The translations under genes and the position numbers were made by a program. A model generated the notes under the pieces. That model saw nothing but the letters and a program-made list of their open reading frames with translations, was not told the origin of the DNA and did not search any database. Below, in pieces: positions 1 to 64,000 of a stretch of 64,000 nt of DNA. This stretch comes from Roseibium alexandrii DFL-11 (GTDB lineage Bacteria; Pseudomonadota; Alphaproteobacteria; Rhizobiales; Stappiaceae): the NCBI RefSeq assembly GCF_000158095.2, contig NZ_CM011002.1, forward strand, positions 4,873,703 to 4,937,702. Direction: 5' to 3'. Within the stretch, counting starts at the first letter, position 1, and each line of letters opens with the position of its first letter.

Positions 1-84
1 ACACAGTACATTACTAAACTCAGGGGATCTGAGCTCTGGCAGGTTGCTTTGCTGGAAATGTGGCTGCAGGAGCAGGAGGCCTAA
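1..84 (+). CDS. asnO: N-acetylglutaminylglutamine amidotransferase, C-terminal end (partial)
   Basis: An open frame enters from the window edge and ends with TAA at 82-84, reading TQYITKLRGSELWQVALLEM and then a few more residues. The body lies outside the window. The call rests on position: in NAGGN operons an asparagine-synthase-like amidotransferase (AsnO) precedes ngg and an M42 hydrolase, and both follow here. The tail is compatible with the C-terminus of that family, but 27 residues cannot prove it. The gap to ngg is 3 nt, and an AGGAGG ribosome site for ngg lies inside this reading frame at 74-79. Confidence 0.7.
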   Translation, partial: TQYITKLRGSELWQVALLEMWLQEQEA

Positions 85-87
85 CGC

Positions 88-1866
88 GTGTCAGAAAAAA
101 CACCGTCCCGGGTCAAGGGGGCACTCGAACACCGTCTCAAGCGGATGCGGGATCACGGCATGAAACCGGAGTACCGCGCCGATGAGACGGACATGCCTGT
201 CAACCAAACCATCAATTGCGGATGGGGGCGTTTGTTGTTCGGCAATACTTTCGCTGAGCCGGACGTGCTGGTTGAGGCGCTTCGCGACGAGCGCCCGGAC
301 CGCCGGGATATCGCGTTTTATGTCCGTGATCCGCATGTGGTGGTCGGACTTGCGCCGCAGGAGCTGTTCCTCGATCCCTCGCATACCTACCGATTGAACC
401 TGTCGACCTACAGATCAGCAAAAGACACTCGGCGGGGCTTTACGGTTCGCCGGCTGTCCTCGCGCAGTGACGCGGAGCAGATCAACGCGCTCTATGCAAG
501 CCGGGGCATGGTGCCGGTTTCGGAAGATTTCTTCTGGTCGCAGCTGGACCCGCGGGAAATCACTGTACTCGTCGCGGAAGAAGACGAAACCGGCAACATC
601 GTTGGGACGGCCATGGGCGTTGATCATCAACGTGCCACAAGTGGTGCGGAACTCGGGTCATCACTTTGGTGCCTTGCGGTCTCCGCCCAGGCGCGCTTTC
701 CCGGTATCGGAGAAGCATTGGTCCGCCGGTTGGCCGAAGTGTTCCAGGCGCGTGGCAACCCGCACATGGATCTTTCGGTAATGCACGACAATGACATGGC
801 CATTGCACTTTACGAAAAGCTCGGCTTTGAACGTGTGCCGGTCTTCACCGTGAAGCTTAAGAACCCGATCAACGAAGCGCTTTACGCGGGGCCTGCGACG
901 GAAGAAAAACTCAATCCTTATGCAACATTGATCGTCAACGAAGCACGCCGCCGTGGGATCAATGCTCAGATCATTGACGCGGAAGGCGGCTTCTTCCGGT
1001 TGTCTTACGGCGGCCGGTCTGTGCGCTGCCGGGAATCCTTGAGCGAGTTTACCACCGCTGTAGCCATGTCGATCTGCGATGACAAGGCTTCCACACGGCG
1101 CATCGTGGCGGCCGCGGGTCTGTCCGTTCCGGACCAGATGACGGTGGGCGAGGGCGACTTGAAAGCGTTTTTGCAGCGGCATGGATCTTTGGTTGTGAAG
1201 CCTACCCGCGGTGAGCAAGGCAAGGGCATCGCCATAGGTCTGGAAACGCTTGAAGATGTTGAAGCTGCGATTGATGTTGCCCGAACTTTTTCCAATGAAG
1301 TTCTGGTTGAAGAATGTGTCCAAGGATCTGATCTCAGGCTCGTAGTGATTGACTACAAGGTGGTGGCCGCAGCGATCCGCAAACCGGCTGAAATCATGGG
1401 CAACGGCAAAAGCACCGTGAGAGATCTTATACATGCCCAGTCCCGGCGGCGTGCGGCCGCAACAGGCGGGGAGTCCCGGATCCTGATTGACGACGAAGCC
1501 GAGCGGTGTTTGGCATCAGCCGGTTTTACGCTCGAAGATATCCTTCCGGACGGGCAACGCTTGGCGGTTCGACGGACGGCCAATTTGCACACCGGTGGAA
1601 CAATTCATGATGTTACCGGCGAAACGCACAGCACACTGATTGAGGCTGCTGTGCGGGCTGCAAAGGCAATCCAGATCCCAGTGACGGGGATTGACCTCTT
1701 GGTGAAAAGCCCCCGGGAACCGGAGTACAATTTCATTGAAGCAAATGAACGCCCGGGCCTGGCAAATCATGAGCCGCAGCCAACGGCTGAACGTTTTGTC
1801 GATTTCCTGTTTCCGCTGTCCATGCCAAAGCCGGCGCGGGATACCTTGCAACGTGAGTTTTCATGA
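88..1866 (+). CDS. ngg: N-acetylglutaminylglutamine synthetase (GNAT/ATP-grasp fusion)
   Basis: This 592-residue protein is a two-domain enzyme of dipeptide osmoprotectant synthesis. Residues about 110-265 form a GNAT acetyltransferase-like domain (WCLAVSAQARFPGIGEALVRR is the acetyl-CoA loop area), and about 300-580 form an ATP-grasp ligase domain (VVKPTRGEQGKGIAIG, then FIEANERPGLANHEPQP near the end). The order and length fit Ngg, which works with AsnO to make N-acetylglutaminylglutamine amide in the cytoplasm. The start is GTG, with AGGAGG 8 nt upstream. Its last 4 nt overlap the next gene (ATGA), so the genes are probably translationally coupled. Expression is presumably induced by osmotic stress, but no regulatory site is visible because the promoter is outside the window. 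Confidence 0.93.
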   Translation: MSEKTPSRVKGALEHRLKRMRDHGMKPEYRADETDMPVNQTINCGWGRLLFGNTFAEPDVLVEALRDERPDRRDIAFYVRDPHVVVGLAPQELFLDPSHTYRLNLSTYRSAKDTRRGFTVRRLSSRSDAEQINALYASRGMVPVSEDFFWSQLDPREITVLVAEEDETGNIVGTAMGVDHQRATSGAELGSSLWCLAVSAQARFPGIGEALVRRLAEVFQARGNPHMDLSVMHDNDMAIALYEKLGFERVPVFTVKLKNPINEALYAGPATEEKLNPYATLIVNEARRRGINAQIIDAEGGFFRLSYGGRSVRCRESLSEFTTAVAMSICDDKASTRRIVAAAGLSVPDQMTVGEGDLKAFLQRHGSLVVKPTRGEQGKGIAIGLETLEDVEAAIDVARTFSNEVLVEECVQGSDLRLVVIDYKVVAAAIRKPAEIMGNGKSTVRDLIHAQSRRRAAATGGESRILIDDEAERCLASAGFTLEDILPDGQRLAVRRTANLHTGGTIHDVTGETHSTLIEAAVRAAKAIQIPVTGIDLLVKSPREPEYNFIEANERPGLANHEPQPTAERFVDFLFPLSMPKPARDTLQREFS

Positions 1867-3029
1867 CATTGCTTAACATTGATATCGATTATCTGGCCAA
1901 AACGCTGAGAAGCCTGCTGGAGGTCCCGAGCCCGACGGGGTACACGGACGAGCTGGCGCGGTTTGTTTCAAAAGAGCTTGAGCGTCTCGGGGTGTTTTAT
2001 GAGGTGACGCGGCGCGGCGCCATCCGGGCGCGTCTGGATGGTGCAAAATCCAAGCCCGCGCGGGCTTTTGTGGCACACTTGGATACCCTTGGTGCCCAAG
2101 TCAAAACGCTGAAGGAAAACGGGCGGCTTGAGCTGGTGCCTATCGGCCACTGGTCTGCCCGTTTTGCAGAAGGTGCCCGTACGACAATCTTCTCTGAAAG
2201 CGGCGCCTATACCGGCACGATCCTGCCACTAAAGGCATCTGGCCATACGTTCAACGAAGGCATCGACAATCTTCCGGTTGGCTGGGATTACGTTGAGCTG
2301 AGAGTTGATGCCTATTCGAAATCGGCTGACGACCTGCACCGCCTTGGGATCGACATTGGTGATATCGTCGCCATCGATCCAGCGCCCGAGTTTCTTGAAA
2401 ACGGCTTTATCGTCTCCCGGCATCTGGACAATAAGGCAGGGGTCGCGGTGATGCTGGCAGCACTCAAGGCCATGGTAGAATCCGAGACGAAGCCGACGGT
2501 CGATATTTTCTGGCTGTTCACAATCGCGGAAGAGACGGGGCACGGCGCGACTTCGATTTTGACGCCGGACATTGCATCCCTTGTGGCCATCGACAATGGA
2601 ACATCCGCACCGGGACAAAATTCTGATGAATTCGGCGTGACGATCGCGATGGCGGATCAAACCGGCCCGTTTGACTACCACTTGACGCGCAAAATGGCTC
2701 AGCTGTGCCGGGACAACGAGATAAAATTTCAAAAGGATGTCTTCCGGTACTACCGGTCGGACGCAGCTTCTGCGATTGAAGCTGGCGCAGATGTGCGCAC
2801 GGCTCTGATCACCTTTGGAATCGATGCGAGCCACGGCTACGAGCGGATCCATATGCACGCACTTCGCTCTCTGGCCGAACTGTGTACGGGGTATGCCCTC
2901 AGCCCTGTTGAGATCAAGAGGGACGCGCGGGAATTCGCGGGAATGAAAGGCTTCACGACACAGCCGACGGAAGATGCCGATCAAGACCTTAGCCCGGAAA
3001 CAGAGGAGCCTGGTGCTGAGGCGTCGTAG
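1863..3029 (+). CDS. Osmoprotectant NAGGN system M42-family hydrolase
   Basis: This is a 388-residue zinc aminopeptidase-fold protein of the M42 family, the third member of the asnO-ngg-M42 trio. Metal-ligand motifs are visible in order: AHLDTLG (His/Asp), HLDNKAGVAV (bridging Asp), AEETGHGA (catalytic Glu pair), AIDNG (Asp) and the late SHGYERIHMHAL (His). Its exact substrate in this pathway is not established; a role in processing or turnover of the dipeptide is likely. It starts at the ATGA overlap with ngg. The 3' end overlaps the convergent hmuV gene by 41 nt. The acidic tail after residue 370 (EDADQDLSPETEEPG) lies within or beside that overlap and may be a lineage-specific extension. 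Confidence 0.9.
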   Translation: MTLLNIDIDYLAKTLRSLLEVPSPTGYTDELARFVSKELERLGVFYEVTRRGAIRARLDGAKSKPARAFVAHLDTLGAQVKTLKENGRLELVPIGHWSARFAEGARTTIFSESGAYTGTILPLKASGHTFNEGIDNLPVGWDYVELRVDAYSKSADDLHRLGIDIGDIVAIDPAPEFLENGFIVSRHLDNKAGVAVMLAALKAMVESETKPTVDIFWLFTIAEETGHGATSILTPDIASLVAIDNGTSAPGQNSDEFGVTIAMADQTGPFDYHLTRKMAQLCRDNEIKFQKDVFRYYRSDAASAIEAGADVRTALITFGIDASHGYERIHMHALRSLAELCTGYALSPVEIKRDAREFAGMKGFTTQPTEDADQDLSPETEEPGAEAS

Positions 3030-3888
3030 ATTCTGCGTGGGCTTCACTATACCAAATGAGCTCGGCCAATTGAGGGGTAACTTGAAACCTTCCCTCTTTT
3101 GACCGGTTGATTTCGAGCGGCATTTCGAAGGTTGGGGTCAGTGTCTTTTCCGAAAAGGCATCCTCAAGCGAACCGTGCCGCACCTTCGACCCATTTTTCA
3201 TAACAAGGATCTTGTCTGCAAAAGCGGCTGTTAGGTTCAGGTCATGCATTACTGCGATCACACCGCCGCCGCGCCGGGCATAGTCCTTTGCAAGTTTCAT
3301 GATTTGATACTGGTGTTTGATATCGAGGCTCGACACCGGCTCATCCAGGAATAGCCAGCGCGGCGTTCCATCTGCCGCAACGGGATCCCAAACCTGGCAA
3401 ACCACGCGGGCTAAGTGTGCCCGTTGTTGTTCACCGCCGGACAAGTCTTGATAGGTGCGGGCTTCAAACCCCGGAAGACCAACAAGGGCCAAGGCTTCAG
3501 CAATACGGTGAGCCCGTGCAAGGCGGCCTTGCCTCCGGTCCAGAATGCCGAGACCAATGACTTCCGAAACTGTGAGCGGAAACGACAGGTGGCTTGCTTG
3601 GGGCAATACGCCCCTTGCCAGCGCTTGAGCTTCCGGCGACAGGCTTGCAACTTCGTGTCCGCCCAACTGAATGCTGCCTGAATAGGGCCGCTCTCCGGTG
3701 ATCGCCTTTAAAAGTGTTGTCTTGCCGGACCCGCTGGGTCCGATGATGGCCAACAACTCTCCAGCGTAAGCGCTGAAATACATATCGTTTACAATGCAGC
3801 TGCTGCCCAATGTGACTTTCACGTCCTTGACATCCAGGGATTTGACATGGGCGGCGACATTTTGAGTGAGAACGGAAGGATTGCTCAT
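2989..3888 (-). CDS. hmuV: Hemin ABC importer, ATP-binding protein
   Basis: This 299-residue nucleotide-binding subunit powers heme import through HmuU. Visible motifs are Walker A GPSGSGKTT, the signature LSGGEQQRAHLAR, Walker B WLFLDEPVSSLD and the switch His in AVMHDLN. The insertion between signature and Walker B (VCQVWDPVAADGTPRW) is typical of HmuV proteins. I chose the ATG at 3888 because it overlaps the hmuU stop by 4 nt (ATGA); an upstream in-frame start would run into hmuU. It is the last gene of hmuSTUV, and its end overlaps the convergent M42 gene by 41 nt. Confidence 0.93.
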   Translation of the reverse strand: MSNPSVLTQNVAAHVKSLDVKDVKVTLGSSCIVNDMYFSAYAGELLAIIGPSGSGKTTLLKAITGERPYSGSIQLGGHEVASLSPEAQALARGVLPQASHLSFPLTVSEVIGLGILDRRQGRLARAHRIAEALALVGLPGFEARTYQDLSGGEQQRAHLARVVCQVWDPVAADGTPRWLFLDEPVSSLDIKHQYQIMKLAKDYARRGGGVIAVMHDLNLTAAFADKILVMKNGSKVRHGSLEDAFSEKTLTPTFEMPLEINRSKEGRFQVTPQLAELIWYSEAHAESTTPQHQAPLFPG

Positions 3889-5018
3889 AGGCCGGTCAAT
3901 CCTCTGTTCCGCAGCAATATCCAAAGGAAGAAGGGCGCGCCAACAACGGCAGTGATGATCCCGATCGGAAGTTCTGCAGGCGCAACGACTGTCCGCGCCA
4001 GTGTGTCGGCGCCAATCAACAGGATTGCTCCAAGCAGCGCGGCCGCGGGCAGGAGATATTTATGATCCGGCCCGATCGACAGCCGCAACAGATGTGGTAC
4101 GACGATACCGACAAATCCGATCCCTCCGCTCACGGCGACCGACGCACCGGTTGCCGCTGCGACCAGAAGAATGCTGATGTTCTTGAGCCTTTGGACACGA
4201 ATCCCAATGTGAGCGGCTGCAGCTTCGCCCAGTGTCAGCGCATTAAGGCCTCTCGCAAGGAAAGGTGTTGCCACGAGCATTGTCAGTATGATCGGTGCAG
4301 CGGAAGCCACTTTTTCCCAGTTTGCTCCAGCAAGCGAGCCAAGCCCCCAAAACTGTAGATCGCGGAGTTGACTGTCGTCGGCCACATAGACGAGAAGGCC
4401 GGTGATCGCGCCCGTCAATGCGCCAAGGGCGATCCCGGCCAGCAAGAGTGTGGCAACAGATGTAAAGCCGCCGCGTGTGCCAATCCGGTAGAGCAGCAAT
4501 GTGTTGATGAGCCCGCCTGCAAACGCGGCAAACGGGATTGTATAGATGCCCAGTACCGTCATTACCGGTGCGAGTGCCGCGTTGCCCAGAACGATGAACA
4601 GAGCAGCTCCAAGACCAGCACCTGCAGACACGCCGACTATTCCCGGATCTGCCAATGGATTGCGAAACAATCCCTGCATCACTCCTCCCGAGACAGCGAG
4701 CGCCGCTCCGATCAGCGCGCCGAGAGTGATCCTTGGCAACCGGATGTCCATCACAACGATCCAATCCCGCGCGGAAACCGTCTCCGGCAGCGGCGCGGAC
4801 GGATCCGCCAGATGGCTCGGGATATGAGGCAAAAGGTCGAATACCGGAACCAAGATGGGCCCTGTCGCCAAGCTGCCGATCATCGTGGCAATCAAGAGCA
4901 TGGCGAGTGCTGCGATTACCCAGCGGGCAATGCTTGCCCGATCTCCGTGTTTCAAGGCCGTGAGCCCAAAAATGGCGGCCAGTCCACCCTCTTGCCGCGG
5001 CAAAGACGCATCGGTCAT
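3885..5018 (-). CDS. hmuU: Hemin ABC importer, permease
   Basis: This 377-residue FecCD-family inner-membrane permease has multiple hydrophobic segments and the family hallmarks ITLGALIGAALAVSGGVMQG and RNPLADPGIVGVSAGAGLGA, plus the late GGIGFVGIVVPHLLRL and GADTLART. A hydrophilic N-terminus of about 30 residues precedes the first membrane span. It would form the channel for heme delivered by HmuT and is driven by HmuV. It is separated from hmuT by 5 nt and overlaps hmuV by 4 nt, so it sits in one tightly packed operon transcribed leftward from 7017. Confidence 0.93.
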   Translation of the reverse strand: MTDASLPRQEGGLAAIFGLTALKHGDRASIARWVIAALAMLLIATMIGSLATGPILVPVFDLLPHIPSHLADPSAPLPETVSARDWIVVMDIRLPRITLGALIGAALAVSGGVMQGLFRNPLADPGIVGVSAGAGLGAALFIVLGNAALAPVMTVLGIYTIPFAAFAGGLINTLLLYRIGTRGGFTSVATLLLAGIALGALTGAITGLLVYVADDSQLRDLQFWGLGSLAGANWEKVASAAPIILTMLVATPFLARGLNALTLGEAAAAHIGIRVQRLKNISILLVAAATGASVAVSGGIGFVGIVVPHLLRLSIGPDHKYLLPAAALLGAILLIGADTLARTVVAPAELPIGIITAVVGAPFFLWILLRNRGLTGL

Positions 5019-5023
5019 CCCGC

Positions 5024-5908
5024 CTAACTCCGTATTTCAGAAAGGTTCTGAGCAAGGTCCTGGATTGCGTCCGCAGTGCGGGGACCAAATCCAAGCAGAT
5101 AGTCACCTGGCATCTTCAAGAGGCGGTTGGCCTTTCCCGCAGGCGTTTGCGCAAGAGCTGGGTGAGAGAAGAGATCATCAGCTGAAGCGCTATGATCACC
5201 TTCCCGGTCCATCATCAAGACGATGTCTGGCATCGCGCTCAGGATCGCTTCGTCGCTGAGCTGTTTGTAGCCAGAGAACTCACTGACTGCGTTCTTTGCG
5301 CCCGCCAGGGTGATAATACCGTCGGCCGCGGTGTCAGCCCCGCCAGCCATAATCCGCCCACCGCGCGTGGACAAAACAAACAGGACGCGGACGTTATCGT
5401 TCCGGCCAGCGGCTTGTTCTTGCGCAGTTTTGAGGTCGGCTTCAATCTTCTGCGCAAGAGCGTCGGCTTTCTCCGGAACGCCCAGGGCCGAGCCAACAGT
5501 CCGGATTTTGGCCACGATACCTTCCGGCGTGAATTCGTTCGGGACGTTGGCAATTGCGATCCCTGATTTTTCCAAGACGTCGACAGTTTCCTGAGGTCCG
5601 CTGCCATCCAGCATCAAAAGAAGATCGGGATCGACCGAGAGAACTCCTTCTGGAGACAGGGCGCGGATATAGCCTATGTCCGGCAAATCATGGGCTTCTT
5701 GCGGATGAACACTGGTTGAATCCCTCGCAACGAGGCGGTACTCCTCTTTCAACGCAAAGACCACTTCGGTCACAGAACCTCCAACTGCAACCACCCGTTT
5801 TGAGGCCTCATCCGCTGAGAGTGGATGAAGAGTTAGGCCAAGTGCTGTTGCCGTCAGGAGTGCCGCGGTGACGCACTCAAGATAGAGAGAACGAAGTCTG
5901 GTGATCAT
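5024..5908 (-). CDS. hmuT: Hemin ABC importer, periplasmic binding protein
   Basis: This 294-residue periplasmic protein is a class III (BtuF/FhuD-like) binding protein. An N-terminal signal peptide ends near TLHPLSADEA. The segment DLPDIGYIRALSPEGVLSV matches the HmuT/ShuT region whose Tyr ligates heme iron (GYxRxLS). It captures heme released into the periplasm by the TonB-dependent receptor and hands it to HmuUV. Its start overlaps the hmuS stop by 4 nt, so translation is probably coupled. Confidence 0.93.
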   Translation of the reverse strand: MITRLRSLYLECVTAALLTATALGLTLHPLSADEASKRVVAVGGSVTEVVFALKEEYRLVARDSTSVHPQEAHDLPDIGYIRALSPEGVLSVDPDLLLMLDGSGPQETVDVLEKSGIAIANVPNEFTPEGIVAKIRTVGSALGVPEKADALAQKIEADLKTAQEQAAGRNDNVRVLFVLSTRGGRIMAGGADTAADGIITLAGAKNAVSEFSGYKQLSDEAILSAMPDIVLMMDREGDHSASADDLFSHPALAQTPAGKANRLLKMPGDYLLGFGPRTADAIQDLAQNLSEIRS

Positions 5909-7017
5909 TCGGCGGCTCCTAGCGTGATAGCGTGATCGAGTTTTGGGAGGTTTTCAGCAAGGCCGCACCAGCCGGATCGTTCGACATTTCCTTCGCCGCG
6001 CACTCCGAAGAACTGAATGATTTGCTGGCCGTCGCTGTCATAAGCTTCAATTGACGTTACATGCCCGACATCTGCGGGTTTTCGAACGGCCCAGACATCA
6101 TGAATGTGATCGGTCCGAAGATGCAGATGGAACGTCCGGTCCATGATGTTGATCCATGGTCCCTTTTCCAGGACGTTTGCGATCTGACCCGAGTGGATCT
6201 GGATACATCCGCGGTTGCCAACGAAGCACATGATCGGAATGTGCTCTGAGGCTGCCAGGCGCAGAAGAGCTTGAACTGAGCCTTTGTCGAGTGGCCATGC
6301 CCAGCTTTCACCGGCAAGTTCAAAGGCACTCAACCGATCCAGTTCGAGGTCTTTCAAAAGGCCATGGAACTGGTGGGGATCTGTCATGGATTGCCAGCGG
6401 TCGCGGAGTTGCATCTCCGCGTGAACAGTCGGCAATTTGCGTGAAAAGACCGGAGCCGGTGTGATGTCCGGCAAAACCTCTGGCTGTTGATCGGGAAGCG
6501 TTAGAAGCTCGACGAGCTGATCCCAAGCGTTCGTGTTTGTCTCTGGCCGGGCATGGATCTTTTGGACCGCATCGCCATGGGCATCAAAGAACTGCAGGGA
6601 GCGACGTACATCCTCGCCCTCTATTTTTTCAACGGCAAATCCGTGGACCCAACTGGCAGGGAACATTCGTGTGTCGATTTGTTCTCCCAGCATGAGTGCA
6701 GCGCGCTTCCCATTTATGAATTTTTCAAACTCGCCAATCTTCTCATGCACGGCGCTTTCGTTGCGCGTAAGAGCCATAACTGGCCCGACATTCTGAAGCC
6801 CGGCAAAAAGATCGTCGAACTTCGGATCAATCCGGCGGGTGCCATGACCAACGAAGCTCGCAACCAGTTCAGCTTCTGAAATGCCAATGGTCCGAGCGAG
6901 ATCCCTTTCCCGCATTTTAGGTGCGTGCGCACGGGCTTTTCTGATCTCGGCTGCAGTAGGTCGAGAGGCGCTTTCTAGGCCATCTGCGGTCATCTGAATT
7001 TCCTCTTCATTTGCCAT
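5905..7017 (-). CDS. hmuS: Hemin-degrading factor / heme chaperone HmuS
   Basis: This 370-residue cytoplasmic protein belongs to the HemS/ChuS/HmuS family, built from two tandem HemS-type repeats (roughly residues 25-180 and 200-360). The second carries CFVGNRGCIQIHSGQIANV and TFHLHLRTDHIHDVWAVRKP, both characteristic. It receives imported heme and stores, transfers or degrades it to release iron. It is the first gene of the minus-strand operon hmuS-hmuT-hmuU-hmuV, divergent from hmuR. The ATG at 7017 begins MANEEEIQM; a second in-frame Met at residue 9 is possible. The 237-nt divergent promoter region holds the iron boxes described separately. Confidence 0.93.
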   Translation of the reverse strand: MANEEEIQMTADGLESASRPTAAEIRKARAHAPKMRERDLARTIGISEAELVASFVGHGTRRIDPKFDDLFAGLQNVGPVMALTRNESAVHEKIGEFEKFINGKRAALMLGEQIDTRMFPASWVHGFAVEKIEGEDVRRSLQFFDAHGDAVQKIHARPETNTNAWDQLVELLTLPDQQPEVLPDITPAPVFSRKLPTVHAEMQLRDRWQSMTDPHQFHGLLKDLELDRLSAFELAGESWAWPLDKGSVQALLRLAASEHIPIMCFVGNRGCIQIHSGQIANVLEKGPWINIMDRTFHLHLRTDHIHDVWAVRKPADVGHVTSIEAYDSDGQQIIQFFGVRGEGNVERSGWCGLAENLPKLDHAITLGAAE

Positions 7018-7085
7018 AGACGTTCGATCTATCGGGCCCGTCTTGAATGTAGTGGCGTGACTAAGTGTTTGTCCCTGTTTCGAAA

Positions 7086-7190
7086 ATTAGAACCTTTCCA
7101 AAGAAGTTATTTTTCGATTCAGGCTTAGACTGATACTTGACTTCACTACTCATGTTTTATAGTGAACGCAATACCTGAGTCATTGACTCA
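7086..7190. promoter_or_regulatory. Divergent hmuS/hmuR iron-responsive control region
   Basis: Two sequences fit the alphaproteobacterial iron-rhodo/RirA-box pattern TGA-N9-TCA: TGATACTTGACTTCA at 7131-7145 and TGAGTCATTGACTCA at 7176-7190. The second is a 15-bp near-perfect palindrome. A third element, ATTAGAACCTTTCCAAA at 7086-7102, resembles an Irr (ICE) box, TTTAGAA followed by TTCTAAA. They lie between the two divergent heme genes, so iron repression through RirA-type and Irr-type regulators is the natural reading. The sequence matches are seen directly; the regulator assignment is inferred from known consensus patterns. Confidence 0.6.
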
Positions 7191-7254
7191 AGTTAAAAAT
7201 GTTGTTTGGCAGGTAGCATAAAAGGACGCGAAAACGCGCACTTTGGAGAAATTT

Positions 7255-9327
7255 ATGGGGCTCAGAAATACCCTTCGCGCCGATCTATTGGGCGGTGTTG
7301 CACTGTGGATGTTTGCTTTTGGTGGGGCGGCGTTCGCACAAGATGAAGTGGCAACGCCACTCCAGAGAATCGTGCTTGGAACAGGTGTTGAGAAAGTTGC
7401 AATTGACACACCGCAAGCAGTGACGGTTCTGGATCAGGACACGATCGACAACGAACAGGCAGCGACGATCGGCGAGTTGTTCCGGGATATTCCAGGCGTG
7501 ACGGTCATCGGCAGTGATCGCATCGGTGGGCAGTCTTTCAACATTCGCGGAATTGGCGACTTGGCGTCGTCCGATGAGTCCAAAATTATTGTGACCGTGG
7601 ACGGTGCTACAAAGTTTTATGAGCAATACCGGCTCGGGTCCTTTTTCTCCGACCCAGAGCTCTATAAGCAGGTTGAGGTGTTGCGAGGTCCTGCCTCATC
7701 AACGCTGTATGGTGCGGGCGCGTTGGGTGGCGTGATCAACTTCACCACTAAGGATCCGAGCGATTTTCTGAAACCGGAAGATACGGCTGTCTTGCGGCTG
7801 AAGGGCATGTACGACTCCAACAAGTGGGGCTTCATGACTTCGGCTGCGGGGGCGGTGCGCCTTTCAGAAAACACAGAGTTTCTGGTGAATGGCCTCTTCC
7901 GCAAGTCGAATGACATTGAGGACGGACACGGGATTGAAATCCCCGGATCTGCGTTTTCTTCGTTCTCTGGTCTAGCCAAAATTGTGCACCATTTTGGTGA
8001 GAACAAGGAACAGGCTGTCCGCCTGTCTTACCAACGCTGGCAAAGCGACGCCGACGATACCCAATACTCACAAACCAACACTGCAGGTTTCGGTACGATC
8101 GATCGGGATATCACCGACCAGACTGTGGTCTTGAATTATGAAAATCCGGCGAGCGACAATCCCTATCTCGATCTGGCTGTGAACCTGTCCTTTTCGGATA
8201 CACAAGTTGAGCAGAAAAACTCGTCGCTTGGGGCGTTCTCACCATCTCAGCTCTTTGAAGATGGAAAGTACGGTTATCGTACCTGGCAGGGAAAGGTCGT
8301 GAACACATTTGAGCATTCCGGATCAGCCTTTGAGAACTTCCTGACTGTCGGAACCCAGCTCTCTTATCAAGAGCGCACGGCACAGACGACCAGCGGTTCC
8401 ATCGGATTTCATCCAGAAGGCACAGATACCAAGATTGGGGTTTACGTACAGGACGAATTCATTTGGCAGGATCGGCTGACCCTCATTCCTGGTGTCCGCG
8501 TGGATTCGATCAACCTGTCGCCAGACACTATGATTGATGGCGCATCGGATCAGTCCGAGGTAGCTTTCTCGCCAAAACTTGCTGCGCTCTACAAGTTCAA
8601 CGACACGTTCTCCATTTTCGGATCGGTTGCCCATACCGAACGTGCTCCGACATTGGATGAGATGTTCTCCACATCCGGTGCCACAAGCACGTATCCGGGC
8701 GGCCGGCTTGCAAGTCTGAACCTTGACAAGGAACAGTCGAACGCTGTTGAAGCCGGGTTTTCCGTATCAGCCTATGATCTTGTTCAGGACGGCGACGGTC
8801 TGCAGCTGAAGACCACGGCCTTCTACAACGACCTGAAAGACCTGATTTCGACAAATCCCGACCGGGGCCAAACCACGCCGGTTCGCTACTACGTCAATGT
8901 CGATGAGGCGGAGATCTATGGTGTCGAGATGGAGGCGGCCTATAACTCCGAATACGTTTACAGCACAGTTGCCTTCAGCATTGTCCGGGGCGAAGACAAG
9001 GCTACCGGCGAAACGCTGACGTCCATTCCGGCCGACACGCTTGCCGTCACGCTGGGCGGACGTGTGCCGCAGTATGATCTTGACTTTGGATGGCGCGGAC
9101 TTTTTGCCGCCAGCATCGACACTGGTGCGACCGCAGGACCCTTTGCCGGATATGCGGTTCACGATGTCTTTGCCAGCTGGAAGCCTCAGGATGGTCATTT
9201 CGCCGGCATGGAGCTGCGAGCAGCGGTCGAAAACATCTTTGACAAGTCCTACCAAAACAATCTGGCCGGCGACAGAGGCCGCGGCCGGACCTTCAAACTC
9301 ACCCTGAACAAGGAAATCAGCTGGTGA
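7255..9327 (+). CDS. hmuR: TonB-dependent heme receptor
   Basis: This 690-residue outer-membrane receptor starts with a signal peptide ending near GGAAFAQD, followed by a plug domain (VTVLDQDTIDNEQAATIGE, then EVLRGPASSTLYGAGALGG) and a beta-barrel ending in a terminal Trp. Heme uptake is assigned from the divergent hmuSTUV operon and the downstream TonB system. The ATG at 7255 is preferred over the in-frame TTG at 7243 because GGAG at 7245-7248 is well placed for it. The heme-receptor FRAP and NPNL boxes are degenerate (ERAP and LNLD), and no His lies between them, so the extracellular heme ligand may differ or the substrate may be a related siderophore or heme compound. Confidence 0.88.
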   Translation: MGLRNTLRADLLGGVALWMFAFGGAAFAQDEVATPLQRIVLGTGVEKVAIDTPQAVTVLDQDTIDNEQAATIGELFRDIPGVTVIGSDRIGGQSFNIRGIGDLASSDESKIIVTVDGATKFYEQYRLGSFFSDPELYKQVEVLRGPASSTLYGAGALGGVINFTTKDPSDFLKPEDTAVLRLKGMYDSNKWGFMTSAAGAVRLSENTEFLVNGLFRKSNDIEDGHGIEIPGSAFSSFSGLAKIVHHFGENKEQAVRLSYQRWQSDADDTQYSQTNTAGFGTIDRDITDQTVVLNYENPASDNPYLDLAVNLSFSDTQVEQKNSSLGAFSPSQLFEDGKYGYRTWQGKVVNTFEHSGSAFENFLTVGTQLSYQERTAQTTSGSIGFHPEGTDTKIGVYVQDEFIWQDRLTLIPGVRVDSINLSPDTMIDGASDQSEVAFSPKLAALYKFNDTFSIFGSVAHTERAPTLDEMFSTSGATSTYPGGRLASLNLDKEQSNAVEAGFSVSAYDLVQDGDGLQLKTTAFYNDLKDLISTNPDRGQTTPVRYYVNVDEAEIYGVEMEAAYNSEYVYSTVAFSIVRGEDKATGETLTSIPADTLAVTLGGRVPQYDLDFGWRGLFAASIDTGATAGPFAGYAVHDVFASWKPQDGHFAGMELRAAVENIFDKSYQNNLAGDRGRGRTFKLTLNKEISW

Positions 9328-9413
9328 GGTAACTGTTGGCCAGCTCAGCATCTCCGATCGACGGATTGTTGCTGAAGATGTTGAGCTGCGCTCGCTCTAG
9401 AAAGGTTGAAGGC

Positions 9414-10103
9414 ATGATCTCAGAGCTAACACATCAAATCGCATCGTTCCTCCAGCTCGGCGGGCCAGTGGTTACTGTCATTGCTGGATTGTCGGTGATC
9501 GCGTTGGCCTTAATCCTTGTCAAAGCTTTTGAGTTTTTGGTTTTGGGTGTCGGTTCGAGCCGTCGCGCAAAGGCGGGGGTAAAGCTCTGGTTGTCACATA
9601 GGCCAGGGGATGCACTGGCGGTGATCGGTGCGCCGAAAAGTGCGGCTGACAAGGCCGTCCTGACTGCCTGTAGGCTCCTGGAAAGCCGGAACGGTAAATC
9701 GGAAATAGAGGAGCGGGTCGGGGTCCAGGCGACCGGCGACCTGCACCATTTTGCAAAAGGCGTACGGGCTCTTGAGGCCATTGCACAAGTCGCACCACTC
9801 ATTGGTCTGTTCGGAACAGTCCTTGGCATGATCGAGGCCTTTCAAGCATTGCAATATGCTGGCAGCAACGTCGATCCGTCTGCGCTTGCCGGCGGGATCT
9901 GGGTAGCCCTCATGACCACGGCAGCCGGGCTCGCCGTTGCGATGCCCGTGTCGCTGGTTGTGACCTGGCTGGAGGGACGGCTTGAGGCCGAACGGATTGC
10001 GATTGAAACACTGACATCCGCTTTGCTTCTGCCCTCGTTGGATCACGGTGTTGAGGAAGTGGACGGTATGCCGGCAGGAGCTGCGCTTTCTTATGCGCGT
10101 TGA
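9414..10103 (+). CDS. exbB: TonB-system proton channel ExbB (MotA/TolQ/ExbB family)
   Basis: This protein of about 229 residues has a first membrane span near residues 14-40 and the family core LEAIAQVAPLIGLFGTVLGM with GIWVALMTTAAGLAVAMPVS as the second and third spans. It would form the inner-membrane channel that, with ExbD, energises TonB. I chose the ATG at 9414; the longer in-frame starts upstream (9336 TTG, 9378 ATG) would add a poorly conserved N-terminus. It lies 86 nt after hmuR and overlaps exbD by 11 nt, forming a heme-dedicated energy module. Confidence 0.87.
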   Translation: MISELTHQIASFLQLGGPVVTVIAGLSVIALALILVKAFEFLVLGVGSSRRAKAGVKLWLSHRPGDALAVIGAPKSAADKAVLTACRLLESRNGKSEIEERVGVQATGDLHHFAKGVRALEAIAQVAPLIGLFGTVLGMIEAFQALQYAGSNVDPSALAGGIWVALMTTAAGLAVAMPVSLVVTWLEGRLEAERIAIETLTSALLLPSLDHGVEEVDGMPAGAALSYAR

Positions 10104-10479
10104 GCCGCTTCCCAAAAAACACCGTGCAATCTCACTTACGCCCTTGGTGGACGTGATTTTCCTCTTGCTGTTGTTCTTCATGCTGTCTTCGACGTTCACC
10201 CAGTTTGGACAAGTGGAAATTGGTGCGCCGGCTGCTGCAGGCGGCTCTGAAACCTTGCCAAAAGCCATTCTGATGGTTGAGGCGGATCGTCTACGTCTCA
10301 ATGGGACAGTCGTCGTGCAAGACGATCTTGCAGCTGAAGTCTCCGCTCTCACTGAGATCGGCAACGACAGCCTTCTTGTTTACATTAAAGGATCGAGCAG
10401 CACGCAGCGGCTTGTCACAGTCATGTCGGACTTGAAATCGGTGTCCGGGCTGAACGTCACTGTTGCAGGGCCCAAATGA
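10093..10479 (+). CDS. exbD: ExbD/TolR-type biopolymer transport protein (first copy)
   Basis: This protein of about 128 residues has a short cytoplasmic N-terminus, one membrane helix (SLTPLVDVIFLLLLFFMLSS) and a periplasmic domain. The Asp in PLVDVIFLL is the conserved proton-pathway residue of ExbD/TolR. The ATG at 10093 follows the typical MRVEPLPKKHRAI lead-in and overlaps the end of exbB. The next gene encodes a second ExbD in which this Asp is Asn, so this copy is probably the proton-active one. Confidence 0.88.
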   Translation: MRVEPLPKKHRAISLTPLVDVIFLLLLFFMLSSTFTQFGQVEIGAPAAAGGSETLPKAILMVEADRLRLNGTVVVQDDLAAEVSALTEIGNDSLLVYIKGSSSTQRLVTVMSDLKSVSGLNVTVAGPK

Positions 10480-10868
10480 TCACACTGCCCCGGAAATCCG
10501 AGAAGCGACCGCTTGAGACCACGATCTCATTGATCAACATCGTGTTTTTGATGCTGATCTTCTTTCTGGTCGCCGGACAATTGGCACCGCCTTTGGACGG
10601 GCAAGTCGACCTGGCAAAGTCTGAGAAGGCGCCGCCTTTGCCGCCGCCTGATGCGCTTTACGCTCGGGCCGATGGACTTCTGGTTTATCGAGACGAGGAG
10701 ATCAGTGCAGAAGCATTTCTGGGGCGCCAGGCCCCGACCGGAGACGGGATTGTGCGTTTGGGCGCAGATGCGGCATTGCCAGCCGATAAACTGCTAAACC
10801 ATGTCGCGGCACTCTATGCTGCCGGAGCGCCCAAGGTGCTGATTGTAACCCGCAAGGCAGATCCATGA
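10476..10868 (+). CDS. Second ExbD/TolR-like protein, proton-pathway Asp replaced by Asn
   Basis: This 130-residue protein has the ExbD layout: a short basic N-terminus, one helix (TISLINIVFLMLIFFLVAGQ), a proline-rich linker and a periplasmic domain. Aligning ISLINIVFL with LTPLVDVIFL of the first copy places Asn where ExbD has its essential membrane Asp. It overlaps the first exbD by 4 nt (ATGA) and tonB by 4 nt, so it belongs to the same transcript. It may form a heterodimer with the first ExbD in the channel complex, leaving one protonatable residue. The fold is clear; the heteromeric role is inference. Confidence 0.85.
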   Translation: MITLPRKSEKRPLETTISLINIVFLMLIFFLVAGQLAPPLDGQVDLAKSEKAPPLPPPDALYARADGLLVYRDEEISAEAFLGRQAPTGDGIVRLGADAALPADKLLNHVAALYAAGAPKVLIVTRKADP

Positions 10869-11962
10869 GCTCATTCCGAAACGCACTCGGGCTAGCGATC
10901 TGTGTTTCACTTGCAGTTCATGTCGGTGCCGTCGCCCTGACACTCAAGGCCAAACCGGAATTAGAGGTTGCCGGGGCAGGCGAGACGATCACGATCACGC
11001 TTGGGAACGCTCCCTTTAGCACAATCTCAGCAGGTTCAACGCCGCAAGCAGAAGCCTCTCCAACGGCCGAACCAGCAGTCGAAAAGGCTGCTCCCGTTCA
11101 GCCTGTCCCCGTATCTGAGGTCGTACAACCGCATGAACCTGTTTCCGTGCCGAAGATAGAGCCTTCACCGCCAGTTGACAGTGTTCCGGCAGTAGAGGCT
11201 GTTCCGATCGCAGAGGTAAATGGCAACTTTCAAGCGGTGACCGAACAGAAACCAGTTGCTGAAATCACCGAGGCGCCCGTTCCCGAAAAACCTCACGTCG
11301 AACCCGCCAGTTCAGTAGCCGAGCCGCCGCAGACCGACATTACAGAGTTTCAAAAAAACCCTGTTCAGGCGATGTTGGCGAACGACCCGCAGACCACAAA
11401 AGAAGTTGATCCTGTATCCGAGGTGGTAACCCCGGCAGAACTGGCAAAGCCGGTTGAGCCCTCTGAAACCGTTGTTTCCACCCCACGGCGGAAACCTTCC
11501 CTGCCAAAGACGGAGGTTGCCGAGGCGCAAAAAATGCCTGCAAAGCAAGCAGCAAAAAAGCCTGCGAAAGTTAAGCAGGAAAAGGCGCAAACGGCACGCC
11601 GGGCAGGTGCGGGGGGGCAATCTAAAAGAACAGCACAAAAAGGCGGATCAGCGCGCAAAGGCAAAGCGAAGGCGGCCGGGAATTCAGAGGTCACCAATTA
11701 TCCGGCCAAGGTTCATCGTAAGGTGCTGCGGTCTGTTCGCACGCCGCGCAGCCTTGGACGTTTGGCCAAGGACGCGCAAGTCCGTTTCACTGTTACTGCG
11801 AATGGCGGCGTCTCTGGCGTGCGCCTGATCAGATCTTCAGGAAACAAGGCATTCGATCAGGCAGCCCTCAAGTCCGTGCAACGTGCTGCGCCTTACCCCG
11901 CGATCCCGGCGGCCGCCAAGCGCGTCTCTTGGACTTTCACGCTGCCAATTGGCGCGCGTTGA
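10865..11962 (+). CDS. tonB: TonB energy transducer
   Basis: This 365-residue protein has one N-terminal membrane anchor (residues about 6-28), a long Pro/Glu/Val-rich periplasmic spacer (about 55-215), a Lys/Ala-rich stretch (about 225-275) and a C-terminal TonB domain with VRFTVTANGGVSGVRLIRSS and a closing TFTLPIGAR. It would couple the proton motive force captured by ExbBD to the outer-membrane heme receptor. It begins in the ATGA overlap with the second exbD and ends 12 nt before the convergent crotonase gene. Confidence 0.9.
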   Translation: MSSFRNALGLAICVSLAVHVGAVALTLKAKPELEVAGAGETITITLGNAPFSTISAGSTPQAEASPTAEPAVEKAAPVQPVPVSEVVQPHEPVSVPKIEPSPPVDSVPAVEAVPIAEVNGNFQAVTEQKPVAEITEAPVPEKPHVEPASSVAEPPQTDITEFQKNPVQAMLANDPQTTKEVDPVSEVVTPAELAKPVEPSETVVSTPRRKPSLPKTEVAEAQKMPAKQAAKKPAKVKQEKAQTARRAGAGGQSKRTAQKGGSARKGKAKAAGNSEVTNYPAKVHRKVLRSVRTPRSLGRLAKDAQVRFTVTANGGVSGVRLIRSSGNKAFDQAALKSVQRAAPYPAIPAAAKRVSWTFTLPIGAR

Positions 11963-11974
11963 TCTGGTGGCTCG

Positions 11975-12880
11975 CTATCGTGCCTGCTGTTTTTCGTCCA
12001 TTTCACGGATGAGCGTTCGCGCCTCATCGCCTTCCGGGATCGGACGGCCACTGTCACGCCAGTCTATTGCCGCCTTGAAACCTTCCGTTTGCGCGTAGCG
12101 GCGGAACCACAGACCCTCCGGATTGTGCCGGGTGATGCCGTCAAAAATCGTTGCTGACATCTGAGCCTGTTCCAGTCCCATGGTCAGCATGATCTGATTG
12201 ACAACCATCTTGTGCATCGCGAGGTGGCCGGATGGAACGCCTGCAATCCGCGCCGCAAGCGCGTTTGTTTTTTCATCCAACTCACCCGCCGGACAAGAGA
12301 TGTTGGCAAGTCCCCACTCGGCAGCCGTTGTGCCTGTGATCAGGTCACCGGTGAACATCAGTTGCTTGGCCCGCGCGGGACCAAGGCGGTAGGTCCACAT
12401 TGCGGTGGTTGGACATCCCCAGACGCGCGTCGGCATATACCCAATGCGTGCGTCCTCTGCCATGACCAGCAAATCGCAGCACAGCGCGATGTCGCTGCCA
12501 CCGGCCACGGCGGCGCCGTGAACCTTGGAAATCGTTGGTTTTCTGGAGCGCCAAAGGGACATAAAGTCCTCTGTGTTCCGCTTCATCACCGCGTAATCGA
12601 CCATCGGATCCCAGGGATCGCTCTCCTGCTGGCAGGGATGGTCGGCATCATTTTCGGCATAGTGTGTCAGATCGTAGCCACCGCAGAAGCCCTTTCCCGC
12701 GCCTTCAACAATGATGACATGGACGTCCCTGTTGTTCTCTGCCCACTCAACAGCTGCGCGAATTTCCCGCGGGGTGTCGTCGTTGATGGCATTGAACCGC
12801 TCCGGCCGGTTCAACAGCAATCTGGCAACACGTTCATTTCCCGGACACAGGTCAATACTCAGTGTTGAAAACGCGGGCAT
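11975..12880 (-). CDS. Enoyl-CoA hydratase/isomerase (crotonase) family protein
   Basis: This is a 301-residue crotonase-fold enzyme. [11 protein letters not shown] and [20 protein letters not shown] build the CoA-binding pocket and oxyanion hole. The two catalytic Glu residues of classical enoyl-CoA hydratase are not kept: the position in GGGCELA is Asp here (AGGSDIA), and the Glu of the later PE motif is Thr (YMPTRVWG). A different reaction, such as hydrolysis, isomerisation or C-C cleavage of a CoA thioester, is therefore plausible. The ATG at 12880 has a strong GGAGGA about 6 nt upstream; an in-frame start at 12943 lacks one. It sits 98 nt downstream of a TetR gene on the same strand, which may regulate it. 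Confidence 0.8.
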
Positions 12881-12978
12881 GTAATCCTCCTCCCAAGACC
12901 GTAGAGCAGGTTTCATATTGGCAACCGAGAGAAAAGCAGTCAACGCTGACTGTTTATTTTTGTTTTTGGTATGACCAG

Positions 12979-13611
12979 TTATGTGCGATCTGCAGCCAGC
13001 AGGTTTCTGAGTGTCTCGATCCAGTCCGCGATCAACTGATTTTGGTGGCTTTTGTCATTTCTCAACAGGGAGGAAATGGTGACGCCCCGGATAAATTCGA
13101 TCGTCAAACCGATTGCCTTCTCGGCTCCAGGCTGATCAAGCAGACCCTCAAAAAGCTGTGTGAGGACGCGATCTCGGTCTGCGATGGCATCTTGTTCGGC
13201 AGATCTGAGAGCGGTGCGGAGCACTAGGTCTGCGCGGGAGGCAATCCAGAGTTCCAGTTCGGCAACAAAGGAAGGGTGGGCGTAGGCGTTGGCCAGTGTC
13301 ATTACGGATCTTGTGAGTGGGTCGGCTATATCTTTGAGCTTTTCAGCTTCGCTCCAGACCGCGTTCTCATTGAGTTGAATCAACCGGTTGATCGTCATGG
13401 ACAACAGATCGGCGTGTGTTGGAAAATGATGCAGAAGCGCACCACGACTGACGCCAGCGCGTTTTTGAACTTCCAAGGTTGTTGTTTTGGAAAGGCCCAG
13501 TTCGATGAGCACTTCGACAGCAGCGCTCAAAATTATGGCGCGGGTTGCCTCGCTTCTTTTCTGCTGAAGCGGTCTCTTGGTAGCGACTTGGTTGTGTCCG
13601 TCGGATTGAAT
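12979..13611 (-). CDS. TetR/AcrR-family transcriptional regulator (unusual start codon)
   Basis: The N-terminal HTH is clear: [20 protein letters not shown], then [32 protein letters not shown]. The usual-codon start, TTG at 13530, would delete the first half of helix 1. The frame stays open upstream to 13668 and encodes the expected [16 protein letters not shown], but it contains no ATG, GTG or TTG. Candidate starts are ATT at 13611 (with GAAGG 7 nt upstream) or CTG at 13617; I give the ATT start, about 210 residues. A sequencing error or frameshift is the alternative. The C-terminal ligand domain is unremarkable. It lies between dppF and the crotonase gene on the same strand. Confidence 0.75.
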
Positions 13612-13700
13612 GATCAGGCCTTCGTCATTCTGCTTGGAGGTTAGAATAGCTGATAAACAGCCTAGCTCTCAAGAAAACGGAATGCGAAGGCCTGTGCAAG

Positions 13701-14696
13701 TTAAGCGGTGCAGAGGTGGCAAGCGACTTTGGCCTTGCCACCATCGAACTCGCGGACTGCCGGACGTTCCTGACGGCAGCGATCTTCGGTCAATGTGCAC
13801 CGGGGATGGAAGCTGCACCCCTTAGGTTTGTCGATCGGATCCGGAATTTCTCCAGACACAATCTCCGCAGTCCGCCCAAAAGCGTCGATGTGCGGGGCGG
13901 CATCCATAAGCATGCGCGTATAGGGATGACGCGGGTTTTCGAACAGCGAGTCCCGGTCCGCGACTTCAACCAGCCGGCCGAGATACAAGACACCGATTTC
14001 ATCGGCCATGTACCGGATTACGGAAAGATCGTGACTGATGAAGAGGTAAGTCAGGCCGAGTTCCCGCTGCAATGTCTTCATCAGGTTCAAGACCTGACTT
14101 TGCACGGACACATCAAGCGCGGAGGTCGGTTCGTCGCAGACGATGAATTCCGGATTGGATGCAAGCGCACGGGCGATCGCGATCCGCTGCCGCTGGCCGC
14201 CGGAAAACTCGTGCGGGAACTTCTCGCCATCGGACTTCGCGAGACCCACCTGATCGAGCAATTCTGCGACCCGTTTGTCGACTTCGCCTGCTGGCATCAG
14301 CTCAAAGGCCCGGATCGGTTCACCGATGATATGGCGAACCCGCCAGCGCGGGTTGAGCGAGGCGTACGGGCTCTGGAAGATCATCTGGATGCGGCGCCGC
14401 ATGGCCAGCTTGCGCTTCTGATCCTTGATGGCGAAGAAATCTTCGCCGTCGATCAAAACCTGACCGCTGGTTGGTTTTTGCAAACCAACGATCATCCGGC
14501 CAATCGTTGATTTACCCGATCCACTCTCACCCACCAGAGCAAAAGTCTTGCCCTTCGGTATGTCGAAATCAACGGTGTCGACTGCCGTCAGAAATCGCTT
14601 GGATTCCATCGCCAGCATCCGGTTCAGCCATGGCTTGGACACGTCAAAAACTGCGCCCAGGCTCCGCGCACTGATCAAAGGGGTGTCGCCGGTCAT
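13701..14696 (-). CDS. Oligopeptide/dipeptide-type ABC importer, ATP-binding protein (DppF/OppF-like)
   Basis: This 331-residue ATPase has Walker A GESGSGKSTIG, signature FSGGQRQRIAIARAL, Walker B FIVCDEPTSALDVSVQ and the C-terminal oligo/dipeptide domain with the Cys cluster GCSFHPRCTLTEDRC, where an Fe-S cluster or structural site is known in this family. Its start overlaps the preceding dppD-like gene by 4 nt. It is the last gene of a five-gene importer transcribed leftward from 19472. Confidence 0.9.
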   Translation of the reverse strand: MTGDTPLISARSLGAVFDVSKPWLNRMLAMESKRFLTAVDTVDFDIPKGKTFALVGESGSGKSTIGRMIVGLQKPTSGQVLIDGEDFFAIKDQKRKLAMRRRIQMIFQSPYASLNPRWRVRHIIGEPIRAFELMPAGEVDKRVAELLDQVGLAKSDGEKFPHEFSGGQRQRIAIARALASNPEFIVCDEPTSALDVSVQSQVLNLMKTLQRELGLTYLFISHDLSVIRYMADEIGVLYLGRLVEVADRDSLFENPRHPYTRMLMDAAPHIDAFGRTAEIVSGEIPDPIDKPKGCSFHPRCTLTEDRCRQERPAVREFDGGKAKVACHLCTA

Positions 14697-15703
14697 TCAG
14701 ACGCTCCGGAGATTTCTTTTTCGATTTGTTTGTAGGCCGGGTCGTAGAGCCAGCAGGCGACTTCACTGCCATTCACTGGTTCGAGAACCGGAATGTCGTT
14801 GAAACAGGCCGAAATGGCTTTGGTGCACCGCTGATTAAACGCGCAACCTTTCGGAATAGCCCGAAGATTCGGCATGGAGCCGGGGATTTGGCTGAGCGTT
14901 TGTAACGATCCGGTTGTCGATGGTGTGGAGGCCATCAAGCCGACAGTGTAGGGGTGCGATGGCGCGCTCAAAACGTTCCGGGTCGGCCCTATTTCCGCGA
15001 TCCGGCCTGCATAAAGAACAGCAACGCGGTCTGTTGTTTCCGCGATCACGCCCATGTCGTGCGTGATCAGAATTACCGCGGTCCCACGTTCCCGGCAGAG
15101 GCGCTTCAGCAGCGCCATGATCTGCGCTTGAACGGATACATCAAGCGCTGTCGTTGGTTCGTCCGCAATGATGAGTTCCGGCTCCGCCGCCAGGGCGAGT
15201 GAAATCACCACGCGCTGGCGCATGCCCCCGGAGAATTGGTGCGGGTAAGCGTCAATCCGTGTCGCCGCAGCCGGAATGCCCACTTCTTCGAGCAGCGCAA
15301 TGGCCTTTGCTCGAGCATCGTTTTGGGAGAGGGCCAGGTGGGTCCGGATGGTTTGGATCAGCTGCTGGCCTACCGTCATCAACGGATTGAGGCTGGTCAG
15401 CGGGTCTTGGAAGACCATCGCGATCTTCTTGCCCCGGATACGGCGCATGCGCTCTTCGGGAAGATTGTCGATGCGCTCACCATCGAGGTGAATTTCACCA
15501 CCGCTGATCCGGCCCGGACGGTCAATCAGGCCGATGATGGCAGAGCCGCACATTGATTTGCCGGCGCCGCTCTCACCAACGAGACCCAGGATCTCGCCGG
15601 CGCGGACTTCGAACCCAACCCGGTCGACGGGACGCAACACGCCATTGCGGGTCGGAAACTCGACGATGAGGTCGGAGACTTTAAGAAGTGGAGTATCTGA
15701 CAC
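14693..15703 (-). CDS. Oligopeptide/dipeptide-type ABC importer, ATP-binding protein (DppD/OppD-like)
   Basis: This is a 336-residue ATPase with Walker [12 protein letters not shown], signature [15 protein letters not shown], Walker [17 protein letters not shown] and the terminal motif [15 protein letters not shown]. It pairs with the DppF-like ATPase to drive the two permeases. The spacing to the upstream permease is 4 nt. The Met after the Walker A Lys-Ser (KSMCG) replaces the more usual Thr/Val but should not harm nucleotide binding. Confidence 0.9.
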
Positions 15704-15707
15704 TGGA

Positions 15708-16682
15708 TTATCGCAATTTCGGGTTCAACACATCGCGCAGCCAGTCGCCGAAAAGGTTCACGGAAAGCGCAAGGGCCAGAAGGGTGAGAGACGGGAACAG
15801 CAGTATCCACCATTCACCGGAGAGGATGTACTGCCGGCCGACGTTGATCAGCGTGCCAAGAGAAGGCTGAGTTTTTGGCGCGCCGACACCAAGGAAGCTC
15901 AAAGTGGCTTCTGCGATGATGGCCAGTGCCAAGCTGATCGTTGCGATCACGAGTATCGGTCCGGTGACATTCGGGAGAATGTGGCGGACCATGATGCTCC
16001 AGCGCTTAAGGCCGATGAGGTGACCTGCCTGAACATATTCCTTCTGCCGCTCTACCATGGTGGCACCGCGGACGGTCCGGGCAAACTGTACCCATTCAGA
16101 AAGACCAATGGAGATGATCAAGACCCAGATGGCCATTTCATCCCGCAGATCCGGCGGGATCAGGCCCTTGCCGATACCATAGAGCAGCATGGCAACCATA
16201 ATGGACGGGAACGTCATCTGGATGTCGGCAATACGCATAATGACACCGTCAACCCATCCACCGACATATCCGGACAGAAGGCCAAGAATGACCCCGAGGG
16301 TCATAGCGAACAGTACCGCAACCAGGCCCACGAACAGGGAAATGCGCAAACCGAAGAGAATGGTTGAGAATACGTCGCGACCTTGATCATCGGTACCAAG
16401 AAAGAAGTAGTCACCCGTGAAGTCGTTTGATGACATGGGCTTGGTGAAGCCATTCATCAGGTTGAGACTGGATGGGTCAAATGGTGTGTAAGGCGACAAA
16501 AACGGAGAGAAGATGGCTCCGAGCACAAGCGTAACAAACACGAGTGACGAAACGACGATCACCGGTTTGGACTTATAGGAATGCCAGATATCGGAATCCA
16601 GCCAACGTTGCCAGGTCGATGTGGCGACCGTTTCTGTGAATTCCGGACGGGCACTGGCGCCCTTGGGAGTTTGGGTTTCCAT
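15708..16682 (-). CDS. Oligopeptide/dipeptide-type ABC importer, permease (DppC-like)
   Basis: This protein of about 324 residues has a cytoplasmic N-terminus, a first membrane span at VIVVSSLVFVTLVLGAIFSP, and five further spans. The extracellular FFLGTDDQGRDVFSTILFG and the EAA loop area EYVQAGHLIGLKRWSIMVRH are diagnostic for DppC/OppC. I chose the ATG at 16682 (METQTPKG), 14 nt after the DppB-like gene; longer frames upstream overlap that gene out of frame and are spurious. Confidence 0.9.
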   Translation of the reverse strand: METQTPKGASARPEFTETVATSTWQRWLDSDIWHSYKSKPVIVVSSLVFVTLVLGAIFSPFLSPYTPFDPSSLNLMNGFTKPMSSNDFTGDYFFLGTDDQGRDVFSTILFGLRISLFVGLVAVLFAMTLGVILGLLSGYVGGWVDGVIMRIADIQMTFPSIMVAMLLYGIGKGLIPPDLRDEMAIWVLIISIGLSEWVQFARTVRGATMVERQKEYVQAGHLIGLKRWSIMVRHILPNVTGPILVIATISLALAIIAEATLSFLGVGAPKTQPSLGTLINVGRQYILSGEWWILLFPSLTLLALALSVNLFGDWLRDVLNPKLR

Positions 16683-16696
16683 GATGCCTCTTGTCC

Positions 16697-17668
16697 TCAG
16701 TTGTTGCCCACACTGAGACGCGGGTCGATGGTGAAATAGAGCAGGTCGACGATCAGGTTGATGGTCACGAAAATGACGGCAACGAGCAGCAGATACGCTG
16801 ACATGACCGGGATATCGACAAAGTTGACCGCATTGATGAAGAGAAGGCCAACACCTGGCCACTGGAACACGCTTTCCGTGATGATTGCAAAGGCGACAAT
16901 CGAACCGAACTGAAGTCCGGTCACGGTAATAACCGGAACCATGGTGTTCTTCATGGCATGACCGAAATTGACAGTCTTCTGGCTCAGTCCGCGGGCTCTT
17001 GCAAAACGGATGTAGTCTGTTCTCAAGACCTCAAGCATTTCTGAGCGCACCAAACGCATGATCAAGGTCATCTGATAAAGACCAAGGGTGATCGCCGGCA
17101 AGATCATGGATTTCAGCCCGTCGACGGTCAGAATAGCCAGGTCGACCCCGAACAGGCTGCGGGTGTCACCGCGCCCGAAGGAGGGGAGCCAGCCAAGATT
17201 AACCGCGAACAGCCAGATCAGGAAAACGCCGATCAGGAAGGTTGGAAGCGAAACGCCGATCAGAGAAGCTGTCATGATGAAGTTTGCGACATAGCCATCT
17301 CGTCGGATGGCTGTATAGACCCCCAACATGAAGCCCAGTGATATCGCAATTACGCCTGATAAGAAGGCCAACTCGAGCGTTGCGGGGAGGCGTTCCAGGA
17401 TCACTTCACCGACCGGCAGGCCCACGCGGTACGAAACGCCAAAGTCGCCGGACATGGCTCGTTGGAAGTAGCGGACATATTGAACGATGATCGGATCATT
17501 CAGTCCGAGCCGCTCCTCAAGTTCCGCGCGGTCGGCAGCTGTCGCTTCCTGACCAAGCATGCTCTCCACGGGGTCGCCCATGAATTTGAACATGGCAAAT
17601 GAAACAAAACCGACGGCCATCAGGACTAGAAGTGCCTGGCCGAGGCGGCGAATGATGAATGCGAGCAT
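16697..17668 (-). CDS. Oligopeptide/dipeptide-type ABC importer, permease (DppB-like)
   Basis: This 323-residue permease begins MLAFIIRRLGQALLVLMAVG, the standard DppB/OppB N-terminus, and carries ERLGLNDPIIVQYVRYF and the EAA loop RTDYIRFARARGLSQKTV. It forms the heterodimeric channel with the DppC-like protein. It is separated from the substrate-binding gene upstream by 220 nt holding a strong stem-loop, which fits lower expression of permease than of binding protein. Confidence 0.9.
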   Translation of the reverse strand: MLAFIIRRLGQALLVLMAVGFVSFAMFKFMGDPVESMLGQEATAADRAELEERLGLNDPIIVQYVRYFQRAMSGDFGVSYRVGLPVGEVILERLPATLELAFLSGVIAISLGFMLGVYTAIRRDGYVANFIMTASLIGVSLPTFLIGVFLIWLFAVNLGWLPSFGRGDTRSLFGVDLAILTVDGLKSMILPAITLGLYQMTLIMRLVRSEMLEVLRTDYIRFARARGLSQKTVNFGHAMKNTMVPVITVTGLQFGSIVAFAIITESVFQWPGVGLLFINAVNFVDIPVMSAYLLLVAVIFVTINLIVDLLYFTIDPRLSVGNN

Positions 17669-17836
17669 TTTTCAAGCCAATCGAGAGACTGTGGCGTCCG
17701 CGACAGTCTGCTAAGTCTTCCGATAAGGACGTGCTTATACTTGCGCGATGCGCAGAGTCTACCGTTTTTCCATTGTTTCAACAGTGATGCTGGTGGGAAA
17801 AGCCGTAAAACTCATTTGGCTGACAAGCTAAAAACA

Positions 17837-17877
17837 TCACCACCGTACCGAATGAACTTCAAACGGTACGGTGGTGA
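17837..17877 (-). terminator. Stem-loop after the binding-protein gene (attenuator or mRNA-stabilising hairpin)
   Basis: The arms TCACCACCGTACCG (17837-17850) and CGGTACGGTGGTGA (17864-17877) pair perfectly over 14 bp with a 13-nt loop. On the minus strand the hairpin starts 11 nt after the binding-protein stop and is followed by TGTTTTTAG. It probably terminates part of the transcripts or protects the 3' end of the abundant binding-protein message, with read-through to the permease genes. The rest of 17669-17888 shows no gene. Confidence 0.75.
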
Positions 17878-17888
17878 GAGCGCGAGAC

Positions 17889-19472
17889 TTAGTTAAAAGT
17901 CAGGAACTTAAAGTGCGGCTGGTCTTCCGGCTGTACTGCGAAGTTGATCTTGTCAGCCATGCCCCAGTTCAGGACCTGGTTGTGGATCGGCAGGTACAGG
18001 TTCTCAGATTTCACCGTATCCCAGATTTCAGCAATCGTGGCGTTACGGACTTCCTGATCTGTTTCAGATGCGAGGCTTTTGATTTTCGCATCCAGATCCG
18101 GGTTGGAGTAGCCGGTTGCATTCCAGGAGCCGAGCTTGTCGGTCGTGGTGTGCGTCAGGAAGTTGAAGATGTACTCGGAATCGAACGTCGGAACGCCCCA
18201 GCCGAGCATGTAGAAGTCTGTTTCCTTGTTCTGGATCAGCGGGAAGTGCTGTGCCTTCGGCTTTGCGTCGAGGTTAACCTTGACGCCGATCTGGCCGAGC
18301 ATCCCAACGGCAGCCTGACAGATGCCTTCGTCATTGACATAACGGTCGTTCGGGCAGTTCAGGGTTAGGCCGAAACCGTCGCCGTAGCCAGCCTCTTCCA
18401 TCAATGCCTTTGCTTTCGCAACGTCATATTCCGGATATCCGTCCAGTGCTTCCGTCCAGCCGTTTACGAACGGGGGCATGATCACACCGGTCGGAGCAGA
18501 CTGATCGCGCATGACGATCTTCTTGATCGCATCCCGGTTGAGAGCGATGTTCATTGCTTCACGAACGCGGTTGTCAGCGAGCGGGTTTTTGCCGTCGACC
18601 GTGTCGCTGGCAAGATCGTCAGCGCCCTGGTTCATACCGAAGAAGATCGTCCGGTTCTGAGCTGCAGTGTTGAGCTTCAGGCCATCGGTCCGCTCAACGA
18701 TCGGCAAATCCTGTACTGGAACGTCCTGAATCAGGTCCACTTCACCAGACAGAAGAGCGGACACGCGGGTCGCGCCTTCCTGGATAGGGGTGTAAATGAT
18801 TTCAGTGACTTCCAGCGGGAACTCGCCTTTGCCCCAGTAGTTCGGGTTCTGCTTCAGGATTGTTTCGGAATCCTGTTTGCGGCTTTCAAGGACAAATGCG
18901 CCCGTTCCGTTTACAGCGCGCACGCACGGATTGTCACCGCCATTTGCAATGTCTTGCGGTGCTTCGCAGCCGTTGTCGGTTGCCCAGCCGGAATCCATGA
19001 TGAACAGGTTTGTCATGTTGTTCGGCAGAAGCGGGTTCGGGCCGTCTGTCTCGAAATGGACAGTGTAATCGTCGACCTTGCGCACATCCTTGATGGAGTT
19101 CAGCAATTCTTTCATCGCTGATGTCGGCATCATTGCGCGCTTGAATGAGAAGACAACGTCATCGGCGGTGAAGTCTTCGCCGCCATGGAACTTCACGCCT
19201 TCACGGAGTTTGAATTCCCAAACGGTCGGATCTTCGGTCGGCTCCCAGCTGGTTGCGAGTGCCGGAATGATCTGTGCTTCCATGTCGCGCTGCAGGAGCG
19301 GCTCATACATCTGGTGCGCAAGCGTGTGGGTCGGGCCCTCGTTCTGAGCATGCGGGTCCAGAGTGAGAGAGTCGCCAGCACGCGCCCAGCGAAGCGTTTC
19401 AGCGTTTGCTGCGCTCAGCCCGGCACAAAGGGCCACACTTGCAGCAGTCAATTTCAGGAAAGTCTTCGTCAT
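17889..19472 (-). CDS. Oligopeptide/dipeptide-type ABC importer, periplasmic binding protein
   Basis: This 527-residue family-5 solute-binding protein has a signal peptide ending at SAANAE and the family motif WEFKLREGVKFHGGEDFTAD near residue 90. SBP_bac_5 proteins bind peptides, glutathione, nickel complexes, glycosides and more, so the substrate cannot be read from sequence alone; the permease and ATPase types favour a peptide-like ligand. It is the first gene of the importer operon, and its promoter must lie in 19473-19818. Confidence 0.88.
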   Translation of the reverse strand: MTKTFLKLTAASVALCAGLSAANAETLRWARAGDSLTLDPHAQNEGPTHTLAHQMYEPLLQRDMEAQIIPALATSWEPTEDPTVWEFKLREGVKFHGGEDFTADDVVFSFKRAMMPTSAMKELLNSIKDVRKVDDYTVHFETDGPNPLLPNNMTNLFIMDSGWATDNGCEAPQDIANGGDNPCVRAVNGTGAFVLESRKQDSETILKQNPNYWGKGEFPLEVTEIIYTPIQEGATRVSALLSGEVDLIQDVPVQDLPIVERTDGLKLNTAAQNRTIFFGMNQGADDLASDTVDGKNPLADNRVREAMNIALNRDAIKKIVMRDQSAPTGVIMPPFVNGWTEALDGYPEYDVAKAKALMEEAGYGDGFGLTLNCPNDRYVNDEGICQAAVGMLGQIGVKVNLDAKPKAQHFPLIQNKETDFYMLGWGVPTFDSEYIFNFLTHTTTDKLGSWNATGYSNPDLDAKIKSLASETDQEVRNATIAEIWDTVKSENLYLPIHNQVLNWGMADKINFAVQPEDQPHFKFLTFN

Positions 19473-19818
19473 ATTTTTCCCCTTCGGTTGTCACTGGGGC
19501 CGTTTCCCGGCGTGATCTTATGATGATCCCCAGTTTGCCTGTACGGACTTACTCGCAAGGCTATTGTTCAGTTGGCATTAAACGCCAGCCACCCTGCGGC
19601 ATCCTGGCGGTAACAGACCCCTATGACTGGTGGGAGTCAAGAGTTAAGTAGATCTACGAAGTGGTTCAAATTATGCATTTTCCGACATGACGCAGCGTCT
19701 TTGTTGTTTCCATTGCCGATGCGACCAAGAGTGCGCGAAAGCCACTTGTACATCAGCCGTGAAATTGGCTGGGTGCGCACAAATTGAGACACACTCTTGG
19801 GTTACTTCTTGAGCCGTC
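19473..19818. other. Intergenic region, no gene recognised
   Basis: These 346 nt separate the start of the peptide-binding protein gene (minus strand) from the end of the RND pump gene (also minus). They must contain the importer promoter and the pump terminator. I see no convincing ORF, repeat or strong operator palindrome. Confidence 0.6.
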
Positions 19819-22800
19819 TCAGTGATTTGTTGTCGCGATAGCTGTGCTTTTCGTGAGGCTGTGTTTTGGTCTTCTGAGGCCGTTGGCCGTGCTCAACAGC
19901 TTGCGGATGTCGTTGCCAATGGACAACAATACCGGGATGAGTATGAGGGTGATGATTGTCGCGAAGACTTCTCCGTAAGCGAGGGAGACAGCGGCTGGTA
20001 TCAAGTAGCGGGCCTGTTCGGACATCTCGCTCATAAGAGGTGCGAGGCCAACGACTGTTGTCGCCGTAGTGAGGAAAATGGCCTGAAAACGTGCAACGCC
20101 ACAGTTGAAGACTGCATCTTCATGATCGGCACCTTCCTCGCGAGCCTGCACGTAGTGGGTCATCATCACCAGAGAATCGTTGACCACGACCCCAATCAAG
20201 GCGAGCACGCCAAAAAACGACAGCAATGAGAATGGCAGATCCATAACTGCGTGCCCGAGAACCGCACCAACAAAACCAAATGGAATAACAGACATGATAA
20301 TGACCGGCTTCCAGTAGGATTTCAGCGGCACTGCCATCAAGATGTAAATCAGGAGACCGGCGATTAGAAAGGCGCGCAAGAGCCCGCCGCGCATCTCACC
20401 GATTTCTTCCAACTCACCGCCCGCATCGACTTTGAGGCCAGGGTACTTGGTTTCAAGGTTTTGAGAAAAGTCCCCGAAGATCGTTTCCGCAACTTCTTCA
20501 GGCGCTGCGATGTCCCGGTTGATGTCCGCCATAACGGTCGTAACCAAGGCGCCGTTACGCCTTTTGATTTGGTCCGGAACATAGCTGGGCGTGATTTCAG
20601 CCACAGTCGAGAGAGGGATCCACTGGCCTTTCGCGCTTTTTAGCTGCATCTCCATCAGGTCTTCAATGCGATCCCGCGCGGTTAATGCGTTGCGGACGAC
20701 CACACGGACTTCGGCATCACCCCTCTGTATCCGCTGAGCTTCTCCGCCGCCGAAAGCATATCCGATCTGGCGCGCCAGGCTTTCGGAAGTAAAGCCCAAC
20801 GACCGTGCCTCTGGCTTCAGGCGTAACCGCAGCTCAGGTTGACCGGTCAGCAGACTGTCCCGGGTGTTGGAAACTCCGCTAATGCGCTCAAGCCGGTCAC
20901 GGACCTCCAGACTGGCTGCCTCCAGCACTTGCCGATCTTTCGCCATGAGCCGGATCTGGAAACCTCCGCCAAAATCTTCAAATGCCGAAAAGGTGATTTC
21001 CGAGACACCTTCCAGAGGGGCAACCCGGGACTTCCATGCTTCCAGGATGTCGCTGGTGGTCAGGTGAGGGCGGTCGGCAGACGGTATCACTTCCATATAG
21101 AGCTCAGCCGTTGTCGCGCTGGTGACAAACGCAAACACATGCGCGACGGCTCCATTGCCATTGGCCGTGATCAGCTCCGGATCCTGGTTGAGCGCAACAG
21201 CAGCGTCTTCAAGAAGCGCAACGGTTTTCCGGGTGAGTGGAGCCGGTGCTCGCTGATCCATTTGAAGGGACACCGAGATCACTTGGCCCGGCACGTTCGG
21301 GAAGAACGCAGATTTGATCTGACCTTTCGCCATGAGACCGAAAACCAAGGCCGCCACGGCGACAAATGTGATCAAAACAGCGTAACGATTTACAAGTGCC
21401 CATCTTAGTATCGGGGCGTAGATCCGGTCCCGGAAGCCCAGCAATCCGGCCTTGGCGCCTTTTTGAAGCCAGCTCCAGCCGCGTGCAGCCCATCCTGTTG
21501 GATGCGAGGTCGATGATTTTATATGCGCCAAGTGCGCTGGCAGGATGAGCTTGCTTTCAACAAGGGAAAACAGCAGCGCCAGAATGACAACGCCTGCAAA
21601 TCCCGCAAGAACCTTGCCCAAGGGGCTTGTAATAAGAAGGAGCGGAAAGAACGCGGCAACTGTGGTCAGCACACCGAAGACTGTTGCAACGGACACTTTT
21701 TCCACGCCGGCAGCGGTGCCCTTGATCGGATCGGCGAATGTCTTCCGCTGCTCGTGCACACTTTCGCCAACAACCACAGCGTCGTCGACCAAGATACCGA
21801 GCACGATGATAAAGCCGAAAGTCGTAATGTCATTGAGCGAATAGTCGACCCATCCGCTTGTAGCCAGCGCGAAGGCACCAGCCAAAGAGATCGGAATGCC
21901 CATTGCGACCCAGAAGGCAAGCCGCACGTTCAGGAACAGCGATAGCATCAGCGCCACAAGGATCAAGCCCTGGACAGCGCTGCTGGATAAGAGTTGAAGC
22001 CTGTCCGCAATGTAGTCGCGAGAGTTGCCCCAAATGGCAATCTTTACGCCTTTAGGCAAGCTTCTTCGCGCCTCTGCAACAATAGTTTCTGCAGCATCCG
22101 AAACTTGCAAAAGATTGTCCTTGCGCCCGATCAGCACTTCCATCCCCACAGAGGGTCTTTGGTTGAAACGTGTCTCGATCGGAGTTTCGTCGAAACCGTC
22201 TGTAATGGTCGCGAGCTCACCGAGCGATGTGGTTGTTCCATCTGGCCATGTCGCAACGGGGATCTTTTCGAAGTCGCGAACAGAATAAGCCTGACTGTCT
22301 GCGCGCAGGGTGATGTCACCGCCCGCTGTTCTCAGCGTTCCGCCTTGGAAGAAAAGAGACGATTGTTGAATGCGTTCCATGACGTCTGCAATCGTCAAAT
22401 TATGACGTTGCAGCGTGCCCGGGGTGAATTCGATCGAGATTTCCTGCGTCCGAAGTCCCCAATCCTTGACCCTGGTAATTTCAGGGCTTGCCAAAAGATC
22501 GGCGCGCAGGTCGCGGGCAATCTTTTGTAGGGATTTAAGGTCAATGTCTCCGTAGATCTGGATGTAGAGCGCGGGAAGGTCGAAGTCATTCGTTTCGATC
22601 ACAGGTCGCCGGGCATCCTTTGGCAAATCGTAGATGCCATCGATTCTCAACCGAACGTCGTCGAGAAGTTTGGGGAGTTTTGTGCCATCGGTTTTCTGGA
22701 TCGAAACCACTGAGAGGCCGGGCTGAGATTGAGACTTGATCGATTTCATCCCCTCCAGACCCTCGACAGCCTTCTCAACTTTTCGCGTGATCTGCTCATC

Positions 22801-22980
22801 CACCTGCGCGGTGTGCGCATTTGGCAAGGATGTTGCCACCGTAACCGTGTCGGCCGGGATCTTGGGGAAGCCCTCAATTCGCACGGTAAAGACAGATGTG
22901 ATGCCAGCAAAGAGGATGAAAACCATCAAAAGATTGGCAGCGACGGGATTGCGGATGAACCAGTTTGTGAGCCAAGTCAT
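19819..22980 (-). CDS. RND-family efflux pump, inner-membrane transporter
   Basis: This 1053-residue protein is a full-length AcrB/HAE1-type transporter with twelve predicted membrane spans in two halves. The N-terminus MTWLTNWFIRNPVAANLLMV is typical, TM4 carries the proton-relay Asp pair in GILVDDAVVVGESVHEQ, and the second half shows GVLALIGVVVNDSLVMMTHY. The periplasmic part resembles the branch of HAE1 pumps found with a lone adaptor and no dedicated outer-membrane factor gene. Its start overlaps the adaptor gene by 4 nt (ATGA). It probably exports hydrophobic or toxic compounds; substrate unknown. Confidence 0.92.
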   Translation of the reverse strand: MTWLTNWFIRNPVAANLLMVFILFAGITSVFTVRIEGFPKIPADTVTVATSLPNAHTAQVDEQITRKVEKAVEGLEGMKSIKSQSQPGLSVVSIQKTDGTKLPKLLDDVRLRIDGIYDLPKDARRPVIETNDFDLPALYIQIYGDIDLKSLQKIARDLRADLLASPEITRVKDWGLRTQEISIEFTPGTLQRHNLTIADVMERIQQSSLFFQGGTLRTAGGDITLRADSQAYSVRDFEKIPVATWPDGTTTSLGELATITDGFDETPIETRFNQRPSVGMEVLIGRKDNLLQVSDAAETIVAEARRSLPKGVKIAIWGNSRDYIADRLQLLSSSAVQGLILVALMLSLFLNVRLAFWVAMGIPISLAGAFALATSGWVDYSLNDITTFGFIIVLGILVDDAVVVGESVHEQRKTFADPIKGTAAGVEKVSVATVFGVLTTVAAFFPLLLITSPLGKVLAGFAGVVILALLFSLVESKLILPAHLAHIKSSTSHPTGWAARGWSWLQKGAKAGLLGFRDRIYAPILRWALVNRYAVLITFVAVAALVFGLMAKGQIKSAFFPNVPGQVISVSLQMDQRAPAPLTRKTVALLEDAAVALNQDPELITANGNGAVAHVFAFVTSATTAELYMEVIPSADRPHLTTSDILEAWKSRVAPLEGVSEITFSAFEDFGGGFQIRLMAKDRQVLEAASLEVRDRLERISGVSNTRDSLLTGQPELRLRLKPEARSLGFTSESLARQIGYAFGGGEAQRIQRGDAEVRVVVRNALTARDRIEDLMEMQLKSAKGQWIPLSTVAEITPSYVPDQIKRRNGALVTTVMADINRDIAAPEEVAETIFGDFSQNLETKYPGLKVDAGGELEEIGEMRGGLLRAFLIAGLLIYILMAVPLKSYWKPVIIMSVIPFGFVGAVLGHAVMDLPFSLLSFFGVLALIGVVVNDSLVMMTHYVQAREEGADHEDAVFNCGVARFQAIFLTTATTVVGLAPLMSEMSEQARYLIPAAVSLAYGEVFATIITLILIPVLLSIGNDIRKLLSTANGLRRPKHSLTKSTAIATTNH

Positions 22981-24110
22981 TTGCTTTGCTCCAGATCCAT
23001 CGGTGCAACCTTTCGTCCGGGCAAAAACGCGCTCATCGGAAACGCAACGATCCGGAGGCCGGTTTCTTGCGCGAGCTCTTCCGGTGCCGCGACCACGACT
23101 TCTCCTGTATCGCGGAAAAGAGACTGTGCCGCGAAGCGTTGCAGCCGATTACCGCGATCAACATGCCAAACGAAACCATTCTGGGTGAGTGCGCTTTCGG
23201 GGATGCGGAGGGTGTTTCCGATAGGGCGGACAGGCAGGTGCAACTCCACAAAAGCTCCAGGTAGAATGCGCCCCTCTTCCAAAGGTTTCACCTCCAGAAA
23301 AAGCTGATGTTTCCGCGATTGCGGATCCAGGAAGCCGCCGCTCTCCCGAATTCCTGCAGTGCCGATTTTTACGCCACGCTCATCAAACACACCTATGGCT
23401 AGGTCAGACCAGTCCTTGGACAATAGTGCCCACTCATGCGCGCTCACCGATGCTTGAGTATCCAGCAGGCTGTCGTCCAGGATCTGAAAGAGAATATCCC
23501 CGTCATTGACCGTTGCGCCGGGGCTGGCGTTGCGCCGGGTCACGATACCGTCAAAGGGGGCCCGCAGAGTTGTGGAGCGCAGGTCATATTCGGATGCAGC
23601 GACGCGCGCCTCTGTTGCTTTCAAGGCGCGTTCGGCAACACGAACTTGCGGAAGGTGAACGGCCATCTCCGGGGGTGTCTCTCCGGGTTTGGCAGCCGTC
23701 CAGTCCTTCATGGCGATGTGGTGCTTGTTTTGTGCCTGTCGAAGATCAAGCTTCGAGCTTTCGTAGACCGATCGCGCATCGGCTAGGTTGGCTACATAGG
23801 GGGCATCTTCCAATTGCAGGAGGACGTCACCCTTCGATACCCGGGCCCCGGCGAGAGCGAGGGGCGCTTGATTGCTGACAACACCTGAGATACGGGGCCG
23901 CAAATCGACTTGCCAGCGCGGAGCAACCTCTGCGAACACCGTGATTGCGCCGGCATGAGTGCCAATAACCGCATCCACTACAGTTACTGGAGGGAGCGGT
24001 TGAGGGGCTGATGTCAAATTTACATCAGCTGTGTCTTCCAGCCCGCTCACCACTCCAGCAACGGCAAGTAATGCCATGAAGGCAAGCGCAATCCAGATGC
24101 CTTTTCTCAT
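22977..24110 (-). CDS. RND efflux periplasmic adaptor (membrane fusion protein)
   Basis: This protein of about 377 residues has an N-terminal anchor or signal (RKGIWIALAFMALLAVAGVV), a biotinyl-lipoyl-like domain split by a helical hairpin (WQVDLRPRISGVVSNQAPLA and DLRSTTLRAPFDGIVTRRNA) and a beta-barrel region, the layout of AcrA/MexA adaptors. It bridges the RND pump to an outer-membrane channel not encoded here. The ATG at 24110 is preferred because it puts the hydrophobic segment at the N-terminus; a TTG 66 nt upstream would add a charged leader. The gene after it (pump) overlaps by 4 nt. Confidence 0.88.
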   Translation of the reverse strand: MRKGIWIALAFMALLAVAGVVSGLEDTADVNLTSAPQPLPPVTVVDAVIGTHAGAITVFAEVAPRWQVDLRPRISGVVSNQAPLALAGARVSKGDVLLQLEDAPYVANLADARSVYESSKLDLRQAQNKHHIAMKDWTAAKPGETPPEMAVHLPQVRVAERALKATEARVAASEYDLRSTTLRAPFDGIVTRRNASPGATVNDGDILFQILDDSLLDTQASVSAHEWALLSKDWSDLAIGVFDERGVKIGTAGIRESGGFLDPQSRKHQLFLEVKPLEEGRILPGAFVELHLPVRPIGNTLRIPESALTQNGFVWHVDRGNRLQRFAAQSLFRDTGEVVVAAPEELAQETGLRIVAFPMSAFLPGRKVAPMDLEQSK

Positions 24111-24227
24111 GATTTGCCGGCCTTTTTTGACGCAGTTTTTCCGATCGGCTGCGTTGGCATTTTGATAGCTTGGCAACGCCCGGCCGCCGTACAGGTGCCA
24201 ATGCCTGGTGGGGATTGAAACGGGAAC

Positions 24228-25088
24228 TTAGCCAAGGGAAAGGTCTCCGTTTGAGTTGATCCTGCGCGTTATTTCGCTCAATCGGGACCAGCTTTGCAGA
24301 GCGATTGGAAGGGTGAGGGCCGCTTCCACAAATTCCCAAGAGTAGCTTGCGATTGAAAAGATGCGTCCTGCGGTAATGCCGGCCAGCCCTGCTGCCTGGT
24401 AGAGATTGAAAACGATGAAACCGACCTGAAGCAGGAAAATGCCGCCATAAACAAATGCCTCGGTATCCGAAATCGCGACTTCATGCCGGCGCAGGGCGCG
24501 CAGGTGACGGAAGATGCCGAGCCGCTCGCCCCGTGTGAGGACGTCTACTTGCTGTTCGCGCTGCTCGTTGAGTTGACGGTTTTTGTTGTAAAAGCGTCTG
24601 TGAAAGCAGGCGTAAACCAGAAGCATCCCGGTCAGCACCAACAGCGATGAGAGGCCGAGCGACATATCGAAATAGGTCAGGATGGTTAGGCTTACGCCCA
24701 GTTGTATGAGCGCTGCGATCAGTTGTGGGGCTTCATGCTCCAAAAAGTCGACCAGTTCGCGTGACATGTCGATCCGGGCATTTCGCCTCGAAACATGCAA
24801 TGAGGAGCATCGCTGATGGAGTTCATCTCCAAGATGCAGCCGTATTGTGCCGTAGGCACGGGTGTCGTAAATCCGGCGTCCGACAGCCAGGAAACAAAGG
24901 CCACACAATACGGCCATCATCCAGCCGAGTTCGGAAACCCGGCCCGCAAGCAAGCCGTCAATTGAAAGACCGATCAACAACGGGATCAGGGCAATCAGGC
25001 AGTTTTCAGCAAATACAATCGTCCAGGTGATTGCGATTTTCGCCCTGAACATCTGGAAGATATGAGCTAGATCAATCGCCATCCGCAT
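24228..25088 (-). CDS. ABC-type six-transmembrane-domain protein without ATPase domain
   Basis: This 286-residue membrane protein resembles the transmembrane half of an ABC exporter: spans near residues 15-35, 50-68, 130-165 and 215-265, with a charged cytoplasmic helix (RRFYNKNRQLNEQREQQVDV) between. No Walker A, signature or Walker B motif is present, and the protein ends at a normal stop, so it is a stand-alone six-TM protein rather than a visible truncation; no ATPase fragment follows. It is the first gene of the leftward efflux operon, 117 nt upstream of the adaptor, and diverges from a TetR gene. It may modulate or cooperate with the pump; function unknown. Confidence 0.72.
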   Translation of the reverse strand: MRMAIDLAHIFQMFRAKIAITWTIVFAENCLIALIPLLIGLSIDGLLAGRVSELGWMMAVLCGLCFLAVGRRIYDTRAYGTIRLHLGDELHQRCSSLHVSRRNARIDMSRELVDFLEHEAPQLIAALIQLGVSLTILTYFDMSLGLSSLLVLTGMLLVYACFHRRFYNKNRQLNEQREQQVDVLTRGERLGIFRHLRALRRHEVAISDTEAFVYGGIFLLQVGFIVFNLYQAAGLAGITAGRIFSIASYSWEFVEAALTLPIALQSWSRLSEITRRINSNGDLSLG

Positions 25089-25139
25089 TTTACGGTCATT
25101 TCCCTAAAGTTGCTCGAATTCAGTTTTGAGAGGTCGCTT

Positions 25140-25187
25140 ACAAACAAGTTTGTTTCGAATTGAAAATCGAGTGAACGTTCGTTCGTT
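25140..25187. promoter_or_regulatory. Candidate TetR operators in the divergent efflux/regulator promoter
   Basis: The 147-nt divergent region contains ACAAACAAGTTTGT (25140-25153, palindromic except the central two bases) and GAACGTTC inside GAACGTTCGTTCGTT (25173-25187). Such sites are typical for TetR-family binding, and their position between the efflux operon and its divergent regulator supports autoregulated repression. Which of the two is bound is not clear from sequence. Confidence 0.45.
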
Positions 25188-25235
25188 GAATTACATAATC
25201 GGATTTTGGAGAAATGCAATGGAGCCAATACAGGA

Positions 25236-25835
25236 ATGAGTGAAAAACCAACCCGGGAAGAGACGACAAATGCGCGGCGGAAACACATCGTGGAGGTTGC
25301 AGCCGCGTGTTTTATTGCGAAAGGGTTTCACCAAACCAGCATTCGGGACATCGCTCGCAGCGCGGGGGTTTCCTTGGGAAATATCTACAATCACTTCCCC
25401 GGAAAGACTGAGATCATTGCTGAAATTGCCAGTCTCGAAGCGGCGCAAATCGATGGCTTTGGATCTATGTTTGAGAAAAACAGCAAGGATCCGCACAAGG
25501 CGCTTGATCAATTTTTGAAAGCATACTTGAAGACGTGCAGCGCCCCCAGCCATGCGGCGTTGACGCTTGAAATTCTGGCAGAAGCCATCCGGCAGCCGGA
25601 AATAACTGTCGGATTCATGGAAAACCGTGAGAAGCTTCTGGCAGGTTTAGAGGGGCTGCTCGGCCGGCTGAGAAATAGCGAGATGGCTGAGAATTATCTT
25701 TCGGATCGTGATGCGGCTGAGTTTGTCTTGGATCTGATTGAAGGTGTTGGGATGCGGGTGTTTTTTGAGGAGCGGAAACCTGCAAAACGGGATTATCAAA
25801 AACTGCATCTGGCAATCAGCAAGCTGTGTGGATGA
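25236..25835 (+). CDS. TetR/AcrR-family regulator, probably of the efflux operon
   Basis: This protein of about 199 residues has a clear N-terminal HTH (HIVEVAAACFIAKGFHQTSI, then RDIARSAGVSLGNIYNHFPGKTEII) and an alpha-helical ligand-binding C-terminus. The ATG at 25236 has AGGA just upstream; the in-frame TTG at 25206 is less likely. Divergence from the six-TM/adaptor/RND operon suggests it represses efflux until an exported compound binds. The ligand is unknown. Confidence 0.87.
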   Translation: MSEKPTREETTNARRKHIVEVAAACFIAKGFHQTSIRDIARSAGVSLGNIYNHFPGKTEIIAEIASLEAAQIDGFGSMFEKNSKDPHKALDQFLKAYLKTCSAPSHAALTLEILAEAIRQPEITVGFMENREKLLAGLEGLLGRLRNSEMAENYLSDRDAAEFVLDLIEGVGMRVFFEERKPAKRDYQKLHLAISKLCG

Positions 25836-25853
25836 GATGGTGGAGGCCAGGCC

Positions 25854-26669
25854 TTAATCGAAATGCGCCAAGTCAAAGGCATGCACGTCCTGCAACAGTT
25901 CAACAAATCCTCTTGCAGCGTGATCTAGCGACGCTTTACCCTTTTCTGCGGTTGCGATTGAGGCGTCCCCAACCGTTCCAGCCGGATTGAGGTCTTGAGC
26001 CTTCCAGCCAAAAGCATGAGGGCCGTGCGCTCGAAGGTGCTTGAACTTGGAAGCCAAGTCCTCCTGTGAAGATCTGAAGTTCCGAGCCTTGTCCATGTTT
26101 ACGAGGTCAGGCCGGAGGTGCAGCATGATTGAAGTCTCGACGTCTCCGCCATGGATGCCGAAGGTCAGCTCATGATCTGAGAACACGCCTTCGGGCTGCC
26201 CAAAGCTGGCCCACGCCGTTCCGACGGCCAGCATATTGTGCCGGACACGCAATTCGCGGGTTAGAATGCCAATCAGGGGAACGTTGCCGCCGTGAGAGTT
26301 GACCACAACGACCTTGCGCACACCGGCTCTGAGGATGCTGTCGCCAAGCTCAAGCCAGGCCTGCAATGCTGTTTCCCAGGTCATTGTCAGCGTTCCGGCG
26401 GATGAAATGTGTTCATTGGATTTGCCGATCGCCTGGACCGGCAAGAAGCTGGCCGGAACATCGTCTGGGAGCAATTCTATGACCCGCTGGATTTGCCCTT
26501 CGGCGATTGCGGTGTCGGTATAGACCGGGAGATGCGGCCCATGCTGCTCTATCGCTGCAACTGGCAGAACGGCGATCCAATCCTTGACCTCTGGATGATC
26601 GAAATCCGTTGTCGTCATATCTTGCCAGTAGGGTTTCGGCAGCATGCTGCTAGTCTCCAAAAAATTCAT
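25854..26669 (-). CDS. Creatininase-family amidohydrolase
   Basis: This 271-residue metal-dependent hydrolase shows the creatininase-family motifs AAIEQHGPHLPVYTDT (Glu, His, Asp ligands), VVVNSHGGN and FGIHGGDVETS (final Glu). The family includes creatinine amidohydrolase, the formamide hydrolase ArfB and MftE, so the substrate is open. It follows the RidA gene by 14 nt on the same strand and ends 18 nt from the convergent TetR gene. Its neighbours (RidA, cytosine-deaminase-like enzyme, importer) suggest a cyclic amide, lactam or formamide intermediate in the breakdown of a nitrogen heterocycle. Confidence 0.85.
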   Translation of the reverse strand: MNFLETSSMLPKPYWQDMTTTDFDHPEVKDWIAVLPVAAIEQHGPHLPVYTDTAIAEGQIQRVIELLPDDVPASFLPVQAIGKSNEHISSAGTLTMTWETALQAWLELGDSILRAGVRKVVVVNSHGGNVPLIGILTRELRVRHNMLAVGTAWASFGQPEGVFSDHELTFGIHGGDVETSIMLHLRPDLVNMDKARNFRSSQEDLASKFKHLRAHGPHAFGWKAQDLNPAGTVGDASIATAEKGKASLDHAARGFVELLQDVHAFDLAHFD

Positions 26670-26683
26670 GATGCGGCAAAGAT

Positions 26684-27073
26684 TTAGTCTGCGGCAGCAA
26701 TAACTTCAATTTCAACAACGAACTCTTCGCGTGCAAATCCAGACACAATCATAAGCGTGGATGCTGGTGGCGGGTCAGTGATGAATTGATCTCTGGTTTT
26801 CATGTAGCCCGGCAAGTGTTCCCGGCCCGTCACATAAGCGTTGATCCGAACAATATCTGTCAAGGTCATGCCAGCTGATGCCAGAATTGCCCGAATGTTT
26901 ACAAAACAGAGCGCTGTCTGGCCCTCAACATCGCTTGGAATTTGATCGTCGGCATCAATGCCGAGTTGGCCAGAGGCAAACAAAACGCGTTGGCCGGATG
27001 GAACCTCTACGGCGTGACTGTAACGTGCAAACGGCCGCCGAATGTCCGGCGGTGTGTGTGTTGTCTTCAACAT
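26684..27073 (-). CDS. RidA/YjgF-family protein
   Basis: This protein of about 129 residues has the RidA fold signature (VLFASGQLGIDADDQIPSDV, then NIRAILASAGMTLTDIVRIN and a closing EFVVEIEVIAAAD). Canonical RidA uses a conserved Arg near residue 105 to hydrolyse enamine/imine intermediates; the matching segment here (PPASTLMIVSGFA) has no Arg after the PA, so it may be a RidA-subfamily protein with another role. The ATG at 27073 is preceded by AAGGAG at good spacing, and longer starts are rejected. It is first of a two-gene minus-strand unit with the creatininase-family gene and diverges from the ABC importer. Confidence 0.85.
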   Translation of the reverse strand: MLKTTHTPPDIRRPFARYSHAVEVPSGQRVLFASGQLGIDADDQIPSDVEGQTALCFVNIRAILASAGMTLTDIVRINAYVTGREHLPGYMKTRDQFITDPPPASTLMIVSGFAREEFVVEIEVIAAAD

Positions 27074-27221
27074 TTTTCTCCTTGAGGAATTGCGCAGGAG
27101 CCTATCCCGAGGCCCGCGCAGAGGCAATTTCCCGCTCTGCGCAATTTGCAAGCTTCTGCATAAATTGAAAGCATGTCTATTTTTTGAGCTGACAGGCTGT
27201 GGGATATATGCAAGTCTAATT

Positions 27222-27252
27222 TTGCTGCCGGGAGCAAATTTCCTGGTAGCAA
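27222..27252. promoter_or_regulatory. Stem-loop in the divergent ridA/importer intergenic region
   Basis: TTGCTGCCGGGA (27222-27233) and TCCTGGTAGCAA (27241-27252) can pair over 12 positions as RNA, two of them G-U, with a 7-nt loop. It lies about 143 nt before the importer start and 150 nt before ridA. It could be a leader hairpin or a protein-binding inverted repeat. The remaining part of 27074-27394 shows no gene. Confidence 0.4.
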
Positions 27253-27394
27253 TTTAAGCGGGCCATGATCTTAATGTAGAGGCTCACTTCTTGCCTGTTC
27301 CGCTCTCAGGGCTTTCGAGCACAGCGGCAGAGCATTCGGCCTGTGGTGGGCGGATTGACCTGCGTGGTGTGTGTTGAAAACGGGGAACGCGGAA

Positions 27395-28405
27395 ATGGAT
27401 TTGTCTCGAAATATTGGACTTGCAACGCTTGCCGTCATGGCGTCGACAAGCGCTCACGCGCTAGAGAAAGTGACATTCGGAACCAACTGGGTCGCTCAGG
27501 CCGAGCATGGCGGATACTATCAGGCTGTTGCCGATGGCACTTATGAAGCCTGCGGGATCGAAGTGGAAATCAAGCCCGGCGGACCTCAGGCAAACAATCG
27601 TATTTTGTTGCCTGTCGGCAAGATTGATTTCCTGATGGGCGGCAATATGCTGCAAGCGTTCTCCGCCGTTGAGCAGGGCATTCCGACAGCTGTGGTGGCT
27701 GCGCACTTCCAGAAAGAGCCGCAAATCCTGATGACCCATCCGGATCAGGGTCTCGACACATGGGAAAGCCTGAAGGATATCAATCTCCTCATTGGTAAGG
27801 GTGGCCTCAATTCCTATTTTCAATGGATGAAAGCTGAGTTCGGCTTCAAGGATGAGCAGGTTCGGCCCTATACCTACAATTCTGCACCGTTCCTTGCGGA
27901 CAAGAAGCTCGGCCAGCAGGGCTACATCACCTCTGAGCCCTATGCGATTGAGACCGAGGGCGGGTTTGAACCCAACATTTTCCTGATCGCGGACTATGGG
28001 TACGACACATATTCCACCACAGTTGAGACCCGGCTCGACCTCATCGAAACCAAGCCTGAAGTTGTTAAGTGTTTCGTCGATGGGTCTGCCATCGGTTGGG
28101 TCAATTTCCTTTATGGAGATAACTCCAAAGCCTTGGAGCTGATCAAAAAAGACAATCCGGGCATGACCGACGGCCAGCTGGCGTTCTCCATCGACAAGCT
28201 TAAGTCTTACGGCATCGTGGACAGTGGGGATGCGCTCACGATGGGGATTGGTGCGATGACCGACGAGCGCAACAAATCCTTCTTTGAGAAGATGGTCGCT
28301 GCCGGTGTGGTGAATGGAGATGTCGATTACACCAAGTCGTACACGCTTCAGTTCGTCAACCAAGGGGTCGGAGTGGATCTCAAGAAAGAACTTGCTGGAA
28401 ACTGA
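27395..28405 (+). CDS. ABC importer substrate-binding protein, NMT1/THI5-like
   Basis: This protein of about 336 residues has a signal peptide ending near STSAHALE and the NMT1/THI5-like fold (VTFGTNWVAQAEHGGYYQAV, then KIDFLMGGNMLQAFSAVEQG). Members bind pyrimidines and thiamine precursors (HMP), riboflavin-like molecules, aliphatic sulfonates and other small ligands. Aromatic residues near the start of the mature protein (NWVAQAEHGGYY) resemble the pyrimidine-binding branch. It is first of a rightward operon with an ATPase, a permease and three enzymes. ATG 27395 is preferred over the TTG at 27371. Confidence 0.87.
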   Translation: MDLSRNIGLATLAVMASTSAHALEKVTFGTNWVAQAEHGGYYQAVADGTYEACGIEVEIKPGGPQANNRILLPVGKIDFLMGGNMLQAFSAVEQGIPTAVVAAHFQKEPQILMTHPDQGLDTWESLKDINLLIGKGGLNSYFQWMKAEFGFKDEQVRPYTYNSAPFLADKKLGQQGYITSEPYAIETEGGFEPNIFLIADYGYDTYSTTVETRLDLIETKPEVVKCFVDGSAIGWVNFLYGDNSKALELIKKDNPGMTDGQLAFSIDKLKSYGIVDSGDALTMGIGAMTDERNKSFFEKMVAAGVVNGDVDYTKSYTLQFVNQGVGVDLKKELAGN

Positions 28406-28432
28406 GGCGGACCTGTTTCGTGTTTCATAGGA

Positions 28433-29278
28433 ATGTTGCAACCATGGCCGGAGATTGATGCAATGACGGCCATGGTAAATACAAACATGCAATCAGATAT
28501 CGTTTCGAGTTCGTCGGTCGTTTCGTTGAAGGGCATTTCAAAAACCTTTTCCAACGGAACTGTCGCGCTCAACAACATGTCGCTCGACATACGCCAAGGG
28601 GAATTCGTTTCGCTGCTCGGGCCCTCCGGATGCGGAAAGTCGACGGCCTTGCGGATCATCACCAGCCTGACCGGTCCAACGACTGGACGGGTCGAATGGC
28701 CGCTCGAAGAAAGCAAACAAAAAGAGCATGAGCTCAGTTTCGTGTTCCAGGAGCCGACGCTGATGCCGTGGGCAACGGTTTTTGGCAATGTCTGGCTGCC
28801 GCTCCGCTTGAAGGGAGTTTCCAAAAAAGCGGCGTATGACCGGGTTATGGAAGCCTTGCAGGGTGTCGGGCTGGAGCAATTCGCGGATAGTTATCCGCGT
28901 GAGCTGTCTGGCGGCATGAAAATGCGGGTCTCGATTGCCCGTGCGCTGGTTACAAAGCCCAAATTGCTCTTGATGGATGAGCCCTTTGCTGCGCTTGACG
29001 AGATCACGCGCTTCAAGCTGAACAATGATCTTTTACGCCTTTGGGAAACCTTCGGGTGGACGGTCATCTTCGTTACACACTCGGTATTCGAGTCCGTCTA
29101 CCTGTCCAACCGGATCGTGGTGATGGCGGCGCGGCCTGGCCGTGTGGTCAACGACATGGCAATCGACGCGCCTTATCCGAGAGATGAAGCCTTCCGGACT
29201 TCTTCCGTTTATGCCGGATTTTGCCGGGATGTTTCGGATGCGCTGCACAAAGCAATGATAGTGGGAGACCATCTTTGA
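28433..29278 (+). CDS. ABC importer ATP-binding protein (SsuB/TauB/ThiZ-like)
   Basis: This protein of up to 281 residues has Walker A GPSGCGKSTALRI, signature ELSGGMKMRVSIARAL, Walker B LLLMDEPFAALDEITR and the switch His in FVTHSVFES. The Q-loop reads FVFQEPTLMPWATVFGNV, usual for nitrate/sulfonate/taurine-type importers. ATGs at 28433, 28463 and 28472 are possible starts; 28463 has GGAG upstream at 9 nt. It sits between the binding protein and the permease, 1 nt before the latter. Confidence 0.9.
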   Translation: MLQPWPEIDAMTAMVNTNMQSDIVSSSSVVSLKGISKTFSNGTVALNNMSLDIRQGEFVSLLGPSGCGKSTALRIITSLTGPTTGRVEWPLEESKQKEHELSFVFQEPTLMPWATVFGNVWLPLRLKGVSKKAAYDRVMEALQGVGLEQFADSYPRELSGGMKMRVSIARALVTKPKLLLMDEPFAALDEITRFKLNNDLLRLWETFGWTVIFVTHSVFESVYLSNRIVVMAARPGRVVNDMAIDAPYPRDEAFRTSSVYAGFCRDVSDALHKAMIVGDHL

Positions 29279-29279
29279 T

Positions 29280-30200
29280 GTGTCTGTCCCGATACAAGCC
29301 GAGCAAAGGCGGCAGCAGATCATGACTCTCGACATTGCCGACAAGCGCGCCATTGCACCTGCCCCGCAGTCTGTTCCACTTGATGCGGAGGAGCTAAAAC
29401 GGGCGCGCGCGGCACGGCGGGAGGCTATCGGCCGTTGGGTCCTACCGATCGTTATCCTCGTTTTGTCGGTGTATTTTTGGGACCGGTTGTGCGTCTGGAA
29501 TGAGATACCCCACTATATCCTTCCGCGCCCGGGGCTCGTTTTTGAAACGCTTCTTGCTGATTGGGGTATCTTGAGCATTGCTTTGATCAACACGCTCAAG
29601 ATCACGTTCGGGGCTCTTCTGATTGCCACGCTCGGTGGGCTTGGATTGGCAGTCCTCTTCACTCAGTCCAAGTGGATCGAGATTTCCTTTTTCCCGTTTG
29701 CGGTCATATTGCAGGTCACACCGATCATCGCGATTGCGCCTTTGATTCTCATCTACGTGGATTCAATTACCGCAGGGCTTTTGATCTGTGCGTGGATTGT
29801 TGCGTTTTTTCCAATTCTTTCCAACACGACCCTGGGTTTGAATTCCGCCGATCATAACCTCCAGAACCTGTTCCGCCTTTATGGCGCCAGCCGGTGGCAA
29901 ACTCTGCGCTTCTTGAGGCTGCCCGCGTCCATGCCGTACTTCTTGGGCGGTTTGAAAATTGCCGGTGGTTTGTCCTTGATCGGCGCCATTGTCGCAGAAT
30001 TTGTTGCCGGGTCAGCGGGGTCCGGATCTGGTCTTGCCAACCAAATCCTTGAAGCGAGCTATCGTCTAAACATGCCGCGCATGTTTGCTGCGCTGATCCT
30101 GATTTCCGTGACCGGTGTATTGATATTCCTTTCCATGAACCTTCTTTCGCATCTGCTTCTGCGCAAGTGGCACGAAAGCGCATTGAAGCGGGAGATGTAG
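29280..30200 (+). CDS. ABC importer permease (SsuC/TauC-like)
   Basis: This inner-membrane protein of up to 306 residues has about six spans; the EAA loop segment NLFRLYGASRWQTLRFLRLP and GGLKIAGGLSLIGAIVAEFV are hallmarks of BPD permeases of the nitrate/sulfonate/pyrimidine group. The GTG at 29280 gives a long charged N-terminus; ATG at 29322 (MTLDIADKR) is an equally possible start. It ends immediately before the amidohydrolase start, consistent with one transcript. Confidence 0.88.
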   Translation: MSVPIQAEQRRQQIMTLDIADKRAIAPAPQSVPLDAEELKRARAARREAIGRWVLPIVILVLSVYFWDRLCVWNEIPHYILPRPGLVFETLLADWGILSIALINTLKITFGALLIATLGGLGLAVLFTQSKWIEISFFPFAVILQVTPIIAIAPLILIYVDSITAGLLICAWIVAFFPILSNTTLGLNSADHNLQNLFRLYGASRWQTLRFLRLPASMPYFLGGLKIAGGLSLIGAIVAEFVAGSAGSGSGLANQILEASYRLNMPRMFAALILISVTGVLIFLSMNLLSHLLLRKWHESALKREM

Positions 30201-31520
30201 ATGAAGCCGGGGTGGGGCGCCGGGTATAAAGGGACCGGCATCATCAGAAATGCGACTGTGCCGGCATGTCTTCTGAAGGGTTTGCAGCAAACCTCGGTTT
30301 CGGATCTGACGGCTCGTGACATCGTGTTCGAGAATGGAAAGCTCGCACAGATTGCTCCAGCTGGGACGCTGCCGGAAGGCGCGGGCGGTCTTGATCTCGA
30401 GGGCGGGCTTGTCCTGCCGACGCTGGTGGATGTGCACACTCATCTGGACAAGGGGCATATCTGGCCGCGCGAGCCCAATCCGGACGGGACCTTTCAGGGT
30501 GCACTTCAAGCGGTGGGAAGAGACCGGAGCGCTTACTGGTGCGCCGAGGATGTCAGGGCCCGGATGGATTTCTCACTAAAGTGTGCCTATGCCCATGGGA
30601 CCGGCGCAATCCGGACCCACCTAGACAGTCTTCCTCCTCAAGATGACATCACGTGGCCGATCTTTATCGAAATACGCTCTGAGTGGGCCGGGCGCATTGA
30701 GCTTCAAGGTGTGTGCCTGTTCGGCATTGACCGGCTGGCCGAGGACAATGGGTACCTTCACAGCATTGCCGATCGTGTCTCAGCTGCCAGCGGGGTCTTG
30801 GGGGCCGTTACATATATGGTGCCGGATGTGGATCAGCATCTGGAATCCGTTTTTAAAGCGGCAATGGATCGCGGGCTGGATCTTGATTTTCATGTCGATG
30901 AAACGCTTGATCCGGCGGCGGACACTTTACGCCGGATCGCCGAAGTCGCGCTGCGCTTGGGGTTCGATGGCAAGATCCTTTGTGGTCACTGCTGCTCCTT
31001 GTCTGTGCACTCCGATGACGACATTTCCAACACTCTGGACTTGGTCGCGGAAGCTGGGATTTCAGTTGTCTCGCTGCCGATGTGCAACATGTATTTGCAG
31101 GACCGGACGCAAGGCCGGACACCGCGCAAGCGCGGCGTGACATTGCTGCATGAAATGCGCGCACGCGGCATTCAGGTGTGTGTTGCCTCAGATAACACGC
31201 GCGATCCGTTTTATGCGTATGGCGATATGGATCTTGTTGAAGTGTACACTCAGGCAACCCGGATCCTGCATCTTGATCATCCCGTCGGCGATTGGATCCA
31301 TGCGGTTACGGAAACCCCGGCAAGTATTATGGGCTTGCCGACAGGTCGAATTGCCGTTGGTGCGCCCGCGGATCTTTTGCTGTTTCATGCGCGGAACTGG
31401 AATGAGCTTCTGTCCCGCCCAGCCGGCCCGCGCCGCGTGTTGAGAGCAGGATGCAGCATTGATCAAGCCTTGCCCGACTATCGTGAGCTCGATCGACTTC
31501 TTCAGAAAGGGACCTCCTGA
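30201..31520 (+). CDS. Cytosine-deaminase-like amidohydrolase
   Basis: This is a 439-residue metal-dependent deaminase of the CodA/amidohydrolase superfamily. Ligand motifs are visible: DVHTHLDKGH (HxH), LDFHVDETLDP, ILCGHCCSL (His) and CVASDNTRDPFYAYGDMD (catalytic Asp). Relatives deaminate cytosine, isocytosine, creatinine and similar ring amidines. With the NMT1-type importer directly upstream and oxidases downstream, it probably deaminates an imported N-heterocycle. The true substrate is unknown. ATG at 30201 directly abuts the permease stop. Confidence 0.85.
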   Translation: MKPGWGAGYKGTGIIRNATVPACLLKGLQQTSVSDLTARDIVFENGKLAQIAPAGTLPEGAGGLDLEGGLVLPTLVDVHTHLDKGHIWPREPNPDGTFQGALQAVGRDRSAYWCAEDVRARMDFSLKCAYAHGTGAIRTHLDSLPPQDDITWPIFIEIRSEWAGRIELQGVCLFGIDRLAEDNGYLHSIADRVSAASGVLGAVTYMVPDVDQHLESVFKAAMDRGLDLDFHVDETLDPAADTLRRIAEVALRLGFDGKILCGHCCSLSVHSDDDISNTLDLVAEAGISVVSLPMCNMYLQDRTQGRTPRKRGVTLLHEMRARGIQVCVASDNTRDPFYAYGDMDLVEVYTQATRILHLDHPVGDWIHAVTETPASIMGLPTGRIAVGAPADLLLFHARNWNELLSRPAGPRRVLRAGCSIDQALPDYRELDRLLQKGTS

Positions 31521-31522
31521 CC

Positions 31523-32929
31523 ATGAGCGCCATTGCCGCTTTGATAGCCGATCTCGATGGGATCAAGATCGAGGACAACCCGCAAATCGTGAAGCAGAAG
31601 AGCCGGGATTTTTTCTGGTATTCGCCGGTGTTAAAAGCTCAGCTTGAAAACGTCACTGGCGACCTGATCGTGACGCCCAAATCCGAGGACGAGGTCATCC
31701 GGATCCTCAAGGCATGCTTTGCAGCTGATGTGCCGGTTACGACACGCGGTGCCGGTACCGGAAACTATGGTCAAGCGATGCCGCTGTCGGGCGGGGTAGT
31801 CCTCAGCCTTGCGGATATGACCGCGGTGAAGGAAGTGCGCACCGGATCTGTCGTTGCCGAGGCTGGGGCCATTATGGCGGATATTGATGCGGCGACCCGA
31901 GCCGAGACCGGCCAGGAATTGCGGATGCATCCATCAACCTACCGGACCGCGACGATCGGTGGGTTTATCGCGGGCGGATCCGGCGGCGTTGGGTCGATTA
32001 ACTGGGGTGGCCTGAGGGATCTCGGAAACGTTATTCGTTTGCGCGTGGTCACGATGGAAGCTGAGCCGCAGGTTCTTGAAATGACGGGCGATGAACTGCA
32101 GAAAGTGATGCACGCCTATGGCACGAACGGCATAATCACCGAAGTCGAAATGCCATTGACCGCCAGTTACGACTGGGTGGATGTTTTGGTTGGGTTTGAC
32201 GACTTCATGGATGCGGTGCGGTTTTCAGATGAATTGGCCAATCTGGATGGTTTGCTGACGAAGAACATTGCACCGGTCGCCGCGCCGGTTCCTCATGACT
32301 ATTTCCTCCGGCACCAGAAATTTATCCGCAAGGATCAGTCCGTTGCTGTCTTGATGGTCGCCCCTTTTGCGATGGCTGCATTCGATGCGTTCATGGGGCG
32401 GCAGTCCAAGGGGGAGGTGCTCTATCGGTCGGACAAAGCGTCCGACGAAGATCTGAAACGCCTCCCGCCTGCTTACGAGCTTTCGTGGAACCACACGACC
32501 TTGCGAGCGCTTAGAGTGGATCCATCAATCACCTATCTCCAGGTTCTTTATCCATTTCCCAACCAGGTCGAGCTGGTTGGCAAGATGCATGAGATGTTTG
32601 GAAATGAGGTTCCGGGCCATCTCGAATACGTGCGGTTTGATGGCAATGTCACATGCTTTGGCCTGCCGATTGTCCGCTATTCCAACGAGGCCCGGCTCGA
32701 AGAAATCATTCGTCTTCACGAAGACAATGGCTGCCCGATTTTCAATCCACACCGGTATACGCTTGAAGAGGGGGGGATGAAGCAGACTGATGCGGTCCAG
32801 CTCGCCTTCAAAAAACAAGCCGACCCGAAGGGATTGCTCAATCCGGGCAAGATGATTGCCTGGGAGAACCCGGATTATGATTTCGAAAGCGGTCAGGTGT
32901 TTCTGTTTCCGGGCCTGCAACGGGCCTGA
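31523..32929 (+). CDS. FAD-binding oxidase/dehydrogenase (GlcD/VAO type)
   Basis: This 468-residue flavoprotein has a PCMH-type FAD-binding domain (DLIVTPKSEDEVIRILKACF and TTRGAGTGNYGQAMPLSGG, then HPSTYRTATIGGFIAGGSGG) and a C-terminal cap ending FNPHRYTLEEGG and DPKGLLNPGKMIAW. Family members oxidise hydroxyacids, alcohols or amines. It begins 2 nt after the amidohydrolase and probably oxidises an intermediate of the same pathway. Substrate unknown. Confidence 0.86.
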   Translation: MSAIAALIADLDGIKIEDNPQIVKQKSRDFFWYSPVLKAQLENVTGDLIVTPKSEDEVIRILKACFAADVPVTTRGAGTGNYGQAMPLSGGVVLSLADMTAVKEVRTGSVVAEAGAIMADIDAATRAETGQELRMHPSTYRTATIGGFIAGGSGGVGSINWGGLRDLGNVIRLRVVTMEAEPQVLEMTGDELQKVMHAYGTNGIITEVEMPLTASYDWVDVLVGFDDFMDAVRFSDELANLDGLLTKNIAPVAAPVPHDYFLRHQKFIRKDQSVAVLMVAPFAMAAFDAFMGRQSKGEVLYRSDKASDEDLKRLPPAYELSWNHTTLRALRVDPSITYLQVLYPFPNQVELVGKMHEMFGNEVPGHLEYVRFDGNVTCFGLPIVRYSNEARLEEIIRLHEDNGCPIFNPHRYTLEEGGMKQTDAVQLAFKKQADPKGLLNPGKMIAWENPDYDFESGQVFLFPGLQRA

Positions 32930-32987
32930 TATCAAGTTTCAGTTCAAATGCTAGATCCAGCGAAAAACGATATAAAAGGCCAAACGC

Positions 32988-33581
32988 ATGCGCGTTCTCG
33001 TGGTTTTCTGTCATCCTTGCGAAGAAAGTTTCAATTCGGCGCTGTGTAAGGCTGTTGTCGAGACGCTCCAGGCGGGCGGTCATGACATCCGGTTGACGGA
33101 TCTTTATGCCAAAGGCTTTGATCCTGTTATGAGCGCACAGGAGCGGCGCGGCTATCACACACCTCAGGCAAATACGGTCCCCGTCGCCGATGATCTGGCT
33201 GACATCAAGTGGTGTGAAGCAATTGTCTTTGTCTATCCGACTTGGTGGTTCGGTTTGCCTGCCATGTTGAAAGGTTGGCTTGAACGGGTCTGGGTGCCGC
33301 ACGAAACGTTCATTATGCCAACAGACACGACGGGACTGCAGCCCAACATGCAGAACATTTCCCATATAGCGATCGTAACGACCTGTGGAGCCAGTTGGTG
33401 GGTGTCCAAGCTGGTGGGCGAGCCTGGGCGTAAAACGATCATGCGCGGCATCAAATTGCTTGCCAAACCGGGATGCAAAACCCGTTACTTGGCGCACTAC
33501 AAGATGGACAGTTCAACACTGGGCAGCCGCAAGAATTATATTGAGACGGTCAAAGAAAAGATTGCCGCGTTTTTGAAGTGA
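32988..33581 (+). CDS. NAD(P)H oxidoreductase, flavodoxin-2 fold
   Basis: This 197-residue protein has the quinone-reductase/MdaB-KefF-like flavodoxin fold: an N-terminal FMN/FAD phosphate loop (RVLVVFCHPCEESFNSALC) and FVYPTWWFGLPAMLKGWLER. It probably reduces a quinone or ring compound, or recycles flavin, in the pathway encoded just upstream. It follows the FAD oxidase by 58 nt and is the last recognisable gene before the guanidine riboswitch region. Confidence 0.87.
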   Translation: MRVLVVFCHPCEESFNSALCKAVVETLQAGGHDIRLTDLYAKGFDPVMSAQERRGYHTPQANTVPVADDLADIKWCEAIVFVYPTWWFGLPAMLKGWLERVWVPHETFIMPTDTTGLQPNMQNISHIAIVTTCGASWWVSKLVGEPGRKTIMRGIKLLAKPGCKTRYLAHYKMDSSTLGSRKNYIETVKEKIAAFLK

Positions 33582-33762
33582 CACGGGGCCGTCGCTGTCT
33601 CTTCTGCCTGTTTCTCGCTCATATGTGCCTGATTTTTAACCGTGCATAGGATTTTAGCATTTGATCCATTGAAGCGATGCGATCTGTCATCCGCCTAATG
33701 CGCTGTTTTTGTTATAGATCTTAGATTTTTCTGCAACTGGCACCGCCCTTGCTTTGTTCTCT

Positions 33763-33894
33763 CTTGTGCAGCGCGCCTAGGGATCCGGTCACACGACGCA
33801 GGACCGAGAGGTGCAAGCCGGGCAAGCAGATCGCGATGATCTCACATAGCCCGGTGACACGGCGGGACAAAAACCCGGGAGACAACTGCACGAG
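33763..33894 (+). promoter_or_regulatory. Guanidine-I (ykkC) riboswitch
   Basis: The conserved elements are in order: CTAGGGATCCGG (33777-33788), GGACCGAGAG (33801-33810), and the near-invariant 3' block ACACGGCGGGAC, AAAA, ACCCGGGAGA over 33857-33882. P1 can be formed by CTTGTGCAG (33763-33771) with CTGCACGAG (33886-33894). This matches the guanidine-I aptamer class, which binds guanidinium and turns on detoxification or uptake genes. It precedes the ABC binding-protein gene by 98 nt, so the whole downstream operon is probably guanidine-induced. The rest of 33582-33762 shows no gene. Confidence 0.95.
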
Positions 33895-33915
33895 GTTTCG
33901 CGCGCGCGAACCTTC
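33892..33915 (+). terminator. Candidate expression-platform hairpin of the guanidine riboswitch
   Basis: GAGGTTTCGCGC (33892-33903) can pair with GCGCGAACCTTC (33904-33915) with one mismatch and one G-U pair. Its 5' arm shares GAG with the 3' strand of P1, so aptamer and hairpin compete. It lacks a clear U-run, so it may act as a weak or factor-assisted terminator. A second small hairpin (GCCCT at 33950-33954 with AGGGC at 33966-33970) lies just before the AGGAGA ribosome site at 33978-33983. Confidence 0.5.
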
Positions 33916-33992
33916 CTCCCGGACGTGCGCAGAAAACCTCATGACGGAAGCCCTCGGGATCTCTCAGGGCCCAAGACAGGAGACGCGCACAG

Positions 33993-35051
33993 ATGTTGAA
34001 ATCAATCGCCAAGGCTTCCCTACTCGCTGCAGCGCTTTCAATGCCCCTCTCATTTTCTGCTCAGGCGGAAGTCAAAACTGACTTCAAAGTCTGCTGGTCA
34101 ATCTATGTCGGCTGGATGCCCTGGGGCTATCTGCAAGACAGTGGCATCATGAAGAAGTGGGCCGACAAATACGGCATTGATGTCGAGATTGTGCAGATCA
34201 ACGACTATGTGGAATCGATCAATCAGTACACCGCCGGTGAATATGATGGCTGTTCCATGACCAACATGGATGCGCTCTCCATCCCGGCGGGCGGTGGTGT
34301 TGACACAACAGCGCTGATCGTCGGTGACTACTCCAATGGCAATGACGGGATCATCCTGAAGGACGAGACAGAGCTTGCCGAGATCAAGGGGCAGACGGTC
34401 AACCTCGTTGAACTCTCGGTTTCTCATTACCTGCTCGCGCGTGCACTTGATACCGTCGGGCTGACCGAGAGGGATCTGACCGTCGTCAATACGTCGGACG
34501 CCGACATGATCGCAGCCTATGCAACGGCGGATGTCACATCGGTCGTCACCTGGAATCCGCTTTTGTCTGAGATCGAAGCGCAGCCCAACGCAACCAAGGT
34601 GTTCGACAGTGCAGGTATCCCGGGCGAAATCATCGACATCATGATGGTCAACACGGAAACACTGGCTGACAATCCAGCCTTCGGCAAAGCGCTCACTGGT
34701 GCCTGGTACGAAGTGATGGATCTCATGGCAGAAGGCGATGAAACAGCCTTGACCGCGATGGCTGAAGCTTCCGGGACCGATCTTGCGGGCTACAAGGCGC
34801 AGCTCGCCACAACGAAGATGTTTTATACACCGGCCGAGGCCGTGGAGTTCTCCAAGTCAGCCGAGCTTCCCAAAACGATGAAATTCGTTGCCGAGTTCCT
34901 GTTTGACAAGGGCATTCTTGGAGAAGGGGCCCCAAGTCCGGAGTTTGTCGGGGTCTCCTTTGCCGACGGTACGGTTTATGGCGACAGTAACAACGTGAAA
35001 CTCCGCTTCGATCCGAGCTTCATAGAAATGGCTGCCAGCGGTTCGCTGTGA
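33993..35051 (+). CDS. ABC importer substrate-binding protein, guanidine/urea-carboxylase-region type
   Basis: This 352-residue periplasmic protein has a signal peptide ending at SFSAQAEV. It resembles the binding proteins annotated as putative urea transporters of the urea-carboxylase region (TIGR03427), which are now understood as guanidine-associated. The mature start FKVCWSIYVGWMPWGYLQDS is rich in Trp/Tyr, as expected for binding a planar cation. It directly follows the guanidine-I riboswitch, so guanidinium is the likely ligand. AGGAGA lies 9 nt before the ATG. A repeat element separates it from the permease gene. Confidence 0.88.
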   Translation: MLKSIAKASLLAAALSMPLSFSAQAEVKTDFKVCWSIYVGWMPWGYLQDSGIMKKWADKYGIDVEIVQINDYVESINQYTAGEYDGCSMTNMDALSIPAGGGVDTTALIVGDYSNGNDGIILKDETELAEIKGQTVNLVELSVSHYLLARALDTVGLTERDLTVVNTSDADMIAAYATADVTSVVTWNPLLSEIEAQPNATKVFDSAGIPGEIIDIMMVNTETLADNPAFGKALTGAWYEVMDLMAEGDETALTAMAEASGTDLAGYKAQLATTKMFYTPAEAVEFSKSAELPKTMKFVAEFLFDKGILGEGAPSPEFVGVSFADGTVYGDSNNVKLRFDPSFIEMAASGSL

Positions 35052-35095
35052 TCGGATAACCCGATGGCAGGGTTTTCTTGCACTGGTGTATCAAA

Positions 35096-35212
35096 CTTCG
35101 TCATTGCCGGACTTGATCCGGCAATCCATGCCGCGGCATCGCCGCCCGATCAGCCTCGCTGTTTTGCAAGGTCACGGAATGGATTACCCGGTCGAGCCGG
35201 GTAATGACGAAG
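35096..35212. repeat. Alphaproteobacterial palindromic intergenic repeat
   Basis: Two 34-nt arms, 35096-35129 and 35179-35212, form a terminal inverted repeat: both start from the outside with CTTCGTCATT and end with AATCCAT, with internal small palindromes (GCCGGACTTGATCCGGC and ACCCGGTCGAGCCGGGT). Such GTCATTGCCGG-type elements are common dispersed repeats in alphaproteobacterial intergenic DNA. It lies between the binding-protein and permease genes of the guanidine operon. A further inverted repeat follows (ATCCCGGAC at 35241-35249, GTCCGGGAT at 35264-35272), perhaps part of the same element class. Confidence 0.75.
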
Positions 35213-35334
35213 GAAGAGAGACAGTGCCACGATCTTCGTGATCCCGGACCTAAGTACCGAGCCGTCCGGGATTGCGAACAACATGTAGCCTTCTGACTTT
35301 GACGCCCCTGTTTAAGGAGTAGACGGATCCCTTC

Positions 35335-36156
35335 ATGCGCCTCATAAACCGAACTCCGTCGCGGTTTGCCGCTGTAGCCTTGGGACTGCTTCCCTTTGTG
35401 GCGACGATCGTGACTTACGCGATTGCCAGTCACTACAGGCGGCTCGACAATCCAGCCGACAAGCTTTTGCCCTCCCTTGAGAGCATGGGGCAGGCTTTCT
35501 GGCGGATGGCAGCTGTTCCGGACCGGCGCTCCGGCGATCTGTTGTTGTGGATCGACACCTTCGACAGTCTGATGCGCCTCGGAACCGGAATGGCGGTCTC
35601 AACGCTCCTGGCGATATTCTTTGGGATCGGTATCGGGTTTATTCCGCACATACGAAGCGCTCTTGCCCCTTACATCGCAACGTTTTCACTCATACCGCCG
35701 ATAACCATCCTGCCGATCCTGTTCATAACATTCGGACTTGGCGAAGTGTCGAAGATCGCTCTGATTGTGATCGGGACTGCGCCAGTCATGATCCGTGCGA
35801 CAGCGCAGGCGGTGCTGGATATTCCGCGCGAGATGATCATCAAGGCCGAGACCCTTGGCGCCTCGGTCTGGCAGATGATCACCCGGCTGGTGTTGCCGCA
35901 AGTCCTTCCAAAACTGATCACGGCCTTGCGCCTCGGGCTCGTCCCGGCCTGGATCTTCCTCATTTCTGCAGAGGCGATCGCGTCCACCACGGGCCTTGGC
36001 TACCGCATTTTCCTGGTTCGGCGCTATCTCGCAATGGATGTCATCCTTCCATATGTCGTCTGGATCACGCTGCTGGCGTTTATTCTGGACCGGTTGCTGC
36101 TCCTCCTGTCCAAGCGGGCCTTCCGGTGGAACCACATGGGAGGTGCCGCGCTATGA
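35335..36156 (+). CDS. ABC importer permease (guanidine system)
   Basis: This 273-residue BPD permease has about six spans and the EAA-type segment KAETLGASVWQMITRLVLPQ. Its sequence is of the nitrate/taurine group, like permeases next to urea-carboxylase or guanidine genes. It overlaps the ATPase gene by 4 nt. An AAGGAG lies rather far (about 16 nt) from the ATG at 35335, so the start is moderately certain. The 283-nt gap before it, filled by repeat elements, is unusual for a transporter operon. Confidence 0.87.
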   Translation: MRLINRTPSRFAAVALGLLPFVATIVTYAIASHYRRLDNPADKLLPSLESMGQAFWRMAAVPDRRSGDLLLWIDTFDSLMRLGTGMAVSTLLAIFFGIGIGFIPHIRSALAPYIATFSLIPPITILPILFITFGLGEVSKIALIVIGTAPVMIRATAQAVLDIPREMIIKAETLGASVWQMITRLVLPQVLPKLITALRLGLVPAWIFLISAEAIASTTGLGYRIFLVRRYLAMDVILPYVVWITLLAFILDRLLLLLSKRAFRWNHMGGAAL

Positions 36157-36974
36157 CCGTCTCTGCAAAACTCTCCGTTCAAGGGTTGTCGAAATACTAT
36201 GACGGCAATCCCGTCCTCGAGCGGATCGCTCTTGAGGTGGATGCCGGGTCGTTTTGCACGATTGTGGGCGCGTCCGGTTGCGGCAAATCCACGTTCCTGC
36301 GGATGCTGCTTTCCCAAGAGCATCCGACCCATGGAGAAATCCTGCTTGACGGGATGCTGCTGCCCAAGGAGCCCACACCGGATCGCGGCATCGTTTTCCA
36401 AAAATACTCGGTCTTTACCCACCTGACCGTCGTCGAAAACCTGATCCTGGCCCAGGAGTTCGAGCAGGCACCGCGACTTGGCAAACTGTTAGGTGCGCGC
36501 CGGAAGACGGCTGTTAAACAGATTGAAGATGTCCTTGAGCGGATCGGTCTGGCAGCGGCGAGAGACAAATACCCGGCGCAGCTGTCCGGGGGGATGCAGC
36601 AGCGCCTCGCCATCGCGCAGGCCTTGATCAAGAAGCCCTCCATTCTGCTGTTGGATGAGCCGTTCGGTGCGCTCGACCCCGGTATCCGCCTCGACATGCA
36701 CGATCTTCTGATCGGTCTTTGGAAAGAGACGGGCATGACGATTTTCATGGTGACCCACGACATCCATGAAGCCTTCAAGCTCGGCACGCGGCTGCTCGTT
36801 TTCGACAAGATCAGACATGACCCGCAGGCGCCAGAGGCCTATGGCGCAACCATCACTTACGACCTTCCACTCTCTGACCAATCCGGCGGCGAGAAAAATG
36901 CACCTGCCGATATCGCGAGCACCATCCGATCAGCCCCAAAACCCGACATTCAGATTTCACAAAAGACGCATTGA
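36153..36974 (+). CDS. ABC importer ATP-binding protein (guanidine system)
   Basis: This 273-residue ATPase has Walker A GASGCGKSTFLRM, signature QLSGGMQQRLAIAQAL, Walker B ILLLDEPFGALDPGIR and switch His MVTHDIHEAF. The C-terminal extension after residue 235 (SGGEKNAPADIASTIRSAPK) is hydrophilic and not part of the ATPase core. I chose ATG 36153, which overlaps the permease stop (ATGA); the frame is open further upstream only as an out-of-frame shadow of the permease. With the binding protein and permease it forms a complete guanidine importer. Confidence 0.9.
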   Translation: MTVSAKLSVQGLSKYYDGNPVLERIALEVDAGSFCTIVGASGCGKSTFLRMLLSQEHPTHGEILLDGMLLPKEPTPDRGIVFQKYSVFTHLTVVENLILAQEFEQAPRLGKLLGARRKTAVKQIEDVLERIGLAAARDKYPAQLSGGMQQRLAIAQALIKKPSILLLDEPFGALDPGIRLDMHDLLIGLWKETGMTIFMVTHDIHEAFKLGTRLLVFDKIRHDPQAPEAYGATITYDLPLSDQSGGEKNAPADIASTIRSAPKPDIQISQKTH

Positions 36975-36982
36975 GGAACGCC

Positions 36983-38221
36983 ATGAGCATCTTTCGTCCA
37001 GACGGTCCGTCTACCTGGCAACGCGCAGCCGGGTTACTGGAACGAGCCAAGACCGAACGCCAACACCATCCTGATTTCGACAAGCTTCAGCTGCGCGGCT
37101 GGAAGGCTGCGGAGAAAGAGGGAATGCTGCCCTCGGCTGCCTGGGAAAAGGAAAAGGCCTGGGCTTTGCGTATGGGCCTGACCGGCTCGGACAGTCTCAC
37201 AGATAAGTCCATTCCGACCTTTGCGCGGGGAGAACTGCCCCACTATGCCGGCATCAACACATTCCTGAAAGCGCCTTACATCGAAGACGTCACGCAGGTT
37301 GGAGCCTACGATGCGGCGGTTATTGGAATTCCATTCGATGGTGGCACCACCTACCGGCCGGGAACCCGGTTTGGCCCGCAAGGCGTCCGCAAAATCTCCG
37401 CGCTCTACACGCCTTACAATTACGAGATGGGTGTCGATCTCCGAGAACAAATGACCCTGTGCGACGTCGGCGATATCTTCACGATTCCCGCCAATATCGA
37501 AAAGACCTTCGACCAAATTACGCGGGCCGTGTCGCACGTTGCCTCTTCGGGTGCGCTGCCGATCATGATTGGCGGCGATCATTCCATCGGCTTCCCGTGT
37601 GTTCGAGGCATTGCCCAGTGCACCTCCAAGCGCATCGGCATTGTCCATTTCGACCGGCATATTGATATCCAGGAAAAGGATCTTGATGAACGCATGCACA
37701 CCACGCCGTGGTTCCATGCGACGGATCTTGTCAATGTCCCGGCGGTCAATCTAGTCCAGATTGGTATTGGCGGCTGGCAAGTTCCGCGCGAAGGTGTTGA
37801 AGTCGCCCGCGAACGTAACACCAATATCTTTACGATGCGCGATGTTGAGGAACTCGGTTTGGCGGAAACCGCAGCGCGGGCTTTGGAACTCGCTTGGAAG
37901 GACGCGGACGCCGTCTACATTTCCTTTGACATCGACAGTGTCGACTGCGGATTTGTTCCCGGCACGGGCTGGCCGGAACCGGGCGGTTTCCTGCCCAGGG
38001 AAGCGCTGGAACTGGTTTCCCTGGTCGCAAAGGAAGGCATTTGCGGGCTTGAGGTCGTCGAGGTCTCGCCGCCCTACGATTGCTCCGACATCACCGCGCT
38101 TCTGGCAACGCGCGTGATCGTCGATGTGCTGGGCACACTCGTCTCTCACGGCAAGATGGGGTCGCACAAATCCATTATCGACAAGCCGGTTTCGATCCCG
38201 GCCGGACCGGATGTGGAGTAA
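36983..38221 (+). CDS. gdmH: Ureohydrolase-family enzyme, probable Ni-dependent guanidine hydrolase
   Basis: This protein of 412 residues belongs to the arginase/agmatinase superfamily. Metal ligands are visible: GGDHS (Asp199, His200), FDRHID (Asp224, His226, Asp228) and FDIDSVD (Asp316, Asp318). The usual DAHxD motif reads DRHID. An N-terminal extension of about 95 residues precedes the catalytic core, as in guanidine hydrolase GdmH and unlike typical agmatinases of about 300 residues. Position downstream of a guanidine-I riboswitch and importer strongly favours guanidine to urea plus ammonia. GAGGAA precedes the ATG at 36983. Automated pipelines would probably name it agmatinase. Confidence 0.82.
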   Translation: MSIFRPDGPSTWQRAAGLLERAKTERQHHPDFDKLQLRGWKAAEKEGMLPSAAWEKEKAWALRMGLTGSDSLTDKSIPTFARGELPHYAGINTFLKAPYIEDVTQVGAYDAAVIGIPFDGGTTYRPGTRFGPQGVRKISALYTPYNYEMGVDLREQMTLCDVGDIFTIPANIEKTFDQITRAVSHVASSGALPIMIGGDHSIGFPCVRGIAQCTSKRIGIVHFDRHIDIQEKDLDERMHTTPWFHATDLVNVPAVNLVQIGIGGWQVPREGVEVARERNTNIFTMRDVEELGLAETAARALELAWKDADAVYISFDIDSVDCGFVPGTGWPEPGGFLPREALELVSLVAKEGICGLEVVEVSPPYDCSDITALLATRVIVDVLGTLVSHGKMGSHKSIIDKPVSIPAGPDVE

Positions 38222-38225
38222 CACC

Positions 38226-38696
38226 ATGGGGCAAAGCCATTCACATCTCGGCCATCACCACCACCATGATCACGATCATGCTCATCCGCACGATCATAAT
38301 CATGGAGGCCCGGATCATCTGCATTCTCATGTCCACGGGACGTCTGCGTCTGAACGCGCCGAAGAATTGCAAACGCTGTCCGCCAGCTTCATCGACGGTT
38401 TCCGGCAAGCCGAGGACAAGACCAGTTATCTCCGGATCGCCGGTATCCCGTTTCAAAAGGAAGGCGCTGACGGCTTAGTGCAGCATCTTGTCGATGCGCA
38501 GATCGTCAGCAATTGGCAGATCGGCACAGCCTCGCCTGCCTTTGCATCGCGCGAACTGGTCTACATGCCGTTCCCCGGTGCCATGGTCGAGCAGCGTGAA
38601 ACCATGACATTCACGTTTGTCTCCCTGACCGAACGGGCGGACATCGATCTGCTGACGTTGTTGTCCCATCGTCTTGAAGCTGGAGCTGGCGAGTAG
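38226..38696 (+). CDS. His-rich N-terminal protein, candidate nickel chaperone for the guanidine hydrolase
   Basis: This 156-residue protein has 17 His within its first 38 residues (runs such as HHHHHDHDHAHPHDHNH), like the metal-storing tails of HypB, UreE and SlyD. The following part (residues about 40-150, for example AGIPFQKEGADGLVQHLVDA) is not a HypA, HypB or UreE domain I recognise. It starts 4 nt after the hydrolase stop with GGAG upstream, so the two are co-translated. GdmH in cyanobacteria needs HypA/HypB-like accessory proteins for nickel; this protein could fill that role here. Function is inferred from composition and context only. Confidence 0.72.
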   Translation: MGQSHSHLGHHHHHDHDHAHPHDHNHGGPDHLHSHVHGTSASERAEELQTLSASFIDGFRQAEDKTSYLRIAGIPFQKEGADGLVQHLVDAQIVSNWQIGTASPAFASRELVYMPFPGAMVEQRETMTFTFVSLTERADIDLLTLLSHRLEAGAGE

Positions 38697-39006
38697 GCCT
38701 CGGTGCAAGATCCGAATTGAGGCCGGTCATGTGTTCTCCAGAACTCAAGTGATTGCATGATATTGAAAAGCAATTCCGCAATCACTTGGGTGAAGCCCGT
38801 TCTGGAGTGCTGGTATCGTTTGCTTTCCTGCCAAATGACACCAGCATCTGATGTCAAAGTGGTCTGCAAGTCACTCTGAGCCATTTTTGCCCCACGGTTA
38901 ATGCCGATTATTCATCTTTGATTTCAGAAAACTTGACTCGCAGGCTCTGGATAATAGAGTGATCCTATAACCTGAAGGCAAAACTCAGATTATAGAGTCC
39001 TCAGAC
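38697..39006. promoter_or_regulatory. Intergenic region with a repeated motif before bfd
   Basis: No gene is seen in these 310 nt. Just before bfd, two similar stretches recur as CTCTGGATAATAGAGT (38945-38960) and CTCAGATTATAGAGT (38984-38998), sharing TATAGAGT or AATAGAGT at a spacing of about four helical turns. They may be regulator half-sites, plausibly iron-linked given the ferredoxin gene, but they fit no consensus I can name. Confidence 0.3.
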
Positions 39007-39312
39007 ATGCTTGTTTGCAGTTGCAACGTTATCTCAAAGTCGGCAGTTGAATATGTCATCCAGAGCTTGCTTGATGAGGATCAGTGGCAGTTGATCACGC
39101 CGGGCCGGGTGTATCACGCCATGAAGAAGCGCGGCCAATGCTGCAGCTGTTTTCCGAACATCATCACTATTATTGTCGCCGAGACTGAAAAGTATCATCG
39201 TCAGGCCGAGACACCTGAAGCGGAAATTATCCCGTTTATTGCCAAAATCCGGTCTGAATACGATCGTACTCAGGCTGTTCGGAACCAACTCTCAGATGCG
39301 CGCAGCGCTTGA
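39007..39312 (+). CDS. bfd: Bacterioferritin-associated ferredoxin (BFD-type [2Fe-2S])
   Basis: This 101-residue protein has the BFD-type cluster ligands Cys4-x-Cys6 and Cys45-x-x-Cys48 (MLVCSCNVI and RGQCCSCFPN). Bfd reduces bacterioferritin to release stored iron. The C-terminal 40 residues are a hydrophilic extension beyond the E. coli length of about 64. No bacterioferritin gene lies in the window. The gene stands alone with its own upstream region, as expected for an iron-starvation gene. Confidence 0.88.
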   Translation: MLVCSCNVISKSAVEYVIQSLLDEDQWQLITPGRVYHAMKKRGQCCSCFPNIITIIVAETEKYHRQAETPEAEIIPFIAKIRSEYDRTQAVRNQLSDARSA

Positions 39313-39325
39313 TAACTGTTATCAA
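39309..39325. terminator. Palindrome overlapping the bfd stop codon
   Basis: TTGATAAC-T-GTTATCAA is a perfect 17-nt palindrome that includes the TGA stop of bfd and is followed by TTTTC. It can act as a small AU-rich terminator hairpin or as a protein site. The pairing strength is low, so termination is uncertain. Confidence 0.4.
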
Positions 39326-39760
39326 TTTTCGAGACCCACAAGGATGGTTGACCGACTCATTCGAGGCACCGCCAATACTCGTCGTCCGGTTCCTGGGCAC
39401 AATGGCAGCGGCTTTGGGTGCCCGTTGCGTTTCTGAATTCTCGATGCCTTTGGTTTGGAGGCGACAATCGCCCGAGCCGATTATGTGTTTCACGATAATA
39501 TCTAGAACTCGGTGTTTACCTTCCGGATAGGTTGGTCCCCGATACTCTTTTGCTAGAAAACAGTGATTTGGATTCGGTTGGCACACTGTCGGCAACTGAG
39601 GTTCCGTGTGCAATTCGAGCGCAAGGACGTCAGTTTCCGAAAAGGTACCTCAAGTAGGGAAGTGCGTTGGATGACGCTTATGACTGAGCGCCAGACTAGG
39701 ATTTAGAGCGATTTCTTAAAAAACCTTTGATGCCATCGCCGGTAAGAATTGGAGCTTATT
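39326..39760. other. Intergenic region with no recognised gene
   Basis: About 435 nt separate bfd from the large repeat protein. Short open frames of 60-125 codons exist on both strands but show no recognisable family, signal peptide or good ribosome site. The region must carry the promoter of the large gene, whose ribosome site GGAG is at 39751-39754. Confidence 0.5.
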
Positions 39761-42700
39761 ATGACTGCCCTCAATATCAGCCTGACAGAGACCCTCACAA
39801 CCAAGCTCACCAATCCCGGCGCTTATGCGTATGCCGTTTACTTCGCACCAGGAACAGATGGAACAATCCAACCCTTTTGGACGACACTCATCAACAACGG
39901 GGTTGTCAACGGATTGAGCTCTATCGAAGGGCAGTCAGGATACTCTGCAACACTGGATCTTCCAGAGCCTTATAATGGTGGCAAGGTCTATGTTCTTGTT
40001 CAAAGCCAATCACCGACCGCGACGCAGACCGACTTGACGAGCATCATAACCCAGGAAAGCGATATCAACTGGGAGAATGCACTAACCAACCAGTACCGCG
40101 TCGACAGTTTTGAAGTGTCCCTGCTTAACCAGACCGGGGATGCTGGAAACCTCACCTCGGTGCAGGGCTTCGGGCTGCCGATGGAGCTTTACATTCCCTA
40201 TGGAACGGACAGTTCCGGCGCGCTGATCACGCAGAGCCGAGGGTACGATGTAGACGGCAACACCATTTTTACGTCAGTTTCGGATATCCACGCAAATGCC
40301 GTCGAAAAATTCACAACTGGTCCGCTGGCCGGGACCTATCGTGCCGCGATTTCGCCTGCCGAAGCGGTTGCGTTGGCCGAGCAAAACCAGATCCCGGATG
40401 TCTTTGCCCAATCCGACTGGACTGCTTATGTCGACAGCTTGAAAAAAGACACAGGCATCATGCTGTCGGGGTTCTTCAACGGAGCTGCCGATGCGAATGG
40501 GATCTACCACAATGGCGGCTTTTTCGGATACGGGCTGGAATGGTCTGAAACAGACAACGCGTTTTGGCTCAACCCTGTCGCTGAAAGTCACATCAAGGGC
40601 TCGATAAAGATCACTGCCGAGCAACTTGCGAACAGCATTTATTCAACGCTCGGCGATGTCGAAATCTATTCGAACCGCGACGATGAAACGCCCTACACGA
40701 TTCAAGGCGCTTCCAGCGCGGAGATGAATACTGGGGCCAACAATCAATGGGGTACGGTTCTCACCCAGGTATTGACCGGCTTCACCGGCGGTTATTATGG
40801 AACATCAGGCAAATCGCTCAATGCTGATGTTACTGAGAGCATTGACCTGAACAAGAACTGGAACTGGGATCCGACCTACGCCTTCGGCAAAAACCTCTCT
40901 GGTGATGCCGCAGTCTTCCAGGATCCATATGCTGAGCTGTTTTTCTTCAACTCGAATTCGTACGGTTCCGGTTACTCCGACAATCTCATGAGCGCCTATG
41001 CGGAAGGCGGGCCACTCATCCCGGTCTACTACAATGGCGCCAATGTCCAGACGATTGATCTGACCATTTACGATGATAGTGAGACGCCGTCCGGCTACAC
41101 CCAGCCTGTCATTTACAATTACATCGCTCCGCCGGGTCACAGCGATCTGTTTCGCGATCAGTTCGATGCCACATCATATTCGCCTGCTGCTTTGAGCAAC
41201 ACCAAAGGCGCAAACATAAGCCTCAACTTTTTCAATCAGAATATCGTCTTGAAGGAGGATACGCCGGTCGAACTCAGGGTCTTTGTTGGTAACGAGGAGG
41301 GTATTCCAGTATTCCGGACCATAAAGTTTCAACCAAAGAAGGACGAAACACTTTGGCAAAATTGGACCATCACTGAAAACACCAAGACGGGCGAATGGGA
41401 AGCGGCATATGGCACTGATAAAACTGTCCAGACCGACGGGGCGATGGTCATCTCCAACATGCCCATCGCCGAAAATGGGACGGTTTGGTATCAGCTGGTT
41501 GTCGGGTCGGGGGATACCGCGAAGACAGTCAATGTCTATGCAGAGACACAGGACAGCCTGTTTGTAAATCCTGCGGTTTCCGGACAGAGTGGCAGCGTCG
41601 CAGCTGATGGCCTGGTCATGGTTTCCCCGGAAACGTCAACCGATGACACTATCATCAATTTTGCATTGGACTTCCTTTATAGCGGCAGCACGACGCTGCA
41701 TCCCTCCCTGTTTACCTGGAATTCCAATACATCCCATCTTTCTCAGCTGGCTGAGCCGGAGGCCGTTGTCGCCGGAACGCTGTCTGACGGTGCGTTTTCG
41801 GTGCTCGCCGGCCAGACGAATCTGGATACCAATGCCGTATCCACAAATCAATCAAACTTGGTGTTCGGGTGGACGGGTGAAAATCCGCTCGCTGCCCCTG
41901 ATAGCAATAACTGGCTGAACCAGTACACCAACAAGATCAGCGCGCAGAACCTCGCGCAAATCACGTTCACGCAGAGTGGTAGCCCGGACCTGGCACCGGT
42001 CCTTGCCACGGCTGACATCGACGGCCGCTGGAGCACGACGTCCGGAAAAGCGCTGGGCAATGGTACCTACACGGTGCTGATGACCGAATACTTCAACACG
42101 GGCAATCAAGTCGGCAGCCAGATTGGCCGGACTTCGAAGGAGCTCACTGTCACGGTTGCTCTGGATGAGTTGTCTCTCGTGCAGTCGTCGACCAATGCCG
42201 GCCTGACCTTTGAAACCGCTTCAAATCCTGACAGTCAATCCAGCGGCAATTGGGTTGAGGTTACTCTTGGTTCACAAGGTCCAGTGTCCGGCTCGGCCAT
42301 TCTGCTTTATGTCGTGGATGCATCTGGCAATTATGTCGGCCGAGATGGTTCAACAGGTGGTGATGTCACCCTGGCGGAGGACATCCGGGGTGTTCTGGGT
42401 GGCGGGCAATCCGGAGCTGCTGCAGCCCAGCAATCAGTTTATCTGGAGGCGGGGCAGGAGATCCGTTTCGCACAACTAACCGGTCAAGGCACAGTCGATA
42501 CCAGCTTGACGGCTGCGTTCCAGGCCGCCGCCGGTGGCGGATATGACATTACCCTGGGCGATGTCACGCTCAGTGCGGCTGTTCAAAACACACTGGATGA
42601 AGCAGCTATCCTCGCCGACGCGCAGAGGCAAACCGACATTCCGCTTGTATATCTGGAACAGGGCACACTCCATGATATCACTGCGTCGGGAACCAGCACT

Positions 42701-43891
42701 TTGCATCACAAGTTCGGTTTTGTACGCGTTGATGTTGGAACCGACGGCAGCTTGAAGATTGACGGAAAAACGCTGGCAGAAGTCCGGGCGTTGGGGGCCA
42801 AAGCCAAAGACCTTGTGGATGGCGGTTTTGAATATCTCTATTCAGGGACTTCGGCGACAGCAGCATGGACCGTTTCGGGTGCAACAGGTTTCTATGCGCC
42901 GATTTTCTTTGCCGAAGATGGGGCGCCGTATTTCATCGGTGACAGCACATTGGATGGTGCTGGTCAGATCCGGATTTTAGGTGAGAACACGTTCGGTCTT
43001 GAAAACAGCTCTGGAACAAGCGGGTCTGACGCGGATTATGCAGATCTTGTCATCGCGTTCGACACAGGCCGGAGCGCGACCGGGAACGATTTGGTTGCCG
43101 GCAGCAGCAACGATGATGTGCTTCTTGGCAGCACCGACAACTACGCGCTGAATGGCGGCAAAAAACTGGACACGGTTGTCTATGACCGTACGAAGGATGA
43201 GGTTGGTCTGTCAGGCACCCGAAGCGGGGTCACTGTTACGGATGGGGATGGGGCAGACACGCTGGTCGCGGTTGAACTGGTCGTGTTTACTGGTGCGAAC
43301 GGAACCGGTCAGGACCGGGTATTGGTCATCAATCCTGACAGCTCCACATCGACTGGAACCTATGGCTTTAACGAAGCCGTTTACCTGACGACGCATGCGG
43401 ATGTTGCGGCAGCTGTTGCAGCCGGTGCGTTTTCAAGTGGTGCTGATCACTATGCCCTGCACGGTAAATCTGAGGACCGTACCGCGGACCTTCTGTTCGA
43501 TGCTGAGTTTTATCTCGCTGACAATGCGGATGTCGCAGCTGCGGTTGCTGCTGGTGTTTTTGCCTCGGCCTCAAAGCATTACGAGTTGTTCGGCTCGTCC
43601 GAGAACCGGTCTGTCAATCCGCTTTTTGATGCTGAGTATTATCTGGCGCAAAACACGGATGTTGCTCAAGCGATTGCGGACGGTATGTTTGTCAGCGCTT
43701 ATCAGCATTTCCTCAATCACGGCGACCAGGAAGGCAGAGCTGCGTCAATCTACTTCGACACTGCCGTGTACCGGAATGAGCAGGGGCTTGACAGTGGCAC
43801 TAATGCGCTGGAACATTTCCTGCTTATCGGCCTGCCACAAGGCATTACTGCTCCCACCGCAGCAGATTTCAATGCAAGCGGGATGGTTTGA
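39761..43891 (+). CDS. Large secreted-type repeat protein, N-terminal beta-rich region possibly GH64/beta-1,3-glucanase-like
   Basis: This 1376-residue acidic, Asn/Thr/Ser-rich protein lacks an N-terminal signal peptide, which suits type I secretion by a C-terminal signal. The first 400 residues (YAYAVYFAPGTDGTIQPFWT, later VQGFGLPMELYIPYGTDSSG) resemble GH64/thaumatin-like beta-1,3-glucanases in style; this is a weak resemblance. About residues 1105-1190 are reminiscent of RTX-type modules (GNDLVAGSSNDDVLLGSTDN). The C-terminus carries repeats of about 45 residues (FDAEYYLAQNTDVAQAI type). Start ATG 39761 has GGAG 6 nt upstream. No secretion genes lie nearby. A role in adhesion or polysaccharide binding or degradation is possible. 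Confidence 0.65.
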   Translation: MTALNISLTETLTTKLTNPGAYAYAVYFAPGTDGTIQPFWTTLINNGVVNGLSSIEGQSGYSATLDLPEPYNGGKVYVLVQSQSPTATQTDLTSIITQESDINWENALTNQYRVDSFEVSLLNQTGDAGNLTSVQGFGLPMELYIPYGTDSSGALITQSRGYDVDGNTIFTSVSDIHANAVEKFTTGPLAGTYRAAISPAEAVALAEQNQIPDVFAQSDWTAYVDSLKKDTGIMLSGFFNGAADANGIYHNGGFFGYGLEWSETDNAFWLNPVAESHIKGSIKITAEQLANSIYSTLGDVEIYSNRDDETPYTIQGASSAEMNTGANNQWGTVLTQVLTGFTGGYYGTSGKSLNADVTESIDLNKNWNWDPTYAFGKNLSGDAAVFQDPYAELFFFNSNSYGSGYSDNLMSAYAEGGPLIPVYYNGANVQTIDLTIYDDSETPSGYTQPVIYNYIAPPGHSDLFRDQFDATSYSPAALSNTKGANISLNFFNQNIVLKEDTPVELRVFVGNEEGIPVFRTIKFQPKKDETLWQNWTITENTKTGEWEAAYGTDKTVQTDGAMVISNMPIAENGTVWYQLVVGSGDTAKTVNVYAETQDSLFVNPAVSGQSGSVAADGLVMVSPETSTDDTIINFALDFLYSGSTTLHPSLFTWNSNTSHLSQLAEPEAVVAGTLSDGAFSVLAGQTNLDTNAVSTNQSNLVFGWTGENPLAAPDSNNWLNQYTNKISAQNLAQITFTQSGSPDLAPVLATADIDGRWSTTSGKALGNGTYTVLMTEYFNTGNQVGSQIGRTSKELTVTVALDELSLVQSSTNAGLTFETASNPDSQSSGNWVEVTLGSQGPVSGSAILLYVVDASGNYVGRDGSTGGDVTLAEDIRGVLGGGQSGAAAAQQSVYLEAGQEIRFAQLTGQGTVDTSLTAAFQAAAGGGYDITLGDVTLSAAVQNTLDEAAILADAQRQTDIPLVYLEQGTLHDITASGTSTLHHKFGFVRVDVGTDGSLKIDGKTLAEVRALGAKAKDLVDGGFEYLYSGTSATAAWTVSGATGFYAPIFFAEDGAPYFIGDSTLDGAGQIRILGENTFGLENSSGTSGSDADYADLVIAFDTGRSATGNDLVAGSSNDDVLLGSTDNYALNGGKKLDTVVYDRTKDEVGLSGTRSGVTVTDGDGADTLVAVELVVFTGANGTGQDRVLVINPDSSTSTGTYGFNEAVYLTTHADVAAAVAAGAFSSGADHYALHGKSEDRTADLLFDAEFYLADNADVAAAVAAGVFASASKHYELFGSSENRSVNPLFDAEYYLAQNTDVAQAIADGMFVSAYQHFLNHGDQEGRAASIYFDTAVYRNEQGLDSGTNALEHFLLIGLPQGITAPTAADFNASGMV
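43361..43850 (+). repeat. Tandem repeats encoding FDAxxYLxxNxDVAxAV units
   Basis: The C-terminal 160 residues of the large protein contain three to four units of about 45 residues. Each has a Tyr-Leu then Asn-x-Asp-Val-Ala core, followed by a HY/HF-x-x-x-G-x-x-E-x-R segment (HYALHGKSEDR, HYELFGSSENR, HFLNHGDQEGR). The last unit is degenerate. Such units occur at the ends of type-I-secreted proteins. Confidence 0.75.
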
Positions 43892-44032
43892 GGTCCAAAC
43901 AGTATGCTGCAGTGAAAAGACATGGTGGGTTTTGGCGTTGCTGCGCCGGTTTGAAATGATTGAAAAGCCAGCCACACAAGCGATTGTGCAAGCCACATTG
44001 GAGCGCTGGAAGCTTATCTAGCGCTTGAAGGT

Positions 44033-45739
44033 CTAGTGGTAGCACTTGCGCCGGGACATCTTGCCGATGCCGGGATTGAGTGTGTTCGTCGGATCGCAAC
44101 GCATATAGTGATCAGCCAAGTCCGGCTTGGCCTTGTAAAGATGCCCGACGTTGTGCTCGGCCGGGTATTCTGCTCCGCGCTGGTCGAGGATTTTCAGCAT
44201 CTTTTCTTTCAGCGCTTTCGGGTCGTGCCCCTTCTTGACGATGTAATCTTGGTGGAGGACATGGCAGAAGAAGTGGCCATAATAGAGTTTGTGTACCAAG
44301 CCGTCTTCGATGTCCTTGGGCAATTGTTCAAACCAGTCGCGATCATCTCGGCGAAGAGCGATATCGAGCGCTAGGATGTCCTCCACTTGGTTGGAGTGTA
44401 CCGCCTGATAGCGGACCGCAGCGCCGGCTGCAGCAAACCTGTGCAAGCCGGCAATCTTGCCCTCCCGAGGGGTACAGGAGAAGTAGCTGCCTTCTTCTTT
44501 CTGAAAGAAGGTTTCCAGAAACGCCTCTGCCTCTGCAACGCCACCATCCCGCATTTTCAGAATGAGATGGTGCTCGTAGTCGTTCCGAAACTTTTCCATG
44601 CGATCGGGCAGAACATTCGGCCACAGTTTTGTCACGACCTGCATGAAGCGATCGGTCAGATTTGAAGGGAGCAGCGGGATCTTCGACAAACGCGCGTCAA
44701 CCCAACCCTTTATGGCGAAAATTCCCGGCAAGCGGTCCGTCCCCAACTTGTCGATCAGGACCAGTGTATCTTTGCCGTAGTGCTTGGAAATGTCGTAGAT
44801 TTCCGAGTGCATGTATTCGCCGGACACCGGCAAGTCTTCAAATTCCGCCAGGATATGGCGGCGCAGCCGGGTCAGCACTTGCGTGTCGTTGGTTCCGACA
44901 TAGAAAATGGCTTCTGCTTCGGGCTTTGGATAGGTATCCAGCCGGGCCGCAAAAACCGCCAGCTTGCCTGCACACCCTGATGCCTCGTGAAGCCGCCTTT
45001 TGTCCGCATTGAACCGGGCCGGGCTTGGGCTGTCAATTTCACGAACGCGGCTGTGATATTCGGTATCGGATGCTTTGAGGTTTGTGTCCTCGATGTCTTT
45101 ATCCGAGTAGTCGCCGGCTTCGAGACGGCTCAGGATTGTTTCCGGATCATCACCAAGTGAAATACCAAGGTGATTGACGAGTTCCAGAGTCCCGTCGTCA
45201 CGGATTTGAGCAAACAGGGCCAATTCCGTATAGGAAGGACCGCGTTCGACCAGCGACCCGCCCGAATTGTTGCACACACCGCCGATAATTGACGCCCCGA
45301 TACAGGACGAACCGATAACCGAATGCGGCTCCCTATCAAGGGGAGCCATCAGCTTTTCCAGAGAGAACAAAGTTGCGCCGGGAAAGCTGACGATCTGCTT
45401 CCCCCCGTCGATAAGCTGTATCTTGTCCATGCGCTTGGTGCTCATGACAACGGCTTCGCGGTCATATTCCCCCTTAGGGGTCGACCCCTCGGTCAATCCG
45501 GTATTCGCTGCCTGCATGATCACGATCTTGTCGGCTTCAACACAGGCCTTCAAAACATGCCACTGTTCCAGGAGTGTGCCGGGCTGGACAACTGCAAGGG
45601 CGTTGCCTTCGCCGGACCGGAAGCCTTTGCAGAAACGCTCCATCGACCGCGGGTTGGTGATCACATGCCGGTTGCCGACAATAGCCTTAAGTTTGGCAAC
45701 AAGCTGCTCGCCGTTTTTCGCAGTTTCACTCGCCTGCAT
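44033..45739 (-). CDS. dld: Quinone-dependent D-lactate dehydrogenase
   Basis: This 568-residue FAD enzyme matches E. coli Dld in length and architecture: an FAD domain (IVIMQAANTGLTEGSTPKG and IGSSCIGASIIGGVCNNSGG) and a C-terminal membrane-binding/cap region ending AEYPAEHNVGHLYKAKPDLA and RCDPTNTLNPGIGKMSR. It oxidises D-lactate to pyruvate at the inner membrane and passes electrons to quinone. It lies 42 nt downstream of lldD, so both lactate isomers are handled by one operon. No lactate permease is in the window. Confidence 0.93.
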   Translation of the reverse strand: MQASETAKNGEQLVAKLKAIVGNRHVITNPRSMERFCKGFRSGEGNALAVVQPGTLLEQWHVLKACVEADKIVIMQAANTGLTEGSTPKGEYDREAVVMSTKRMDKIQLIDGGKQIVSFPGATLFSLEKLMAPLDREPHSVIGSSCIGASIIGGVCNNSGGSLVERGPSYTELALFAQIRDDGTLELVNHLGISLGDDPETILSRLEAGDYSDKDIEDTNLKASDTEYHSRVREIDSPSPARFNADKRRLHEASGCAGKLAVFAARLDTYPKPEAEAIFYVGTNDTQVLTRLRRHILAEFEDLPVSGEYMHSEIYDISKHYGKDTLVLIDKLGTDRLPGIFAIKGWVDARLSKIPLLPSNLTDRFMQVVTKLWPNVLPDRMEKFRNDYEHHLILKMRDGGVAEAEAFLETFFQKEEGSYFSCTPREGKIAGLHRFAAAGAAVRYQAVHSNQVEDILALDIALRRDDRDWFEQLPKDIEDGLVHKLYYGHFFCHVLHQDYIVKKGHDPKALKEKMLKILDQRGAEYPAEHNVGHLYKAKPDLADHYMRCDPTNTLNPGIGKMSRRKCYH

Positions 45740-45781
45740 TATCGTCTCCTGAAATCAGGTCCGGTCCGGGTAATCATCTTA

Positions 45782-46954
45782 TCAAGCTGTTTCGCGAAAC
45801 CGAAGGTTTTCCCGGCTCAGCTGGTCCAGGCTTGTGATGCCCATGAGCTTCATGTCCCGTTCGATCTCTGTGCGCAGGTTTCCAAGTGCGCGTTCAACAC
45901 CTGGCTGCCCAGCTGCCGCGAGGGCGTAAAGATAGAGCCGTCCGCCGGAACAAGCCTTGGCACCAACCGAGAGGGCTTTGAGAACGTGGGTGCCGCGTTG
46001 AATGCCACCTTCGCAAATCACATCGATTTTGTCGCCAACCGCATCAACGATCTCGGCCAATTGATCAAAGGGGCTGCGGGAGCCGTCCAGCTGCCGGCCG
46101 CCATGGTTGGAAACCATGATCCCTGTGCACCCAATATCAACGGCACGTTTGGCATCCTCAACGCTCATGATGCCTTTAAGGGCGAACTGCCCGTTCCACT
46201 TGGCACACAGTTCTTCCGCATCCTTCCAGTTCATCGACTGGTCCAGCATGGTCGAGAAGTAATTGCCGACCGAAACGGCAACGTTCGTTCCCTCGCTCAC
46301 GTACCCAGACAGGTGAGGCATGTCGAACTTGGGCTTCGTGTAAAAGTTCCAGGCCCACATGGGATGCATGGCAAAGCTCATCAGCGAGCCGAGTGTAAGC
46401 TTTGGAGGTGAGGTGAAGCCGGTTCTTAGGTCGCGTTCGCGGTTGCCGCCGGTGATAGTATCAACCGTCAGGGCCATGACTTCAAAGTTTGCTTCGCGAG
46501 CTCGTTCCAGTAGCGCGTCGTTTAAGCCGCGATCTTTATGGAAATAAAACTGGAACATCTTCGGTGTGTTGGCGATTTGGGCAATTTCCTCAACCGTGAC
46601 GGTCGCCAGCGATGAAACACCAAACATTGTGCCGTAGTTTGTCGCTGCACGGGCAACAGCCCGCTCACCGTCGTGGTGAAACAACCGCTGCAGCGCTGTT
46701 GGCGCGCAGTAAATCGGCATATCGAGTTTTTGACCCATAACCTCGACACTCATGTCGACGTTCTCAACGCCTGCGAGCACGTTCGGCACAAGATCGCAGG
46801 AGTCATAGGCCTCGGTGTTCCGCCGGTAGGTCACCTCATCGTCGGCAGCCCCATCAATGTAGTTGAAAATGGGTCCGGGGAGGCGCTTCTTTGCGAGTTT
46901 CCGGAAGTCTTGAAAATTGTGGCAATCGCTCAGTTTCACACCGGAACTCCCCAT
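45782..46954 (-). CDS. lldD: L-lactate dehydrogenase, FMN-dependent (cytochrome/quinone-linked)
   Basis: This 390-residue alpha-hydroxyacid oxidase-fold protein has GPIFNYIDGAADDEVTYRRN near the N-terminus, the catalytic and FMN residues in GIMVSNHGGRQLDGSRSPFD (active His) and VICEGGIQRGTHVLKALSVG (phosphate site). It oxidises L-lactate to pyruvate. It is first of the lldD-dld operon, transcribed leftward. The upstream region has an inverted repeat resembling FCD/GntR lactate-regulator sites. Confidence 0.9.
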   Translation of the reverse strand: MGSSGVKLSDCHNFQDFRKLAKKRLPGPIFNYIDGAADDEVTYRRNTEAYDSCDLVPNVLAGVENVDMSVEVMGQKLDMPIYCAPTALQRLFHHDGERAVARAATNYGTMFGVSSLATVTVEEIAQIANTPKMFQFYFHKDRGLNDALLERAREANFEVMALTVDTITGGNRERDLRTGFTSPPKLTLGSLMSFAMHPMWAWNFYTKPKFDMPHLSGYVSEGTNVAVSVGNYFSTMLDQSMNWKDAEELCAKWNGQFALKGIMSVEDAKRAVDIGCTGIMVSNHGGRQLDGSRSPFDQLAEIVDAVGDKIDVICEGGIQRGTHVLKALSVGAKACSGGRLYLYALAAAGQPGVERALGNLRTEIERDMKLMGITSLDQLSRENLRFRETA

Positions 46955-46975
46955 GTCCGAAATCGGTAATTGATT

Positions 46976-46998
46976 ATTGGTATAATTTTCTTACCAAT
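46976..46998. promoter_or_regulatory. Inverted repeat upstream of lldD
   Basis: ATTGGTA (46976-46982) and TACCAAT (46992-46998) flank a 9-nt AT-rich spacer, 22 nt upstream of the lldD start. The half-sites match those of PdhR/LldR-type GntR regulators (ATTGGT-ACCAAT), but the spacer is longer than their usual few bases. No such regulator gene is adjacent. The rest of 46955-47276 shows no gene. Confidence 0.35.
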
Positions 46999-47276
46999 TT
47001 GAAGGCGAGCGTTCAAGGCGACCTTTTGCCTAGAAGTCGAGTCGTGGTGGTTTTGGAAGCATTCAAAATAATGGTTCTTTTAAAAAAGTATTTGAAATCA
47101 ATATTTTGACTTTATTGTCTCTCAGGATTCTGGATGTCTCAGCATTGAAAATGCAAAAGATCTTTTCCAAAAAAGACAGCTAAGCCGAGCCGTAACGCTC
47201 TTGGGAACCAGCCGCAGCTGGGTTTGAACTGCAGAGGCAGAGCCAGTGCCGAATGTGCGGCGGAGCCGAAAATACT

Positions 47277-47939
47277 CTACGTTTGCGCGTCAAAAGCGTC
47301 TTTCAATGCGCTTACGAAGTCAGACTTGTTGTAACCAGCAGGTAGACTTGCATGAGCGTCTGGATCGATCTGTCTGTCTTCTTCCAACAATTGCAAAAAC
47401 CTGTTGATTGCGGCAATCGCATCAAGAGACACAGGATCAATCAGCATAATCGCGTGAGTAAGGACTGCACTGCGGGTTCTATCCGCTTTTCCGCGCCTGA
47501 TGCGCATGGCCGTGCCGGCGAATTTCCGGCCCTTGAATTGGACGTTGAATTCCCCGTCGCAGAAAGCACCCGGTTGCCATCCCCGGCTTGCACCGCTGCC
47601 CAGCGCTTGTTCAATCGGAGTGCATAAGCGATCGTATTCTTGCTTGAGATCAACTGCATTTCCAGGCCGTGTCGCGTAGACATGGGTCACATTTAAGATG
47701 CCTGCACCTTGAGGTGTCACGTCACCGCCCGTGCTGCGCAAATTGATGGGCCAGCCTTCGTTTTCGAGCTGACGCGATGCTTCATCGAAGTTCGTTTTGT
47801 TGCTGAGGCTTTTGGGGGAGACGAGACATTGCGGGCTTTCCCAAAACCATAAATGCCGACGATCCGGATTGCGGCTTACGTCATCCAGAAACTCCATTTC
47901 GTGCGCCAAAGCGTCCGCTGCGTTCATGAAGTCGATCAA
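47277..47939 (-). CDS. Lipoate-protein ligase A-like protein
   Basis: This 220-residue protein has the BPL/LplA catalytic-domain pattern: INLRSTGGDVTPQGAGILNV corresponds to the RRxTGGGxVxHDxGxLN lipoate-binding loop, and FKGRKFAGTAMRIRR holds the expected Lys of the adenylate site. It lacks the C-terminal accessory domain of LplA. It may attach lipoate, octanoate or another acyl group to a carrier protein. The TGGD variant of the loop and its isolation from lipoyl-protein genes leave the partner unknown. Confidence 0.75.
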   Translation of the reverse strand: MIDFMNAADALAHEMEFLDDVSRNPDRRHLWFWESPQCLVSPKSLSNKTNFDEASRQLENEGWPINLRSTGGDVTPQGAGILNVTHVYATRPGNAVDLKQEYDRLCTPIEQALGSGASRGWQPGAFCDGEFNVQFKGRKFAGTAMRIRRGKADRTRSAVLTHAIMLIDPVSLDAIAAINRFLQLLEEDRQIDPDAHASLPAGYNKSDFVSALKDAFDAQT

Positions 47940-48218
47940 GTGTTATCCTTCGTTCGTTCGGACATTCTGCCGACCATCTGGATCTAGCGGAACGCCGATC
48001 GGAACACAACTCAGGCACAATCAACCTGCTCGAAGGTGGATTGGCTCACGTAGACTTTCTACGTCTTCAAGCTATTTCTGCTCTTCATTTAAGAGCTTGG
48101 CCATTTGGAACCGTGCACCTACGGTGTTGTTTCAAACGGTTGGCTTCACTACCAATTGGCAAAAGCAGCTTTTCCAACGGATCGGTTGCAAATGTCCGTT
48201 GTGAGTGGGAGCCCAAGG

Positions 48219-49640
48219 ATGGCGGAAAAACCAGTCTGGCAATTGAGCGCAAGCGAACTTGTCGCGGAAATCATCAATGGCCAGATCACAGCTGAAGCGG
48301 CCACGGCAGCTACAGTCGATCGCATGCGGACAGTGAACGGTCATCTCAATGCCGTCGTCGATGACATGGGCGATGAGGCGCTTGAGCGTGCACGCGCTCT
48401 TGATGCGCACATGGAAAACTCCGGACCGGTCGGCCCGCTCCACGGTGTGCCGGTGACCATCAAGGTCAATGTCGACCAGAAGGACAAGGCAACCACGAAT
48501 GGTGTGAAGGCGTTTTCCGATGTCATTGCTCCAGATGATGCACCGTTCGTCAAAAACCTGACAAATGCAGGCGCAATTGTCATCGGCCGGACGAACACAC
48601 CGGAGTTTTCGTTTAGGGCAACAACGACAAACGACCTTTATGGCCGCACGTTTAGCCCCTGGAACGATTGGGCTTCATCCGGCGGGTCGTCCGGTGGCGC
48701 ATCCACTGCTGTCATGAGCGGTATGGGCCCGATTGCCCATGGCAATGACATCGGCGGCTCTTTGAGGTTTCCCTCTGCAGCCACGGGTGCGGTGACGGTC
48801 AAACCGGGGCTCGGCCGCACACCTGCCTGGAATCCCTCCCAAAGCGCCGAGCGCGGTCTGCTTGCGCAATTGATGTCAGTCCAGGGTGTTATCTGCCGCG
48901 AAGTGCGGGATGTGCGCCTCGCCATGAAGTCCGCCATTGCATATGATCCGCATGACCCGTGGCAGGTCCCCGTACCATTTGAAGGTTCGGTCCTGGATCA
49001 GCCGACCCGCATCGGCTTTACGAAAAACACCTATCAGTTCGAAGCGCATCCAGCTGTCACGAAGGCCTTGGACGTCGCTCGCGATTGCCTGGTTGATGCA
49101 GGTTATGAAGTCGTTGAAATCGAAACACCGGACATTGGTGAGATCGGCGAGACCGGATACCGGGCGCTGATGGGCGAGATCAACGTTCTGATGCTCGATG
49201 ATATCCGCACCCACGGCAGCGCCGAAATCAACCGCATGTTCGACGAGTATTTCGAACTCTTCCCTCCGTTTGAGGGTGAGGAGCTGCTCCGTCAAATGGC
49301 GCGCCGCTCGCATTTCATTCGCCAGTGGAACCTCTTGCTTGAGAACTACCCGATTGTGCTGACGCCCTTCCTGCCATCACCGACCTACGCCTGGAACCGG
49401 GATGCGGAAGGCAAGGATGGGATAATGGAAGTGCTCGGTTGCGGGATCTGGTCCTTTGCCATGAATTATATGGGCCTGCCGGCCGGTATTGTGTCACCAA
49501 TTATGCATGATGGACTTCCAGTTGCCGTTCAGATGGTCGGCCGGCGCTTTCGTGAAGACATAATCCTTGACGCGCTGGAAGCGGTTGAAACGCGTGTTGG
49601 AGTCATGGCGCAAAAGCTGTTTGACCGTAAGCAGGCCTAA
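48219..49640 (+). CDS. Amidase (amidase signature family)
   Basis: This protein of about 473 residues has the Ser-cisSer-Lys triad context: PVTIKVNVDQKDKATTNGVK (Lys), then WASSGGSSGGASTAVMSGMG and GNDIGGSLRFPSAATG (Ser residues). It hydrolyses an amide bond; the substrate is not predictable from sequence. I chose the ATG at 48219 with GGGAG 7 nt upstream; the upstream frame to 48105 lacks family similarity. It stands alone and is convergent with the copper ATPase gene. The 279 nt before it (47940-48218) show no other gene and must hold the promoters for it and the ligase-like gene. Confidence 0.86.
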   Translation: MAEKPVWQLSASELVAEIINGQITAEAATAATVDRMRTVNGHLNAVVDDMGDEALERARALDAHMENSGPVGPLHGVPVTIKVNVDQKDKATTNGVKAFSDVIAPDDAPFVKNLTNAGAIVIGRTNTPEFSFRATTTNDLYGRTFSPWNDWASSGGSSGGASTAVMSGMGPIAHGNDIGGSLRFPSAATGAVTVKPGLGRTPAWNPSQSAERGLLAQLMSVQGVICREVRDVRLAMKSAIAYDPHDPWQVPVPFEGSVLDQPTRIGFTKNTYQFEAHPAVTKALDVARDCLVDAGYEVVEIETPDIGEIGETGYRALMGEINVLMLDDIRTHGSAEINRMFDEYFELFPPFEGEELLRQMARRSHFIRQWNLLLENYPIVLTPFLPSPTYAWNRDAEGKDGIMEVLGCGIWSFAMNYMGLPAGIVSPIMHDGLPVAVQMVGRRFREDIILDALEAVETRVGVMAQKLFDRKQA

Positions 49641-49686
49641 CCAAATCTCATTGCATGCAAGACTGGTGAGACTGCCGCTGATGCCT

Positions 49687-49717
49687 GACGGGGCACGACT
49701 TGGCACAGTGCCCCGTC
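49687..49717. terminator. Inverted repeat between convergent amidase and copper ATPase genes
   Basis: GACGGGGCAC (49687-49696) and GTGCCCCGTC (49708-49717) form a perfect 10-bp GC-rich stem with an 11-nt loop in the 89-nt space between two convergent genes. There is no strong T-run on either side. It is probably a shared bidirectional terminator. Confidence 0.6.
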
Positions 49718-49729
49718 TCGGTCATCGCT

Positions 49730-52249
49730 CTATTCGGCTGGAGCGACGTTCAGCGCTCCGGAATTTACGCTGTTGCCGGAGGCGTCCGGCATCTTCGGTG
49801 TCCAGGTTCTCAGCCGCAATGCATTGCCGAGGACAAAAACGGAGCTGAGTGCCATGGCTCCGGCAGCAAAGACCGGTGACATGAGAATGCCGAATGCCGG
49901 GTACAAGATACCTGCCGCCACCGGGACCAAGGCCGTGTTGTAAGCAAAAGCCCAGAACAGGTTCTGCTTGATGTTGCGGATTGTCGCCTTGGAAAGGGCG
50001 ATCGCGTTCGACACACCGGCGAGCGAGCCGGAGACCAGAATGACGTCCGCCGCCTCGATCGCCACATCCGTACCGGTCCCGATTGCAAGGCCGACATCGG
50101 CCTCAGCCAAAGCCGGGGCATCGTTGATGCCATCGCCGACAAAAGCGAGCTGGCCATGAGCAGCCTTCAGGGTCCTGACCGCTTCCAGTTTTCCTTCCGG
50201 CAGAACTTCTGCGATGACATCGTCAATGCCCAGCCGGTTTGCAATTGCATGCGCCGTGCGGCTGTTGTCCCCGGTGATCATTGCAACCTTGAGACCAAGC
50301 GCATGCAGGGCGTCAATTGCGGCCGGGGTGGTCGGCTTGATCGGATCGGACACGGCGATGATGGCGGCAAGCTGACCGTCAAGCGCAGCATAAAGCGGTG
50401 ATTTTCCCTCACGGCCAAGACGCTCGGCAATGTCACCAAAAACAGAAACATCCTGCCCGAGCTGAGTCATGTACCGGTCTGCGCCGATTTGAACCGTTCG
50501 TCCGCCTGCATTTGCCGAAACGCCCATGCCGGTCACGCTTTCGAAATCACTTGCAGCCGGCAATACGAGATCTTGTGCCCCGGCAGCCTCTACAATCGCA
50601 CGCGCGATTGGATGTTCTGATTTTGCTTCAACAGCTGCGATATGGGACAGCACCGTTTGGGCATCGAAGCCGTTCGTTACCTCAAGATCGGTCAGGCTTG
50701 GCGTGCCCTCGGTGAGTGTTCCGGTCTTGTCAAAGGCAACAACACGCACTTCCTTCAAGACCTGCAAGGCTTCGCCTCGGCGGAGCAAAACCCCCATCTC
50801 GGCGCCGCGTCCCGTCCCGACCATGATCGAGGTTGGCGTCGCAAGGCCCATCGCACACGGGCAGGCGATAATGAGGACCGCGACAGCATTGACGAGCCCA
50901 AACGTCAGAGCGGGATCCGGCCCGAACACAATCCAGACGCCGAAGGTGAGCAGAGCCAGCGTGATGACTGCGGGCACAAAATACATGGTGACCTTGTCTA
51001 CCATCGCCTGGATTGGCAGTTTGCCTCCCTGAGCCTCCTCTACAAGCCGGATGATTTGGGCAAGCATCGTGTCGGTGCCGACAGCCGTGACACGAAACAC
51101 CAGGCTGCCGGTCTGGTTGACCGTTCCGCCGATGACGGTTGCCCCGGGTTCTTTTGAAACCGGTACAGGCTCGCCCGTGATCATGCTCTCGTCGACAAAC
51201 GTTGCCCCTTCGATCACCTCGCCATCTACCGGGAGCCGTTCGCCGGGACGCACTTCGATGATCTCACCGGCAGCAACGCTGGAGACCTCGACCTCAACAG
51301 TCTTGCCATCCCGCCGGACGCGCGCCGTCTTTGGAGCAAGTTTTACCAGCCGTTGGATCGCTTCCGAGGTGCGTCCCTTAGCGCGCGCCTCCATCCATCG
51401 TCCGATCAGAATAAGCGTTACAATGACGGCGGCTGCCTCATAATAGACATTGACTGTACCGTCCGGCAGAAGAGCCGGTACAAACGTCGCGACCACAGAA
51501 AACAAATATGCAGCCATGGTTCCGACAGCCACGAGACTGTTCATATCGGGGGCGCCCTTCATGAGGGCGGGTATACCTTGCCGGTAGAAGGACCGGCCAG
51601 GGCCGAACAGCACCGCACTGGTAAGCGCAAACTGCAGCAGCCAGCTGGCCTGAATGCCAATCGTCTGCGCGATAAAATGATGCATGCCCGGGACCAGATG
51701 ACTGCCCATCTCAAGGATAAACACAGGCAAGGTGAGCAAGCCGGCGATTATCACGCGGTTCTTCAGATGGCGCGTTTCGTCGTCCCGTTTCGATGCCGTG
51801 TCTTGCGCGGGATGGTCGTCTTGCCCGATCGGGTGTGCGGATTTGCCAGTCTCCGCAACCGCTGCAATCAGTGTTGGGATATCGGCGTTTCCTGTCACCG
51901 CTGCCCGTTCAGTGGCTAGATTTACGCTTGCCTCAGACACACCTGGAACAGAAAGCAGCGCTTGTTCTACTCGCCGGACGCAGCCGGCGCAGGTCATTCC
52001 GTCAATCGCAAGGTGACTTGTTTGTTTCGGGACCGCGTATCCCAACCCCTCGATCGTGGTGATCAGAGATTGGGTTTCAACTGCGCCGTCAAAGCGAACC
52101 TGCGCGCGTTCGGTAGCAAGATTGACATTGGCGTCCGCAACGCCTGGAACACCTTTCAACGCCTGCTCGACACGGCCAACGCAGGACGCGCAATGCATGC
52201 CTTTGATTGGTAGAGAAATGGATTTTTGAAAACTGGAACCGGCCGCCAT
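49730..52249 (-). CDS. copA: Copper-exporting P1B-type ATPase
   Basis: This 839-residue transporter has two N-terminal heavy-metal domains ([10 protein letters not shown] and [10 protein letters not shown]), the membrane metal site CPC in [12 protein letters not shown] (about residue 465), the phosphorylation motif DKTGTLTEG (about 505), and the hinge [23 protein letters not shown] with two CxxC domains indicates Cu(I) export. The ATG at 52249 has GGAAGG 6 nt upstream; a TTG 42 nt earlier is less likely. A CueR-type promoter lies just upstream. No cueR gene is in the window. Confidence 0.93.
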
Positions 52250-52289
52250 AACGCGCCTTCCTTCATCTTTTGATTTGGCTATTGAAACC

Positions 52290-52320
52290 AAGATGGAGCT
52301 TCTAGTCGCTGGAAGGTCAA
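52290..52320 (-). promoter_or_regulatory. CueR/MerR-type promoter of copA
   Basis: On the minus strand TTGACC (52320-52315) is followed after 19 bp by CATCTT (52295-52290). The spacer begins TTCCAGCGACTAGAAGC, giving an ACCTTCC-N7-AGAAGCT dyad. A 19-bp spacer with a TTGACCTTCC start is the hallmark of CueR-controlled copA promoters. The -10 is poor, as expected for an activator-dependent promoter. The remaining 52321-52494 contains nothing recognisable. Confidence 0.7.
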
Positions 52321-52494
52321 GGTCCGGTTTTCTACATATCCGACCGGTAGGCGAACATCACTCTGTCGGCGATCGAATATGATGCTTTTTGTAGCAGTGC
52401 GGCGCTAGAGGGCTATGCGCTCTGAAAGCTGTAACTGAGGCAAACACGGTCTTCTTCGGTAGCTCCGCGAAAACCTCTACTCATCACTTACTCA

Positions 52495-53877
52495 TCACCG
52501 AACGGCGGCCATGTCCAAGTGCCGGCCGGTTCCGGGCCATGTCAAAAGCTCGCCATTATCGACGACGATTTCGCCGCGCCGCAGGACAGTTTCCGGGAAA
52601 CCGGTCAGGACCGCGCCTGCAAAAGGATTGTAGCCGACATTGTCATGGAGGGCGTCGGGGAGTTTATGCGTCCGTTCCGGGTTCCAAATCACAAGGTCTG
52701 CATCTTTGCCGATGCCAAGCGAACCTTTGGTTTTGAGGCCAAATATCCTGGCAGGTGCGGCCGATGTGAGTTCGACAAACTTGGCCAAACCACCCCGTCC
52801 GCTCGACACCATCGCGTCGAAGAGAAGGGGGAGACGAAGCTCCAGGCCTGGCTGGCCGTTTGCGATCTTAGGGAAGGGCGCATCACTGCCGTGCCGGAAT
52901 TTCCCGCTCTCATCCATCCGGTAAGGGGCGTGATCGGAGGTTACAAGCTCGAGTTCTTGGCCGAGTGCGGCCCAAAGTGCGTCCTGATCTTCCTTCAATC
53001 TTTGCGGCGGGCTGCAGAGGAACTTGGCACTGTCCGGCCGGTCAAGAATCTCTTCCGTTTGAAAGAGGTAGTGCGTGCAGGTTTCGGCGTGAATGTTGGC
53101 TCCGCGTGCTTTCGCATTCCGGACGATCTCGACACCTTCTTTTGTCGAGATGTGGAAGATCATCACGCGTGCACCGGTGAATTCCGAAAACCGGCACATG
53201 CGCTCGATTGCCTCGATTTCCGCAAGCCGCGGGTGAGACTGGGCGTGGTATCGTGGGGCGTTTTTGCCCTCCGCCAACAGGGTGGCTGTGGCATCGCGGA
53301 TCATGGCATCGTTTTCCGCATGCACACACACCAGCGCGCCTGCATCCCTTGCCGTGCGCAATGTGGTCAGGATTTCGTTATCCTGAAGGCGGACTTTGTC
53401 GTAGGTGGTGAAGATCTTGATGGAGCGATGCCCGTCAGCGATGGCTGTTTTCAGGTCGTCCACGTTGTCGCCGGCGGTGTCCGCAACGATCATGTGAAAG
53501 GCGTAATCCGTCATGGCGCCTGCGGCGGCAAGTATGCTGTAGTCCACCAGAACATCGCGAATGCGCATGCCGGGGTGTTGCGCGGCGAAGGAAACCGTCG
53601 TCGTTGTCCCGCCATGCAGGGCCGACCGCGTTGCTGTTTCAAAGGTGTCGGCGTTCATAACGCCGGCGCCTGACAGTTGTTCGATATGGCAGTGGGTGTC
53701 CACACCTCCGGGCAGGACCAGCCGTCCCTGAGCATCGATTTCCGTGTTGCCCTTGGGTAGATCGTGGCCGGTTGCTGCAATGCGCCCGTTCACAATCGCA
53801 ATATCGCCGTCAGCGTGTCCGTGTGAATCGCCAAGAACACCATTGCGGATCACTGTGTCGTAAACGGGTGCGGTCAT
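52495..53877 (-). CDS. Dihydropyrimidinase/hydantoinase-family amidohydrolase
   Basis: This 460-residue enzyme is a cyclic amidohydrolase with VDTHCHIEQ (HxH), KIFTTYDKVRL (the carboxylated Lys position), the His in MIFHISTKEGV, and LVTSDHAPY (Asp). It probably opens a hydantoin or dihydropyrimidine ring. The neighbouring hydantoin racemase gene, across a GntR gene, supports hydantoin use. No N-carbamoyl amino-acid hydrolase is seen nearby, so a later step is missing or supplied elsewhere. It diverges from the GntR gene across a TTGGTATACCAA operator. Confidence 0.87.
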   Translation of the reverse strand: MTAPVYDTVIRNGVLGDSHGHADGDIAIVNGRIAATGHDLPKGNTEIDAQGRLVLPGGVDTHCHIEQLSGAGVMNADTFETATRSALHGGTTTTVSFAAQHPGMRIRDVLVDYSILAAAGAMTDYAFHMIVADTAGDNVDDLKTAIADGHRSIKIFTTYDKVRLQDNEILTTLRTARDAGALVCVHAENDAMIRDATATLLAEGKNAPRYHAQSHPRLAEIEAIERMCRFSEFTGARVMIFHISTKEGVEIVRNAKARGANIHAETCTHYLFQTEEILDRPDSAKFLCSPPQRLKEDQDALWAALGQELELVTSDHAPYRMDESGKFRHGSDAPFPKIANGQPGLELRLPLLFDAMVSSGRGGLAKFVELTSAAPARIFGLKTKGSLGIGKDADLVIWNPERTHKLPDALHDNVGYNPFAGAVLTGFPETVLRRGEIVVDNGELLTWPGTGRHLDMAAVR

Positions 53878-53909
53878 ACATTGCTCCTCTTTGCAAAATC
53901 AAACTACGC

Positions 53910-53921
53910 TTGGTATACCAA
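53910..53921. promoter_or_regulatory. GntR operator, site 1
   Basis: TTGGTATACCAA is a perfect 12-bp palindrome between the hydantoinase start and the GntR gene. Its core TGGTATACCA recurs upstream of the racemase gene at 54708-54717, so a common regulator is likely. The pattern fits FCD-type GntR operators. Confidence 0.75.
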
Positions 53922-53954
53922 AGATGCAATCGCGACCTGAAACAGGCGTCATTT

Positions 53955-54626
53955 ATGTGTAAGAGACCCATGCCGTTACAGCAGGCAGCAGAGCCGAATT
54001 TGACAGAACATACACTGGAACGGCTTCGCAAGATGATCCTTTGTGGTGACCTCGCAGCTGGAACGCCCTTGCAAGAGCGTACCTTTGCGGAGCGTCTTGG
54101 TGTTTCGCGGACGCCGCTCAGGGAAGCGATTACCCGGTTGATCACTGAAGGCCTTGTAACTCGAAACACGCGGGGGACACCGACTGTTTCCCGGATATCG
54201 GTGTCTGAGATCGTTGAAATATTGCACGTCCGGCGTTTGCTGGAATGTGAGGCTGCGCGACAGGCGGCCAGCGTCAACTCAGCCCCGGAAGATTGGTTGA
54301 ACTTCAAGGCGACGATTGAGGAATTCGTTACAAATGAACGCCCTAACGCTGTCGCGCACGCTGATTTCGATTTTGATTTGCATATGCATATCGCCAAAAC
54401 CGCCGGATCCAAACTGCTGGCGGAACTGATCCAGGGATTGAAACTTAAGACCCGCATTTTCGATCAAGGCGAAATCCCGTCGCGCTTTCAGCCTGGGGCC
54501 CTTGAGCATATCGAAATCATAGATGCGATTTTGGCGCGCGACCCGGATGCGGCAGAAGCTGCCATGCGCCAACATATTGAAAATGCCCGCGAAGCGATCC
54601 TGGCTCATATCCATCGGCTTTCCTGA
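53955..54626 (+). CDS. GntR-family (FCD) transcriptional regulator
   Basis: This protein of about 223 residues has a winged HTH (TLERLRKMILCGDLAAGTPL, then ERTFAERLGVSRTPLREAIT) and an FCD ligand-binding domain with HADFDFDLHMHIAK and LEHIEIIDAILARDPDAAEA. It probably controls the divergent hydantoinase and the downstream racemase, DapA-like and SDR genes through the paired TGGTATACCA sites. The start is ATG 53955 or 53970; both leave the HTH complete. Confidence 0.88.
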   Translation: MCKRPMPLQQAAEPNLTEHTLERLRKMILCGDLAAGTPLQERTFAERLGVSRTPLREAITRLITEGLVTRNTRGTPTVSRISVSEIVEILHVRRLLECEAARQAASVNSAPEDWLNFKATIEEFVTNERPNAVAHADFDFDLHMHIAKTAGSKLLAELIQGLKLKTRIFDQGEIPSRFQPGALEHIEIIDAILARDPDAAEAAMRQHIENAREAILAHIHRLS

Positions 54627-54707
54627 TTAAACACTGGTCAGATGCATTTATTCACCCGCGCAAGACCCTGGTGCGGGTTTTCGATGCATTGACACCCGGC
54701 GTTCCGC

Positions 54708-54717
54708 TGGTATACCA
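54708..54717. promoter_or_regulatory. GntR operator, site 2
   Basis: TGGTATACCA, identical to the core of site 1, lies about 170 nt upstream of the racemase start. Region 54627-54889 otherwise has no recognisable gene, so it probably carries the promoter of the racemase-DapA-SDR operon. Confidence 0.7.
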
Positions 54718-54889
54718 AAAAATGCTTGAGAGAGGTCTTATGGCCATTGCCCTTGATGAACCAGCGTCACCGCGGGTTCAAATTAGGTTCTTGTGTATCC
54801 ATGATGGGCCGGAAGAGTAGGCGTTCCAGGAGCGTGATTTAGGGCCGCAAAAGTGATGTAATGACGCGCCGTTGGCTGGAGATGCCTTA

Positions 54890-55549
54890 ATGACCATCTA
54901 TGTGATCAATCCCAACAGTTCAGAACATGTTACAGACGGGATTGATGATGCCATTGCTCCGATGCGTGAGGTGTCTCCGGTCCCAATTTCCTGCCTCACC
55001 CTAAAGGAGGGCCCACCGGGAATTGAAACCCAGGCGCATGTCGATGGTGTCGTCGGCCCACTCTTGGAGCTTGCCGGCAGCTTGCAAGGAGATGCATCTG
55101 CTTTTGTGGTGGCCTGCTTTTCAGACCCCGGTCTGGCTGCGCTACGGGAGGCACACTCCGTCCCGGTGCTGGGCATTGCGGAAAGCGCCTATCTTCAGGC
55201 CATGATGCTTGGTCAGCGCTTTGGGATCTTGTCTCTGGGGCGCACCTCCATTCAGCGGCATATCCGGTATCTCGGCGTTCTTGGCATACGGGACCGGCTG
55301 GCCGCAGATCTGCCGCTCGGGCTAGGTGTTCTGGATCTCGCGGATGCGGACAGAACCATCGCCCGATTGGCAGAGGTTGGCGGAACGCTGAGAGATCAAT
55401 TTGGCGCCGATGTGCTCATCACGGGATGTGCGGGGATGGCGCAATATCGAACACTGCTTGAAGAAAAGACAGGTTTGCCGGTTGTCGATCCGTGCCAGGC
55501 GGCGACAGCTGCCGCGATCGGTCAACTGGCGCTGAGAACCTGCGCATAA
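54890..55549 (+). CDS. Asp/Glu/hydantoin racemase-family protein
   Basis: This 219-residue protein begins MTIYVINPNSSEHVTDGID, diagnostic for hydantoin racemases, and has the two catalytic Cys contexts VVACFSDPGL and ITGCAGMAQY. It racemises 5-substituted hydantoins or a related carbon acid. The ATG at 54890 with GGAG upstream is preferred over an upstream start. It is first in a rightward three-gene unit under the second GntR operator. Confidence 0.87.
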   Translation: MTIYVINPNSSEHVTDGIDDAIAPMREVSPVPISCLTLKEGPPGIETQAHVDGVVGPLLELAGSLQGDASAFVVACFSDPGLAALREAHSVPVLGIAESAYLQAMMLGQRFGILSLGRTSIQRHIRYLGVLGIRDRLAADLPLGLGVLDLADADRTIARLAEVGGTLRDQFGADVLITGCAGMAQYRTLLEEKTGLPVVDPCQAATAAAIGQLALRTCA

Positions 55550-55566
55550 GAAGGGGAGGATCGGGC

Positions 55567-56490
55567 ATGACCCGACTGACGGAGGAGGCGCAGGGCGTCT
55601 ACGTGATCGCTGTGACGCCGTTCAACGACGATGGGGCTCTCGATATGGAGAGTGTCGACCGGATGGTGGATTTCTATCTGGAAGCCGGTGCGACCGGTTT
55701 GACGGCGCTGGGCATGATGGGAGAAGCGCCCAAGCTGACAACAGCAGAGTCTCTTGAGGTTGTTCAACGGATCCTTGCCCGTTTGAACGGGCGTATCCCT
55801 TTGGTCGTGGGCGTTTCGGCACCGGGGTTCGCTCAGATGGCGGAACTCAGCAAAGCGTCGATGGATGCTGGTGCAGGAGGTGTGATGATTGCCCCGCCCG
55901 GCAATCTCAAGACGGATGCCCAGATCGTCACATACTACACCCAGGCAGCTGAGTTTATTGGCGGTGTGCCGTTTGTCTTGCAGGATTTCCCGTTGGCAAC
56001 GGGGGTGCATATTTCGGTGAGTGCCATTGCCAGGATTGTTGAAGACGTCCCGACCTGTGTGTGCCTCAAACATGAGGACTGGCCTGGCCTTGAAAAGATC
56101 TCTGCACTGCGGGCGGAAGGCACGCTGGCGCGGCGGATCTCGATCCTGTGCGGCAATGGCGGTTTGTTCCTGCCGGAGGAAATGGACCGTGGAGCAGACG
56201 GTGCGATGACCGGCTTTTGTTATCCGGAAATGATGCGGGACGTCGTACGCCATTCAAAGGCTGGGGACGCTGCGCGGGCTCGGGACATTTTCAACGCTTA
56301 TTTGCCGTTGGCCCGCTATGAGCAACAGCCGGGTCTCGGGTTGGCTGTGCGGAAATACGTGCTTGCCAAGCGCGGTGTGATTGGCAGCGCTGCTTTGCGG
56401 CGTCCAGGTGCCGGGCTTACCAAAGCGGCGCAGGCCGAAGTCGATACGCTCTTGGCGCGTCAAGAAGAAAGACTGAAGGAACTGAACTGA
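55567..56490 (+). CDS. DapA/N-acetylneuraminate-lyase-family aldolase
   Basis: This protein of about 307 residues has the class I aldolase fold: TALGMMGEAPKLTTAE near residue 45 and the Schiff-base Lys in CVCLKHEDWPG. The conserved Tyr of the YNxP motif is replaced (LQDFPLATG), so it is not a true dihydrodipicolinate synthase. It probably cleaves or forms a 2-oxoacid C-C bond on a substrate from the hydantoin pathway. GGGGAGGA lies just before the ATG at 55567. It overlaps the next gene by one nucleotide. Confidence 0.83.
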   Translation: MTRLTEEAQGVYVIAVTPFNDDGALDMESVDRMVDFYLEAGATGLTALGMMGEAPKLTTAESLEVVQRILARLNGRIPLVVGVSAPGFAQMAELSKASMDAGAGGVMIAPPGNLKTDAQIVTYYTQAAEFIGGVPFVLQDFPLATGVHISVSAIARIVEDVPTCVCLKHEDWPGLEKISALRAEGTLARRISILCGNGGLFLPEEMDRGADGAMTGFCYPEMMRDVVRHSKAGDAARARDIFNAYLPLARYEQQPGLGLAVRKYVLAKRGVIGSAALRRPGAGLTKAAQAEVDTLLARQEERLKELN

Positions 56491-57263
56491 TGGATCTTGG
56501 GATCAAAGGAAAACGGGCGCTTGTTCTTGGTGCAAGCCGTGGTTTGGGGGCTGCTATTGCCAAGAGCCTTGCGGCTGAAGGAGCCGATGTAGTCGCCGCG
56601 GCCCGGAATGCGGATGCGATCACAGAGTGGGCAAAGACCACAGATGGCTCTGTCACAGCTCAAAAGCTGGACGTGTCGAATGCCGCTGAAGTCGATGCGG
56701 TTCTGGACAGCCTGCTGGAGTCTGGGAACATTGATATTCTGGTGAATAATGCGGGTGGCCCGCCTCCGGGCAGTAGCACCGGTCCGTCCCGGACCGACTG
56801 GATGGCCCATTTTGAAACCATGGTCGCCAACCTGATCCATATTGCCAACCGGTGTCTGCCGGGAATGGAAGAGGCAGGTTGGGGCCGGATCGTTACGATT
56901 TCCTCGTCCGGTGTTGAGCAGCCAATCCCGAACCTTGCCCTGTCCAATGGCCTCAGATCGGCGCTTGTGGGCTGGTCCAAGACCCTCTCCACAGAAGTCG
57001 CGTCCAAGGGCATCACAGTTAATATTGCAATGCCAGGGCGTATTCACACGGCCCGCGTGGATGAACTGGATGCCGCAGCTGCCGAACGCCTTGGCAAGAG
57101 CGTCGAGGACGTTGCAACACAATCGGCCGCCTCAATTCCGGCTGGGCGCTACGGGCAGCCAGAAGAATTTGCCGATGTGGTTACCTTCCTCTGTTCAGAG
57201 CGTGCGTCCTATGTAACAGGCAGCAAAATCCGGATTGACGGCGGAAGCATTCGCGGGATTTAG
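56490..57263 (+). CDS. SDR-fold protein, catalytic Tyr/Lys replaced
   Basis: This 257-residue Rossmann-fold protein has the cofactor loop ALVLGASRGLGAAIAK and NNAGGPP, and the C-terminal EFADVVTFLCSERASYVTGS. At the YxxxK position it reads ALSNGLRSALVGW: Ser stands for Tyr and Arg for Lys, so the standard SDR proton relay is missing. It belongs to an atypical 3-oxoacyl-ACP-reductase-like SDR group. It may use another mechanism or bind without reduction. It is the last gene of the racemase operon. Confidence 0.82.
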   Translation: MDLGIKGKRALVLGASRGLGAAIAKSLAAEGADVVAAARNADAITEWAKTTDGSVTAQKLDVSNAAEVDAVLDSLLESGNIDILVNNAGGPPPGSSTGPSRTDWMAHFETMVANLIHIANRCLPGMEEAGWGRIVTISSSGVEQPIPNLALSNGLRSALVGWSKTLSTEVASKGITVNIAMPGRIHTARVDELDAAAAERLGKSVEDVATQSAASIPAGRYGQPEEFADVVTFLCSERASYVTGSKIRIDGGSIRGI

Positions 57264-57424
57264 AGCGTTTGTTTATTGGTTGATAGCATATTTGCCCGCA
57301 GCTGGTTGAGAACGCATTTTGGCACCGGTCACAATATCAGCTGCGGGGAAAAAAGCTTCTGCTGCAGTTGCCGCTTGCTGAAGAAACCTTGCAGATTTCC
57401 GGAAGCGAAACACCAGTCCTTGCC

Positions 57425-58387
57425 TTAGTCACCGAGCGGCTGCGGGCCTGTGCGGCCATGATAGGCGGTGAGGGAGGCGCGGATCCGGCGCAGATTCTCC
57501 TTGGTGGTGTCCGCAGCCTCCTGCGCGACAGCGGTCGCCAGTGCGTCAATCACCACCAGATGCACATAGCGCGAGGCTGTTGGCTTGAAGATCGCCCGAT
57601 CCTCAGGCACGTCGATGAGGATCTGGATTTTGGCGGCGGCAGCCAATCGGGTGTTTGGTTTTGTGATGCAAATAGTAGTCGCGCCGTACCCGTTGGCAAT
57701 TTCTGCTGCCCCAACGATGGCATCGGCCTCACCACTGGCTGACACCAGAAACAGAGTGTCTCCGGGGCCGAGCGTCGCCGCGCGCATTTGGAGCAGATAA
57801 CTGTCACTGACATGGAAGGACGGGATCCCAAGCCGGAAAAACCGGTTTGCCGCTTCTTGAGTGATCATGGAAGAGCCACCGCCTATGCCGGCAAAGAGGA
57901 TTTGCCTTGTGTTCAGGATCACGTCCTTGGCTGCATCCAGCATATTCGCATCGACTTGCCTCCGAAGAGTGTCGACTGAGGCATAGAGTGCGCCGATCAC
58001 CTGGTCGATGGCAGTGTTGGTGTCTGGAACATCGGGAATCGCATTTGCGCTCATATACTGCGCGCTGACAGCAAGGTTCTGCACAAGGCGCAGCTTGAAG
58101 TCCCGGAAACCTGAGCACCCCAAACTGCGGCAGAACCGGATCACTGTCGGCTTGCTGACCTTACAGTGATCGGCCAAATCACCGATTGTCATATTGCTGA
58201 TCGCATCAAGATGATTTTTGACGTAGGTCGCGACCCTTTGCTCCTGGGCAGCAAAGTTTCCATCCAGATTGTTTAGTGCGGACAGAACGTCAAAAACACC
58301 CGGTCCGCCTTTTTGAGGAGGTCGCATGCGGGTGTCTGCCGCATCAGATGTTTCAGTTTCAATTGCAACTTCAGGATCATCGATCAT
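57425..58387 (-). CDS. MurR/RpiR-family transcriptional regulator
   Basis: This 320-residue protein has an N-terminal HTH_6 domain (YVKNHLDAISNMTIGDLADH, then CKVSKPTVIRFCRSLGCSGF) and a C-terminal SIS sugar-phosphate-isomerase-like domain (RQILFAGIGGGSSMITQEAA, VSASGEADAIVGAAEIANGY). The ligand is probably a metabolite of the neighbouring TRAP/hydrolase pathway. It diverges from the TRAP operon across 158 nt holding three similar palindromic sites. The gap 57264-57424 after it shows no gene. Confidence 0.88.
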   Translation of the reverse strand: MIDDPEVAIETETSDAADTRMRPPQKGGPGVFDVLSALNNLDGNFAAQEQRVATYVKNHLDAISNMTIGDLADHCKVSKPTVIRFCRSLGCSGFRDFKLRLVQNLAVSAQYMSANAIPDVPDTNTAIDQVIGALYASVDTLRRQVDANMLDAAKDVILNTRQILFAGIGGGSSMITQEAANRFFRLGIPSFHVSDSYLLQMRAATLGPGDTLFLVSASGEADAIVGAAEIANGYGATTICITKPNTRLAAAAKIQILIDVPEDRAIFKPTASRYVHLVVIDALATAVAQEAADTTKENLRRIRASLTAYHGRTGPQPLGD

Positions 58388-58524
58388 GAAACTAAGTTAC
58401 ATATCTCTACCCGAACAATCAAGAAATTCCGAAGGATCTCGCAAAGTGAAACCAAAATTGTAACTAAATTTCATTTTAGCGTTGATCCTTAGATCTTTTG
58501 ATGTCATAACCGTAACTGAGTTAC
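58388..58524. promoter_or_regulatory. Three candidate RpiR operators between regulator and TRAP operon
   Basis: GTAACTGAGTTAC at 58512-58524 is a perfect 13-nt palindrome about its central base. Related copies are GAAACTAAGTTAC at 58388-58400, beside the regulator start, and GTAACTAAATTTC at 58460-58472. Multiple sites of the form GTAACTnAGTTAC in a divergent region are typical for an RpiR-type regulator controlling both itself and the operon. Confidence 0.65.
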
Positions 58525-58545
58525 ATACTACATTCTGGGAGGGTG

Positions 58546-59073
58546 ATGTTGGTGCAGGATTGGGCAGCCATAACAAGTGAGCGGGTGAACAAGGTCGTTG
58601 AATTCGTTGTTGCGGGCTTGATGCTTGCACTCGTGCTCGACGTCTGGCTCGGCGTCATCGACCGCTATTACTTCCGTTGGCAATTGCCCTGGCCGGAAAC
58701 GCTGGCCCGCTATCTGATGATCTGGGCAGCGATGCTCGCAGTCTCCTCCGGCATCGCCCGGCGCGATCATATTGGGCTCACCGCCTTTGTCATGATCTTT
58801 CCGGTCTCCGTCAGGCGAATAGTGCTGATCGCGGTCGATGTGCTGTCACTGGCACTCTTCCTCTATGTGGCCTGGTACGGGATTGCCTTTGCCCAAAGCG
58901 GTGCGCCCCGGCACGCCATGATCTTCGGGATGAGTCTGGCTCCCTTTTATGCGGCGATCCCCGTTTCCGCCGCACTGTGTTCGGTTCAGCTTGTTCTTGT
59001 GCTTTTGCGGGATCTCGGTGGCCATCTCGACAAACCCGTCTTCTCCGAACCTGTTTTGGAGGACGCCCAATGA
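58546..59073 (+). CDS. TRAP transporter, small permease (DctQ-like)
   Basis: This protein of about 175 residues has four hydrophobic spans and the DctQ features RYYFRWQLPWPETLARYLMI and SGIARRDHIGLTAFVMIF. It forms the integral membrane complex with the large subunit. A GGGAGG site lies just before; the ATG at 58546 or the GTG at 58552 may be used. It overlaps the large permease gene by 4 nt. Confidence 0.87.
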   Translation: MLVQDWAAITSERVNKVVEFVVAGLMLALVLDVWLGVIDRYYFRWQLPWPETLARYLMIWAAMLAVSSGIARRDHIGLTAFVMIFPVSVRRIVLIAVDVLSLALFLYVAWYGIAFAQSGAPRHAMIFGMSLAPFYAAIPVSAALCSVQLVLVLLRDLGGHLDKPVFSEPVLEDAQ

Positions 59074-60353
59074 TCGTCGCCATCGCATTTGTGGTCCTGA
59101 TCCTTTTTGGCATGCCGATCGGATTTGCCATCGGACTTGCCGGTGTTATCGGTCTGATCGATATGGGCGGCGGTTCGTTCCTTGCCATCGGGCCGAGCAA
59201 AATCTTCAACGGCCTTAACATCTTTCCGTTCCTTGCCATGCCGTTTTTCATTCTGGCGGGCGAGATCATGAACGGGACGGGAATCACCACACGCCTGGTC
59301 AAACTTGCGCAGGTTCTCGTCGGCCGGTTCCGCGGTGGGCTCGCCCACACCAACATGCTGGCATCCGTTTTCTTTGCTGGCCTGACAGGATCTGCGACCG
59401 CTGATGCGGCAGCATTTGGGCGGACGCTCGTGCCGGCCATGGTCAAGGAAGGCTACAAGCGCGATTACGCTTGCGCGGTCACGGCCGCCGGTTCGATCAT
59501 TGGCCCAACCATCCCGCCATCCGGTCTGATGGTGGTCTATGGTTCGCTCATGGGGGTTTCGATCGCGGGGCTCTTCGCGGCCGGTATCCTGCCCGGCCTC
59601 GTCATCTGTGCCGTATGCATGGGCGTGATCGTAGTCGGGGGCAAGCGGGAAAACCTGCCGCAAGCCTTGCGCGGGGCCAGCTTCAAGGAAGTCTGGAAAA
59701 CATTCGTCTCCTCCCTGACGGCACTCGCCATGCCGGTCATTATCCTGGGCGGAATTCTCGGCGGTATCGTTACGCCGACAGAGGCAGCTTCCATTGCCGT
59801 TGCCTATGCGCTCTTCATTGGCGCCGTCGTCTACCGTACGCTGACCTTCAAGAGTTTCTATTCCATGCTGGTCCGCACCGCACGGATCACCGGGGTCATC
59901 TTCGTCATCATTGCCTTTGCCAGCGTGCTCGGTTGGTGGATGAGCTTTGAACGTATTCCGCAGCTCATGGCGGAGACGGTCCTGAGCCTTTCCGAGAATC
60001 GCTATGCCGTCATCGCAATCATCATTTGCCTGCTTCTGATCGTCGGCATGGTGATGGATATCACCGCGATCCTGATCATTCTTGCACCAGTGCTGGTGCC
60101 CCTGACAGAACAGGTTGGCCTCGAACCGATCCATGCCGGCATAATCTTTGTTCTGGCACTCAATATCTCGCTGATGACCCCGCCGGTTGGCGCCTGCCTC
60201 TTTGTGCTTTCGTCAGTGACCGGGGAGCGCCTGGAACGCATTTCGGTAAAGCTCATGCCGTTCCTCATCGCCGAGGTCGCCATTCTCTTCATCTTCGCTT
60301 TCTGGGAGGACGCCGCCCTGTTCCTGCCCAGGCTCCTTGGCTTTGCCAACTAA
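59070..60353 (+). CDS. TRAP transporter, large permease (DctM-like)
   Basis: This 427-residue membrane protein has about twelve spans. FFILAGEIMNGTGITTRLVK, GLTGSATADAAAFGRTLVPA and TAAGSIIGPTIPPSGLMVVY are diagnostic of DctM. ATG at 59070 overlaps the small-permease stop. It transports the ligand captured by the binding protein, driven by an ion gradient. Long frames on the opposite strand here are shadows. Confidence 0.92.
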   Translation: MIVAIAFVVLILFGMPIGFAIGLAGVIGLIDMGGGSFLAIGPSKIFNGLNIFPFLAMPFFILAGEIMNGTGITTRLVKLAQVLVGRFRGGLAHTNMLASVFFAGLTGSATADAAAFGRTLVPAMVKEGYKRDYACAVTAAGSIIGPTIPPSGLMVVYGSLMGVSIAGLFAAGILPGLVICAVCMGVIVVGGKRENLPQALRGASFKEVWKTFVSSLTALAMPVIILGGILGGIVTPTEAASIAVAYALFIGAVVYRTLTFKSFYSMLVRTARITGVIFVIIAFASVLGWWMSFERIPQLMAETVLSLSENRYAVIAIIICLLLIVGMVMDITAILIILAPVLVPLTEQVGLEPIHAGIIFVLALNISLMTPPVGACLFVLSSVTGERLERISVKLMPFLIAEVAILFIFAFWEDAALFLPRLLGFAN

Positions 60354-60382
60354 CCAAAACAAACACCAGAGAGGGTAATGAC

Positions 60383-61423
60383 ATGAAACGGACTGCACTA
60401 ACTGCGGCGCTTGCCGCCACCTTGATCGCCAGCACCGCCTATGCGGATGGCGGCGTCATTCGCTTCGGTCACGACAACAAGACCGATCCATTTGAGAACC
60501 CTGCCCATGCCTGCACTGCCGTCTTCAACAACCTCGTCACCTCCGGCACCAATGGCAGCGTTTCTGTTGAAGTCTTCGGTTCAAATCAGCTCGGCTCGGC
60601 CGCAGAACATGTTCAGCAGGTGCGCGATGGCCTGCTTCAGGCGACGCTGACCTCTACCGGCGCGCTTGCCAGCTATTATCCGCGCATTGACGTCCTGAAT
60701 CTGCCGTTTGCCTTCAACGGCAATGCCGCCACCTATGAAGTCTTCGACGGAGATTTCGGTAAAGCGCTTGCTGCAGACATTGAGGCTGAACTTGGAGATG
60801 TTGTAGTGCTCGGTTTCCCCGACACTGGCGGGTTTTTTGCCGTTACGAACTCGCAGCGCGAAATTGCCAACCTGGCCGATTTTGACGGCATCCGCATTCG
60901 CACGATGACACTTCCGTCGCACCAGACCATCGTGAAAGCCCTTGGCGCAGAAGCTTATCCGCTGTCTTGGGGTGAGGTTTATTCCGGCCTGCAAACCGGC
61001 GTGATTGATGGTCAGATGAACCCGGTTCCGATCATCTCTTTCGCGAACTTCGCAGAGGTCCAGGAATATCTGACGCTAACCAATCACCTGTTCTCGCCGT
61101 ACACGTTCTTGATGAACCGTGCCTTCTACGAGGGCCTGTCCGACAGCGAAAAAGCCACCGTGCATACTGCCGCTGAGAACTGTGTTGCAGCCAGCCGGGG
61201 CCTTTCCCGCATCATTGAAGCTTCCGACCGCGGTCTTGCAGGGCTCGCCGATGACATCAAGGTCACCGCGCTTAGCGATGAGCAACGTGCAGAGATGGCT
61301 GCAGCCACACAACCGGCATTCGAAACGCATGTCGCAGAGAACCTCGACCCGAAGGCAAATGAGCTGCTGGTGAAGTTTCGCGATGCGGTCAACAAGGCCA
61401 ACGACGCCTCCTATCTGAACTGA
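60383..61423 (+). CDS. TRAP transporter, substrate-binding protein (DctP-like)
   Basis: This 346-residue periplasmic protein has a signal peptide ending at ASTAYADG and the DctP fold (EVFGSNQLGSAAEHVQQVRD, then IRTMTLPSHQTIVKALGAEA with the ligand-carboxylate Arg, and PLSWGEVYSGLQTGVIDGQM). The Arg in IRTM is the residue that usually binds an organic acid carboxylate. The substrate is probably an amino-acid- or hydroxyacid-like compound used by the next enzymes. GAGAGGG precedes the ATG at 60383. Confidence 0.9.
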   Translation: MKRTALTAALAATLIASTAYADGGVIRFGHDNKTDPFENPAHACTAVFNNLVTSGTNGSVSVEVFGSNQLGSAAEHVQQVRDGLLQATLTSTGALASYYPRIDVLNLPFAFNGNAATYEVFDGDFGKALAADIEAELGDVVVLGFPDTGGFFAVTNSQREIANLADFDGIRIRTMTLPSHQTIVKALGAEAYPLSWGEVYSGLQTGVIDGQMNPVPIISFANFAEVQEYLTLTNHLFSPYTFLMNRAFYEGLSDSEKATVHTAAENCVAASRGLSRIIEASDRGLAGLADDIKVTALSDEQRAEMAAATQPAFETHVAENLDPKANELLVKFRDAVNKANDASYLN

Positions 61424-61513
61424 CCGGCACGGCCGGATGGCCGTCTGAAGACCTTGCCGGAGGCCGCCAAATGGTCTCCGGCATATAACAATAACCCGGA
61501 CAGGACCCAATCC

Positions 61514-62980
61514 ATGCGGATCTTCTGTGCATCGCTCGCCACAGAGACAAATACGTTTTCGCCTCTGAGGACGGATTTTTCTGACTTCAAACAGAGTTTT
61601 TATGCAGCTCCCGGTGCTCATCCGGAAACGCCAACTCTGTGTAGCGGTGTTTTTCCCGCGCTTCGACGGGCATCTCAGGACCTTGATTTTGACCTTATCG
61701 AGGGGACTGCCACCTGGGCCGAGCCCGGGGGGCTTTTGAACGCCGGGACCTGGGTCTACTTGCGTGACGAGATCCTGGAGCAGGTCCGTGAAGCCTTGCC
61801 GCTGGATGCCGTTGTTCTGGGCCTGCATGGCGCGATGATCGCAGATGGCTGCACCGATTGCGAAGGCGTTCTTCTGGAAGCGGTTCGGGACATTGTCGGA
61901 CCAGAGACGATCATTGGCGTTACCTTTGATCCGCACAGTCACCTCAGTCAGAAGCGTGTCGACAATGCGGATATCATCACGGTGTTCAAGGAATTCCCGC
62001 ATACGGATTTTGCCGAAACGGGCGACGCCTGTGTCGCGCTTGTTTTGCGGGCCCTGAACGGCGAAATCAAACCGGTCGTATCCGCCTATGATGTGCGCAT
62101 GATCGATATCTTGCCGACCAGTCAGGCTCCAATGCGCGGGTTTGTTGACCGCATGAAGGCGCTGGAGGAAGACGGCGCAGTCTTGTCTGTTTCGGCTATT
62201 CACGGCTTCATGGCCGGTGACTCGCCGGATCTCGGCGCAAAGATCGTTGTCGTTACCGACAATGATCCGAAAAAAGGCAATGAGATTGCCAAACGTTTGG
62301 GTGAGGAGCTGTTCTCCTTCCGTGGCCAGACTAAACCCCAATTCCTGACCGCAGCCGACGCACTCTCTCTGGCTGCCAAAGCCGATTGCGGCCCCGTGGT
62401 GGTGGCTGATGTCTGGGACAATCCAGGCGGAGGCGTTGCCGGAGATTCTACCTTGATGCTGCGGGAAGCCATCGCCCAAAACCTGCAATCAGCTGCCTTT
62501 GGAACGATCTGGGATCCGATGGCCGTGCGCCTTTGCCATGCAGCGGGGGAGGGAGGGACTCTCAACCTGCGTTTCGGCGGCAAAACCTCCTCGACAGCTG
62601 GTGACCCTATCGACGCGATCGTGACGGTGCTCAAAAACCAGCGGGATGCCGTGCAAAGCTTCGGCACATCGATTGTTCCCCTTGGTGACTGTTCTGTCAT
62701 CCGGTTTAGCGGCATCGATGTGGTGCTGAACTCCAATCGCAGTCAGGCTTTTTCGCCGGACCTTTTCACCAACCTCGGCATCGACATCACGGCCAAAAAA
62801 GTTCTGGTGGTGAAGTCGACCAACCACTTCTACGGTGCATTTTCTAAGATTGCGGCGGAGGTGCTTTATGCCTCTGTTGATGGTCCTTACCCCAATGACC
62901 CCAAAACGACGCCGTATACCCGTTTAACGCGCCCGTTGTGGCCGATCGTCTCCAACCCCTTCGAAATGGCCCTTGCATGA
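61514..62980 (+). CDS. M81-family metallohydrolase (MlrC-like)
   Basis: This 488-residue protein starts MRIFCASLATETNTFSPLRT, the M81/MlrC signature, and has GLHGAMIADGCTDCEG and GVTFDPHSHLSQKR, then FPHTDFAETG, with the zinc-binding Asp/His residues, plus the C-terminal domain VVADVWDNPGGGVAGDST. MlrC cleaves linearised microcystin; most relatives act on unknown small peptides or amides. ATG 61514 is preferred. It overlaps the next gene by 4 nt, so the two enzymes are tightly linked. Confidence 0.88.
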   Translation: MRIFCASLATETNTFSPLRTDFSDFKQSFYAAPGAHPETPTLCSGVFPALRRASQDLDFDLIEGTATWAEPGGLLNAGTWVYLRDEILEQVREALPLDAVVLGLHGAMIADGCTDCEGVLLEAVRDIVGPETIIGVTFDPHSHLSQKRVDNADIITVFKEFPHTDFAETGDACVALVLRALNGEIKPVVSAYDVRMIDILPTSQAPMRGFVDRMKALEEDGAVLSVSAIHGFMAGDSPDLGAKIVVVTDNDPKKGNEIAKRLGEELFSFRGQTKPQFLTAADALSLAAKADCGPVVVADVWDNPGGGVAGDSTLMLREAIAQNLQSAAFGTIWDPMAVRLCHAAGEGGTLNLRFGGKTSSTAGDPIDAIVTVLKNQRDAVQSFGTSIVPLGDCSVIRFSGIDVVLNSNRSQAFSPDLFTNLGIDITAKKVLVVKSTNHFYGAFSKIAAEVLYASVDGPYPNDPKTTPYTRLTRPLWPIVSNPFEMALA

Positions 62981-64000
62981 GTTTTGAAGATATCCAAACG
63001 CCGGCAGTTCTCGTTGATCTCGACATCGCCGAGGCAAATATTGAGGCTTATCAGGCCTATTGCACGAAACATGGTCTTGCCCTTCGCCCGCATATCAAGA
63101 CTCACAAGCTGCCGTTTCTGGCAAAGCGTCAGCTTAACGCCGGAGCGATTGGCATAACGTGCCAAAAGATCAGCGAAGCTGAAGCGATGATCGCTGACGG
63201 CGGCATCAATGATGTGCTGATCACGTTCAATATTCTAGGGGCTGAGAAGCTGGAGCGCCTCAAGGCGCTGGCCAGGAAGGTCCGCTTGAGTGTCGTCGCG
63301 GATAACACCTCAACCGTGAAGGGATTGTCTGACGCTTTTTCAGACACCGACAGCCCGCTCACCGTGCTGGTTGAATGCGACACCGGCGCAGAGCGGTGCG
63401 GCGTCACCAGTCCGGAAGCGGCGCAAGACCTGGCGCAAGTCATAAACCAGAGCCCCGGCCTGACCTTCGGAGGGCTGATGACCTATCCGCCAGCTGGTAG
63501 GGAAGCAGAGGTTCATGACTGGCTAACCAAAGCCCGGGACATGATCGAGGCAGATGCCCTGCAGGTCGCGGTGATCTCGAACGGTGGATCACCGGGGATG
63601 TGGCAGGCAGACGCCGTACCGGTTGCGACCGAATATCGGATCGGCACATACGTCTACAACGACCGCTCTCTGGTTGAGCGGGGCGTTTGCGACTGGGGTG
63701 ACTGCGCTTTGACGGTGCTTGCAACGGTTGTCTCTGTGCCAGCTGCAGACCGGGCCGTCATTGATGCCGGTACCAAGGTTCTGACTTCCGATCTCCTCGG
63801 ATTGAACGGCCATGGCCACGTTCTTGGGCGCCCGGACATAACCGTCGACGCCTTGTCAGAAGAGCACGGAGTGTTGCGCGCCGAAACCATTGGTCTTGAC
63901 GTCGGTGACCGGATCCGGATCGTACCCAATCACGTCTGCGTGGTCAGCAATATGGTTGATGAGGTGCAGCTTATTCGCGGCGAACGCGATTTTGGGCCGT
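62977..64000 (+). CDS. D-threonine-aldolase/alanine-racemase-fold PLP enzyme (partial, cut by window)
   Basis: The frame opens with ATG at 62977 (overlapping the M81 stop) and is still open at 64000, giving at least 341 residues. LRPHIKTHKLPFLAKRQL holds the PLP Lys; LVECDTGAERCGV and VISNGGSPGMWQ follow, and the late PNHVCVVSN matches the metal-binding His-x-Cys/Asp end of D-threonine aldolase-like enzymes. It would act on D-beta-hydroxy amino acids. With the M81 hydrolase and TRAP importer it suggests uptake and cleavage of a D-amino-acid-containing compound. Confidence 0.87.
   Translation, partial: MSFEDIQTPAVLVDLDIAEANIEAYQAYCTKHGLALRPHIKTHKLPFLAKRQLNAGAIGITCQKISEAEAMIADGGINDVLITFNILGAEKLERLKALARKVRLSVVADNTSTVKGLSDAFSDTDSPLTVLVECDTGAERCGVTSPEAAQDLAQVINQSPGLTFGGLMTYPPAGREAEVHDWLTKARDMIEADALQVAVISNGGSPGMWQADAVPVATEYRIGTYVYNDRSLVERGVCDWGDCALTVLATVVSVPAADRAVIDAGTKVLTSDLLGLNGHGHVLGRPDITVDALSEEHGVLRAETIGLDVGDRIRIVPNHVCVVSNMVDEVQLIRGERDFGP

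Follow-up and report, generated by a model that had tools for sequence, protein, structure and literature searches.

Guanidine hydrolysis has only recently come to be recognised as a route to nitrogen, and how the enzyme responsible acquires its nickel is an open question for comammox bacteria in the available text of PMC11410670. Among the closest described counterparts of the locus reported here is the gdmH/sll1077 operon of Synechocystis PCC 6803, which, in the accessible parts of the two sources, combines a guanidine-I riboswitch, an ABC importer and a GdmH-type enzyme whose product urea is handed to urease (PMC12186494, PMC8390497); genes for nickel-loading accessory proteins accompany that of the guanidinase in this cyanobacterium (PMC12186494). 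The available text on Nitrospira inopinata describes a guanidine-I (ykkC-yxkD) riboswitch, a GdmH-type enzyme with an N-terminal extension and an APC permease; the comammox GdmH is functional there although no nickel-loading protein was found, and its nickel loading is reported as unclear (PMC11410670). Metformin and dimethylguanidine hydrolase operons (MefH, DmgH) encode a nickel ureohydrolase and co-express nickel accessory genes with it, which the accessible part of the source identifies as hypA, hypB and hupE; HypA and HypB are required for activation of metformin hydrolase, and the MefH and DmgH enzymes, unlike GdmH, are heteromeric (PMC11399263).

The window that we analysed is a stretch of 64,000 nucleotides of the Roseibium alexandrii DFL-11 genome. 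Judged by its sequence, it contains a guanidine-sensing cluster that is predicted to import guanidine and split it into urea and ammonia, in which genes for a substrate-binding protein, a permease, an ATPase, a ureohydrolase and a His-rich protein, for which we introduce the name HisR, follow one another on the plus strand. The coordinates given in an earlier note on this DNA were correct. The features are as follows.

33766..33883, plus strand: guanidine-I riboswitch aptamer by covariance model (RF00442; cmscan 63.0 bits, E 7.8e-9, model positions 1-107, full length)
33916..33922, plus strand: CTCCCGG, candidate switching element, complementary to CCGGGAG at the aptamer 3' end
33993..35051, plus strand: periplasmic substrate-binding protein of a presumed guanidine importer (TIGR03427 553.4 bits, cut-off 333.9)
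35097..35212, plus strand: REP-like imperfect palindromic repeat in the gap between the binding protein and permease genes (ends set by eye)
35335..36156, plus strand: ABC importer permease (PF00528, 73.8 bits)
36153..36974, plus strand: ABC importer ATPase (PF00005, 111.9 bits)
36983..38221, plus strand: predicted guanidine hydrolase GdmH, database name agmatinase (scores against PDB sequences, motifs, tree)
38226..38696, plus strand: HisR, histidine-rich protein, proposed to deliver nickel (His-rich tail and a core of no known family)

The riboswitch, the importer and the enzyme resemble those of Synechocystis; unlike operons of that kind, which carry hypA and hypB in the accessible text, the operons described here close with HisR, and the ABC importer and HisR also set them apart from the N. 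inopinata operon. The binding protein exceeds the TIGR03427 equivalog cut-off (553.4 versus 333.9 bits), which bears out the importer family proposed earlier. The ATPase start codon (ATG at 36153) overlaps the permease stop (ATGA), and hisR starts 4 nt past the ureohydrolase stop. No urea/guanidine carboxylase scored above its cut-off anywhere in the genome, and the genome encodes a urease, which makes the guanidine-to-urea route plausible. The five-gene order is repeated in 11 of 11 loci located via the His-rich protein and thus chosen by that protein; since this order and the upstream aptamers recur in other loci, the arrangement is not a matter of chance.

By its covariance model the leader is a guanidine-I riboswitch, as had been claimed, with a score that is exactly at, and not above, the curated gathering score of 63. 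It is the sole Rfam match at gathering score across the whole window and the single RF00442 match reported genome-wide (E<=0.001); a relaxed-threshold scan of 33700-33995 added only a 15-bit snoRNA match on the opposite strand. Orthologous operons have stronger RF00442 aptamers upstream, up to 87.6 bits. Of the 11 loci located via HisR, 10 were scanned; the aptamer reaches the gathering score upstream of 8 of these and falls slightly under the cut-off in the remaining two; the HisR operons L036 and L043 gave no aptamer match.

The enzyme is, on sequence evidence, a guanidine hydrolase and not an agmatinase. Searched against PDB sequences, it scored 543.3 bits with 7esr/7oi1, 532 with 9fek and 178 with the next ureohydrolase, leaving a gap of 365 bits between the guanidinases and the next characterised enzyme; the true agmatinase 1wog scored only 133.7 bits. 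In a phylogenetic tree it joins the two solved guanidinases, those of Synechocystis (GdmH) and N. inopinata, on a branch with 100/100 support and stands apart from proclavaminate amidinohydrolase, guanidinobutyrase and guanidinopropionase; true agmatinases were compared by PDB-search score alone and had no rows in this tree. All metal-ligand motifs (GGDHS, DRHxD, SFDIDxxD) are intact, and the Trp of guanidinases (GTGWPEPGG), DRHID and the long N-terminus are present; 119 residues precede the GGTTY block, versus 31-39 in three other ureohydrolases, which are fragments about 10 residues short. The N-terminal extension and a Trp that narrows the pocket are said to be guanidinase features in Funck 2022. 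The pocket Trp is also treated in the available text of PMC11410670. The earlier note had thus described the metal ligands and the extension correctly, and both computable outcomes that it had named as evidence against its reading, a missing covariance-model match and the clustering of the enzyme with agmatinases, were looked for and neither was found.

The His-rich gene, which the earlier note had passed over, is the least explained part of the operon. HisR consists of a core of about 100 residues and a tail with 17 His in 54 residues; it gave no match in Pfam, NCBIfam or PDB sequences. Among 20 members the tail has up to 28 His and is nearly lost in four (1-7 His), and its motif HLHSH is, by our count, retained in 16. 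The core is under purifying selection (dN/dS of 0.07-0.21 in five of six comparisons, the sixth being saturated) and contains a conserved flexible loop, at residues 97-120 approximately, which is of low confidence in structure models. The combination of a conserved core with a His-rich tail is also that of UreE in these genomes (two examples), yet profile comparison (hhalign) with the core gave a probability of 0.8% for UreE (two sequences) and 0.1% for HypA (four sequences), and we rejected both as relatives; with 0-2 Cys per protein in the 20 members, HisR lacks the pair of CxxC seen in HypA. Four fold searches with two AlphaFold models of middling confidence (pLDDT 73-75) returned no convincing match, a result that, for models of this kind, does not establish a new fold.

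HisR was searched for in Pseudomonadota genomes, in plasmid and phage records and, with the protein of the window as query, in a collection of genome contigs; phage records gave no match. It adjoins gdmH in 11 of the 12 GdmH genomes of the class sample and in all seven alphaproteobacterial plasmid records with GdmH, five of them from Sinorhizobium fredii. In the phylum sample both proteins occur in 7 of 398 genomes, and neither occurs without the other. The pair spans several alphaproteobacterial families, with rhizobia (Sinorhizobium) as well as marine Roseibium among its carriers. In the one exception of the class sample (G079) the enzyme has an insertion and Thr replaces the guanidinase Trp, an NMT1-type binding protein gene adjoins the enzyme gene, and neither a match to the three importer proteins nor a riboswitch at gathering score was found; this enzyme probably acts on another substrate. 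No HisR lies near four actinobacterial GdmH-like genes, three of which encode the Trp. Four genomes of the class sample at first seemed to have HisR without GdmH. One (G125) carries a shortened, stop-containing remnant next to a MacB-type exporter; in another (G365) HisR follows directly on the riboswitch and the first part of the binding protein, which looks like a decayed operon or possibly an assembly join; the weak matches of the other two (G307, 3e-4; G366, 5e-4) were absent when the fetched stretches were searched with a profile.

HypA is missing from 12 of the 22 tested genomes with GdmH and HisR and HypB exceeds its cut-off in only 11 of 27 (28 were surveyed, G079 included). In 30 loci, namely the window plus 29 regions of 8-17 kb that surround gdmH or a homologue, tblastn with one HypA query found none, and HypB gave only two matches (28-29% identity), by judgement of the UreG kind. 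All 25 genomes examined for urease alpha had a match, which was over the cut-off in 24 and partial in G079. Since HypA is present in 10 of the 22 genomes, HisR is not simply a replacement for it. Nor did tail length complement HypA by any rule: several Roseibium genomes have HypA and long tails, and three of the four tail-poor members belong to HypA-positive genomes (the HypA match of G124 being partial).

The riboswitch, importer family, GdmH identity, urease and HisR-GdmH linkage are supported by these comparisons, and we think it fairly likely that the whole is a guanidine-inducible nitrogen-use operon with HisR as its own nickel handler. Guanidine would bind the leader RNA and presumably turn the operon on, the importer would bring in further guanidine, GdmH, probably with nickel as its metal, would cut it to urea and ammonia, and the urease encoded elsewhere in the genome would complete the breakdown. 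HisR is probably a dedicated nickel-delivery protein for GdmH, whose tail would gather Ni2+ while the core and its loop dock on the enzyme and hand the metal to the di-metal site, and so take the part that HypA and HypB play for cyanobacterial GdmH and for metformin hydrolase. That it represents an undescribed nickel-insertion family for GdmH that does without HypA and HypB is a claim to which we give an even chance; the urease's own nickel chaperones, urease being in all these genomes, could be helpers for GdmH. Against this proposal stand the comammox GdmH, functional with no nickel-loading protein found, and the actinobacterial GdmH-like genes that lack a neighbouring HisR.

A simpler role would be that of an Hpn-like protein that merely stores or buffers nickel without contact to GdmH in an otherwise identical operon. 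The richness of the tail in His, and the storage proteins of like composition known from Helicobacter (Hpn), would fit this role, which we nevertheless consider unlikely: the core is under purifying selection and is retained even where the tail is nearly lost, which rules out metal storage by the tail as the essential function, and HisR tracks GdmH although urease, also a nickel enzyme, is present in all tested genomes. HisR might instead be a regulatory or structural partner subunit that controls, for example, how GdmH works or assembles, in which case the His tail would be incidental. The 4-nt gap, the co-occurrence of the two proteins and a conserved loop suited to partner binding are all compatible with such a subunit, but the retention of HLHSH argues against an incidental tail, and the available text describes the guanidinase of N. 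inopinata as a homohexamer that resembles the Synechocystis enzyme (PMC11410670), so that such a subunit is unneeded there; we regard this role as improbable. That the enzyme is an agmatinase or another guanidino-compound hydrolase with an indirect riboswitch link is hardly credible, since the narrow miss of NCBIfam agmatinase TIGR01230 (173.2 bits, cut-off 174.3), the aptamer being at and not above its cut-off and a dioxygenase in two related operons that may act on methylguanidine are set against the 365-bit gap, the guanidinase Trp and the stronger aptamers of orthologous operons.

In the accessible literature, searched by title and abstract, no paper describing HisR was found. If nickel delivery by HisR is correct, it would explain guanidinase loading in alphaproteobacteria without HypA and HypB, and a small protein tied to GdmH makes the nickel-source question experimentally approachable. 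For annotation, guanidine use is suggested where HisR occurs together with a TIGR03427 importer and an 'agmatinase' that contains GTGWPEPGG.

The candidate switching element of the leader would form 7 bp with the aptamer 3' end, a pairing equalled in 2 of 300 shuffles. We examined 16 leaders, those of the decayed L047 and of 15 operons whose aptamer reaches the gathering score: in 10 of them a complementary match of 7-8 bp lies 28-46 nt past the aptamer, that of L039 being marginal (equalled in 34 of 300 shuffles), and in the remaining six the element is no better than shuffles. A switch that hides the ribosome-binding site was rejected, as the accessibility of the predicted site showed no consistent change between the full and the aptamer-less leader, with unreliable values for four of the 16 (L003, L008, L011, L044), whose start position was simply the boundary of a BLAST match. 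The REP-like repeat between the binding protein and permease genes has 11 matches in its own genome at E<=1e-5, itself counted.

The earlier note had read a riboswitch-controlled guanidine operon here, and it was right about both content and coordinates, since the aptamer match is followed on the same strand by the five genes in order:

33766-33883, + strand: guanidine-I riboswitch aptamer (Rfam RF00442), full length, 63.0 bits, E 7.8e-9
33993-35051, + strand: TIGR03427 binding protein (553 bits, cut-off 334)
35335-36156, + strand: permease
36153-36974, + strand: ATPase
36983-38221, + strand: ureohydrolase (gdmH)
38226-38696, + strand: unnamed His-rich protein, here called HisR

From the permease onward the genes overlap or are spaced by only 4-8 nt. 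The gap between the binding protein and permease genes is 283 nt, versus ~75 nt in L012, a near-identical (98%) relative of the window (L numbers denote compared loci, G numbers sampled genomes). A REP-like palindromic repeat with 11 matches in the genome, itself counted, lies between these two genes (35097-35212); repeats of this type can favour the message of the upstream gene.

The score of the aptamer is exactly the curated (gathering) score. It is the sole Rfam match at that score in the whole window and the single RF00442 match reported across the 5.46 Mb genome, and a relaxed threshold gave no better-fitting RNA family at the site. The riboswitch scan, which left out L012, L054-L056 (three alphaproteobacterial plasmid loci) and L063-L067, found RF00442 at or above the gathering score upstream of 15 of 21 HisR operons, the window included; three others scored below it (L002, 60.1 bits; L006, 58.9; L045, 41.1), two (L036 and L043) had no match at E 0.01, and the start of one (L040) lies too close to a contig end for a call. 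Ten of 16 leaders contain, 28-46 nt downstream, a 7-8 base complement to the aptamer 3' end, which suggests that the two may form a mutually exclusive fold.

The sequence of the ureohydrolase bears out the note's proposal of a guanidine hydrolase (GdmH) rather than an agmatinase. Among all PDB sequences, the two guanidinases of solved structure, 7esr/7oi1 and 9fek, match it best, at 543 and 532 bits; 1gq6 follows at 178 bits. Its score with the NCBIfam agmatinase model, 173.2 bits, is just below the 174.3 cut-off. A 30-row tree combined 25 GdmH-like translations with five PDB fragments and had no true agmatinases among its rows. In it, the 20 HisR-associated alphaproteobacterial enzymes form one clade (support 100/99) whose neighbour is Synechocystis GdmH (92/92); three further ureohydrolases branch outside the guanidinase group (100/100). 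In the alignment, the window's enzyme has GTGWPEPGG and DRHID where these three have GTGT and DAH. Its GGTTY block is preceded by 119 residues; the fragments of the other three, truncated by ~10 residues, have 31-39 there. Judged by sequence, the enzyme is a guanidine hydrolase.

GdmH and HisR occur together. GdmH (E<=1e-100) was found in 7 of 398 Pseudomonadota genomes, and the HisR profile matches precisely those seven; an enzyme of this kind is present in 12 of 385 alphaproteobacterial genomes, with HisR directly downstream in 11. Both counts include the window's genome, which together with G107 is common to both samples, and we give no p-value for the linkage because related genomes are not independent. 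The exception, G079, has an enzyme 54-58% identical with Thr in place of Trp, no match to the proteins of the window's importer and no riboswitch at gathering score. Four alphaproteobacterial genomes appeared to have HisR without GdmH, but two of these are remnants and two are weak matches not recovered by the profile. Among 11 plasmid records with GdmH, HisR stands beside it in all seven alphaproteobacterial ones (five from Sinorhizobium fredii) and was not found beside it in the four actinobacterial ones. The five-gene order is shared by 11 of 11 genome_contigs loci (Roseibium, Stappia, Thalassospira, Cognatishimia and others), which were selected by HisR itself and include L012.

HisR of the window consists of a core of ~100 residues and a 54-residue tail with 17 His. 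It has no match in NCBIfam or Pfam; none of 17 HisR core sequences matches Pfam, and their profile has no match among PDB sequences. As coding sequence the core is constrained, with a dN/dS of 0.07-0.21 in five out of six comparisons; the remaining one was saturated. Tail His numbers range from 1 to 28 across 20 members, with seven or fewer in four. Since the core is constrained and the tail variable or nearly lost, we infer that the conserved function resides in the core, with the tail as an accessory. UreE of these genomes has the same core-and-tail plan.

The guanidinase operon is of a known kind, characterised before in cyanobacteria and comammox. The alphaproteobacterial form carries HisR instead of hypA/hypB as neighbour; we found no description of this variant in the literature searched. 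The genes of two accessory proteins that load nickel are reported to accompany that of Synechocystis guanidinase (PMC12186494), hypA and hypB are said to be often part of such operons (PMC8390497), metformin hydrolase depends on HypA/HypB co-expression (PMC11399263), and for the N. inopinata guanidinase no such chaperones were found, the authors calling its way of nickel loading unclear (PMC11410670). Among genomes having GdmH and HisR, HypA is absent in 12 and present in 10 of 22 examined, and HypB is above cut-off in 11 of 27, the best lower-scoring matches resembling UreG and many lying near ureC. In tblastn, with one query each and 30 loci as targets, made up of the window plus 29 stretches of 8-17 kb, HypA gave no match and HypB two, in L036 and L044 (28-29% identity), both genomes with urease genes close by. 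Because a His-rich protein is coupled to a nickel enzyme and the usual loaders are missing from the operons, HisR is best read as the putative nickel loader of GdmH.

Urease alpha was matched in all 25 genomes examined (24 above cut-off), including two without GdmH (G125 and G365). Nothing in the window's genome exceeds the urea/guanidine carboxylase cut-off; the matches are partial and lie at the model's biotin carboxylase end and its biotin end. With urease present and no carboxylase over cut-off, conversion of guanidine to urea and then ammonia would be possible without the carboxylase route.

Two Roseibium operons have a 2-oxoglutarate/Fe(II) dioxygenase between the binding protein and permease genes:

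L005, 2966-4018: dioxygenase (PF14226, PF03171)
L007, 2325-3380: dioxygenase (PF14226, PF03171)

In L007 it is followed by a ~228-residue protein (about 3388-4074) with no Pfam match. By family and place, the arrangement recalls the methylguanidine hydroxylase/lyase pair MgdH/MgdL, reported for carboxylase operons (PMC12508155); here it is joined to the hydrolase route. In the GdmH-like enzyme of G079 (L035, 8139-9437), which has Thr for the guanidinase Trp, the DERMH motif is followed by an insertion that contains His; its gene lies near those for an NMT1-type binding protein, isochorismatase and LysR. In G365 (L047, 7019-8035), the riboswitch and the start of the binding protein are joined to HisR with the intervening genes missing, apparently a decayed operon; alternatively, the junction may be an assembly join. 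On a Rubrobacter indicoceani plasmid (L050, 7052-14469), a GdmH-like gene adjoins sodium:solute symporter, formamidase and urease genes, with no match to the window's ABC importer, HypA or HisR. Downstream of the window's operon are a possible BFD-like [2Fe-2S] protein (39007-39312; 20.5 of 26 bits, under the Pfam cut-off) and an open reading frame of 1380 residues (39749-43891).
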